A DNA stretch of 29,757 nt from a virus. The first letter of the stretch is position 1, and each line of letters starts with the position of its first letter. Shown piece by piece: positions 1-29,757 of this stretch. The position numbers and the translations under genes are program-made. The DNA is taken from positions 1 through 29,757 of IMG/VR virus record IMGVR_UViG_3300023099_000016, one strand, 5' to 3'. The notes beneath the pieces were generated by a model, which was not told where the DNA came from, ran no database searches, and saw only the letters and a list, made by a program, of their open reading frames with translations.

Positions 1-192
1 ATCAGCCCTCCAGCTATTGAGAGTGGCTATGTGCGCTTCGTCCTTGGCCTTGATTTCCGTATCATAGTCCTTCCGCTCAACCTTACGCTCCTTCCTCTCA
101 TTAACCAAAGCCATGATGGCGAGCAGGGCTATAATCCCGCCCGCGCCATTGGCCATGAGGAAGGCGCCGATCTGAGCGAATAGCGCGTCCAA
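1..192 (-). CDS. Membrane/coiled-coil protein, 3' part beyond window (possible i-spanin)
   Basis: The frame is open from a TTG at 192 to the window edge, giving 64 residues without a stop. The TTG directly follows the TAA of the upstream membrane gene, so translation is probably coupled; an ATG at codon 13 is the alternative start. Residues 8-30 form one hydrophobic segment, followed by a strongly charged, helical stretch rich in E, R and K. One N-terminal membrane helix plus a coiled coil, placed after endolysin and holin-like genes, is the layout of Rz-type inner-membrane spanins, but no diagnostic motif is visible and the C-terminus is missing. Spanin is inference only. Confidence 0.55.
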   Translation of the reverse strand, partial: MDALFAQIGAFLMANGAGGIIALLAIMALVNERKERKVERKDYDTEIKAKDEAHIATLNSWRAD

Positions 193-384
193 TTAGATGC
201 TCACGCCAGCCAAAGGGAGGGCGTTGTAAAGAATGATCAACACAGCAATGACGACAATCAGGACACGAGCAATGCGGCTGAATGGGTCTGGAATGCCGAG
301 TTCACTGATAGCCCACAGCGCGAGCCACACGACAAGGCCGACAACCAGAACGAGAATCAGCAGGGAGATAAGGGATGAGACCAT
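193..384 (-). CDS. Small two-helix membrane protein, holin-like
   Basis: The protein has 63 residues with two hydrophobic helices (about 4-27 and 40-57) separated by a short loop containing GIPDPFSR. The pattern recalls the small two-helix family called Thivi_2564 in phages and bacteria (from memory). In this position it could be a second holin, an antiholin or a pinholin. The ribosome binding site GGAG lies 7 bases before the ATG, inside the last codons of the HNH gene upstream. It sits between that HNH gene and the partial spanin-like gene, in the lysis cluster. The holin role comes from size, topology and position only. Confidence 0.7.
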   Translation of the reverse strand: MVSSLISLLILVLVVGLVVWLALWAISELGIPDPFSRIARVLIVVIAVLIILYNALPLAGVSI

Positions 385-385
385 G

Positions 386-889
386 TTAGTTCTCCGTGGA
401 TAGGATTTTCCAGATACTTCCGTTTTTTATCTGCTGAACGGTAGTCCTAGATACGCCATAATGCGCTGCAATTTGTGACCAACTGCGCGTATCGGCCTTA
501 ATGCTCCGCGCTTCCGAGATGTGAAGCTTTCCTCGACCGCCTTTTGAATACCCGGTCAATGGGTCAACCACGTAACCGTTCCGGCCTCTGGAATCCCTAT
601 CCCTAACATTCTGCTCCTGAGTGCCGAGATAAAGATGTTCTGGATTGATGCACAGCGGAACGTCGCACTTGTGCAATACGTGCAATTGGTTGGTGTCTTT
701 AAGGCCCTTGTGGAAAAGGAAAGACGCTCTGTGAGCGCCCTGCCGCTTTCCTTGGTAGTAGGTTGAACCGTAGCCTTTCGGCCCAATAGGGCCAGCCCAC
801 AACCAGCACCCCGTGTTCGGCTCCGTGTACACATCGGAAATACGTGTTTCGAAATTCCGCTTGGTCTTGGTTCCGAACATTCCGGGCAT
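386..889 (-). CDS. HNH homing-type endonuclease with C-terminal HTH
   Basis: The N-terminal part is an HNH_3-type nuclease: GCWLW at 27-31, an AHR motif with H53, then HKCDVPLC at 73-80 and INPEHL with N82 and H85. This matches the Hxx...C....CxNPxHL pattern of free-standing phage HNH enzymes. The C-terminal part (about 134-160) is a helix-turn-helix with IAAHYGVSRTTV, the DNA-recognition module often fused to such nucleases. It probably makes site-specific breaks and spreads as a selfish gene. It stands between the one-helix holin-like gene and the two-helix membrane gene, with gaps of a few bases, so it seems to have entered the lysis operon without breaking a frame. The start has only a weak ribosome binding site. 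Confidence 0.85.
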   Translation of the reverse strand: MPGMFGTKTKRNFETRISDVYTEPNTGCWLWAGPIGPKGYGSTYYQGKRQGAHRASFLFHKGLKDTNQLHVLHKCDVPLCINPEHLYLGTQEQNVRDRDSRGRNGYVVDPLTGYSKGGRGKLHISEARSIKADTRSWSQIAAHYGVSRTTVQQIKNGSIWKILSTEN

Positions 890-892
890 TTA

Positions 893-1285
893 TCAGTTCT
901 CTGTAAGGGACTTTGGGGCGCTGGTAGGCATTTTTGATTCTACCAGCTTTTCCATAGTTGGCTGAGAAATCTTGAAGTGCTGAACAGCCTGTGGAACAGA
1001 GGTTGTAACGTACTGCTGGGCTTTGGCAAGAACTTGCGCCTTGGCATTATCTGGCACGGTTCCGTCCTTATTGAGTTTGCCGTTCAGCACTTGTTGAATG
1101 GCCCAATTAAGACCCGAAGTTAGCGCAGACTGAAGAGCCTCACGGTGCTTTGCCTCAAGCTCCTTACCAGTGATGCGGGCATAGAGGATTGCTGCCCACG
1201 TCAGGAGCGCCGTTACGACCAGAGGAAGAATCGCTGCGACGACTTGAGCGATGATGTTGGATTGGATGAAGTCCCACAAGGTCAT
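893..1285 (-). CDS. Holin-like protein, one N-terminal membrane helix
   Basis: The protein has about 130 residues with a single long hydrophobic helix near residues 13-38, a charged KELEAKHREAL segment and a soluble, helical C-terminal half. This resembles the LLH-type holins (holin superfamily 6) that often accompany phage endolysins. I chose ATG at 1285, since AAGG lies 9 bases upstream; a GTG two codons earlier (1291) overlaps the endolysin stop but is too close to the ribosome binding site. The likely role is to form holes or release endolysin at the inner membrane. Function is inferred from topology and from the endolysin immediately upstream. Confidence 0.65.
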   Translation of the reverse strand: MTLWDFIQSNIIAQVVAAILPLVVTALLTWAAILYARITGKELEAKHREALQSALTSGLNWAIQQVLNGKLNKDGTVPDNAKAQVLAKAQQYVTTSVPQAVQHFKISQPTMEKLVESKMPTSAPKSLTEN

Positions 1286-1287
1286 GG

Positions 1288-1992
1288 TCACTTACCTTTC
1301 GAAAGGAGGGAGAGGAGGAAATCGGCAATCGCGGCAATAGCCTTCTGCCACCAGGATTGCTTGGGAAGGATCGGTTCGTCGTTAGGATTCCAGACCTCCA
1401 CAGGCTCCTCCTTTGGTGGAATTGGTGCAATGGGTGGGGAATGCTCGGCAATGGGCTTAGCAGCCTCCCGCAACTTCATTAGGATAGGAGCTACACCCAA
1501 CTGCTTGTCTACGTGCTCAGGATCGTACTTGCCATCTGCAACGTACTTGCCCTTCACATACTGATCGGTACCAGCCCAGAGGTAGGGAGAGGGAAGCCCC
1601 TTCTTTCGATAGCCCAAACCATTATACCGCTCTAGAATGTCCAGAGTACCGGCAATCGACCAATCCTTGTTCTTGGCTGCATAGGGCGGGCAGACAACCA
1701 AAGCGTCCTTCGCGGCCTCTTCCCATGTCGAGAATGGCCCGCGACCAGCAGGAACTAGAGTCGTCTTCTTGCCGGTGCCGATAATCTTCTGGCCGTTGTG
1801 CAGGACACCTTTGAAGTCGCCAGAGGACTCACGGTAGTGGATGACACCAATAACGTCCCACGGAACGCCTGTGGCCTCGGAAACAGCCTCGTAGCGCTCG
1901 CGATGGGCCTCGATCTTGGCGGCCTGAGCATTAATGGCCGTTGAGCGAGTAAACTTGGCGCGCTCCCAGCGCTCGGCGTTCGTCCCTGCCAT
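1288..1992 (-). CDS. Endolysin, lysozyme-like muramidase/transglycosylase
   Basis: The protein has 234 residues. The motif VIHYRESSGDF at 50-60, with E55 as likely catalytic acid, followed by GRGPFSTWEEAAKDAL, resembles small lysozyme-like enzymes of phages and bacteria that cut the glycan strands of peptidoglycan. GTLDILERYNGLGYRKKGLPSPYLWAGT fits the conserved second half of that fold (quoted in parts: ERYNGLGY, PSPYLWAG). After the catalytic domain (to about 170) comes a proline-rich linker (183-211) and a hydrophobic or amphipathic helix (214-231). That C-terminal helix is unusual and could tether the enzyme to the inner membrane. There is no N-terminal signal peptide, so release should depend on the neighbouring holin. 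GGGAG lies 7 bases before the ATG. Confidence 0.75.
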   Translation of the reverse strand: MAGTNAERWERAKFTRSTAINAQAAKIEAHRERYEAVSEATGVPWDVIGVIHYRESSGDFKGVLHNGQKIIGTGKKTTLVPAGRGPFSTWEEAAKDALVVCPPYAAKNKDWSIAGTLDILERYNGLGYRKKGLPSPYLWAGTDQYVKGKYVADGKYDPEHVDKQLGVAPILMKLREAAKPIAEHSPPIAPIPPKEEPVEVWNPNDEPILPKQSWWQKAIAAIADFLLSLLSKGK

Positions 1993-2015
1993 CTATCTAC
2001 TCCCCTCTTGGGTCA

Positions 2016-3269
2016 TCACATCTCACTCACAATTGCAGCCTTAAGGCGCTTCAGGGAAAGCATGCCCCCGACAGACTGAAGGACATGCAGATTATTGGTG
2101 ATAGGCTGTGCCGACCGACGAAGAAGGCGCCTGACATCTTCAGCAGTCGCATCTGGAAGATAGCTCTTGATGATTGCAGCAGCGCCAGCCAAGTGAGGTC
2201 CGGAGAATGACCCGCCTGAGCCAAACCCGTATTTGTTCGGACCAATGGCGCACATCACATCGTCCGCATCCGCAGTTTGCCCTCCGGTCATTACATCCGA
2301 GGGCAATGAAACACTGAGGGTATTCACGCGTCGATCCCCACCAGGGGCCAGCATGGTCGTATAGTAGTTGTTCGCATTGAATGGAGAGGGTTCCCCCAAC
2401 ACATTCACAGCCGAACCAACCACAGTTTCATGTAAGCTGGCATGAAAGACCGAAGCGGCGCGACCTTCCCAATTCCCGACAACGGTTGTGACAATCACGT
2501 TGTGATCCCATACTGCCCGCTCAATCGCATCGGAAAAGTCTTTGAGCATGCCGTTTTCATGCGCTGAACTTGCAGGCGTACGAGCCATGAAACGCAACGG
2601 ATTCACGTTCGGAGCGTAATAGTCAGGCCACAAAGGGTAAAGCTGATATTGCGGATCATTGGGCGCTGGCCAGAAGGCATCATTGACAGCCGCCATGCCT
2701 GCAATGTGAATAACCTCTGCGCCCTGTGCCACAGCCAGATCAATGGCCTCGTCAATCGTAGCCAGAGAGGCCCTGACGGGGATAATCCGGGCTCGTGCAA
2801 ACACACCCGCCGTACCAATAGAGTTGTGCTGGGCGGCAATGACGGACGCAGCGCATTGACCGTGGGCATTAGAGCTTGTCGGCACGATCCCATCCCAGAC
2901 GGGCGGATTCGTATTCGTGCCGCCCTCAACGGTGTTGATGCCGGTTTCGTAGACCCCGGCCAGATCAGGATGTCCCTGACTACCGGGGTAAACGTCAATC
3001 ACTGCCACCTTAACATCACGCGGGGCATCGCCTAGAACACTGGCGTATGTTTCTCCCTCAAGGATTTGACGCATAGGCCACTGATAGCGGCTATAAGCAT
3101 CTGCCGTCGATGCAGTGCTATCCACCTGTGCATTCGTAACGACATAATCCGCCGAAACGCAATTTGTGTACACTGCTGCATCTGGGGATGATCTCGTATT
3201 GCAGGTCATAGCTGCCGAAGCAGGCAGAGCCATGAGAATAAACGCCGCAATTGAGATAATGGATTTCAT
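2016..3269 (-). CDS. Secreted subtilisin-like serine protease (S8 family)
   Basis: The protein has 417 residues. Residues 1-19 form a Sec signal peptide (KS, a hydrophobic core, then ALPASA before A20). The S8 catalytic elements appear in order: VAVIDVYPG with D92, NAHGQ with H136, the oxyanion region TTVVGN with N266, and GGSFSGPHLAGAA with S354 aligned to the Ser of the usual GTSMAxPHVAG. The family's core runs from about 85 to 390. The gene overlaps the fibre gene by ATGA (3266-3269) and is followed after 23 bases by the endolysin, so it belongs to the late operon. It may process the fibre, act in lysis, or degrade host surface or periplasmic proteins. The protease call is strong; the role is unknown. 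Confidence 0.9.
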   Translation of the reverse strand: MKSIISIAAFILMALPASAAMTCNTRSSPDAAVYTNCVSADYVVTNAQVDSTASTADAYSRYQWPMRQILEGETYASVLGDAPRDVKVAVIDVYPGSQGHPDLAGVYETGINTVEGGTNTNPPVWDGIVPTSSNAHGQCAASVIAAQHNSIGTAGVFARARIIPVRASLATIDEAIDLAVAQGAEVIHIAGMAAVNDAFWPAPNDPQYQLYPLWPDYYAPNVNPLRFMARTPASSAHENGMLKDFSDAIERAVWDHNVIVTTVVGNWEGRAASVFHASLHETVVGSAVNVLGEPSPFNANNYYTTMLAPGGDRRVNTLSVSLPSDVMTGGQTADADDVMCAIGPNKYGFGSGGSFSGPHLAGAAAIIKSYLPDATAEDVRRLLRRSAQPITNNLHVLQSVGGMLSLKRLKAAIVSEM

Positions 3270-4300
3270 GCAAGTCCGTCCTGTCCGCGCCGGTCGATCC
3301 AGCCGAGAGTTACCATATTGGAAGTTGTAGGAGTGCCAGTTGTATTGGTCTGGGCGAAGTAAATCTGCCTGGAAGCATTCGTGAAGAAAACGGGAGGGGG
3401 CGTCACGACCTGAATATCCGCGCTATCGCCCGCACCAGTGCCAATCGTCAGAATAGTTGCGGTAACGCCCCCCTGAGCAGCAGAGCCGACCGATATGTCA
3501 GCAAGGACAGAAACCCCAACATCTACACGGAAGCGCAAGATAGGGGCTACAACGATGCCAGCAGGCACCGACAGGGCGAACAGAGCGGCGGCAGCAGCGG
3601 CAGTGTTATTTCTATCGGTTATAGACACAGAGCGCATGAAAACATCGCCGTTCTGATAGAACGGAATGACAGTGCCCAACTCGCGCAAGATCGATCCAAT
3701 ACGTCGAAACTGGGTGTAATTAGCGGGTAATGTCGGTGCTGTTGCGGACAGCGAAAACAGCACATCTACAACACCTGTGTCTGGGCGCCTGATGGCAAAG
3801 ACATGGTATGTGTTGTTACCCACAACACCAGTATCGAGTCCGCCCTGATTGGTTCCCACAGCCCATGTCGCATCAGTACGCTTGATGATTGAATTGGCGA
3901 GAACCAAAGACGAGGCGCCTGACGTATCGATAGTGACGCCAGAAGCAATTCGAATGTCATTCGTAAGGTCGCCAGCATCGTTCGCCAGGGCCATGCCAAA
4001 GATGGCACCGCGGATTTCGCTCAGAAGAGTCAGAGTGCCGCTGTAGTAGGGGGCGGTCCATGTGCGGGTGGTTGCGGTGGGTAGGCCGGAAAGGTCGAAG
4101 GCAACTAGCTTGGTTTGATCCGTACTGTCACGAAGGCGGAAGAGCGAGGTCTTGAACCAGCGCTTGAGCATGCCTGCCAAGTTACGGAAGGCATTATCCA
4201 CCATGTAAGGGTACATTTGGCCCTGAACGATGGTCGTTCCAGAGATATCGGTGTTGTTGTTGTCAACCTCATCGAATTGACCGATTTCATTTTGGGCCAT
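3266..4300 (-). CDS. Tail fibre/appendage protein
   Basis: The protein has 344 residues. The first about 100 look like a virion-attachment segment with helices around LAGMLKRWFK. The middle contains the TWAVGTNQGGLDTG and TYHVFAIRRPDTGVVDVLFS pattern, which recurs in short-tailed phage fibre proteins and in tail-fibre parts of prophages. The rest is Ala, Val and Thr rich and probably beta-structured, ending in a VTLGWIDRRGQ segment. It follows the SleB-type virion lysin and is coupled to the subtilase downstream. It should act in host-surface binding. AAGG lies 6 bases before the start. Receptor specificity cannot be read from sequence. Confidence 0.7.
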   Translation of the reverse strand: MAQNEIGQFDEVDNNNTDISGTTIVQGQMYPYMVDNAFRNLAGMLKRWFKTSLFRLRDSTDQTKLVAFDLSGLPTATTRTWTAPYYSGTLTLLSEIRGAIFGMALANDAGDLTNDIRIASGVTIDTSGASSLVLANSIIKRTDATWAVGTNQGGLDTGVVGNNTYHVFAIRRPDTGVVDVLFSLSATAPTLPANYTQFRRIGSILRELGTVIPFYQNGDVFMRSVSITDRNNTAAAAAALFALSVPAGIVVAPILRFRVDVGVSVLADISVGSAAQGGVTATILTIGTGAGDSADIQVVTPPPVFFTNASRQIYFAQTNTTGTPTTSNMVTLGWIDRRGQDGLA

Positions 4301-4366
4301 TGGACACCTTCAGGCTGCTGAATACGGATACCATTTATTATCCAGAAATACTATATGCGGAGGAAT

Positions 4367-5959
4367 TCACCCAATTCGATATCCTCCAGAACCGTAAAGA
4401 GAGGCCAAAATTGCAGGGTCAAGTTCCATCGCAATGAGCCTGTTTCCATCCCCACTACTTGTCTCTCCTCTCACCCGGTCTTCAACAGTCTGGGAACCTC
4501 GTGCACTTGCGTTTGCCGCCTCATAAGCAGCGGATGGGCTATAGCCTTGAGCCCTGAAGGCCTGAATTGGCGTCAGGCTTGGTGGCGCTCTGTAGGAGTT
4601 GGCGCCATTCACAACAGCGCGGAGCGGGAGCCCCGCATTCTGCGCAGCCGCTATCTGTGGCAGCATAGCTGATGTTACGGCCATGCCTTGGGGGATTCTG
4701 ACTGGATTTGTGGCGCTACCGACCATCGGACGCGCATTCGCTGGCCTAGGGGACGGGGCTACGTTGGCGGCAAACGTGGACACAGACGGAATGGCAGGAA
4801 GAGGAAGTGCAGCGAACTGCTGGCGCGTAAGTCCAGCAGGCCCATTGATTGAGACATCATAAGCCTGAGCAGCATTGCCGGGGGCAAGCCGCGCCGGAAT
4901 GGTTGTCGCAACGCGCTGCCCTAGCTGTTCCGCCCGCTGCGCATTGATATTGGCTGCTGAGCTACCAACAGACGGTATCGACGGGATAGGCGGCAACGCT
5001 CGCTCTACGTTGCTCTGATTAGCCGTCAGTGCCGCTCTACGGGCAGCGTCGTTGATCTGCGCAGCCGTGGGCCGTTGAGCGGCGCTATTGAACGGAACCG
5101 ACTGCACAACGCGAGTGGTTGGCGGTTGTCCAATATTAGACGGCGGAAGTTCAGGGAGGCGAGCACGAGCCGGGGATGGCGTGAGTGAGCCTAGACCACC
5201 CGTTACCGTTGTCGGCGTCATATCTGGGATATGGTACGAATAGATATTGCCGCCATCAGCCGTTAGGCGAGGCGTGACAGGGTTCTGCGTCGAAGCCAGC
5301 ATATCGACAGCACGAGTTGCATTCACATTCCCACGCGGCGCATTGAGTGCGGCCATGGAAGTCGTGACGATGTCGGGCGCTGAAGGCCTGCGCTGGGGAA
5401 GTGGAACGTTCGGGGACGGCGTAACCTGTGCCCGTTGAGCGTCAACGCTTTGAAGCGGGTTCCTCATCTGCCGTAGATCAGGCGTCATTGTTGCGGGCAT
5501 AGGGGCCACACGGGGTCCAACAACATCTGTTAGTGTCGCAACCTCTGGCAGTTCACCGGGCGGGATTAGAGGCCCATAGGCAGATTGCGGAACATCGCCA
5601 GAGGCGTAGAAGCGGTGACCTCCGATGGTCGCCACCGGCTTCATGTTCCTAGCCCAAGACGGCATTACATCGCCGCTTAGGAAATGATCGGCGCCGGGCA
5701 CAGGGTTTGGGATAGTCCCTGCCTGCACACCATTTACAATGCGCTCAACCTTTGCCCTGAGTGATGGGTCTTGCTGTGCTCGCTTTGCACCACTACCAGG
5801 ATTGGTGTATCCATCAAAGCCAGACTTGATAACCTGATCAGGTGTTTGGCCTCTGGCTGCGGCTCTCTGTTGGATCGCCCACGCTGCCGCGATCAGACCG
5901 GCATCACCTTCGCCGCCCGATTCAGCAATCAATGTATCGATGAGGTCTTTAGAGGCCAT
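4367..5959 (-). CDS. Virion-associated SleB-type cell-wall hydrolase with disordered tail
   Basis: Residues 1-122 match the SleB/Hydrolase_2 fold: LIAESGGEGDAGLIAAAWAI with candidate catalytic E13, SGFDGYTN, then GADHFLSG with H92, W102 and IGGHRFYA with H115. Such domains cut peptidoglycan and, in this genomic place, help the ejecting phage cross the wall. The remaining about 400 residues are rich in Pro, Ala, Asn, Gln and Arg with recurring LPxIPSV-like pieces, and are predicted to be disordered. The extreme C-terminus (DRVRGETSSGDGNRL, then LDPAILASLYG) is more ordered. The next gene (fibre) starts 66 bases downstream. The upstream gap carries a plus-strand gene. The length is far greater than the catalytic domain needs. 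Confidence 0.8.
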   Translation of the reverse strand: MASKDLIDTLIAESGGEGDAGLIAAAWAIQQRAAARGQTPDQVIKSGFDGYTNPGSGAKRAQQDPSLRAKVERIVNGVQAGTIPNPVPGADHFLSGDVMPSWARNMKPVATIGGHRFYASGDVPQSAYGPLIPPGELPEVATLTDVVGPRVAPMPATMTPDLRQMRNPLQSVDAQRAQVTPSPNVPLPQRRPSAPDIVTTSMAALNAPRGNVNATRAVDMLASTQNPVTPRLTADGGNIYSYHIPDMTPTTVTGGLGSLTPSPARARLPELPPSNIGQPPTTRVVQSVPFNSAAQRPTAAQINDAARRAALTANQSNVERALPPIPSIPSVGSSAANINAQRAEQLGQRVATTIPARLAPGNAAQAYDVSINGPAGLTRQQFAALPLPAIPSVSTFAANVAPSPRPANARPMVGSATNPVRIPQGMAVTSAMLPQIAAAQNAGLPLRAVVNGANSYRAPPSLTPIQAFRAQGYSPSAAYEAANASARGSQTVEDRVRGETSSGDGNRLIAMELDPAILASLYGSGGYRIG

Positions 5960-5987
5960 TGACGTTTCCCCAAGCTAGGGCGATATT
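5959..5987 (+). promoter_or_regulatory. Candidate sigma70-type promoter on the plus strand
   Basis: TTGACG (5959-5964) and GATATT (5982-5987) are separated by exactly 17 bases and read rightward, opposite to all neighbours. The predicted start near 5994 lies about 20 bases before a plus-strand reading frame with a good ribosome binding site. The -35 box overlaps the first base of the start codon of the minus-strand lysin gene. The match is 5/6 and 4/6 to consensus; no expression evidence is available. Confidence 0.45.
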
Positions 5988-6012
5988 CCGGTTACGAGAG
6001 ATGAGGGATGAA

Positions 6013-6126
6013 ATGAACGAGAAACCAACAGACGGATTTGCAGGACGAGGCGCCCAATGGTGGTTCGGAGTCATTGCGATGGGCGTTCTATTTGGCCTGA
6101 TGGCGTGGTTCAAAACCATCTCCTAG
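6013..6126 (+). CDS. Plus-strand 37-residue single-helix membrane peptide
   Basis: This is the only plausible plus-strand gene. The ATG at 6013 is preceded by GAGGG with a 5-base spacer, and a promoter candidate lies at 5959-5987. The product begins MNEKPTDGF, has a membrane helix at about 15-33 (WWFGVIAMGVLFGLMAWF) and ends KTIS. An in-frame ATG at 6001 would add four residues. Its TAG (6124-6126) overlaps the TAG of the 745-residue ejection protein on the other strand inside a CCTAGG palindrome, so the two genes converge tail to tail. It fills an otherwise empty 163-base gap. Function is unknown; an inserted small gene (moron) or a regulator of lysis or superinfection is possible. Confidence 0.5.
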   Translation: MNEKPTDGFAGRGAQWWFGVIAMGVLFGLMAWFKTIS

Positions 6127-8360
6127 GTTCCTGAGTAGCTTCCAGCGCCGTTTACCGTAACACGAAGAGGCGCAGTCGGCTGCGGCTGCATTCCTGCCGC
6201 TCCGCCCATAACAGCACCTCTTGCCGCACCCTGTAGCCCGATCTGGATAGCCTCAAGGGCCGTTCTGTGCTCGGCGCTCAGGGCCGCATTCTGAATTGCT
6301 CTCTGGAGGGCAGCAGGGTCACCGGACGCAAGAACCTCACCGATACGAGCCATAACCCGTTCGTCCACTTTCTTGCCAAGTACCTGAAGGCCTCTACGAC
6401 CAGCCGCTACAAGCCCTGCCATAGATGCGGCTTGGGTCCAGTCACCGCCAGAAGCAAAATACCCACCAGCGCCGCCAACCACGCCAGCCGATATAAGCTG
6501 TTGAGCGGTTGAGGAATTGCCACTCACAGCGCTCCGAAGCTGATCGACAATGGCTTCGACACGAACGAAAGCCTCAAGCTCACGTGCCTTATGAGCGCCT
6601 AGAGCAAGTTCATTCATCTCTCTGCGGGCCTGCGAGCCAAAAACCTGATTGATCACGTTTACGCGGTCACGAGACGCCTTGATTGTGTCGATCAGTTCAG
6701 ACGCATAACCGATAGAGAATGCATCGCGCTCGGCCTGAGTGAACTGGCCAAATGCCTTCCGCGCTTCCGGAATAGCCCTGGGCGACGTAGCGAACTGTTT
6801 GCCCGCATCAATAGCATCTTCAGCCCCGAAGAACTGCGCAGCACCACGCCGAGCCTGATTAAATTCCGGAACAGCATTGTCGAGCACGCTATTCAACTGG
6901 CGCCGCATATCCCCGATTTGACCAGCAAGGAGATTGTCACCATTCCGCTGTGCTAGCTCACTAGAATTACGGAGATTGCGCTGCACGATGTCCCAAAACT
7001 CAAGGTTTGGGAGAGCATATGATCCATCTGGTAGCTGCCGCAGTGTAACAGTGCCATCAGGCCTGAAAACAAAGGGGTTTCTGATCGCATTTCCACCGCT
7101 AACCGCCGCCGCGTTCGTTGAGGTTTGCTCAGCCGCATTGATAGCCTGCCTAAAGGGGTCGGCCTGCATGAGGTTGCGGATTTCGGGTGTCCAGATAGCT
7201 TTTGCCTGTGGAGCATCATACGCAGCCCGGTAGGCGGGCTGGTTTGCTTTCCTTGCACCCTGACGTAGAGCATCCTGAAGCGCGAGATCGTCAGTCGCGC
7301 CATTCATTAGACGCTGGATGAATCTCACGGCACGAGGGCCTTGGGTTTCAAACCTGTCTGATACCGTCGCGTTCAAAGACTGCGCTGCTTCTGGTGACAC
7401 ATTAGACGCGGTTCGGGCGAGGGTCCGAAGTGGCGCCCCGCCTCTATCTGCATTGATTACCGGGGTTCCGGCCTGCGCTGCTACTGCCTCATCAGCCTGA
7501 GTCATACCTAGCCGTGCTGGACCATTCTCACCCTGCTGAAGAGCGAGGCCAATACGCCGCGTTACCTCATTCTCTCGGTTGAAGGCGGTTTGTACAGGAC
7601 GGATTACATTGTCATAGACCGCACCGCTGCCTCGCTTGATCAGTTCCCCTCCCAACGGAATAGCTGCCGAAATAAGAGAGGGGCCAACAGCATCAGCCAG
7701 TGCATCTGTAGGTTTCGCCCCACGAACCATATTATCGGCTGCGGTAAGGCCAAGCGTAGACAGGCCAGAGTTAAGAAGTTGACCGCCTTGAAACCCTGCC
7801 GTTGCGTTAGCAACCGAACCAGTGACCGGACTGGATGCAATTCGAGGAAGAAGGTTTCCGGTCAGACCAAGCGCATTAGCGCCAGTCGTTGATAGTCCAC
7901 CAACGCCGAAAGAGCCAAGGGCGCCGCCAATATTACCGCTTACGCTGGCGACAGGGTTTGCGGCAGCAAGTTCTTCTCGACGCTTCCGGACAGCCTCACG
8001 AGCCTGATTGTAATCTCCACCTGTGAGTTGAGCACCAATGCCTACAAGATTATCTGAAATGCCCTGAGCCATCGGACCGATGACAGGAATGCCGTTAACC
8101 AAACCGCCGAGGGTTGCAGAGGTAGCGCCGAGAATATCGGGTCGCGCTGGCTGCTGGACGGGCAATGCAGGCGCTGCCGTATCAGTGCCGGGGCCGAACC
8201 GGCTCATGCTAGATGCAGCGGCTAGAGCTTCGTCCTGCTGCGGCGCCGCGCCAAGAGATGCGGCAATCTCATCCACCGTAGCCTGCTGCTGTTCAGGGGA
8301 CATGCGGAGAAATTCGTCTCCAACTGTCACGGTCTGATTGCCGATTGTGAGCTTTGCCAT
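6123..8360 (-). CDS. Large internal virion (DNA-ejection) protein
   Basis: The protein has 745 residues. It starts with LTIGNQTVTVGDEFLRMSPE, an N-terminal signature I associate with alphaproteobacterial phage internal proteins. Residues about 70-250 are Gly/Ala rich with hydrophobic stretches (LGGLVNGIPVIGPMAQG, GALGSFGVGGL), and the middle is helical and charged. About 620-700 carries another Gly/Ala hydrophobic stretch. Such amphipathic proteins are packed in the short-tailed virion and form a channel across the envelope, like T7 gp15/gp16 or P22 gp16/gp20. No lysozyme motif was seen. It directly follows the 363-residue protein (TAA then ATG). Confidence 0.6.
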   Translation of the reverse strand: MAKLTIGNQTVTVGDEFLRMSPEQQQATVDEIAASLGAAPQQDEALAAASSMSRFGPGTDTAAPALPVQQPARPDILGATSATLGGLVNGIPVIGPMAQGISDNLVGIGAQLTGGDYNQAREAVRKRREELAAANPVASVSGNIGGALGSFGVGGLSTTGANALGLTGNLLPRIASSPVTGSVANATAGFQGGQLLNSGLSTLGLTAADNMVRGAKPTDALADAVGPSLISAAIPLGGELIKRGSGAVYDNVIRPVQTAFNRENEVTRRIGLALQQGENGPARLGMTQADEAVAAQAGTPVINADRGGAPLRTLARTASNVSPEAAQSLNATVSDRFETQGPRAVRFIQRLMNGATDDLALQDALRQGARKANQPAYRAAYDAPQAKAIWTPEIRNLMQADPFRQAINAAEQTSTNAAAVSGGNAIRNPFVFRPDGTVTLRQLPDGSYALPNLEFWDIVQRNLRNSSELAQRNGDNLLAGQIGDMRRQLNSVLDNAVPEFNQARRGAAQFFGAEDAIDAGKQFATSPRAIPEARKAFGQFTQAERDAFSIGYASELIDTIKASRDRVNVINQVFGSQARREMNELALGAHKARELEAFVRVEAIVDQLRSAVSGNSSTAQQLISAGVVGGAGGYFASGGDWTQAASMAGLVAAGRRGLQVLGKKVDERVMARIGEVLASGDPAALQRAIQNAALSAEHRTALEAIQIGLQGAARGAVMGGAAGMQPQPTAPLRVTVNGAGSYSGT

Positions 8361-9452
8361 TTACTCCCCCCCAATGCTCCACGGAACGCCGCTGGAGGTG
8401 GTTCCGGATGAGGTTGGCGTGGTAGCGCCATATCCGCCCATAGAGCCCGCTTGGGCCTGTAGCTTGGCATACCCAGCGCTCACGGCCTGCTCCAGATCGG
8501 TTAGTGACTTCTCAAACAGAGCCTTGTCGCCTCGCGTCATCGCTTCTTCAAGGTTCGAAATGGCGCCTTCTGCCTTTCGGCTTTCAAAGTCGGTAATCTG
8601 GCCTCCGCCACGAAGCACTTCGCGGGCCTCAAGGAAGGTTCTGTTGATTAGGCGGTTTGTCTCAACCTGGAACTTGGCACGTTCCGACTGAGGCAGCGTT
8701 GGCAGCATCTGCTGGGGGACGCCAAGGATGTTACCGAACTGCTCCTCCATCCCCTTCGCTTGATTCCGAACGTTCTGAATCGCGCTGAGTGTCTGCTGCG
8801 TCGTTAGCTCCGCCGCTGGTAGATCGAACTGCGCCGCACCAGTGTTTTTGCCAAACATCGAACCAGCCGCACGATCAGCATTTAGGTCATATGGGCCAAG
8901 AAGCGAAACCCCCTCTGGCGTTCTGGCTGGGATGAGTTCGCCGGTGTCCGAGGGCTGAAGATAGACTGGATTGCCTTGGGCATCACGCCCCCATTGCCCA
9001 CTTAGGCTAACGCGGGGGCTTCCGTTTGTATCGCCGGGTGGCGAAATCCACTGTCCACTTGTTTTATCGTACAGATGACCGCCAACACTCATGAGGTTAT
9101 CGCCGCCGCCCGCCTGCGCTGTCAGGACCGCACTAAATGCAGTACCGGGATCAACGGCGCCGCTTTCGACAGCAGCAAGCCACTGAGTCTGTCCATTCTG
9201 ACGCAACCATTCAGTAGTCTTGTTGAGAGTATCCTGCTTCTGCGCCTCTTCCTGCTGAAGGAGGGCATATGCATCGTCTCGAACAGCGCCTTGACCAGCA
9301 TTGGCTAGGCCATTGGCGATTCCTTCGCCCCAACTATTGCCGCCTGCAATACCAGCAGCAAGCCCAAGAAGAGCATTGCGATTAGATGTAAGACCTTCGT
9401 ACAGAGGATTTCCGCCCCACCCCAGAGATTGACCGATGCGAGGAATAGCCAT
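8361..9452 (-). CDS. Internal virion/ejection-type protein
   Basis: The protein has 363 residues. The N-terminus is Gly/Ala rich and repeats the pattern NPLYxGL...ALLGLAAGIAGG also seen at the start of phage ejection proteins. The C-terminal part (about 255-335) has INRTFLEAREVLRGGGQITDFE followed by KAEGAISNLEEA, the helical element typical of podovirus internal proteins (LRGxGQxTDFE). The end is Gly/Ser/Thr rich. AGGAG sits 7 bases before the ATG. It lies between two other ejection-type genes. Assignment is by recognised motif and position. Confidence 0.6.
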   Translation of the reverse strand: MAIPRIGQSLGWGGNPLYEGLTSNRNALLGLAAGIAGGNSWGEGIANGLANAGQGAVRDDAYALLQQEEAQKQDTLNKTTEWLRQNGQTQWLAAVESGAVDPGTAFSAVLTAQAGGGDNLMSVGGHLYDKTSGQWISPPGDTNGSPRVSLSGQWGRDAQGNPVYLQPSDTGELIPARTPEGVSLLGPYDLNADRAAGSMFGKNTGAAQFDLPAAELTTQQTLSAIQNVRNQAKGMEEQFGNILGVPQQMLPTLPQSERAKFQVETNRLINRTFLEAREVLRGGGQITDFESRKAEGAISNLEEAMTRGDKALFEKSLTDLEQAVSAGYAKLQAQAGSMGGYGATTPTSSGTTSSGVPWSIGGE

Positions 9453-9461
9453 GCGTTGCTC

Positions 9462-10211
9462 CTAGAGGAAACTGGCGAGGCCAAGGGCGCCGCCGAGCAA
9501 GGTCTGAAACGGATTAGGCGCTGGCTGGGTGTTCGTCGTGGTCTGGCCTGCCGCTCCAGCCGTGCCGTTGAGGATCGATGACGTGCGGGCAAGGTCATTC
9601 CAACCTCGATTTGCCTGCGCATCGAAAAGATTGGCTTCCGCAGTGCGTCGAGCAAGCGCATCAGCATCGAGAATCGAACCAGCCGCAACCTGCGCCTGTC
9701 CCGGCGCCAGAGAGGCTGCGAACAAATTGGGCAGCGCATTAGCCGCCGCCAACTGACGGGCGTTATCGTTTTGGTAGTTCTGGTAGTCCAGATTGGCAAT
9801 CGTATTGGATACGCCACGATTAGCGGCGTTCACATTGGCACCGCCTGCAAATCGGCCACCTGCATTAAACGAGGCATTCGTTGCAGCAAGGGTATCATCA
9901 ATTGCGTTCTGGCGAAGCGAGGCATAGCCGGGGTCGTTCATCCCCATCCTGTTGCCCGCAGCAATCTGACCAAATTCGTCAATGGTACTTCGAATGCCGT
10001 TGGAATAGCCGTTATTGTTCGCCGCGCCTGCGATGGCATTCACGCCGCCCGTAGTGGTCGAACTGAGCCCGGTGTAGAGCGGATTGCCATAAACCTGACT
10101 GCCCTGCGCTAACTGGCTCTGAAGCCGATCAGCGAGGTTGTTCGTCAGCGCAGTGACCTGCGGAGAGTTACTTGTGGTTGACGAGGAGGATTGTTGTGTG
10201 CCGCCGCCCAT
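9462..10211 (-). CDS. Structural/ejection-type virion protein
   Basis: The protein has 249 residues. It is rich in Asn, Ala, Gly, Gln and Thr, starts MGGGTQQSSSST, has the NPLYTGLSS motif shared with the gene downstream, and ends in a short hydrophobic helix FQTLLGGALGLASFL. Low-complexity, Asn/Ala-rich proteins of this size usually precede the large ejection proteins in short-tailed phages (the place of T7 gp14). The start directly abuts the stop of the GNAT-like gene. The function as an ejectosome component is inferred. Confidence 0.55.
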   Translation of the reverse strand: MGGGTQQSSSSTTSNSPQVTALTNNLADRLQSQLAQGSQVYGNPLYTGLSSTTTGGVNAIAGAANNNGYSNGIRSTIDEFGQIAAGNRMGMNDPGYASLRQNAIDDTLAATNASFNAGGRFAGGANVNAANRGVSNTIANLDYQNYQNDNARQLAAANALPNLFAASLAPGQAQVAAGSILDADALARRTAEANLFDAQANRGWNDLARTSSILNGTAGAAGQTTTNTQPAPNPFQTLLGGALGLASFL

Positions 10212-10646
10212 TTATGCAGCCTCTCTATTAAGAACTTTTCGCAACAGATTGGGCTCCGGCGCTTCGGTCATTAACTGAAAGTCAGTTAATATCCTGGACC
10301 AATCCCTACCACAAATGCGCACTTCAGTACAACCGATAGCCGCCATCTGCTCGGTCAGCCACTGCATGCCCTCGCGCATCACGCGCAAACGCACTTTGGG
10401 GCCTCCTAGAAGGCTGGATGTTCCGTACTTGATCCAACACACCGCATCCGGCGTAATCTCAAGCACAAGAGCCCCGCTGCCCTCCTCGCCCATGGCCCAG
10501 ACAAAGAGATTACGACCGTTTATAAGATCGCTCTTGAGGTCTTCCATGGATGCATTTGGCACGCCACGAACGCATGGCCAGATGGCCTCTGCGATCTCGG
10601 GCCACTGCCCTGCAACCTGACTTGCTCTGACGGGAACGAACATCAT
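10212..10646 (-). CDS. GNAT-fold-like phage protein
   Basis: The protein has 144 residues: a helix-strand start (VRASQVAGQWPEIAEAIWP), a central LFVWAMGEEGSGALVLEIT and a CTEVRICGRDWSRIL region before the C-terminus. This resembles the GNAT-like small proteins found between nozzle and ejection genes in podoviruses (comparable place to T7 gp13). The acetyl-CoA pyrophosphate loop (R/Q-x-x-G-x-G/A) is not clear, though LLGGPKVRLRVMREGMQWL is in that region, so enzymatic activity is doubtful. It overlaps the 118-residue gene upstream by ATGA. Confidence 0.5.
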   Translation of the reverse strand: MMFVPVRASQVAGQWPEIAEAIWPCVRGVPNASMEDLKSDLINGRNLFVWAMGEEGSGALVLEITPDAVCWIKYGTSSLLGGPKVRLRVMREGMQWLTEQMAAIGCTEVRICGRDWSRILTDFQLMTEAPEPNLLRKVLNREAA

Positions 10647-10999
10647 GCTCGCACCCCTGTGGCGTTCGGGCTGAAGTAGTTAACGATCACTGAGCACGTA
10701 CCAGCCGACACCGTTACGCGAAGTTCCCAACCTTTGATCAGAACAAACGGCTCATCATAGACAATCGTCTGGCGAGCCGTCATGGCGCCAAGATTGCGCT
10801 TGTAATAGGTGATGGCGTTGATGGGATCGTAGCAGGCAATCGTCAGGTTCGGGGTTCCGCCACTAACCTCTGTCACCTCTATGGATGCAATCGTAACCGG
10901 ACGGTTATTTATGTTCCTTGGCGTAACGTCATTAGCTGTGGCGCCCACCGTATTGAAGTAGTCGGTTAGGAGGGTCGTTCCTGTAATGAAGTAGCTCAT
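10643..10999 (-). CDS. Small beta-rich virion protein
   Basis: The protein has 118 residues and is mostly alternating hydrophobic strands (VTIASIEVTEV, LTIACYDPI, LRVTVSAGTCSVIVNYF). It looks like a compact beta-sandwich and I do not recognise the family. Its place between the nozzle protein and the GNAT-like protein, with ATGA overlaps on both sides, makes a neck or tail accessory role likely. Confidence 0.55.
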   Translation of the reverse strand: MSYFITGTTLLTDYFNTVGATANDVTPRNINNRPVTIASIEVTEVSGGTPNLTIACYDPINAITYYKRNLGAMTARQTIVYDEPFVLIKGWELRVTVSAGTCSVIVNYFSPNATGVRA

Positions 11000-12462
11000 T
11001 TAGGCCCTCCATTCGTTTGTGCACGGAGATGGTCAAGGCCTCTCGCGAACGTCCATTGAGCACCGGCAAGGAAGTATTCGGTGAAAGCGACGTTCATTCC
11101 ACGCCCCCTGAGAGGAACGCGACCGCCATTCACCTTTGGCATTGCGGGCTTCCACGTGATTGTTTCGTCAAGCCTGTCCTTGACGCCAAGTGCGAGGGTG
11201 CTTGTGGCGCAGTCGTTGATGGGCGTAATCCACGAGATGAGACCTGTTTCGCCGCTATTGCTGGTTGCCGTGCGGATTTCACCCTCAATCGAACTACCCG
11301 TGAACGTGGCGTATTTATAGTTCTCATCGAGCGCTGCAAAGACCGGCTGGCCACCTTGGAAGAATCGGCTATCCAAAAGGATATCGATATCGTCCAAGAC
11401 CCCGTAATCCGTCCCCATCGCGTCCAGAGTAATGCCGGGAGTAGCGATCTGGGTCAGGTAGGTGATAGCGCCCTGACGGGTTGACCACTTATCAAACTCC
11501 CACGAGTAACGAATGGCATTCTGGTAAACCGTAGCGCTTGGATTGCTCAGAGCGGGATAAAGCCACATCACGGCCTTGCTCAGCGGGTCCATTGCCGCCC
11601 GAACGCGAGGCATATCAGCCACCGCAACCTGACCATTGAACCAATCATCAATACGACCAGACCCAATGTGCTGAATTCCGTTGCCGGTGTAGGAGTTAAA
11701 GCCATCTGTGGATAGCCAATAGGCAATGCCATCCAATCCTGCGATTGAACGGCGACCAACACTTCCCCGCCCATCCGAAATCTTGAGCAGCGAGAACGCG
11801 CCTGTCGCATTACCACCAAACTGCATCAGCCTCAGAGCATTATCCTGAAAGATCAGGGCCGCGTTGTTCTTGAGGTCAATCCCTCCAACAAGGCGCCCAC
11901 CATCCTCAACCTGCTGATAGTCAGAACCCGCCCCAGTGAAATCATTCGGATTGCCGAGAACTGAGGTACGAATAAGCCGATTGTCGCGATTGCCCGCATC
12001 ATCTTCACAATCACAGGCCACCACATAGTTGGCACATACGAAGATATCGCGAGGGGCGCCAGCTTCGGGAATGGCTACGAATGCACCGCCCAATTCGATG
12101 TCATAGCGCATCATGCCCTGCGTTGTATTGGTCGCGAGCAGATAGTTGCCGTATTGCGCAAGGCTCCAGTCATCATCGGCGGTTAGCGCAAAACCTGCTT
12201 GAACCAAGTCCCATCCGAAGGAGGCATTAAGCTGATAGCAAGAGGTGTCGGTAAAGGCGAAAACCACGTTCGTTCCGTTACGCTGGAACATCGAAATGAC
12301 GCCACGAGGCGCGGAAGGCAATGATGCAGCGCTGGCAGCGGCCACAAGACCCGGTGCGGGACCATAACCTTCGACAAGCGGTGAAACGCCGTCAGCAACC
12401 ATTACAGCGCCAGGAGCGGTTTCCCCCGCATCCGGCGCCCACTGTCCATAAACAAACTGCAT
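10996..12462 (-). CDS. Tail nozzle / packaged-DNA stabilisation protein (P22 gp10-like)
   Basis: The protein has 488 residues with the character of a beta-propeller: repeated Gly/Asp turns between strands, GRGSVGRRSIAGLDGIAYWLSTDGF, and a YSWEFDKWSTRQG segment that is typical of the P22 gp10/T7 gp12 class of nozzle proteins. These close the portal channel and form the short tail. It directly follows the adaptor gene and precedes small neck proteins. The length agrees with P22 gp10 (about 470). Recognition is from memory of the family and from gene order. Confidence 0.7.
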   Translation of the reverse strand: MQFVYGQWAPDAGETAPGAVMVADGVSPLVEGYGPAPGLVAAASAASLPSAPRGVISMFQRNGTNVVFAFTDTSCYQLNASFGWDLVQAGFALTADDDWSLAQYGNYLLATNTTQGMMRYDIELGGAFVAIPEAGAPRDIFVCANYVVACDCEDDAGNRDNRLIRTSVLGNPNDFTGAGSDYQQVEDGGRLVGGIDLKNNAALIFQDNALRLMQFGGNATGAFSLLKISDGRGSVGRRSIAGLDGIAYWLSTDGFNSYTGNGIQHIGSGRIDDWFNGQVAVADMPRVRAAMDPLSKAVMWLYPALSNPSATVYQNAIRYSWEFDKWSTRQGAITYLTQIATPGITLDAMGTDYGVLDDIDILLDSRFFQGGQPVFAALDENYKYATFTGSSIEGEIRTATSNSGETGLISWITPINDCATSTLALGVKDRLDETITWKPAMPKVNGGRVPLRGRGMNVAFTEYFLAGAQWTFARGLDHLRAQTNGGPK

Positions 12463-13011
12463 TTAGACCGCCTGAACGGGAAGGCGAGACCCGTTGCGCC
12501 CATACTGAGCAATGGTGTTCTGAAGATTAAGGCTTGAAATGATCTGTGACGCCTGAGAAGCCATGGCCGAGGCCGTACCCCATTCCTGCCCGAAGGCATA
12601 AAGTTGGCTCTGGCACATCCAGAGATATGCATCAGGGGCAATATCAATCAGCCAGTTTGTGGGATTTGAAGCTGAGAGGCTCAGGAGCGTTGCGTAGATC
12701 GTGCCGTCGAAGCTTCCAGCGTAATAATTGCCATCCCCTGAGATCAGAACACGCGTACCAGTGACTTCCCACCTTGCCGGGTAGCCATTGGCATCATCAA
12801 GATAGCGCACGCCAAGGAAGCCCGTAGGCAGCGTTGCGTAGCCATCGGCATCAGTGGCAAAGGTATAGCTCTCTTCCCGCTGGTAGCCCATTAGCTCGCG
12901 TCTGATCGCTGCTTCAGCGAGGGCAATTGCCTCTTCTAGCCTGGCATCGGTATATCCGCGCTCTGTCCAGTCATTAAGCGACAGCTTCAGGGAGGCAAAA
13001 TCCGTAATCAT
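12463..13011 (-). CDS. Head-tail adaptor protein (P22 gp4/T7 gp11-like)
   Basis: The protein has 182 residues. The N-terminal segment LSLNDWTERGYTDARLEEAI followed by ALAEAAIRREL is the helical hallmark of phage adaptor proteins binding the portal ring. TLPTGFLGVRYL and a later all-helical AYLWMCQSQLYAFGQE complete the pattern. It joins portal to nozzle after DNA packaging. Its start overlaps the 108-residue gene by ATGA and the nozzle gene starts directly after its stop. Confidence 0.7.
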   Translation of the reverse strand: MITDFASLKLSLNDWTERGYTDARLEEAIALAEAAIRRELMGYQREESYTFATDADGYATLPTGFLGVRYLDDANGYPARWEVTGTRVLISGDGNYYAGSFDGTIYATLLSLSASNPTNWLIDIAPDAYLWMCQSQLYAFGQEWGTASAMASQASQIISSLNLQNTIAQYGRNGSRLPVQAV

Positions 13012-13334
13012 ACGCGGGAATCCCTTGTCCTGAAGGCGTGGTTGTCTGAATCGTTCAACCAGCGAGAGATGAACTTCTCATCGCCCTGATTTCCGGCCTC
13101 AGACAGGCCGCTGTCGTGAAAGATATTGAGGGGGACGCTGGCGACGTGAGCAAATTCGCCCATTCTCGTCCCCGCTGTAGCGGCCCTAGCAGCCGCATTG
13201 TCGCGCACAAGCTGCTCGGTTGGGTAGTCGGTGCGAATGATGAGCTTATCGCCGTCCCACAGCTTCCATACGGCCCTCTGGCCGGGAATGGAGAGGTCGT
13301 GGTCAAGTTCCCAGTTTCCATCAGTGATACGCAT
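13008..13334 (-). CDS. Conserved virion-region protein of unknown function
   Basis: The protein has 108 residues. The conserved core FAHVASVPLNIFHDSG and the end RWLNDSDNHAFRTRDSRV recur in many podovirus genomes between capsid and adaptor genes, but no function is established to my knowledge. It is coupled to the adaptor gene. It may assist head completion. Confidence 0.6.
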   Translation of the reverse strand: MRITDGNWELDHDLSIPGQRAVWKLWDGDKLIIRTDYPTEQLVRDNAAARAATAGTRMGEFAHVASVPLNIFHDSGLSEAGNQGDEKFISRWLNDSDNHAFRTRDSRV

Positions 13335-13350
13335 CGACTACCCTTTTCAA

Positions 13351-13941
13351 TTAGCCCGGAAGCGGGTCGTTACGGCGAGCCTTGCCTTCGTTGATAAGCT
13401 GGGTAGCTTTCGACTTGGGAAGGTTCAGTTCGGTGCCCGCAGGGGTGCGCTTGTCTTCCTCGGCCCAATAGTCAGCCTCAAGGGTAACCGGGATTTCCGG
13501 TTCCTTATCAGCCTTGGTAGCCTTGTCGTAGTTAACATCGCCCATTTCTGCCGGGGGAACGGCGCCCTTGACCTGAAGATCGGCGCGGCCTTCGCGAGCC
13601 TGCTGAATCTCGGCACGGAGACGGTTATCATCCCAATCTTCGTCTACTTCGATCAGCAGTTCCAGAGCCTTGGCAACCAGCATGGTATGCTCATCGAGCT
13701 TTACGCCCGACTTCACAGCCTTGGGAGTTTCCTCGGTCGCAAGACGCTTGCCGTCATCAGACATAGGAGCGCCTGACTTGGCTTCCTCGCTGGGACCAGC
13801 AACGTCCTCTTCGTCAGAGTTCAAGGCAGCGTCTTCAGCCTTGGCTTCATCAACCTTCTTGCGAAGGGTTTCAGGCGACCAGCGCTTATCCGGGTCTTCG
13901 CCGGTAAGAGCCTTATACTGAGCCTCAAGAGCAGTGCTCAT
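13351..13941 (-). CDS. Acidic capsid-region protein with two HeH/LEM-like motifs
   Basis: The protein has 196 residues and is rich in Glu, Asp and Lys. Two short helix-extended-helix (HeH/LEM)-like motifs are visible: KRWSPETLRKKVDEA (about 19-33) and EDWDDNRLRAEIQQAR (about 100-115), each with Trp, Leu-Arg and helix. The C-terminal segment (EADYWAEEDKRTPAGTEL, then SKATQLINEGKARRNDPL) is a common ending of small phage structural proteins. It follows the decoration-like gene. It may be a minor head protein or a nucleic-acid-contacting assembly factor. Confidence 0.5.
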   Translation of the reverse strand: MSTALEAQYKALTGEDPDKRWSPETLRKKVDEAKAEDAALNSDEEDVAGPSEEAKSGAPMSDDGKRLATEETPKAVKSGVKLDEHTMLVAKALELLIEVDEDWDDNRLRAEIQQAREGRADLQVKGAVPPAEMGDVNYDKATKADKEPEIPVTLEADYWAEEDKRTPAGTELNLPKSKATQLINEGKARRNDPLPG

Positions 13942-13956
13942 TGGTTTAGTCCTTTC

Positions 13957-14382
13957 TTAGACAGCCGCCGAGAACGGCGTTACTTCAGTGCCAGTGCCGG
14001 AACCATTCATCTGCACCAGCCATACGTTAGCCTGAACGTCTTTGAGGGTGATAAGGTCGCCCTTGATCCCGCCTTTTGTTGAACCGTTCATGGTGATGGT
14101 GTCAGACGTGGCAGTCGTTTCGAATGAGGCAACCGTGTCACCCGCATCCTGAGCAAGTACCGCTACGCCTGCCATGGTGTCGCTAGCGTTCGCCACCTGG
14201 ATAATCACGTTGTTAGACGTAACCGTGGTGCCGATCATGATGTTGAACGTCTTGCCGGAACCGTAGGAGGCTGGCAGCGTCAGGGTAAGCCCCGCCGCCG
14301 CATTCACCGTGCAGATGGTCTCAGTGTGAGAGTCATTCAGCGTGGTCGATGCTGTGATATTGATAGGCTGAAGAGAGGGCAT
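13957..14382 (-). CDS. Probable capsid decoration/stabilising protein
   Basis: The protein has 141 residues, Thr, Ala, Gly and Val rich and almost entirely beta-like, and lies 13 bases after the major capsid gene. Repeated short strands (GLTLTLPASYGSG, NNVIIQVANASDT, DLITLKDVQANVWLVQMNG) resemble head decoration or fibre-stub proteins. No catalytic residues are evident. The role is inferred from composition and from the place immediately after the capsid gene. Confidence 0.5.
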   Translation of the reverse strand: MPSLQPINITASTTLNDSHTETICTVNAAAGLTLTLPASYGSGKTFNIMIGTTVTSNNVIIQVANASDTMAGVAVLAQDAGDTVASFETTATSDTITMNGSTKGGIKGDLITLKDVQANVWLVQMNGSGTGTEVTPFSAAV

Positions 14383-14394
14383 GATCTCTATTCC

Positions 14395-15387
14395 TTAGCT
14401 AGCAGCGGTGAGGCCGAACAGGTCAGCAATAACGCCAAGACCGGCTTCGTTCTTCACACGCAGAGTGCCTTCGCCAATGATGACGAACTTCTTCGCATCA
14501 CCAGTCTTTGCAATATCCGGGTCTTCCTTGATCGGGCGCAGCCATGCCCAGTCGAGCATATCCGGATCGATGAAGAAGGCGCGACGGGCGGCGGCGGCAG
14601 AAGTCGCCATGACGCGGTTGGGAACGATGTTCAGCTTGCCAAATGGGCCTTCATAGATATCGGCAGTACCAACGATGGTGTTCTTGCCGCCGCCGTTCGT
14701 GGTGTAACGGAAGGCTGCAACGTTGGCGTCCGACATGAAGGTCACGAACACTGACTTATTGTACGGCGATAGCACGAGATTGCGCGTTTCGCCGCCAGAG
14801 TTGTAGACCGCCGAAGACACGGTATCAGTCAGGGCCTTGGTGAAGGCGCGCTGCGTGCCGGTGGTTTCAGCAACGGTCAGCTTGGTGCCGGTATTAAAGC
14901 CGCCATTAGCACCGCCAGCGCCACGGGAGACGTTGGTAACGAGCCAGGAGGGAAGACCACCGGACACGCGAGTAGCGCCAGCCACAGAGGCCGTATTGGA
15001 GACGATGGACAGTTCCACATCCTTACGGACCTGAATGCCTGCCTTGATCTTCTTCTCAGCCAGCTTTTCGTTATTGCCAGCGTTATCGACAGCTTCCTGG
15101 GTGTTGGAGATCAGGCCAGATTCACGGAAAATCTGGGTGTAGTTACCAACACGGGTCGGCGGCGCAAGCACGTTGAAGGTGTATTCGTCGCCTTCAACCT
15201 GTGCGTTTGCAGCCGGAGCGCGGAGAGTGTCAGTCTCCCATTCCGGGTGCGTGGAAGACGCCTTGGTCTTCGGGATCATCGTATAGATGGGGGTATCTTC
15301 CGGGGTGATACGGGAGACGATATTCGAGAGCTCTTCGCGGTTACCGACGCCGGTAGTGGAGAGCAGGGTATTGGTAATTGCAGCCAT
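14395..15387 (-). CDS. Major capsid protein, SU10-like
   Basis: The protein has 330 residues. The N-terminal signature VGNREELSNIVSRITPEDTP followed by IYTMIPK is that of the SU10-type major head family (HK97 fold). Further typical pieces are GNYTQIFRESGLISNTQEAV, the long helix region KIKAGIQVRKDVELSIVSN, the central LVLSPYNKSVFVTFM, and the end RPIKEDPDIAKTGDAKKF. It should form the icosahedral shell. The scaffold gene is directly upstream and AAGGATAG precedes the ATG by 6 bases, overlapping the scaffold stop. There is no protease gene in the head module, so maturation probably does not need proteolysis. Confidence 0.88.
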   Translation of the reverse strand: MAAITNTLLSTTGVGNREELSNIVSRITPEDTPIYTMIPKTKASSTHPEWETDTLRAPAANAQVEGDEYTFNVLAPPTRVGNYTQIFRESGLISNTQEAVDNAGNNEKLAEKKIKAGIQVRKDVELSIVSNTASVAGATRVSGGLPSWLVTNVSRGAGGANGGFNTGTKLTVAETTGTQRAFTKALTDTVSSAVYNSGGETRNLVLSPYNKSVFVTFMSDANVAAFRYTTNGGGKNTIVGTADIYEGPFGKLNIVPNRVMATSAAAARRAFFIDPDMLDWAWLRPIKEDPDIAKTGDAKKFVIIGEGTLRVKNEAGLGVIADLFGLTAAS

Positions 15388-15393
15388 AGCGGC

Positions 15394-16452
15394 CTATCCT
15401 TGTGATTGACTTGCGAGGTACGCGGCAACGCCGTCCTTGACGCTGCCAGTTTTGTCCAAGCGGTCCATTGCTGCCTTTTGCTCCCGCGACCGTACTTCAG
15501 CACCGCTCAGACGCTTTCCGCCCTTTTGGACGGGTGGGCGCTTCTCTGGCGGCGTTGCTCCGGTCTTCGCGGCCTTCTGCTTAGCCTGCAACTTGTCCCA
15601 CGCTATCGCCTTGCGCATAACCACAACGTACTTTGGATTAAGGGGAAGTTCCCCAAGCTCTTCAGCACTAAGCCCGTACTGATTGCCAAAGTCCTTGATA
15701 TCAGCCACGAGGGATTCAAGGTTCTTCGGGTCTTTCAGTTCTGGAGCAAGTGTGGTCAATTCCTCCCATGAGGAGGCAAGGCGCTCATTCCTGGTCTCGT
15801 CGGCCTTGGCTTTATCAGCGGCCTTTGCCGCCTCTAGCTGGCTTTGGATATAGGTCTGATGCTGCGTGAAATTGTCGTAGTACAGTTTGGCCGTATTGTA
15901 TTCGCCCCATGCTACCGGGTCCACTGCGTAAGGGACATTCGGCATCTGAGGGGCTTGTGGAGCGAGGGATTCCAGGAGCTTAGAGGTATACTCAAACTGC
16001 TGGTGCAACTCACTTTCGCGCTTGGTGACAGTTTCACGAGTGGCTTGGAATGCTTTAACCTCTTCCGAATGCGCCATCGTCTTCTGTCGGTAGTCCCGGT
16101 CCATCAGGTTCCCGGACTTCAACTGGGCGATGGTTAGGACCGTTCCGTCCGGCAAGCGAACCTTGGCATCGTCGTTTGCAAAGCGACCTCCGCCAATCTC
16201 TTCTTGCTCATCGTCGTCTTCGTCGTCAGGTTGACCTTCGTCATCCGGTTCGCCATCCTCTTCAGGATCGGCACTCTCGCTATCCTGATCGTCATCCGGT
16301 TCGGTTTGGCCGTCATCGGCTCCTACATCGGGCTCAGCTTCAAGATTGTCGTCAGAGTTGGCGTTATCGTCAGCCGTAGCTTCAGACGCGCCGGTAAAAG
16401 CCGCAACGGCCTCTTCCATCGAAAGGGGGGCATCGGTGTCAGCAGTCGTCAT
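15394..16452 (-). CDS. Capsid scaffolding protein
   Basis: The protein has 352 residues. The N-terminal about 100 are extremely acidic (long D/E runs around 28-90), the middle is predicted coiled coil (LPDGTVLTIAQLKSGNLMDRDYRQKT, given in parts: LKSGNLMDRDYRQKT), and the C-terminus is Lys/Arg rich (KRPPVQKGGKRLSG, SREQKAAMDRLD). Acidic start, helical centre and basic C-terminus directly before the capsid gene is the standard profile of podovirus scaffold proteins, which guide prohead assembly and then leave. RDYRQKT is a segment common in this family. Confidence 0.75.
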   Translation of the reverse strand: MTTADTDAPLSMEEAVAAFTGASEATADDNANSDDNLEAEPDVGADDGQTEPDDDQDSESADPEEDGEPDDEGQPDDEDDDEQEEIGGGRFANDDAKVRLPDGTVLTIAQLKSGNLMDRDYRQKTMAHSEEVKAFQATRETVTKRESELHQQFEYTSKLLESLAPQAPQMPNVPYAVDPVAWGEYNTAKLYYDNFTQHQTYIQSQLEAAKAADKAKADETRNERLASSWEELTTLAPELKDPKNLESLVADIKDFGNQYGLSAEELGELPLNPKYVVVMRKAIAWDKLQAKQKAAKTGATPPEKRPPVQKGGKRLSGAEVRSREQKAAMDRLDKTGSVKDGVAAYLASQSQG

Positions 16453-16547
16453 AGGTTTTCACCTTCGGGATAGGCCGATCCTTCCGCCGCTTGTCCTTTC
16501 GGGGCATTGGTCTGGTTGTCGGCTGGGTTAAGCGCGATCTGGAGCAT
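16449..16547 (-). CDS. Small peptide between portal module and scaffold
   Basis: A 32-residue frame starts at ATG 16547 with AAGGA at a fitting distance, overlapping the last 20 bases of the 94-residue gene, and its TGA overlaps the scaffold ATG as ATGA. The peptide begins MLQIALNPADNQ, is polar and has no recognised domain. Its good ribosome binding site and the coupling on both sides favour translation; it could also serve only to couple the ribosome to scaffold. Confidence 0.4.
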   Translation of the reverse strand: MLQIALNPADNQTNAPKGQAAEGSAYPEGENL

Positions 16548-16812
16548 CTGCCGTCCTTCCGCGCAAAATCATGCCTGCAATCTCCGTTGTGAGACCTTCA
16601 ACTGCCTTGATAACGGCGCGTTGCTCAACAATCTGGAGGCGCAGGGAATTGATATCGAGGCCCTGAACGACAGCCTCAGCAAGAGAGGCGTAGAGCGCTC
16701 CAAGCGTCTCATTTGCCCCAGCGTGTACAGCCTTAACAGCAGCAGCAAACGCGGCATCGGTACGCAACCGCTCCGCTTCATCAGCCAATCGCTTTTGGGC
16801 TTCAGTTGTCAT
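16528..16812 (-). CDS. Small helical head-region protein
   Basis: The protein has 94 residues, Ala/Glu rich and probably all helical (EAQKRLADEAERLRTDAAF, then NSLRLQIVEQRAVIKAVEGL). It lies between portal and scaffold, the place of small virion or assembly cofactors in SU10-like and P22-like genomes. I do not recognise the family. A promoter-like extended -10 lies just upstream. Confidence 0.5.
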   Translation of the reverse strand: MTTEAQKRLADEAERLRTDAAFAAAVKAVHAGANETLGALYASLAEAVVQGLDINSLRLQIVEQRAVIKAVEGLTTEIAGMILRGRTADAPDRA

Positions 16813-16833
16813 TGCTTAACCGCTTTCAAGTTA

Positions 16834-16842
16834 ATTGTATCA
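16834..16842 (-). promoter_or_regulatory. Possible extended -10 promoter
   Basis: On the minus strand the gap between portal and the 94-residue gene reads TGATACAAT, an extended -10 (TGnTACAAT). TTGCAG, 16 bases upstream, is only a weak -35. It would raise expression of the scaffold and capsid genes, as phages often need. This is a weak candidate. Confidence 0.25.
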
Positions 16843-16863
16843 GACACGCCAAAAACTGCAAGG

Positions 16864-19038
16864 TTAGCCGATATCGCCGCCTAGCTGCACATCGCCAACC
16901 TGCCCCGTGTTTGCCGGGGCGCCTGCGGTTGCTAGTTCCTTCTGAAGGTTGATCTTTGCGTAGCCAAGCTCACGAGCCAAATCGAGTTCATCCACAAGGC
17001 TTGCCCGCTTGATATCGAACTGACCTGCAATACGCTCTCGTTCCAGTTGCGCATCGATTTCTATCTGTCGCATCTTCTCTTGGGACTTCAGATAGTCGCT
17101 GCGCTCTTCGGCTGCGGTATTGGCAGCGAGTTCCGCCATCTTATACTCATGGGCCTGCTGCTGTTCCTGCATCTTGGCCTCTTGCTTCTTTTGTTCGATT
17201 TGAAGCTGGGGAGGCGGCTGGCTCTTCGCCTGTTGTGCTTGAGCCTTGAGGTTCGCCACCTTCGTTTCATCGAAATCAATGTAATAGAATTCGGAGTCGC
17301 GAATCCCAGCAGCCTCCGTTTGCTGGCGCATGGTCTCGACAATCTTGGGCAGCATGTCGATAGCGTCTTCCGTGGCACCATTCTGCATAAGCTGGCTAGC
17401 CAAGGTCATCTGGTTAGAGGCCACACCCTGAAGCATCATCATGTCGCGTTGGCGGTTGCCCGTTCCAAGGCCGAGATTGATGGTAATGCCCATATCGGCA
17501 TTCCAGTGCTTCGGGTTAACTTCAATCAGCTTCTTGCCGATGCGAAGGTTACGTGGGCGATCCTGGTGCTTGATCTCCATCTTGAGGAGGGCGCGGAAGA
17601 TAGGCGTCCAGCCAAGCTCGGCCATATCACGCGCAACCATTTCTGTCTGACTGTAACTAGCGTCGTGGTTGTTCTGGTTGGCGGTAGCGGTCTGGTTCTG
17701 AAGCACATCTGGGTCAAGCGCCATTGCCTGACGGCTCTGCCCTGTACGCTTGGCCAGCATATCGTCAGCATAGGCCAGGGCTTCATAGCCATGGTTGGCC
17801 ACAAAGGGCACCGGAAGAGGCGTCACACTAGCACCGGGCTTACCAAACACGTGTTCCCCGAAGGTCGGCGAGAACAAAGCATCGGGATTGACGATTTCAC
17901 CCTGAACGAACATGCGCGGGTTATTCGATGCATAGGTATTGTCGAAGACCTGACGGATCATGGCCGTCTTCATCTTCTGGATAGGCATCGTGGCGTCTGC
18001 TAGGGACTTGCCAGCAAACTTATGCGGCACTGGTTCCCACGGGATGGAGTAGAACAATTGTTCGTCTTCCCAGACCTCCCAGTCGAGAAGTTCGCCCCCA
18101 CTCTCGGAACCGGCATAGATGATGCGCACGGTCTCAGCCATGCCATCGTCATCAACGTCCACTTCCATCATGATCTCCCAACGGTCAATCAGTTCTGTGG
18201 ATTTGTCCGTTGCATCATCGGTGTCGCGATAGTTCTGACGCGCATAGTCTTCCGGCGTATCGTCATCATCCGCGCCGATATTCTCAATCAGCTTACGGTC
18301 AAAGCCCTCCTTGATCAGGTCGGAGCGTGTAGTCGGCTCTCGATGGGCTCTGAAGCGTGATTCTTCAATCGTCGTAGCATCTGGGTCGAGAAAGAAGTTC
18401 TCAGGTGGAATAACCTCAAGGCGGCGCCTGCTCTTGCGGCACATACGCCGTAGCTTCACCTCGTGGACGTTGACCTCCATTTCCGTGACAACGCCCGTCT
18501 CAAGGTCTTGGACGGGCATCATCTCCGTGGTCGTGGTCTGATTGGTGATCTCGACTTCAGGGTCTTGCTCCAGAAGTGCCAGTTGCTCATCGCTCAACCC
18601 GTCATGGAAGCTAACCTTGTATTCCGGGTTATCGTCGTTCCAGAGCTTGATAATGGCGTACTTGCATAGACCCGCGTCAACGATGGAGTCACGGACGATC
18701 TTGTAGCCAGGGTTATCCTTGAGGAATACGTAGTTCAGGAGATGTGTGGCATTCTCTGCATCATCATCGTCGTCAATACCAACCGGCTCTGCAAGCACCA
18801 TGCGATTGGAGCCCAGAAACACATCAACAAGCTGAGGCGTCATCCAGCTAAGCGTATCGTCAACGTCCATCGACATAACGGACGAACGGCCCTTCTCGGA
18901 CTTTAGATCGTTCATCACGCCATTGAAGTATTCTATGGCTTTCTGTCGATCCGTCGCCACCTCGGAGGATGAGGTTGACTCACTGGATTTGATGGCCTTC
19001 TGCACCATTCCTTTGAGGATGTCGTTTGTGATGGGCAT
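16864..19038 (-). CDS. Portal protein
   Basis: The protein has 724 residues. It shows the sequence pattern of P22/SU10-class portals: VMSMDVDDTLSWMTPQLVDVF near the start, RRLEVIPPENFFLDPDAT, the clip/stem region with DRWEIMMEVDVDDDG, and FAGKSLADATMPIQKMKTAMIRQ (quoted in pieces: GKSLADATMPIQK). The C-terminal about 130 residues are a Gln/Lys/Glu-rich coiled coil, the barrel-type extension. Twelve copies form the DNA gate at one vertex and bind the terminase. It starts inside the TerL stop (TAATG) and is large, as in P22 (about 725). Confidence 0.88.
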   Translation of the reverse strand: MPITNDILKGMVQKAIKSSESTSSSEVATDRQKAIEYFNGVMNDLKSEKGRSSVMSMDVDDTLSWMTPQLVDVFLGSNRMVLAEPVGIDDDDDAENATHLLNYVFLKDNPGYKIVRDSIVDAGLCKYAIIKLWNDDNPEYKVSFHDGLSDEQLALLEQDPEVEITNQTTTTEMMPVQDLETGVVTEMEVNVHEVKLRRMCRKSRRRLEVIPPENFFLDPDATTIEESRFRAHREPTTRSDLIKEGFDRKLIENIGADDDDTPEDYARQNYRDTDDATDKSTELIDRWEIMMEVDVDDDGMAETVRIIYAGSESGGELLDWEVWEDEQLFYSIPWEPVPHKFAGKSLADATMPIQKMKTAMIRQVFDNTYASNNPRMFVQGEIVNPDALFSPTFGEHVFGKPGASVTPLPVPFVANHGYEALAYADDMLAKRTGQSRQAMALDPDVLQNQTATANQNNHDASYSQTEMVARDMAELGWTPIFRALLKMEIKHQDRPRNLRIGKKLIEVNPKHWNADMGITINLGLGTGNRQRDMMMLQGVASNQMTLASQLMQNGATEDAIDMLPKIVETMRQQTEAAGIRDSEFYYIDFDETKVANLKAQAQQAKSQPPPQLQIEQKKQEAKMQEQQQAHEYKMAELAANTAAEERSDYLKSQEKMRQIEIDAQLERERIAGQFDIKRASLVDELDLARELGYAKINLQKELATAGAPANTGQVGDVQLGGDIG

Positions 19039-20585
19039 TATGCGATGCTCCGCTCCAGCGACTTAGCGCGGGTGTTTTGAACTGGCTTGTATGGGGAAAC
19101 AGGTTCGGCGAAAGTCAGAGCTACTGCGTCCCACTCGTCAGGCGATCTAAGCCCCCGGTCGCGCATGTGTTCCTTACTTTCCAGCAATAACCTGCTGTTT
19201 GCATCGTAATGGTAAGAAGGCCCACAAGCATCGGCTTGCAGGCTGTCTTCATCTGGTATATCAGCGCCACCCGGCTCGTCAAGCCAATCGCGGCTTCGCT
19301 TCCACATCTCCGCCCTACGGTTCTTTGGTCCGGGGCGCTTTTCACCCGTTGGCAATATCTCGAATTCGTCTTGTGGCGATCCTGCGAAATCAATCGGAAC
19401 CCACACCTCTGAGTATGGCGCGCCCCACGACTTAAGCATGTCATACACGCCAGCACCAACGCCGCCCACATCGATAAAGCCTCGATCAAGCTTCTCAGTA
19501 TCGGTTACTTGCTTAAGCCAGTTTGCCCCGGCAACCACGTCGATCTTTGACCGGCTTTCTTTCTTGGTAATCTTACGACCTTGGCGAATAACGAGGGAGA
19601 ACCTGTCGTTTCCGAAGCGCGCCGGGTCTGCACCAGCAATGCGTGGGCCAACACCTTCAATCCCCGCCTTTCGTGCTCTCATCACCATCTCAGGTTTAAT
19701 GAAACCATCATGGCCAGTCGCCTGAAATGCCTCTGCTGCTGTCGCTGGGTATTCTTGCTTGAATAGCAGAGGGTCTTTAAGTTCGGCAAGCTTTGCTCGC
19801 CGCCACGCCATTTGACCCGCTGTAAGCCCATACAGCGCCTGATAGTCCCGTTCATCGTCGTCTAGTTTGAAGTCATCCGGAACATCTCTGGAATAGGCCT
19901 TTTCCCAGAACCACGGAATGAAAATAGCAATGTAGTCACCTAGGCCTGCTTCTGCCTGTTGCCAGCGCTCATGAAATTCCCCCCCAACCCCGTTAGCCGT
20001 GCTTTCTAGGATGATCTCTGTCCCAGTAAGATCGGGAATAGCTTGGACAACGCCAGCGAAGTGAGTAGCAGCGTTTGGCCAGAATGCAGCCTCTGATCCA
20101 TGGAATAGCTGAATGGTCTGTGACCGACCTACTGCCTTGGTTCCTGCCGTTCCAACTGCATAGCCACTTTCGAGCTTATCGAAGAATAGTTCCTTGGCGT
20201 TGGCAGCACCTGTGGACGGCTTTACAAGGGATGGACAATGTTCATGATACCGCTCAACCATGCCGAAGAGGTTGTTTGTTGCCTCTTGCTCGTGGGTGAG
20301 GATGAAACAACGAAGGCCGCGATGATGGCTGACGCGGTGGTAGAACCTGCCGCCTACATAGGTGCTGATGCCCTGTTGGCGCCCCTTCAGGATGAGCGCC
20401 CGAACCTTTCCGGTCTGTTTCTTCTGAAGCTCTAGGCGGAGATGAACGTATTCCTGGGCATCGTTAAGAGTGAACGGCTCAATTGCACCTGCCTTTGTCC
20501 GAATACGAAGGCAACGAGGAGCATAGTGCGGGTAGTCATCTTTTAGACGCTGCCTGATAGCTCTCTCACGCTCACTCAAGTGCAT
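19038..20585 (-). CDS. terL: Terminase large subunit (packaging ATPase/nuclease)
   Basis: The protein has 515 residues. Walker A is KGRQQGIST at 68-76, the Walker B/glutamate region is LFHGSEAAFW with E165, and the coupling motif is ESTANG at 194-199. The C-terminal RNase H-like nuclease shows GADPARFGND with D320, FIDVGG with D372, and EWDAVAL with D486. It drives DNA into the prohead and cuts the concatemer. It overlaps the small terminase by 14 bases and the portal by one base. All expected residues are present, so it should be active. Confidence 0.93.
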   Translation of the reverse strand: MHLSERERAIRQRLKDDYPHYAPRCLRIRTKAGAIEPFTLNDAQEYVHLRLELQKKQTGKVRALILKGRQQGISTYVGGRFYHRVSHHRGLRCFILTHEQEATNNLFGMVERYHEHCPSLVKPSTGAANAKELFFDKLESGYAVGTAGTKAVGRSQTIQLFHGSEAAFWPNAATHFAGVVQAIPDLTGTEIILESTANGVGGEFHERWQQAEAGLGDYIAIFIPWFWEKAYSRDVPDDFKLDDDERDYQALYGLTAGQMAWRRAKLAELKDPLLFKQEYPATAAEAFQATGHDGFIKPEMVMRARKAGIEGVGPRIAGADPARFGNDRFSLVIRQGRKITKKESRSKIDVVAGANWLKQVTDTEKLDRGFIDVGGVGAGVYDMLKSWGAPYSEVWVPIDFAGSPQDEFEILPTGEKRPGPKNRRAEMWKRSRDWLDEPGGADIPDEDSLQADACGPSYHYDANSRLLLESKEHMRDRGLRSPDEWDAVALTFAEPVSPYKPVQNTRAKSLERSIA

Positions 20586-20811
20586 CTAGCGCCTCTTCAT
20601 GGTTGATTGTGACTGCTCCGCTAAGTTCAACTGCCTGAAGATCGGGCATGACTTTCTTCAACAGACCGAGGCCAGCAGTCACCTGAGAGGAGCTCATTTC
20701 TCTTACTCCCTCAGCATGTTCGATAAGAGCATTGAGTATATTGCTATTTTGGATTTTAACCCGATGCGATTCGGGCATCGTAAACCCTGCTGTTCTTCCT
20801 CTTGCTGCCAT
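20572..20811 (-). CDS. terS: Terminase small subunit
   Basis: I place the start at ATG 20811 (79 residues), where GAGAGG lies 6 bases upstream. The product then begins MAARGRTAGFTMPESHRVKI, the usual start of this small-terminase family, followed by QNSNILNALIEHAEG and SSSQVTAGLGLLKKVMPDLQ. The frame is open further up to 20892, but that extension runs into an intrinsic terminator and has no good ribosome binding site. The protein recognises phage DNA for packaging and recruits the large subunit, whose gene overlaps it by 14 bases. It is the first gene of the packaging module. Confidence 0.85.
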   Translation of the reverse strand: MAARGRTAGFTMPESHRVKIQNSNILNALIEHAEGVREMSSSQVTAGLGLLKKVMPDLQAVELSGAVTINHEEALDALE

Positions 20812-20860
20812 CTTCAACCTCTCGCTTGGCTCCCTAACGGGTTGGCCCGCGTTACGTTTC

Positions 20861-20884
20861 ACACATGCATGGTTACTTATGTGT
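20861..20884. repeat. Inverted repeat before the small terminase gene
   Basis: ACACAT (20861-20866) and ATGTGT (20879-20884) form a perfect 6-base inverted repeat with a 12-base centre. It lies in the leader between the terminator and the terS start. The size suits a dimeric repressor or activator site, but no promoter boxes with good match were found next to it. Confidence 0.3.
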
Positions 20885-20890
20885 TCTGAC

Positions 20891-20929
20891 AAAAAGATAC
20901 CACCCCTGCACGGTTAAGCGCAAGGGTGG
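20891..20929 (-). terminator. Intrinsic terminator before the late operon
   Basis: On the minus strand a 10-base-pair stem (20920-20929 with 20900-20909, one G-U pair) encloses a 10-base loop and is followed by TATCTTTTTG. GC-rich stem plus U-tract makes this the clearest terminator in the window. It ends transcription coming from the accessory genes just before terS, so the late genes need a promoter after it or an antitermination step. Confidence 0.75.
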
Positions 20930-20985
20930 CTGAGCAACAGAGGTTCCACGAATGACACGCAAGGAGGAGGAGTGTCGATAGTCAG

Positions 20986-21012
20986 GCTATATCGGGGCCA
21001 TGGCCCCGTCAA
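20986..21012 (-). promoter_or_regulatory. Promoter-like boxes around a 16-base palindrome
   Basis: TTGACG (21012-21007, within CTTGAC, the alphaproteobacterial -35 form) and TATAGC (20991-20986) flank the perfect palindrome CGGGGCCATGGCCCCG (20993-21008). The spacer is 15 bases, shorter than the usual 17, so promoter strength is doubtful. A transcript from here would meet the terminator about 60 bases later. The palindrome could also be an operator or a hairpin with a CATG loop. Confidence 0.3.
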
Positions 21013-21116
21013 GGGGCGAGCTTTGCAATGAACGGGACCACAATACCTATAGCTGCCTTAATGGCGTATGCGAGACACAGAGCACCGAGAGCGAGGGACT
21101 GAAGCCGCTTGTTCAT
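21009..21116 (-). CDS. 35-residue single-helix membrane peptide
   Basis: ATG at 21116 directly follows the TAA of the beta-rich gene. The peptide starts MNKRLQSLALGALCLAYAIK and is hydrophobic over nearly its whole length (about 6-30), ending AKLAP. The ribosome binding site is weak, so translation would rely on coupling to the upstream gene. It is the last gene before the terminator. Small hydrophobic peptides of this kind occur widely in phages; a role in lysis or membrane protection is possible but unproven. Confidence 0.4.
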   Translation of the reverse strand: MNKRLQSLALGALCLAYAIKAAIGIVVPFIAKLAP

Positions 21117-21572
21117 TTATGCCAGCTTGAAAACCTTGATGGGGATTGAGTAGTTCTGGCCAATGGCAAGGAGTGGGGCAGTGACATTGACCTTCAGCGT
21201 ATTGTTGGCTGAGCAATAGCAGTCATGGAGTGCGTAGCCTGTGGGTACAGTTCCGCTAGCAACGACCGTATAAGCCTCTCCTGGTACTACACCGGCCATA
21301 GTAGCTGTTACCTGCCTTACGCCTGCGCTGATGGCGATTACGGCGGTCTCTGCTACCGTTGAAGTGCCGACGAAGGTAATGGCGTTTGAGCCGCCGATGT
21401 TGGTAGCGCTGTTAACGTCTGTGGTTAGGCCTGTTGGGGCAAGGTACTGACCAGCCATCTCACCAAGATTGGTGACAGCCTCAGTAATGACACGGACAAC
21501 CTTGTCAGAGCCTCTGGTTTGAACACCAAGGACAGGGACAATAGGGGGAGAGAAAGAAATGCCGCCGCTCAT
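21117..21572 (-). CDS. Thr/Val-rich beta protein, probably virion accessory
   Basis: The protein has 151 residues: MSGGISFSPPIVPVLGVQ, a helical VRVITEAVTNLGEM, then a beta-rich Ala/Val/Thr region to the end (QVTATMAGVVPGEAYTVVAS). I do not recognise the family. The composition resembles decoration or spike proteins of the capsid module. It lies upstream of the terminator and thus outside the main late operon, together with the similarly composed gene 21580-22011. Confidence 0.5.
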   Translation of the reverse strand: MSGGISFSPPIVPVLGVQTRGSDKVVRVITEAVTNLGEMAGQYLAPTGLTTDVNSATNIGGSNAITFVGTSTVAETAVIAISAGVRQVTATMAGVVPGEAYTVVASGTVPTGYALHDCYCSANNTLKVNVTAPLLAIGQNYSIPIKVFKLA

Positions 21573-21579
21573 TATCGCC

Positions 21580-22011
21580 TCACAGTGCGTTCTTAGTGTA
21601 TTCGACTACGATATTCGTCACCGCCGTTGTAGTGGTCGTGACTGTAAACGCCGTGTTTAGCGCCGTAACGAACCAAGGACGAGTAGCGAAGTCATAAACG
21701 TAGTGACCGGCACCTGCGAAGGTGAACACGTCATTGGTTGCCGCGTTGAATGTCATTGTCTGAGCGCCAGCCACGTCAATGCGGAGACGATACACACGCG
21801 TACGCTGGGAGGCCGTTGCCGTCACAAGCGTAGTGGTCGTAATCGTGTTTATGGTGGATAGGGCACTCGTAAGATCAGCCGTGGTCTGTAGGCTGCTGGT
21901 CTGCGTAACGAGTGGCTGAGTGCTGGTCCCGATCACATTGCCCGTTGACGGGTCGATGGGAATAAACTCAGAGGTAGGCACTTGCCTACCAGTAATGTTC
22001 TGTGTGCTCAC
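21580..22011 (-). CDS. Thr-rich beta protein, probably virion accessory
   Basis: The protein has 143 residues with very high Thr content (TTADLTSALSTINTITTTTL, then TVTTTTTAVTN). It starts with GTG at 22011, where GGAG lies 7 bases upstream. The second half (RTRVYRLRIDVAGAQTMTFN, FTFAGAGHYVYDF) looks like a beta-sandwich similar to small decoration or accessory virion proteins. It follows an HNH endonuclease gene and precedes another beta-rich protein by 8 bases. Function is unknown. Confidence 0.55.
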   Translation of the reverse strand: MSTQNITGRQVPTSEFIPIDPSTGNVIGTSTQPLVTQTSSLQTTADLTSALSTINTITTTTLVTATASQRTRVYRLRIDVAGAQTMTFNAATNDVFTFAGAGHYVYDFATRPWFVTALNTAFTVTTTTTAVTNIVVEYTKNAL

Positions 22012-22075
22012 CTCTAAGCTCCGTGCGTTGATGGTGTAACGGGAGCGTAGCTGTTTTTTAGTACGGCATCAATCT

Positions 22076-22567
22076 TTAGCTTGCGGTGCCAAATGCCCGC
22101 TTATTTTTCGACTGCTCCATACACGTCGCCCATACGCAATTCTCAGGGCTGTACCCTTTGTCGTTATCAACCCTCTCTATGGTGTGGCCTTCCGGCCTAG
22201 GGCCCATGTCTTCATAAAAGTTAGAGAAATCCTTCCAGCGTTCGCACACTGTTATTCCCCGTCCTCCATACCACTTGTAATTGTGATTGGACGGCCTCTC
22301 GCATCTCTTTCTCATCCCCCACCATACAACATATTCCGGGCTCTTCCTCATTCCGTGCGTAGGCGTTCCTTTCCCGAAGTTAGGCAGGGAACGCAGCCTA
22401 TCGCTTGATACCTTCTTTCCCCAGCACCCGCATGAGACCACCTTTCCGGTTCTTACGTTGTTTTTGAATAACTCCTTTTCTGTGCCGCACGCACATCTAT
22501 AGAGTGCACGGCTATTTCCAGACTTTGGAGGGAGGGCCTTAATGAAAGTCAGAAGCTGTTCACCCAT
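22076..22567 (-). CDS. AP2/HNH-type homing endonuclease with zinc finger
   Basis: The protein has 163 residues. A CxC pair (C25, C27) and CGC (C46, C48) form a small zinc-binding element near the N-terminus. Then comes NYKWYGGRGITVCERW, FYEDMGPRP and the HNH signature around H128-ERVDNDKGYSPENCVWA with N143, ending in EQSKNKR. This is the common free-standing phage HNH nuclease that nicks or cuts DNA and supports its own spread. It sits between the accessory genes and the Thr-rich virion-like genes. Its leader has the strong AATCAGGAGGATGAGAT start region, shared word for word with a small gene at 26223. Confidence 0.88.
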   Translation of the reverse strand: MGEQLLTFIKALPPKSGNSRALYRCACGTEKELFKNNVRTGKVVSCGCWGKKVSSDRLRSLPNFGKGTPTHGMRKSPEYVVWWGMRKRCERPSNHNYKWYGGRGITVCERWKDFSNFYEDMGPRPEGHTIERVDNDKGYSPENCVWATCMEQSKNKRAFGTAS

Positions 22568-22622
22568 CTCATCCTCCTGATTATGCGTCTCGCAGATTGT
22601 TGGGTGTTATTGGTTTAGATTG

Positions 22623-22630
22623 GCTTTGGA
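22623..22630 (-). repeat. Start-associated C/A-rich element, copy before HNH gene
   Basis: The minus strand reads TCCAAAGC followed by a C/A-rich run to about 22595 and then the AGGAGG ribosome binding site of the HNH gene. Here the element is fully intergenic (after the 72-residue gene), so it is not a by-product of coding. It is one of a family of copies at small-gene junctions. Confidence 0.5.
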
Positions 22631-22640
22631 AATCAAAGGG

Positions 22641-22859
22641 TTAGGAATGGCAAGTAATATATGCCGCTCTGCCGTCCGGTAGAATCACAGTCTGATAGCC
22701 GCACACTGCAAGCTTCTCCGCCATATCCTCAACGCGCCAATCCTCTTGACTACCAACCACGATATAGTCCTCGTCACCGCCATTAGTTGACAATTCCCGC
22801 CAATTGTCGGGGCACTCATCAAAAGCATAAACTTCGATGAATGGTTTGACCTCACTCAT
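22641..22859 (-). CDS. Small acidic protein, unknown
   Basis: The protein has 72 residues and begins MSEVKPFIEVYAFDECPDNW. It is acidic and mixed alpha/beta (VEDMAEKLAVCGYQTVILPDG). The family is not recognised. AGGA precedes the ATG by 7 bases, within the stop region of the 52-residue gene upstream. The long gap after it (22568-22640) holds the leader of the HNH gene. Confidence 0.55.
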   Translation of the reverse strand: MSEVKPFIEVYAFDECPDNWRELSTNGGDEDYIVVGSQEDWRVEDMAEKLAVCGYQTVILPDGRAAYITCHS

Positions 22860-22862
22860 TCC

Positions 22863-23021
22863 CTATTCCTGTTCTTTTGCTTTTGCTTTTGAGGCAAACA
22901 CGTGCCTTCCAATCTTCAGCGATCGGACTTCCAAATATGCACTCATCGTCTGCAATGCCGTCAGCCCTGTTTCCTGCATGATGCGGTTTAGCTCTTGGCC
23001 TAGTTTTGACTGCTCACTCAT
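22863..23021 (-). CDS. Small basic protein, unknown (52 residues)
   Basis: The ATG at 23021 overlaps the stop of the zinc-finger gene (ATGA, 23018-23021). The protein begins MSEQSKLGQELNRIMQE, has a helix-turn-like centre (LTALQTMSAYLEVRSLKIG) and a Lys/Ala end (ASKAKAKEQE). The pattern could hold a small HTH, but the evidence is thin. It lies in the chain of coupled small genes. Confidence 0.5.
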   Translation of the reverse strand: MSEQSKLGQELNRIMQETGLTALQTMSAYLEVRSLKIGRHVFASKAKAKEQE

Positions 23022-23458
23022 TCTTCATTCCCTGTTAGGTTAGTGGGTTGGGGTTTGGAGAAGTTTAGAGCCTCGCGAGCCCTGCGCCCACCGTCAGCCG
23101 AGAGGGCATTGCGAGCAGCTTCACCATCTGGGATGCCAGGAAGCTTCCTACATAAGCGGACCTTTTCTTCATACCAGTCTAATGCAGACACTAGGCCCCC
23201 GCTATAGTGCTTATGGAAGTCGTAAATAGCCATAGACATCCCGGCTATCATCTCCAAAGCCTCCTCATGCGTTACAAGGCCAGTTGCCGGGAACCTTTCA
23301 AAAACTTCTTTTGCAACGGCATAAGCTTCGCCTAGGGTATAGGGTGTATCTGCTTCAACAGTTCCAACGCCTTCGCAATCTGGGCAGTCTCCGTATTCTT
23401 CGTCCGCCGAGACAAACCCAGTTCCCTTGCACGGCAAACACGCTCTTCTCACGCTCAT
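23018..23458 (-). CDS. DnaJ-type zinc-finger protein
   Basis: I place the start at ATG 23458 (146 residues), with GAGGG 4 bases before it and the upstream stop 16 bases away; a longer open frame to 23605 would overlap the AT-hook gene. Near the N-terminus lie two CxxCxGxG motifs, CLPCKGTG and CPDCEGVG, separated by about 10 residues, as in the central zinc domain of DnaJ. They probably bind one zinc. The rest is helical (YAVAKEVFERFPATGLVTHE, YDFHKHYSGGLVSALDWYEEKV in part). No J-domain is present, so it is not a co-chaperone in itself. It may bind unfolded protein or nucleic acid. Confidence 0.6.
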   Translation of the reverse strand: MSVRRACLPCKGTGFVSADEEYGDCPDCEGVGTVEADTPYTLGEAYAVAKEVFERFPATGLVTHEEALEMIAGMSMAIYDFHKHYSGGLVSALDWYEEKVRLCRKLPGIPDGEAARNALSADGGRRAREALNFSKPQPTNLTGNEE

Positions 23459-23474
23459 TTCACCCTCGTTAAGA

Positions 23475-23756
23475 TCATTGAATGGGTTTGGAGGCTTTGG
23501 AACGGGCGCGATATTCACGCTGCTTAGCCGCCTTGTATGCCGCCATGTCTGTAATGGTCTTGGGCCTCCCTGGGCCGCGCCTAATTCGATCAGGATGCAA
23601 ATCAACCATGGGGCGGCTGAACTCTTTGCCGATCACGCTCTGAAGCACTTCAGGCGTCAAAGTAGTTGCTACATCAGGTTTGGGCTTGCGAACGATGCAG
23701 GGGTCTCTACGATAATGAAAACCACCACACTTGTTGCATAGTTCAGGACCGCTCAT
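23475..23756 (-). CDS. Small DNA-binding protein: CxxC pair and AT-hook
   Basis: The protein has 93 residues. It starts MSGPELCNKCGGFHYRRDPC, a possible zinc knuckle (CxxC plus a later Cys and His), and has RRGPGRPKT (about 59-67), a typical AT-hook core (RGPGRPK) for minor-groove binding. The C-terminus is basic, AAKQREYRARSKASKP, similar to the end of the 48-residue protein at 26426. It overlaps the 65-residue gene by ATGA. It probably acts on DNA, but the target is unknown. Confidence 0.55.
   Translation of the reverse strand: MSGPELCNKCGGFHYRRDPCIVRKPKPDVATTLTPEVLQSVIGKEFSRPMVDLHPDRIRRGPGRPKTITDMAAYKAAKQREYRARSKASKPIQ
23485..23501 (-). repeat. Start-associated C/A-rich element, double copy before zinc-finger gene
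   Basis: The minus strand has TCCAAAGC (23501-23494) and TCCAAACC (23492-23485) back to back in the last codons of the AT-hook gene, 30-40 bases before the start of the DnaJ-type gene. It encodes the SKASKPIQ ending. Confidence 0.45.
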
Positions 23757-23950
23757 GGGCGACGTGCCAGAAATAAGCCTGCTTCATTTCGTGTCGTGAA
23801 TGAGCCAATGTACTTACCTGCTAGGTAGGCTTCCCAAGTTGTGCTGGTGCCGCGATACACCTTCGCGACTTTCCGAACCGTGCCGACCAGCTTCCCGCAA
23901 GAAGACACGAGGTAGCTGTTTTCTCTGGTTTGGCTTTTTGTGAAGGTCAA
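23753..23950 (-). CDS. Small protein with TTG start, unknown
   Basis: The protein has 65 residues. The only in-frame start is TTG at 23950, with GGAG 8 bases upstream; the ATG between them is out of frame and stops after three codons. The sequence (YLVSSCGKLVGTVRKVAKVY, TTWEAYLAGKYIGSFTT) is a small beta/alpha fold of unknown family. It is the first gene after the promoter at 23975-24003. Confidence 0.55.
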   Translation of the reverse strand: MTFTKSQTRENSYLVSSCGKLVGTVRKVAKVYRGTSTTWEAYLAGKYIGSFTTRNEAGLFLARRP

Positions 23951-23974
23951 TTGCCCATCTCCGTTGTTGATCTG

Positions 23975-24003
23975 AATATATTCAACGCGTGGAAAGAATG
24001 CAA
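23975..24003 (-). promoter_or_regulatory. Candidate sigma70 promoter for the left accessory operon
   Basis: TTGCAT (24003-23998), 17 bases, then TATATT (23980-23975), reading leftward. The predicted start is near 23968, about 18 bases before the TTG start at 23950. The -10 matches consensus at 5/6, the -35 less well, but it has the CTTG core. This gap is the only sizeable break in the accessory gene chain, which fits a new promoter. Confidence 0.5.
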
Positions 24004-24021
24004 GCGCTTTGTTGAATTAAT

Positions 24022-24052
24022 TGATCGGTCTACTCGCCCACCGTACCGATCA
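24022..24052. repeat. Perfect 8-base inverted repeat upstream of the promoter
   Basis: TGATCGGT (24022-24029) and ACCGATCA (24045-24052) are separated by 15 bases. It lies about 20 bases upstream of the -35 box of the promoter above. It may be an operator, an activator site, or a weak terminator for the upstream genes (the minus strand continues ATTAATT, not a true U-run). The 24053-24184 part of the gap holds nothing else I can support. Confidence 0.4.
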
Positions 24053-24184
24053 GAAGTGGGAATGCCGAGGGAGGGAGGCTCGGTGCGATTGGATTGAGGG
24101 CGCGGGGAGCGCTATCGGTGCAAAGGATGGTCAGTTCAGTAGCCGTCCCTCTACTGCAATGCACCTGCCCTCAAACTCTATGTT

Positions 24185-24379
24185 CTATTCCTTGTGGTCG
24201 TTTGGCTTTGGAATGTTAGGGACGATATGCCAAATCCCTCCAGACTTAGCCGTTAGCTTCCCTCGCCTAACCTTAAGTTCCGCCACGATATTATCAAACT
24301 CTGCGACCTTAATCCAGCCTGATCGCTTCATAATCCCATGGGCTACGGGCATTCTGCGCAGTTCGATCTTATCGCTCAT
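24185..24379 (-). CDS. Small protein, unknown (64 residues)
   Basis: Begins MSDKIELRRMPVAHGIMKRS, basic and mixed alpha/beta (VAEFDNIVAELKVRRGKL). No family recognised. It starts 3 bases after the stop of the 89-residue gene. Its end (NIPKPNDHKE) contains another exact TCCAAAGC at 24212-24205. It closes the right-hand accessory operon before the 234-base gap. Confidence 0.5.
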   Translation of the reverse strand: MSDKIELRRMPVAHGIMKRSGWIKVAEFDNIVAELKVRRGKLTAKSGGIWHIVPNIPKPNDHKE

Positions 24380-24382
24380 TCC

Positions 24383-24652
24383 TTACTTGCCTCCGTTGCG
24401 AATGGCTTGGATTAGATCGGGCATATTCGGATCGGCGCTTTCGCCGTTGATGATCGTCTGATTGGCCTCTAGGAAGTCAGCAGCGTTATTACGCTCGCTA
24501 AGGATGGCGCGGGCGACTGCCGTTCGGATGGCGTCCAGTTCAATCCGCAAGTCCTCGTCTTCTAGGTTTCTAAGGGCCGTTTCCGCTGCCTTAACGGCCA
24601 ATGGACCAGCCAAAGTCCAAACGTCCTGCGGTATGTCGCTAGGCTTGCTCAT
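24383..24652 (-). CDS. Small helical protein, unknown (89 residues)
   Basis: The start is placed at ATG 24652, 4 bases after the upstream stop, with GAAGGG before it; the frame is open further to 24835, but that part overlaps the upstream gene and has no ribosome binding site. The protein (MSKPSDIPQDVWTLAG, then AVKAAETALRNLEDED) is mostly helical and acidic. Not recognised. It is in the coupled small-gene chain. Confidence 0.55.
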   Translation of the reverse strand: MSKPSDIPQDVWTLAGPLAVKAAETALRNLEDEDLRIELDAIRTAVARAILSERNNAADFLEANQTIINGESADPNMPDLIQAIRNGGK

Positions 24653-24656
24653 CTCG

Positions 24657-24881
24657 TTACCCTTCTGTGATTGTGGGGGATAGGGGCTGGGGAGGCGCGT
24701 TAATTGTTTCTCCTCCCCGAAACTTAGCTCTATCAGCGTAGTCCTTAATCGCTTCCCAAAGCATATGCTCCATTGATCGATGTGGCTGAGCTTGCTGTAT
24801 TCGCAGAACGTCAACCGCTGATCGCAATGCTGCATGGTCGCATCCGGCGTCAGTGAACAGCGTCATCATGCTAATGCTCAT
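24657..24881 (-). CDS. Small protein, unknown (74 residues)
   Basis: Starts MSISMMTLFTDAGCDHAALR, continues helical with Gln/His (VLRIQQAQPHRSMEHMLWEA) and ends in a Pro-rich tail (APPQPLSPTITEG) encoded by a C/A-rich junction stretch. It overlaps the 90-residue gene by ATGA (24878-24881). No family recognised. Confidence 0.5.
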   Translation of the reverse strand: MSISMMTLFTDAGCDHAALRSAVDVLRIQQAQPHRSMEHMLWEAIKDYADRAKFRGGETINAPPQPLSPTITEG

Positions 24882-25150
24882 TCTGCCTTATCCTTTGATT
24901 GGGCTTGGGAAATGACAGAAATAACTCGGTCTAAAGTTCCGAACTTAAATTTCATCTGCACCTCCAAATCCTCAAGAAGGTATTTAACTGCTTTTAGAAC
25001 ATCCACCAACTCCTCAATGGTCTTGTCGCGGGCTTCTAAAGCATCGGCGGCTTCTTTCCGCTGTTGCAGAATTTCCATGTACAGGTCTGTCTTGGTCGCA
25101 AACATACTCATCGAAACCGGAAACCGCAGCCGCTCTATCAGGTCACTCAT
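24878..25150 (-). CDS. Small coiled-coil protein, unknown (90 residues)
   Basis: Starts MSDLIERLRFPVSMSM, then a long helix with heptad-like spacing (MEILQQRKEAADALEARDKT, VDVLKAVKYLLEDLEVQMKF). This is a typical small phage coiled-coil protein whose first residues (MSDLIERL) are common to many phage early proteins. Function is unknown. The leader shares AAGGATAAGG with that of the downstream gene. Confidence 0.55.
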   Translation of the reverse strand: MSDLIERLRFPVSMSMFATKTDLYMEILQQRKEAADALEARDKTIEELVDVLKAVKYLLEDLEVQMKFKFGTLDRVISVISQAQSKDKAE

Positions 25151-25171
25151 CCTCTTCCCCTTATCCTTGTA

Positions 25172-25387
25172 TTAGGTTTGCTTTGGAGGGGTGCACGCTG
25201 GATGATCGCCAGCAGCAATTTTCTCCATCAGCTTCAGATCACCAAATGCGCACCAGATTGAAATGGGCGATAGACCAAGAACCTTACCTGCGAACTGAGC
25301 GGCCCTGATATAATCCATCTTCCATCCGGTATCTCGACACGCCCTGATGTAGAACTGCTGAATGTCGTGCCTGCTCAGTTCCTTCAT
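25172..25387 (-). CDS. Small helical protein, unknown (71 residues)
   Basis: Starts MKELSRHDIQQFYIRACRDT and is helical, with two Trp and a Pro-rich end (HPACTPPKQT) that is encoded by the junction element. It overlaps the 38-residue gene by ATGA. A short helix-turn-helix (RAAQFAGKVLGLSPISIWCA) is possible but not clear. Confidence 0.5.
   Translation of the reverse strand: MKELSRHDIQQFYIRACRDTGWKMDYIRAAQFAGKVLGLSPISIWCAFGDLKLMEKIAAGDHPACTPPKQT
25180..25187 (-). repeat. Start-associated C/A-rich element, copy before coiled-coil gene
   Basis: TCCAAAGC on the minus strand followed by AAACCTAATAC, then AAGGATAAGGGGAAGAGG and the ATG at 25150. It spans the stop codon of the 71-residue gene. Confidence 0.45.
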
Positions 25388-25500
25388 TTCCGCACCAGTT
25401 GGCTTACGTGGAACTTACGATGGGTTACGTCTATAATCCGGCGCTGCTTTTGAGTGTAGACAGTGCTGGATCGATGGCTGGTGTAGTTGTAACTGCTCAT
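25384..25500 (-). CDS. 38-residue basic peptide
   Basis: The ATG at 25500 overlaps the stop of the upstream gene and the TGA overlaps the start of the 71-residue gene, both as ATGA, so it fills the space exactly. The peptide (MSSYNYTSHRSSTVYTQ, then RRIIDVTHRKFHVSQLVRK) is rich in Ser, Tyr and Arg. Not recognised. Confidence 0.45.
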   Translation of the reverse strand: MSSYNYTSHRSSTVYTQKQRRIIDVTHRKFHVSQLVRK

Positions 25501-25754
25501 TCTCTTGCACTCCACGAGTTTCCGACCTTCGTTAGTCGCTTTGAATCGTTCGGCCCCCAATAAATATTCTTATCGCCACCCCACCAGATAGCATCTCCCA
25601 AATCTGGTTCATCTTCTTGCGGAAGGGCGTAAACGAATGTTTCATCAAACCAGTTTGGCCTATACTCTGACATGACCCGATACCGAACGACTGTCAGCCC
25701 TGTCTCTGGGAGAGTCACCATTTCCCGCTCAAGGATGTTACCTCCGCCGCTCAT
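25497..25754 (-). CDS. Small acidic protein, unknown (85 residues)
   Basis: Starts MSGGGNILEREMVTLPETGL and has several Trp/Tyr (WFDETFVYALP, DAIWWGGDKNIYWGPND), probably beta-rich. It is coupled to the lipoprotein gene by ATGA (25751-25754). No family recognised. Confidence 0.5.
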   Translation of the reverse strand: MSGGGNILEREMVTLPETGLTVVRYRVMSEYRPNWFDETFVYALPQEDEPDLGDAIWWGGDKNIYWGPNDSKRLTKVGNSWSARE

Positions 25755-26080
25755 AGCCAGATGACCTCATTATTTGGACCACAGTCAAAAATTGCAAACA
25801 CCGCTTGGCAAATTGGTTTCGGCGGAGGAGGCGGCACATACACAGTCTCAGGAACGGCTATAGGCTCTATCTCTGCTACTGTGGTAGGTTCTGGTGGTGA
25901 AACTGGCTGTACGGGGCTCTCTGTTGATTGTAGGGGCTTAGGAATGGTTGAGGGTGGCGAAGTTATCGAGGCGCGATACTCGTAAGCCGCTCTCGATGAT
26001 GCTCCGGGGTTAATCAGGTCGTTCAGATCGCATGCCGTGAGTGTTGGTGCGATGGCGAAAGGGAGAAGCAGCCGGATCAT
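25751..26080 (-). CDS. Proline-rich lipoprotein
   Basis: The protein has 109 residues. MIRLLLPFAIAPTLTAC is a type-II signal peptide with lipobox LTAC and lipidated C17. Position +2 is Asp, which in enteric bacteria keeps lipoproteins in the inner membrane. Residues 41-90 form a long Pro-rich arm (PPSTIPKP, PVSPPEP, VPPPPPKP), followed by a short end with C91 and C100, a possible disulfide. Rz1-type outer spanins are Pro-rich lipoproteins, but this gene is far from the lysis genes and has the Asp signal, so superinfection exclusion or envelope modification is as likely. It overlaps neighbours on both sides by ATGA. Confidence 0.7.
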   Translation of the reverse strand: MIRLLLPFAIAPTLTACDLNDLINPGASSRAAYEYRASITSPPSTIPKPLQSTESPVQPVSPPEPTTVAEIEPIAVPETVYVPPPPPKPICQAVFAIFDCGPNNEVIWL

Positions 26081-26223
26081 TGTTCTTTCCGCCCGCGCGA
26101 CAGCCCGCGTTCGTACTCTGCCTCTGCAAGTTCATATAGGGTCTTCCATAAAGCTGTTCGCTGCTTCCCCGTCATAGAGTCGAACTCAGCTTCAATTTTC
26201 TTAACGGCTTCTTCCTTGGTCAT
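26077..26223 (-). CDS. Small helical protein, unknown (48 residues)
   Basis: ATG at 26223 with AGGAGG in the strong leader AATCAGGAGGATGAGAT, identical over 17 bases to the HNH gene leader at 22567. The protein (MTKEEAVKKIEAEFDSM, then QRTALWKTLYELAEAEYERG) is charged and helical. The stop overlaps the lipoprotein start (ATGA). Function is unknown. Confidence 0.55.
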   Translation of the reverse strand: MTKEEAVKKIEAEFDSMTGKQRTALWKTLYELAEAEYERGLSRGRKEQ

Positions 26224-26258
26224 ATCTCATCCTCCTGATTGAGTGGGTTGGTTAGGGG

Positions 26259-26429
26259 TTATGCCTGCTCGGAGAGCGCATCTATGGCACACTCCAAATC
26301 CTGATAGGCCCGATCACACGTCTCTTTCAGGCTCTCAACCTCATCCAGAAAATCCCGGAGTGCATCACGGTCTTTGCCGATTTTGTCCCGGTGCTTTTCC
26401 AGTTGCTTAATCATCATTGCCAGTTTCAT
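26259..26429 (-). CDS. Small coiled-coil protein, unknown (56 residues)
   Basis: ATG at 26429, coupled by ATGA to the 48-residue basic protein, with AAGGA upstream. The protein begins MKLAMMIKQLEKHRDKIGKD and is one long amphipathic helix to the end (DFLDEVESLKETCDRAYQDL). Probably an oligomerising helper of unknown function. Confidence 0.55.
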   Translation of the reverse strand: MKLAMMIKQLEKHRDKIGKDRDALRDFLDEVESLKETCDRAYQDLECAIDALSEQA

Positions 26430-26572
26430 TTCTCTTCCTTCTCTATGGTGTTTTGTGGGATGGGCTTTGGAGAGGAAGCCTTGCGTTTGGCTCGATATTC
26501 CCTCAAGTACTTAGCCATGTAACCCGGCGAATGACGGTCGCCCTTGCGGGTGTCCGGTTTTCGCGTCCTCAC
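26426..26572 (-). CDS. 48-residue basic protein with YLREYRAKRK motif
   Basis: GTG at 26572 overlaps the upstream TGA (GTGA) and has GGAG 8 bases before it. The protein is strongly basic: VRTRKPDTRKGDRHSPG, then YMAKYLREYRAKRKASSP. The YxxEYRAxxK pattern is a widespread small nucleic-acid-binding motif in phages and recurs at the end of the AT-hook protein (23475). The end (SPKPIPQNTIEKEEK) is encoded by the junction element. Confidence 0.5.
   Translation of the reverse strand: MRTRKPDTRKGDRHSPGYMAKYLREYRAKRKASSPKPIPQNTIEKEEK
26464..26471 (-). repeat. Start-associated C/A-rich element, copy before 56-residue gene
   Basis: TCCAAAGC then CCATCCCACAAAACACC on the minus strand, followed by GAAGGAAGAGAA and the ATG at 26429. 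It lies in the last third of the 48-residue gene. Confidence 0.45.
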
Positions 26573-26793
26573 GCCGCGATCTCCATTGCTACCTTTACCG
26601 CATCTTCGCGGAACTGGCGGTTGAACATCTTGGCGAAGGTTGCATCAAACCCACCGATTTCGGCAGCAGCTTCACAAGCGGCCAACGAATGGTCCTGATA
26701 CTTAAATGCCCAGCCTGCGCCGCCAAGCTTTGCGATTGCAGTGAGGTTCTGGATCATCGTTTCAACTTCTGCGGCGAACTGTTCGTAGGTCAT
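26569..26793 (-). CDS. Small helical protein, unknown (74 residues)
   Basis: Starts MTYEQFAAEVETMIQNLTAI and is Ala-rich and helical (DHSLAACEAAAEIGGFDATF, VKVAMEIAA). GGGAG lies 8 bases before the ATG. It is the first gene after the promoter with direct repeats at 26821-26849. No family recognised. Confidence 0.55.
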   Translation of the reverse strand: MTYEQFAAEVETMIQNLTAIAKLGGAGWAFKYQDHSLAACEAAAEIGGFDATFAKMFNRQFREDAVKVAMEIAA

Positions 26794-26820
26794 TTTGTCA
26801 TCTCCCGTTTCGTTGTCTTA

Positions 26821-26849
26821 GTGATAACACCGCGCGATAACACCGTCAA
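26821..26849 (-). promoter_or_regulatory. Candidate promoter carrying direct-repeat operator
   Basis: TTGACG (26849-26844, within CTTGAC), 17 bases, then TATCAC (26826-26821), reading leftward into the 74-residue gene. Two perfect 10-base direct repeats (plus strand GATAACACCG at 26823-26832 and 26836-26845, 13 bases apart) cover the -10 and -35 boxes. The -35 overlaps the TGA of the four-HTH gene. Repeats lying on the boxes suggest a repressed promoter, and the adjacent HTH protein is the obvious candidate regulator. Confidence 0.5.
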
Positions 26850-27526
26850 GCACTAATTCCATATTTCTCGCACACCCTCTTTGCCTCTCCGGGCTTAGGA
26901 GGAAGGCGCCCTTCGTTCCTCAACCTGGATATGGTGGCGCTAACGCTGTTGGTGGTCGTGGAATAGCGCTCTGCCATAACCGCCGTTGTCATCCCCTCTT
27001 TCCCATAGTCTCGGATGATCATGTTCGTGAGGATCGGCCTTCTGCCCCGCTTATCCATCATCCTGATCTTAAAACGCTTGCAAAGATGCGAGACGGAACA
27101 GGGCTCTATATCCAGAAGGATTGATGCCTGATTCTGTGACAGGCCTAGGGTCGCGAACTCTTGAATAGCGGCCACACGACGCAAAGTAAGGGCCGCGCTT
27201 GGCCGTCCAGCGGCGTTTGAATACTCAATCCCATATTCCTGTAACAGCCCGCTAATGCGGCTCTTGCTCACACCTAAAGCCTGCGCGATTTTAATTCTGG
27301 GCTGCTTTCGCGCAATCAGCGTCTGAATGACTTCCTTCCGCTTCGAAGCATCAATGGCAGGCGGCATTTCAATGCCATGCTTACGGCATATTCGGTTCAC
27401 TAGCTGGCGATGGCACCCCATCAGGGCAGAAGCCTTTATCTGAGAGCACCCAAGGTCTGCCAGTTCCCTCAATGCCGCTGCCCTTCTAACGGCGCTGATA
27501 TGAGTACGCTTGCGACGTTCGTTCAT
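26846..27526 (-). CDS. Protein of four tandem helix-turn-helix units
   Basis: The protein has 226 residues and consists of four HTH-like units of about 40 residues: 14-53 (LRELADLGCSQIKASALM), 62-101 (IKIAQALGVSKSRISGLLQE), 115-155 (IQEFATLGLSQNQASILL) and 164-206 (TTAVMAERYSTTTNSVSATI). Units 1 and 3 are clearly related (RRxAAxxExAxLGxSQxxASxL), which points to internal duplication. No catalytic domain is present, so it is probably a DNA-binding regulator or organiser reaching several half-sites. It overlaps the upstream gene by ATGA and its stop overlaps a promoter with direct repeats. Homeodomain-like transposase remnants are the alternative. Confidence 0.7.
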   Translation of the reverse strand: MNERRKRTHISAVRRAAALRELADLGCSQIKASALMGCHRQLVNRICRKHGIEMPPAIDASKRKEVIQTLIARKQPRIKIAQALGVSKSRISGLLQEYGIEYSNAAGRPSAALTLRRVAAIQEFATLGLSQNQASILLDIEPCSVSHLCKRFKIRMMDKRGRRPILTNMIIRDYGKEGMTTAVMAERYSTTTNSVSATISRLRNEGRLPPKPGEAKRVCEKYGISA

Positions 27527-28098
27527 TCTGGCAATTCACCTCCCTGGTTGATGTGGACGCCTAGTTTCGCTGCCAGCGTCCGGCTTATCTTCACCTGCTC
27601 GGAAATGGTCAGGAACTCCCCAGCGAAGTGCTGATCGGATCGCCTGATTGCCTCCTTGGCAGCTAGTTCCTGTTCAGGTGTTCGTGTCTTTGGATTGATC
27701 TTCTCCTCGAAAGCCTCAACCATGCTTCTTACCCTCGCCATGGATTCCGGGGTTCTGGCAGCTTCAATGTCTGCGTCATGGTCCCGCTGCTCTATCTGTC
27801 TTACTGCGGCATTGTGCATGCTCTTGGGGCCGTTAAGATGGCTTTGGACGGAACGAAGGTGCGACGAGAACTGTGCTATATTCGGAGCCCATGTTCTGTT
27901 GACGCCCTCTACGCGACCGAACAGGAAATCCTCGCACGTATCGATAATTGCCCCGGTCGTGTATCCCTCGCATGCCTCCAGATACATGGCGGCTAGTTTC
28001 TGTCCCTCCTCCGCATCATTTGGATTGGTCAGCGGCAAACGACAGGAGCGGAAAAGCCTCTCGAATGCCTTCGTCACCTTGTATGCGTCGTACGCCAT
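27523..28098 (-). CDS. Possible replication-associated protein
   Basis: The protein has 191 residues. The N-terminal half (AFERLFRSCRLPL, YLEACEGYTTGAIIDTCEDF, WAPNIAQFSSHLR) resembles the helical domain of phage helicase-loader or replication-organiser proteins; the C-terminal half is charged helix. It starts 83 bases inside the upstream gene with its own GGAGAG 5 bases before the ATG, which supports a real overlap. It is followed by the HTH protein through ATGA. The replication role is inferred from resemblance and context; no Walker motif is present. Confidence 0.5.
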   Translation of the reverse strand: MAYDAYKVTKAFERLFRSCRLPLTNPNDAEEGQKLAAMYLEACEGYTTGAIIDTCEDFLFGRVEGVNRTWAPNIAQFSSHLRSVQSHLNGPKSMHNAAVRQIEQRDHDADIEAARTPESMARVRSMVEAFEEKINPKTRTPEQELAAKEAIRRSDQHFAGEFLTISEQVKISRTLAAKLGVHINQGGELPE

Positions 28099-28375
28099 TA
28101 TTGCTCTCCATCTGGGCTGCTAGGTTACCGAATACCGATCCTACTGTTGTTCGTTGTGGTTGTTTTGGTTGAACCCAATCTGCCTTGAAGCCCCGCCATC
28201 CCCTCAAAAGTATCTCGTCCGCTGCGGCGTTTGGATCGCCGGTCTTTTGTAGCTCTTTGGCTAGGAGCATTGCTGCTCGTTCTGTAAGAGGCTTTCGAAT
28301 GGCCTTGCGGTGATCAAGGATGCCTTGGGCGTGTTCTTGGTCGAGGACGGTCTCTAGCATTTGGCGTGGCGTCAT
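28016..28375 (-). CDS. Possible replication-organiser C-terminal-like protein
   Basis: The protein has 119 residues. Its core HRKAIRKPLTERAAMLLAKE then GDPNAAADEILLRGWRGFKA is the short conserved block found at the C-terminus of many phage replication initiator or DnaT/O-like proteins in alphaproteobacterial phages (from memory). Here it stands alone, without the usual N-terminal HTH, so it may be a split version. The last 27 codons overlap the next gene in another frame. It is joined to the 64-residue gene by ATGA. Confidence 0.55.
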   Translation of the reverse strand: MTPRQMLETVLDQEHAQGILDHRKAIRKPLTERAAMLLAKELQKTGDPNAAADEILLRGWRGFKADWVQPKQPQRTTVGSVFGNLAAQMESNNGVRRIQGDEGIREAFPLLSFAADQSK

Positions 28376-28566
28376 GGCTTGATGTCCTCAACAGCGAATG
28401 CAAGCCGCTTTAGACGGGTCAAGGCGTGCTCTAGGGCCAATGAATGAATATCGCCGTACCTGATGTCCTTTCCGGACTTCATGGCCTCCATCTCCTCCCG
28501 ATGCGCCCGCTCTACAGCCTCAATGCATTCGTCCAGAGTAATCGGATATTGCATTGTGTTTCTCAT
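28372..28566 (-). CDS. Small helical protein, unknown (64 residues)
   Basis: Starts MRNTMQYPITLDECIEAVER and is helical and charged (HREEMEAMKSGKDIRYG, then LEHALTRLKRLAFAVEDI). ATGA overlaps on both ends (28563-28566 and 28372-28375) show coupled translation in the early operon. No family recognised. Confidence 0.55.
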   Translation of the reverse strand: MRNTMQYPITLDECIEAVERAHREEMEAMKSGKDIRYGDIHSLALEHALTRLKRLAFAVEDIKP

Positions 28567-28907
28567 GCCCTTCCCTCCTTTAGGTCATTGATGTGGTCTA
28601 AAATGTTGCGAGCCATCGAAAACGGATTATCGCCCGCCATGCCCACCGGGTCAGACAGATAGGAGTTAAGCAGAGACTCAATACTGCTGACCGTCCTGCT
28701 TTCCTCGTAATCCCTAAACTGGCTATCGGGAAACTGCATCCAACGCTTGATGTTCTTTGCCATCAGGTATGTGTCGTCTGCGGTGGTGTAATCGTAAGTC
28801 CATTCTTCTGGTAGCGATCGAAGCACTACCCTATCACCATGGATAGTCTCTGCTATGAACCACTCTCCTCGCCATGGTTTTGGCGGTTCTCCTTCATTCC
28901 ACTCCAA
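28563..28907 (-). CDS. Early protein with TTG start, unknown (114 residues)
   Basis: TTG at 28907 with AGGAG 6 bases upstream; no ATG lies in a better place. The N-terminal half (MEWNEGEPPKPWRGEWFIAE, DRVVLRSLPEEWTYD) is beta-like and aromatic, the C-terminal half helical (IESLLNSYLSD, MARNILDHINDLKEG). No family recognised. It is the first gene after the long non-coding leader and probably opens the early operon. Confidence 0.55.
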   Translation of the reverse strand: MEWNEGEPPKPWRGEWFIAETIHGDRVVLRSLPEEWTYDYTTADDTYLMAKNIKRWMQFPDSQFRDYEESRTVSSIESLLNSYLSDPVGMAGDNPFSMARNILDHINDLKEGRA

Positions 28908-29000
28908 TTCTATCTCCTAATCCTGAATGCAACTGTCACAGAAGACGGAGGGTGAGGTATATAACCTATCCCGCCATCTCCGGTATTCTCTAGAGGCTAG

Positions 29001-29036
29001 TTCAACACAACCGACACTATCGACACTGTTTGCACT
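29001..29036. repeat. Tandem 9-base repeats (iteron-like)
   Basis: Four consecutive 9-mers on the plus strand: TTCAACACA, ACCGACACT, ATCGACACT, GTTTGCACT. The two central ones are nearly identical (CGACACT shared) and the outer ones degenerate. A near-palindrome GGTATATAACC follows at about 28957. Tandem sites of this length can bind a replication initiator or a repressor; the copy number is low. Confidence 0.3.
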
Positions 29037-29387
29037 CCGGAAGCTCCCGGGTTCGCTATAGAGGGAGTCACCCCCTGGTACGCGCTTGGCTTATGGCCTA
29101 GCACCTCACCACTTTCGTCGTATCGTAGGGACCGCTGCCTGCTAAATCCCTATGGCCGTCTTTTGAGCGGGTTCACGTCCCCCGTCTGCCAGCCGGTTAT
29201 GTTGTAGGCACTGCACGTCACTGGGAAGTCTGTGTGGTGTCTCTGGACAAGCCTCAACCATAGGTTCACAGCTTCTAAGCGTGACCTTGGGCAGAACTAG
29301 CGATATGTTGGGACTTGGCTGTTGCAACTAACTAAGGGTTGCGATATTTATAGCCTTATCCGAAACGCGCTGGACCCGCTTTCGGTC

Positions 29388-29418
29388 TATCGAGGGAGAC
29401 TTGAGGCCTCCTTCGATA
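29388..29418. repeat. 11-base-pair inverted repeat at the predicted early transcript start
   Basis: 29388-29398 pairs with 29408-29418, loop of 9 bases; one position is G-U in plus-strand RNA and a mismatch in minus-strand RNA. It begins at the predicted start (about 29418) of the promoter at 29425-29453, so an early transcript would open with this hairpin. Confidence 0.35.
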
Positions 29419-29424
29419 AGCACA

Positions 29425-29453
29425 GTTTTAGACGAGAATTCTATCCTCGTCAA
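29425..29453 (-). promoter_or_regulatory. Candidate early promoter with operator in its spacer
   Basis: TTGACG (29453-29448), exactly 17 bases, then TAAAAC (29430-29425), reading leftward towards the early operon. The spacer contains a perfect inverted repeat, GACGAG (29431-29436) and CTCGTC (29446-29451), with 9 bases between, so a dimeric repressor bound here would cover both boxes. The -35 overlaps the stop of the gene upstream. Confidence 0.5.
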
Positions 29454-29659
29454 CGCTTCGAGGCTCTTGGGCGAAACCGCTTGGGAGCCTCATGCTTTTC
29501 CAAATCCGTCTTTACTTCGACAGCCGGAAAATGCACGGCCTCAATCGTCCAAAACGAACGACCCAGGTACACGCGATTTCCAACCAATGCGGTCTTATCG
29601 GAAACCATCACGCTCTGCGTGTTGTCGTCTTTGCGAACTCGACATTCATGCTGGTACAT
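29450..29659 (-). CDS. Small protein, unknown (69 residues)
   Basis: ATG at 29659 is preceded by AAGGAG at 6 bases; two in-frame ATGs upstream (29677, 29665) lie before or against this site and are less likely. The protein (MYQHECRVRKDDNTQSVMV, then GNRVYLGRSFWTIEAVHFP) is beta-rich with a basic end (PKRFRPRASKR). No family recognised. It is the rightmost gene, and its stop lies within the early promoter candidate. Confidence 0.5.
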   Translation of the reverse strand: MYQHECRVRKDDNTQSVMVSDKTALVGNRVYLGRSFWTIEAVHFPAVEVKTDLEKHEAPKRFRPRASKR

Positions 29660-29678
29660 GTTCATCTCCTTTTTCATC

Positions 29679-29708
29679 GCCCCGGTTGGTTTAAACGCCT
29701 TCCGGGGC
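29679..29708 (+). terminator. Hairpin, terminator-like in plus direction
   Basis: GCCCCGG (29679-29685) and CCGGGGC (29702-29708) form a 7-pair GC stem with a 16-base loop containing TTTAAA. On the plus strand it is followed by TTTCCTTTCC, a weak U-tract. On the minus strand the same hairpin would lie in the leader of the 69-residue gene. With so little sequence to its right, its role is uncertain. Confidence 0.4.
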
Positions 29709-29757
29709 TTTCCTTTCCTAAGCCTTGGGAGGGGGAGGAAGAGGCATCCAGTGTTTC

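Follow-up and report, generated by a model that had tools for sequence, protein, structure and literature searches.

Subtilases in phages

Subtilases are already known from phages, and most of them look cytoplasmic. Published examples include the subtilisin-like gp42 of the Paenibacillus phages Jimmer1/2, which appears as a table entry (PMC4168068), and a tail sheath with a subtilase-like domain from which the triad is absent (PMC13118943), unlike the intact subtilase described here. The compact subtilases of Moorella phage MTATph1, of the Bacillus phages Goe3, SP-15 and FADO, and of most of the 61 viral-contig loci considered below share the S8 catalytic residues of the latter, but they are about 300-340 amino acids long, have no signal peptide and are apparently cytoplasmic. 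The few that were inspected lie among replication, methylation or nucleotide-metabolism genes, away from lysis. The MTATph1 gene is found near a replicative helicase gene and the compact subtilase gene of L092 near a ribonucleotide reductase gene. Our literature searches returned no function for phage subtilases, no paper on Microcystis phage Mae-JY35 and none describing an exported phage subtilase, be it between fibre and lysis genes or elsewhere. A gene of this kind in that position had been pointed out in an earlier note on the DNA analysed here, a window of 29,757 bases. The window is a virus contig recorded in IMG/VR, perhaps only part of a genome.

Identity and predicted fold

The subtilase gene (2016-3269, 417 amino acids) is a complete ATG-to-stop reading frame on the minus strand, a detail not given in the earlier note, while the plus-strand frame is full of stops. 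Assignment to family S8, as claimed there, was confirmed by the Pfam profile Peptidase_S8 (PF00082), which at 67.8 bits (E 1.3e-18) far exceeded its cut-off of 21.8 over residues 85-395 and profile positions 3-280 of 288, and was recovered again in a whole-record search. PHROG 3677, annotated as 'protease', also matched (E 3.1e-16). The ordered catalytic set proposed in the note is correctly numbered: Asp92 (2994-2996, within VAVID), His136 (2862-2864, within NAHGQ), the oxyanion-hole Asn266 (2472-2474, within VGNW) and the nucleophile Ser354 (2208-2210, within GGSFSGPHLAG), all encoded on the minus strand, did not vary among 30 aligned subtilases of viral-contig and bacterial origin. The motifs around these residues are atypical, with DVY for DTG, HGQ for HGT and GGSFS for GTSMA, and hence the canonical signature of classical subtilisins is not present. 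The catalytic residues themselves are unchanged, and HGQ also occurs in mirolase, an S8 enzyme of solved structure; the deviations therefore count against the narrow classical-subtilisin subgroup and not against S8, to which the protein belongs with near certainty. Given the divergent active-site surroundings, proteolytic activity is best described as likely.

Structure prediction also supported the subtilisin fold. The AlphaFold2 model, built from a 30-sequence subtilase alignment, reached a pTM of 0.73 and a mean pLDDT of 67, with core blocks at pLDDT 80-97 and with the N terminus (residues 10-60) and two longer loops poorly modelled. The catalytic domain comprises codons 57-417 (2019-3101, minus strand), and VIA-align comparisons with solved subtilases, covering model residues 56-417, gave Z scores of 31-34 over 254-300 residues. 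The match to Pro21717 (5yl7) had a Z of 33.6 over 281 residues at 2.6 A, that to StmPr1 a Z of 33.3, and many subtilisins stood at about 32. Foldseek searches with the same model against solved subtilases produced a best E of 8.5e-15 and many values below 1e-12. The structural alignment would also agree with a spatial clustering of the catalytic residues.

Other identities were considered. A T7SS mycosin was rejected on a score of 65.9 bits, far below the cut-off of 278.75 for the NCBIfam equivalog TIGR03921. A PADLOC 'subtilase' match of P0001 (E 7.9e-6), which might suggest a defence role, is probably generic to S8, and the orthologue described below has no such match. The earlier note had contrasted the gene with prohead proteases, the usual phage proteases in its account, and the gene does differ from them: no head-maturation profile matched (only PHROG 3677), a signal peptide is present, and the position is wrong for a prohead protease, 11 kb from the capsid gene and adjoining the lysis genes. 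However, the generalization itself does not extend to annotated phage subtilases, whose names and, where inspected, positions are not those of prohead proteases.

Signal peptide and N-terminal extension

A classical Sec signal peptide (MKSIISIAAFILMALPASA) precedes the S8 domain. Codons 1-20 (3210-3269, minus strand; MKSIISIAAFILMALPASAA) have the n-h-c form typical of SPase I substrates, with one lysine (K2), a hydrophobic core, PASAA and a polar start. The call is based on this anatomy and on a hydropathy test, in which the best 12-residue Kyte-Doolittle mean of the core was 2.91, a value surpassed by no other protein of the window except two small membrane proteins. Cleavage by SPase I at ASA/A or SAA/M is probable, and the PASAAMTC cleavage region is conserved in the Mae-JY35 orthologue, whose signal peptide, read from the annotated start, has no basic n-region residue. 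No lipobox was found ahead of C23.

The signal peptide is followed by a short extension (codons 21-56; 3102-3209, minus strand) that contains C23 and C37 and was modelled with low confidence. The roughly 36 residues between the cleavage site and the domain are too few for a standard I9 propeptide, and Pfam returned no I9 match in the protein. Cysteines 23, 37, 139 and 340 are all kept in the orthologue, which is consistent with an oxidising compartment.

Late operon and neighbouring genes

The minus-strand late genes run in the order terminase, portal, scaffold, major head protein, virion and ejection proteins, a 530-amino-acid protein, fibre-like protein, subtilase, endolysin, holin and small membrane proteins, so that the late position between fibre and endolysin given in the earlier note holds. 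The 530-amino-acid product (4367-5959, minus strand) is a virion or lysis protein with an N-terminal cell-wall hydrolase (SleB-like) domain, matched by the endolysin family PHROG 938 (E 3.7e-15) and, below cut-off, by Pfam Hydrolase_2. The fibre-like gene (3266-4300, minus strand, 344 amino acids) matches PHROG 13925, of unknown function (E 5e-7), and is 40-43% identical to relatives in L130 and L131; its stop overlaps the subtilase start by 4 nt, ATGA (TGCATGAAA). Downstream, the endolysin-like gene (1288-1992, minus strand, 234 amino acids) has 44 viral-contig relatives and is 53% identical to a peptidoglycan-binding protein of Bradyrhizobium phage ppBjS10J-1. It adjoins a holin-like gene (893-1291, minus strand) for 132 amino acids with an N-terminal transmembrane stretch, which matches PHROG 17576, of unknown function (E 5.1e-19); a holin-like gene lies beside the endolysin in relatives as well. 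The fibre and endolysin labels come from synteny and from weak or relative-based matches, as the Pfam search gave no match for either gene.

An HNH endonuclease gene with a helix-turn-helix (386-889, minus strand; Pfam HNH_3, E 9.3e-8) sits between the holin gene and the next membrane gene. It is an insertion in the lysis cassette, and the close relative L006 has no gene there. A 109-residue proline-rich putative lipoprotein (MIRLLLPFAIAPTLTAC...) resembling outer-membrane spanins is encoded distant from the lysis genes (25751-26080, minus strand).

The portal is nearest to those of Rhizobium phages (39%) and the endolysin, as mentioned above, to that of a Bradyrhizobium phage (53%), so the host of this apparently podophage-like virus is probably an alphaproteobacterium and perhaps a member of the Hyphomicrobiales.

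The orthologue in Microcystis phage Mae-JY35

Among 50,697 phage records a single full-length relative was found, XAI96528.1 of Mae-JY35 (PP438426.1), with 53-54% identity. Annotated as a 'hypothetical protein', it shares the full length, the signal peptide, the four catalytic residues and the four cysteines. An intact copy thus occupies the same position in a second phage, whose gene order is again fibre, subtilase and endolysin, although fibre stop and subtilase start share 1 nt there instead of 4 nt. The flanking genes are different: the two fibres had no similarity in our comparison, and the Mae-JY35 endolysin is an Amidase_2 enzyme unrelated to that of the window. This suggests that the protease is retained on its own account. 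The same comparison bears on one of three roles proposed in the earlier note, cleavage of the fibre, which now appears the least likely of them, behind cleavage of envelope proteins during lysis and of host surface proteins. Fibre cleavage or maturation does not fit with fibres that are unrelated while the proteases are 54% identical, nor with an exported enzyme kept apart from virion assembly in the cytoplasm.

Two virion proteins could be aligned between the phages at the same BLAST cut-off, and their identity (28-30%) is below that of the subtilase. Identity between the two subtilase genes is 63%, 72% and 31% at codon positions 1, 2 and 3, respectively. This pattern is that of purifying selection and points to a protein under constraint. 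It bears on the view that the gene is a recently acquired bacterial subtilase, inactive or without function for the phage, for which the divergent active-site surroundings and the rarity of the subtilase could be cited. In addition to the codon pattern, the intact reading frame and an orthologue with all catalytic residues at the same position speak against a passenger. Likewise, no close cellular homologue came up in a genome_contigs scan or in three draws of about 390 Pseudomonadota genomes each, one at the level of phylum around a Marinobacterium genome and the others at the levels of order and class around a genome that bears the endolysin. Any subtilases retrieved were distant, and the order search, which came back empty, had no positive control. 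We therefore regard a passenger as very improbable; the subtilase is a conserved cargo of the slot between fibre and lysis genes and not a decayed remnant.

Strong terminator-like hairpins were detected in Mae-JY35 just before the fibre gene (18032-18049) and just after the subtilase gene (20629-20650). The stretch examined there holds 10 terminator-like sites, compared with 5.4 on average in shuffled sequence, whereas no such excess was observed in the window. The bracketed fibre and subtilase genes may therefore form a unit of their own, and co-transcription of subtilase and endolysin would not be required in that phage. Such an arrangement could agree with lysogenic conversion, in which a moron-like secreted protease would be expressed from the prophage for nutrition of the lysogen, competition or protection from other phages. 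Related phages are temperate, with an integrase in RHph_I1_23 and a repressor in Mae-JY35, and only a minority of phages have the subtilase, as could be expected of such a gene. However, in each of the two phages the fibre gene ends within the start of the subtilase gene, which favours late translation coupled to that of the fibre, and the scan detected no promoter upstream of the subtilase on its own strand. Lysogenic conversion hence seems rather doubtful.

The terminase of Mae-JY35 has its nearest counterparts (61-66%) in phages that infect Sulfitobacter, Rhizobium and Paracoccus. Microcystis, the host on record, may thus be wrong; a more likely host is an alphaproteobacterium that accompanies the cyanobacterium.

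The same slot in other relatives

The 44 viral loci bearing relatives of the window endolysin were searched for further copies. No subtilase was found by phmmer in their fetched stretches or by a Pfam model search of 26 whole records of endolysin relatives. In one close relative, L006 (record G001), the endolysin is 91% and the holin 85% identical to those of the window, and the slot is taken by a pectate-lyase-like protein. Another beta-helix protein, with weaker matches, fills it in L008, while in L007 and L009 the endolysin directly follows the fibre. In L131, found via the fibre, there is a further fibre together with an ORF that is beta-helix-like by eye. The subtilase thus represents an optional cargo in a slot used by surface-active proteins.

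These relatives inform two alternatives. One of them is a periplasmic lysis helper that would degrade envelope proteins, for instance lipoproteins or porins that anchor the outer membrane, so as to bring down the last barrier once the endolysin has acted, and would so reach a spanin-like end by another route. Predicted export and a gene adjoining endolysin and holin fit with this role. However, G001 has nearly the same endolysin and holin and no subtilase, from which it follows that this lysis module does not need one, and in Mae-JY35 a terminator-like hairpin separates the subtilase from the lysis genes. We consider a lysis helper unlikely, and a spanin substitute in particular unlikely for this module in view of L006.

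The other alternative is a virion-associated protease, carried on tail or fibre, which would open a path through surface protein at entry in place of a tailspike. Its appeal lies in the tailspike-like genes that occupy the slot in L006, L008 and, by eye, L131. Nevertheless, a cleavable Sec signal peptide would direct the protein away from assembly in the cytoplasm, no virion-binding domain accompanies the catalytic one, and the neighbouring fibres of the two phages are unrelated, which makes this location quite improbable.

Proposed role

Our preferred reading, held tentatively and somewhat short of being probable, is that of an active, Sec-exported S8 subtilase that is late cargo of the fibre-to-lysis slot, is freed at lysis and cuts envelope or surface proteins of the host. 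Synthesis would fall late in infection, alongside that of the fibre; the enzyme would then enter the periplasm and lose its signal peptide to SPase I, and its four conserved cysteines could form disulphides in that compartment. It would accumulate until holin and endolysin open the cell, and would then act on proteins of the host envelope or surface. Such cleavage may keep progeny from being trapped, either by loosening the envelope or by ridding debris and nearby cells of receptors. The exchange of the slot with tailspike-like genes makes action at the host surface the most natural reading, and the subtilase could be seen as a freely diffusing equivalent of the tailspike depolymerases encoded in this slot by relatives. 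A more specific form is conceivable but on the unlikely side. In it, the protease, co-produced with the fibre and set free by lysis after its export, would remove a protein receptor or surface layer from debris and neighbours, and so do by proteolysis what the tailspike depolymerases of sister phages do.

An exported subtilase whose gene overlaps that of the fibre, kept at one site by two phages whose fibres and endolysins are unrelated, offers a clean genetic test. The question posed by the pair is how a secreted protease benefits a phage: by speeding up lysis, by releasing progeny or by serving the lysogen.

Comparison with known systems

Subtilase-directed scans found no close relatives in viral contigs, and a broader profile retrieved 61 distant S8 loci (L059-L119), in a survey based on two sequence patterns that is not a census. 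Nearly all of the about 60 other S8 proteins of viral contigs are compact, at about 300-340 amino acids, and have no signal-like N terminus; by a heuristic, only two (L083 and L117) have one. The L083 protein (5589-7082 of IMGVR_UViG_3300001580_000497) combines it with hydrophobic C-terminal segments, and its 10.5 kb contig, perhaps from an archaeal virus, encodes a DNA polymerase of phage type and an ATPase similar to M13 protein I. Searches with the L083 subtilase matched 69 phage records, many from Bacillus phages, and Foldseek revealed further phage subtilases in BFVD. The rarity claimed in the earlier note therefore applies, among the proteins surveyed, to the exported form, while phage subtilases as such, being present in phages of Bacillus, Moorella and others, are not rare.

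Secreted bacterial subtilases, namely mirolase (8ehe), Pro21717 (5yl7), StmPr1 (9grg) and subtilisin BPN', share the fold and the catalytic set. Mirolase is the best sequence match among solved structures and has both HGQ and NTNPP in common with the phage protein. However, identity is about 27% or less, these are cellular genes, and they usually have a propeptide, for which the phage protein has no room. The beta-helix tailspike-like genes of L006 and L008 lie in the same slot between fibre and endolysin and are surface-degrading as a class, but they have another fold, are of a polysaccharide-degrading type, show no signal peptide and are not homologous to the subtilase. As nearly all of the other S8 proteins from viral contigs are compact and without a signal peptide, the exported subtilase of the fibre-lysis slot represents an unusual variant among phage subtilases.
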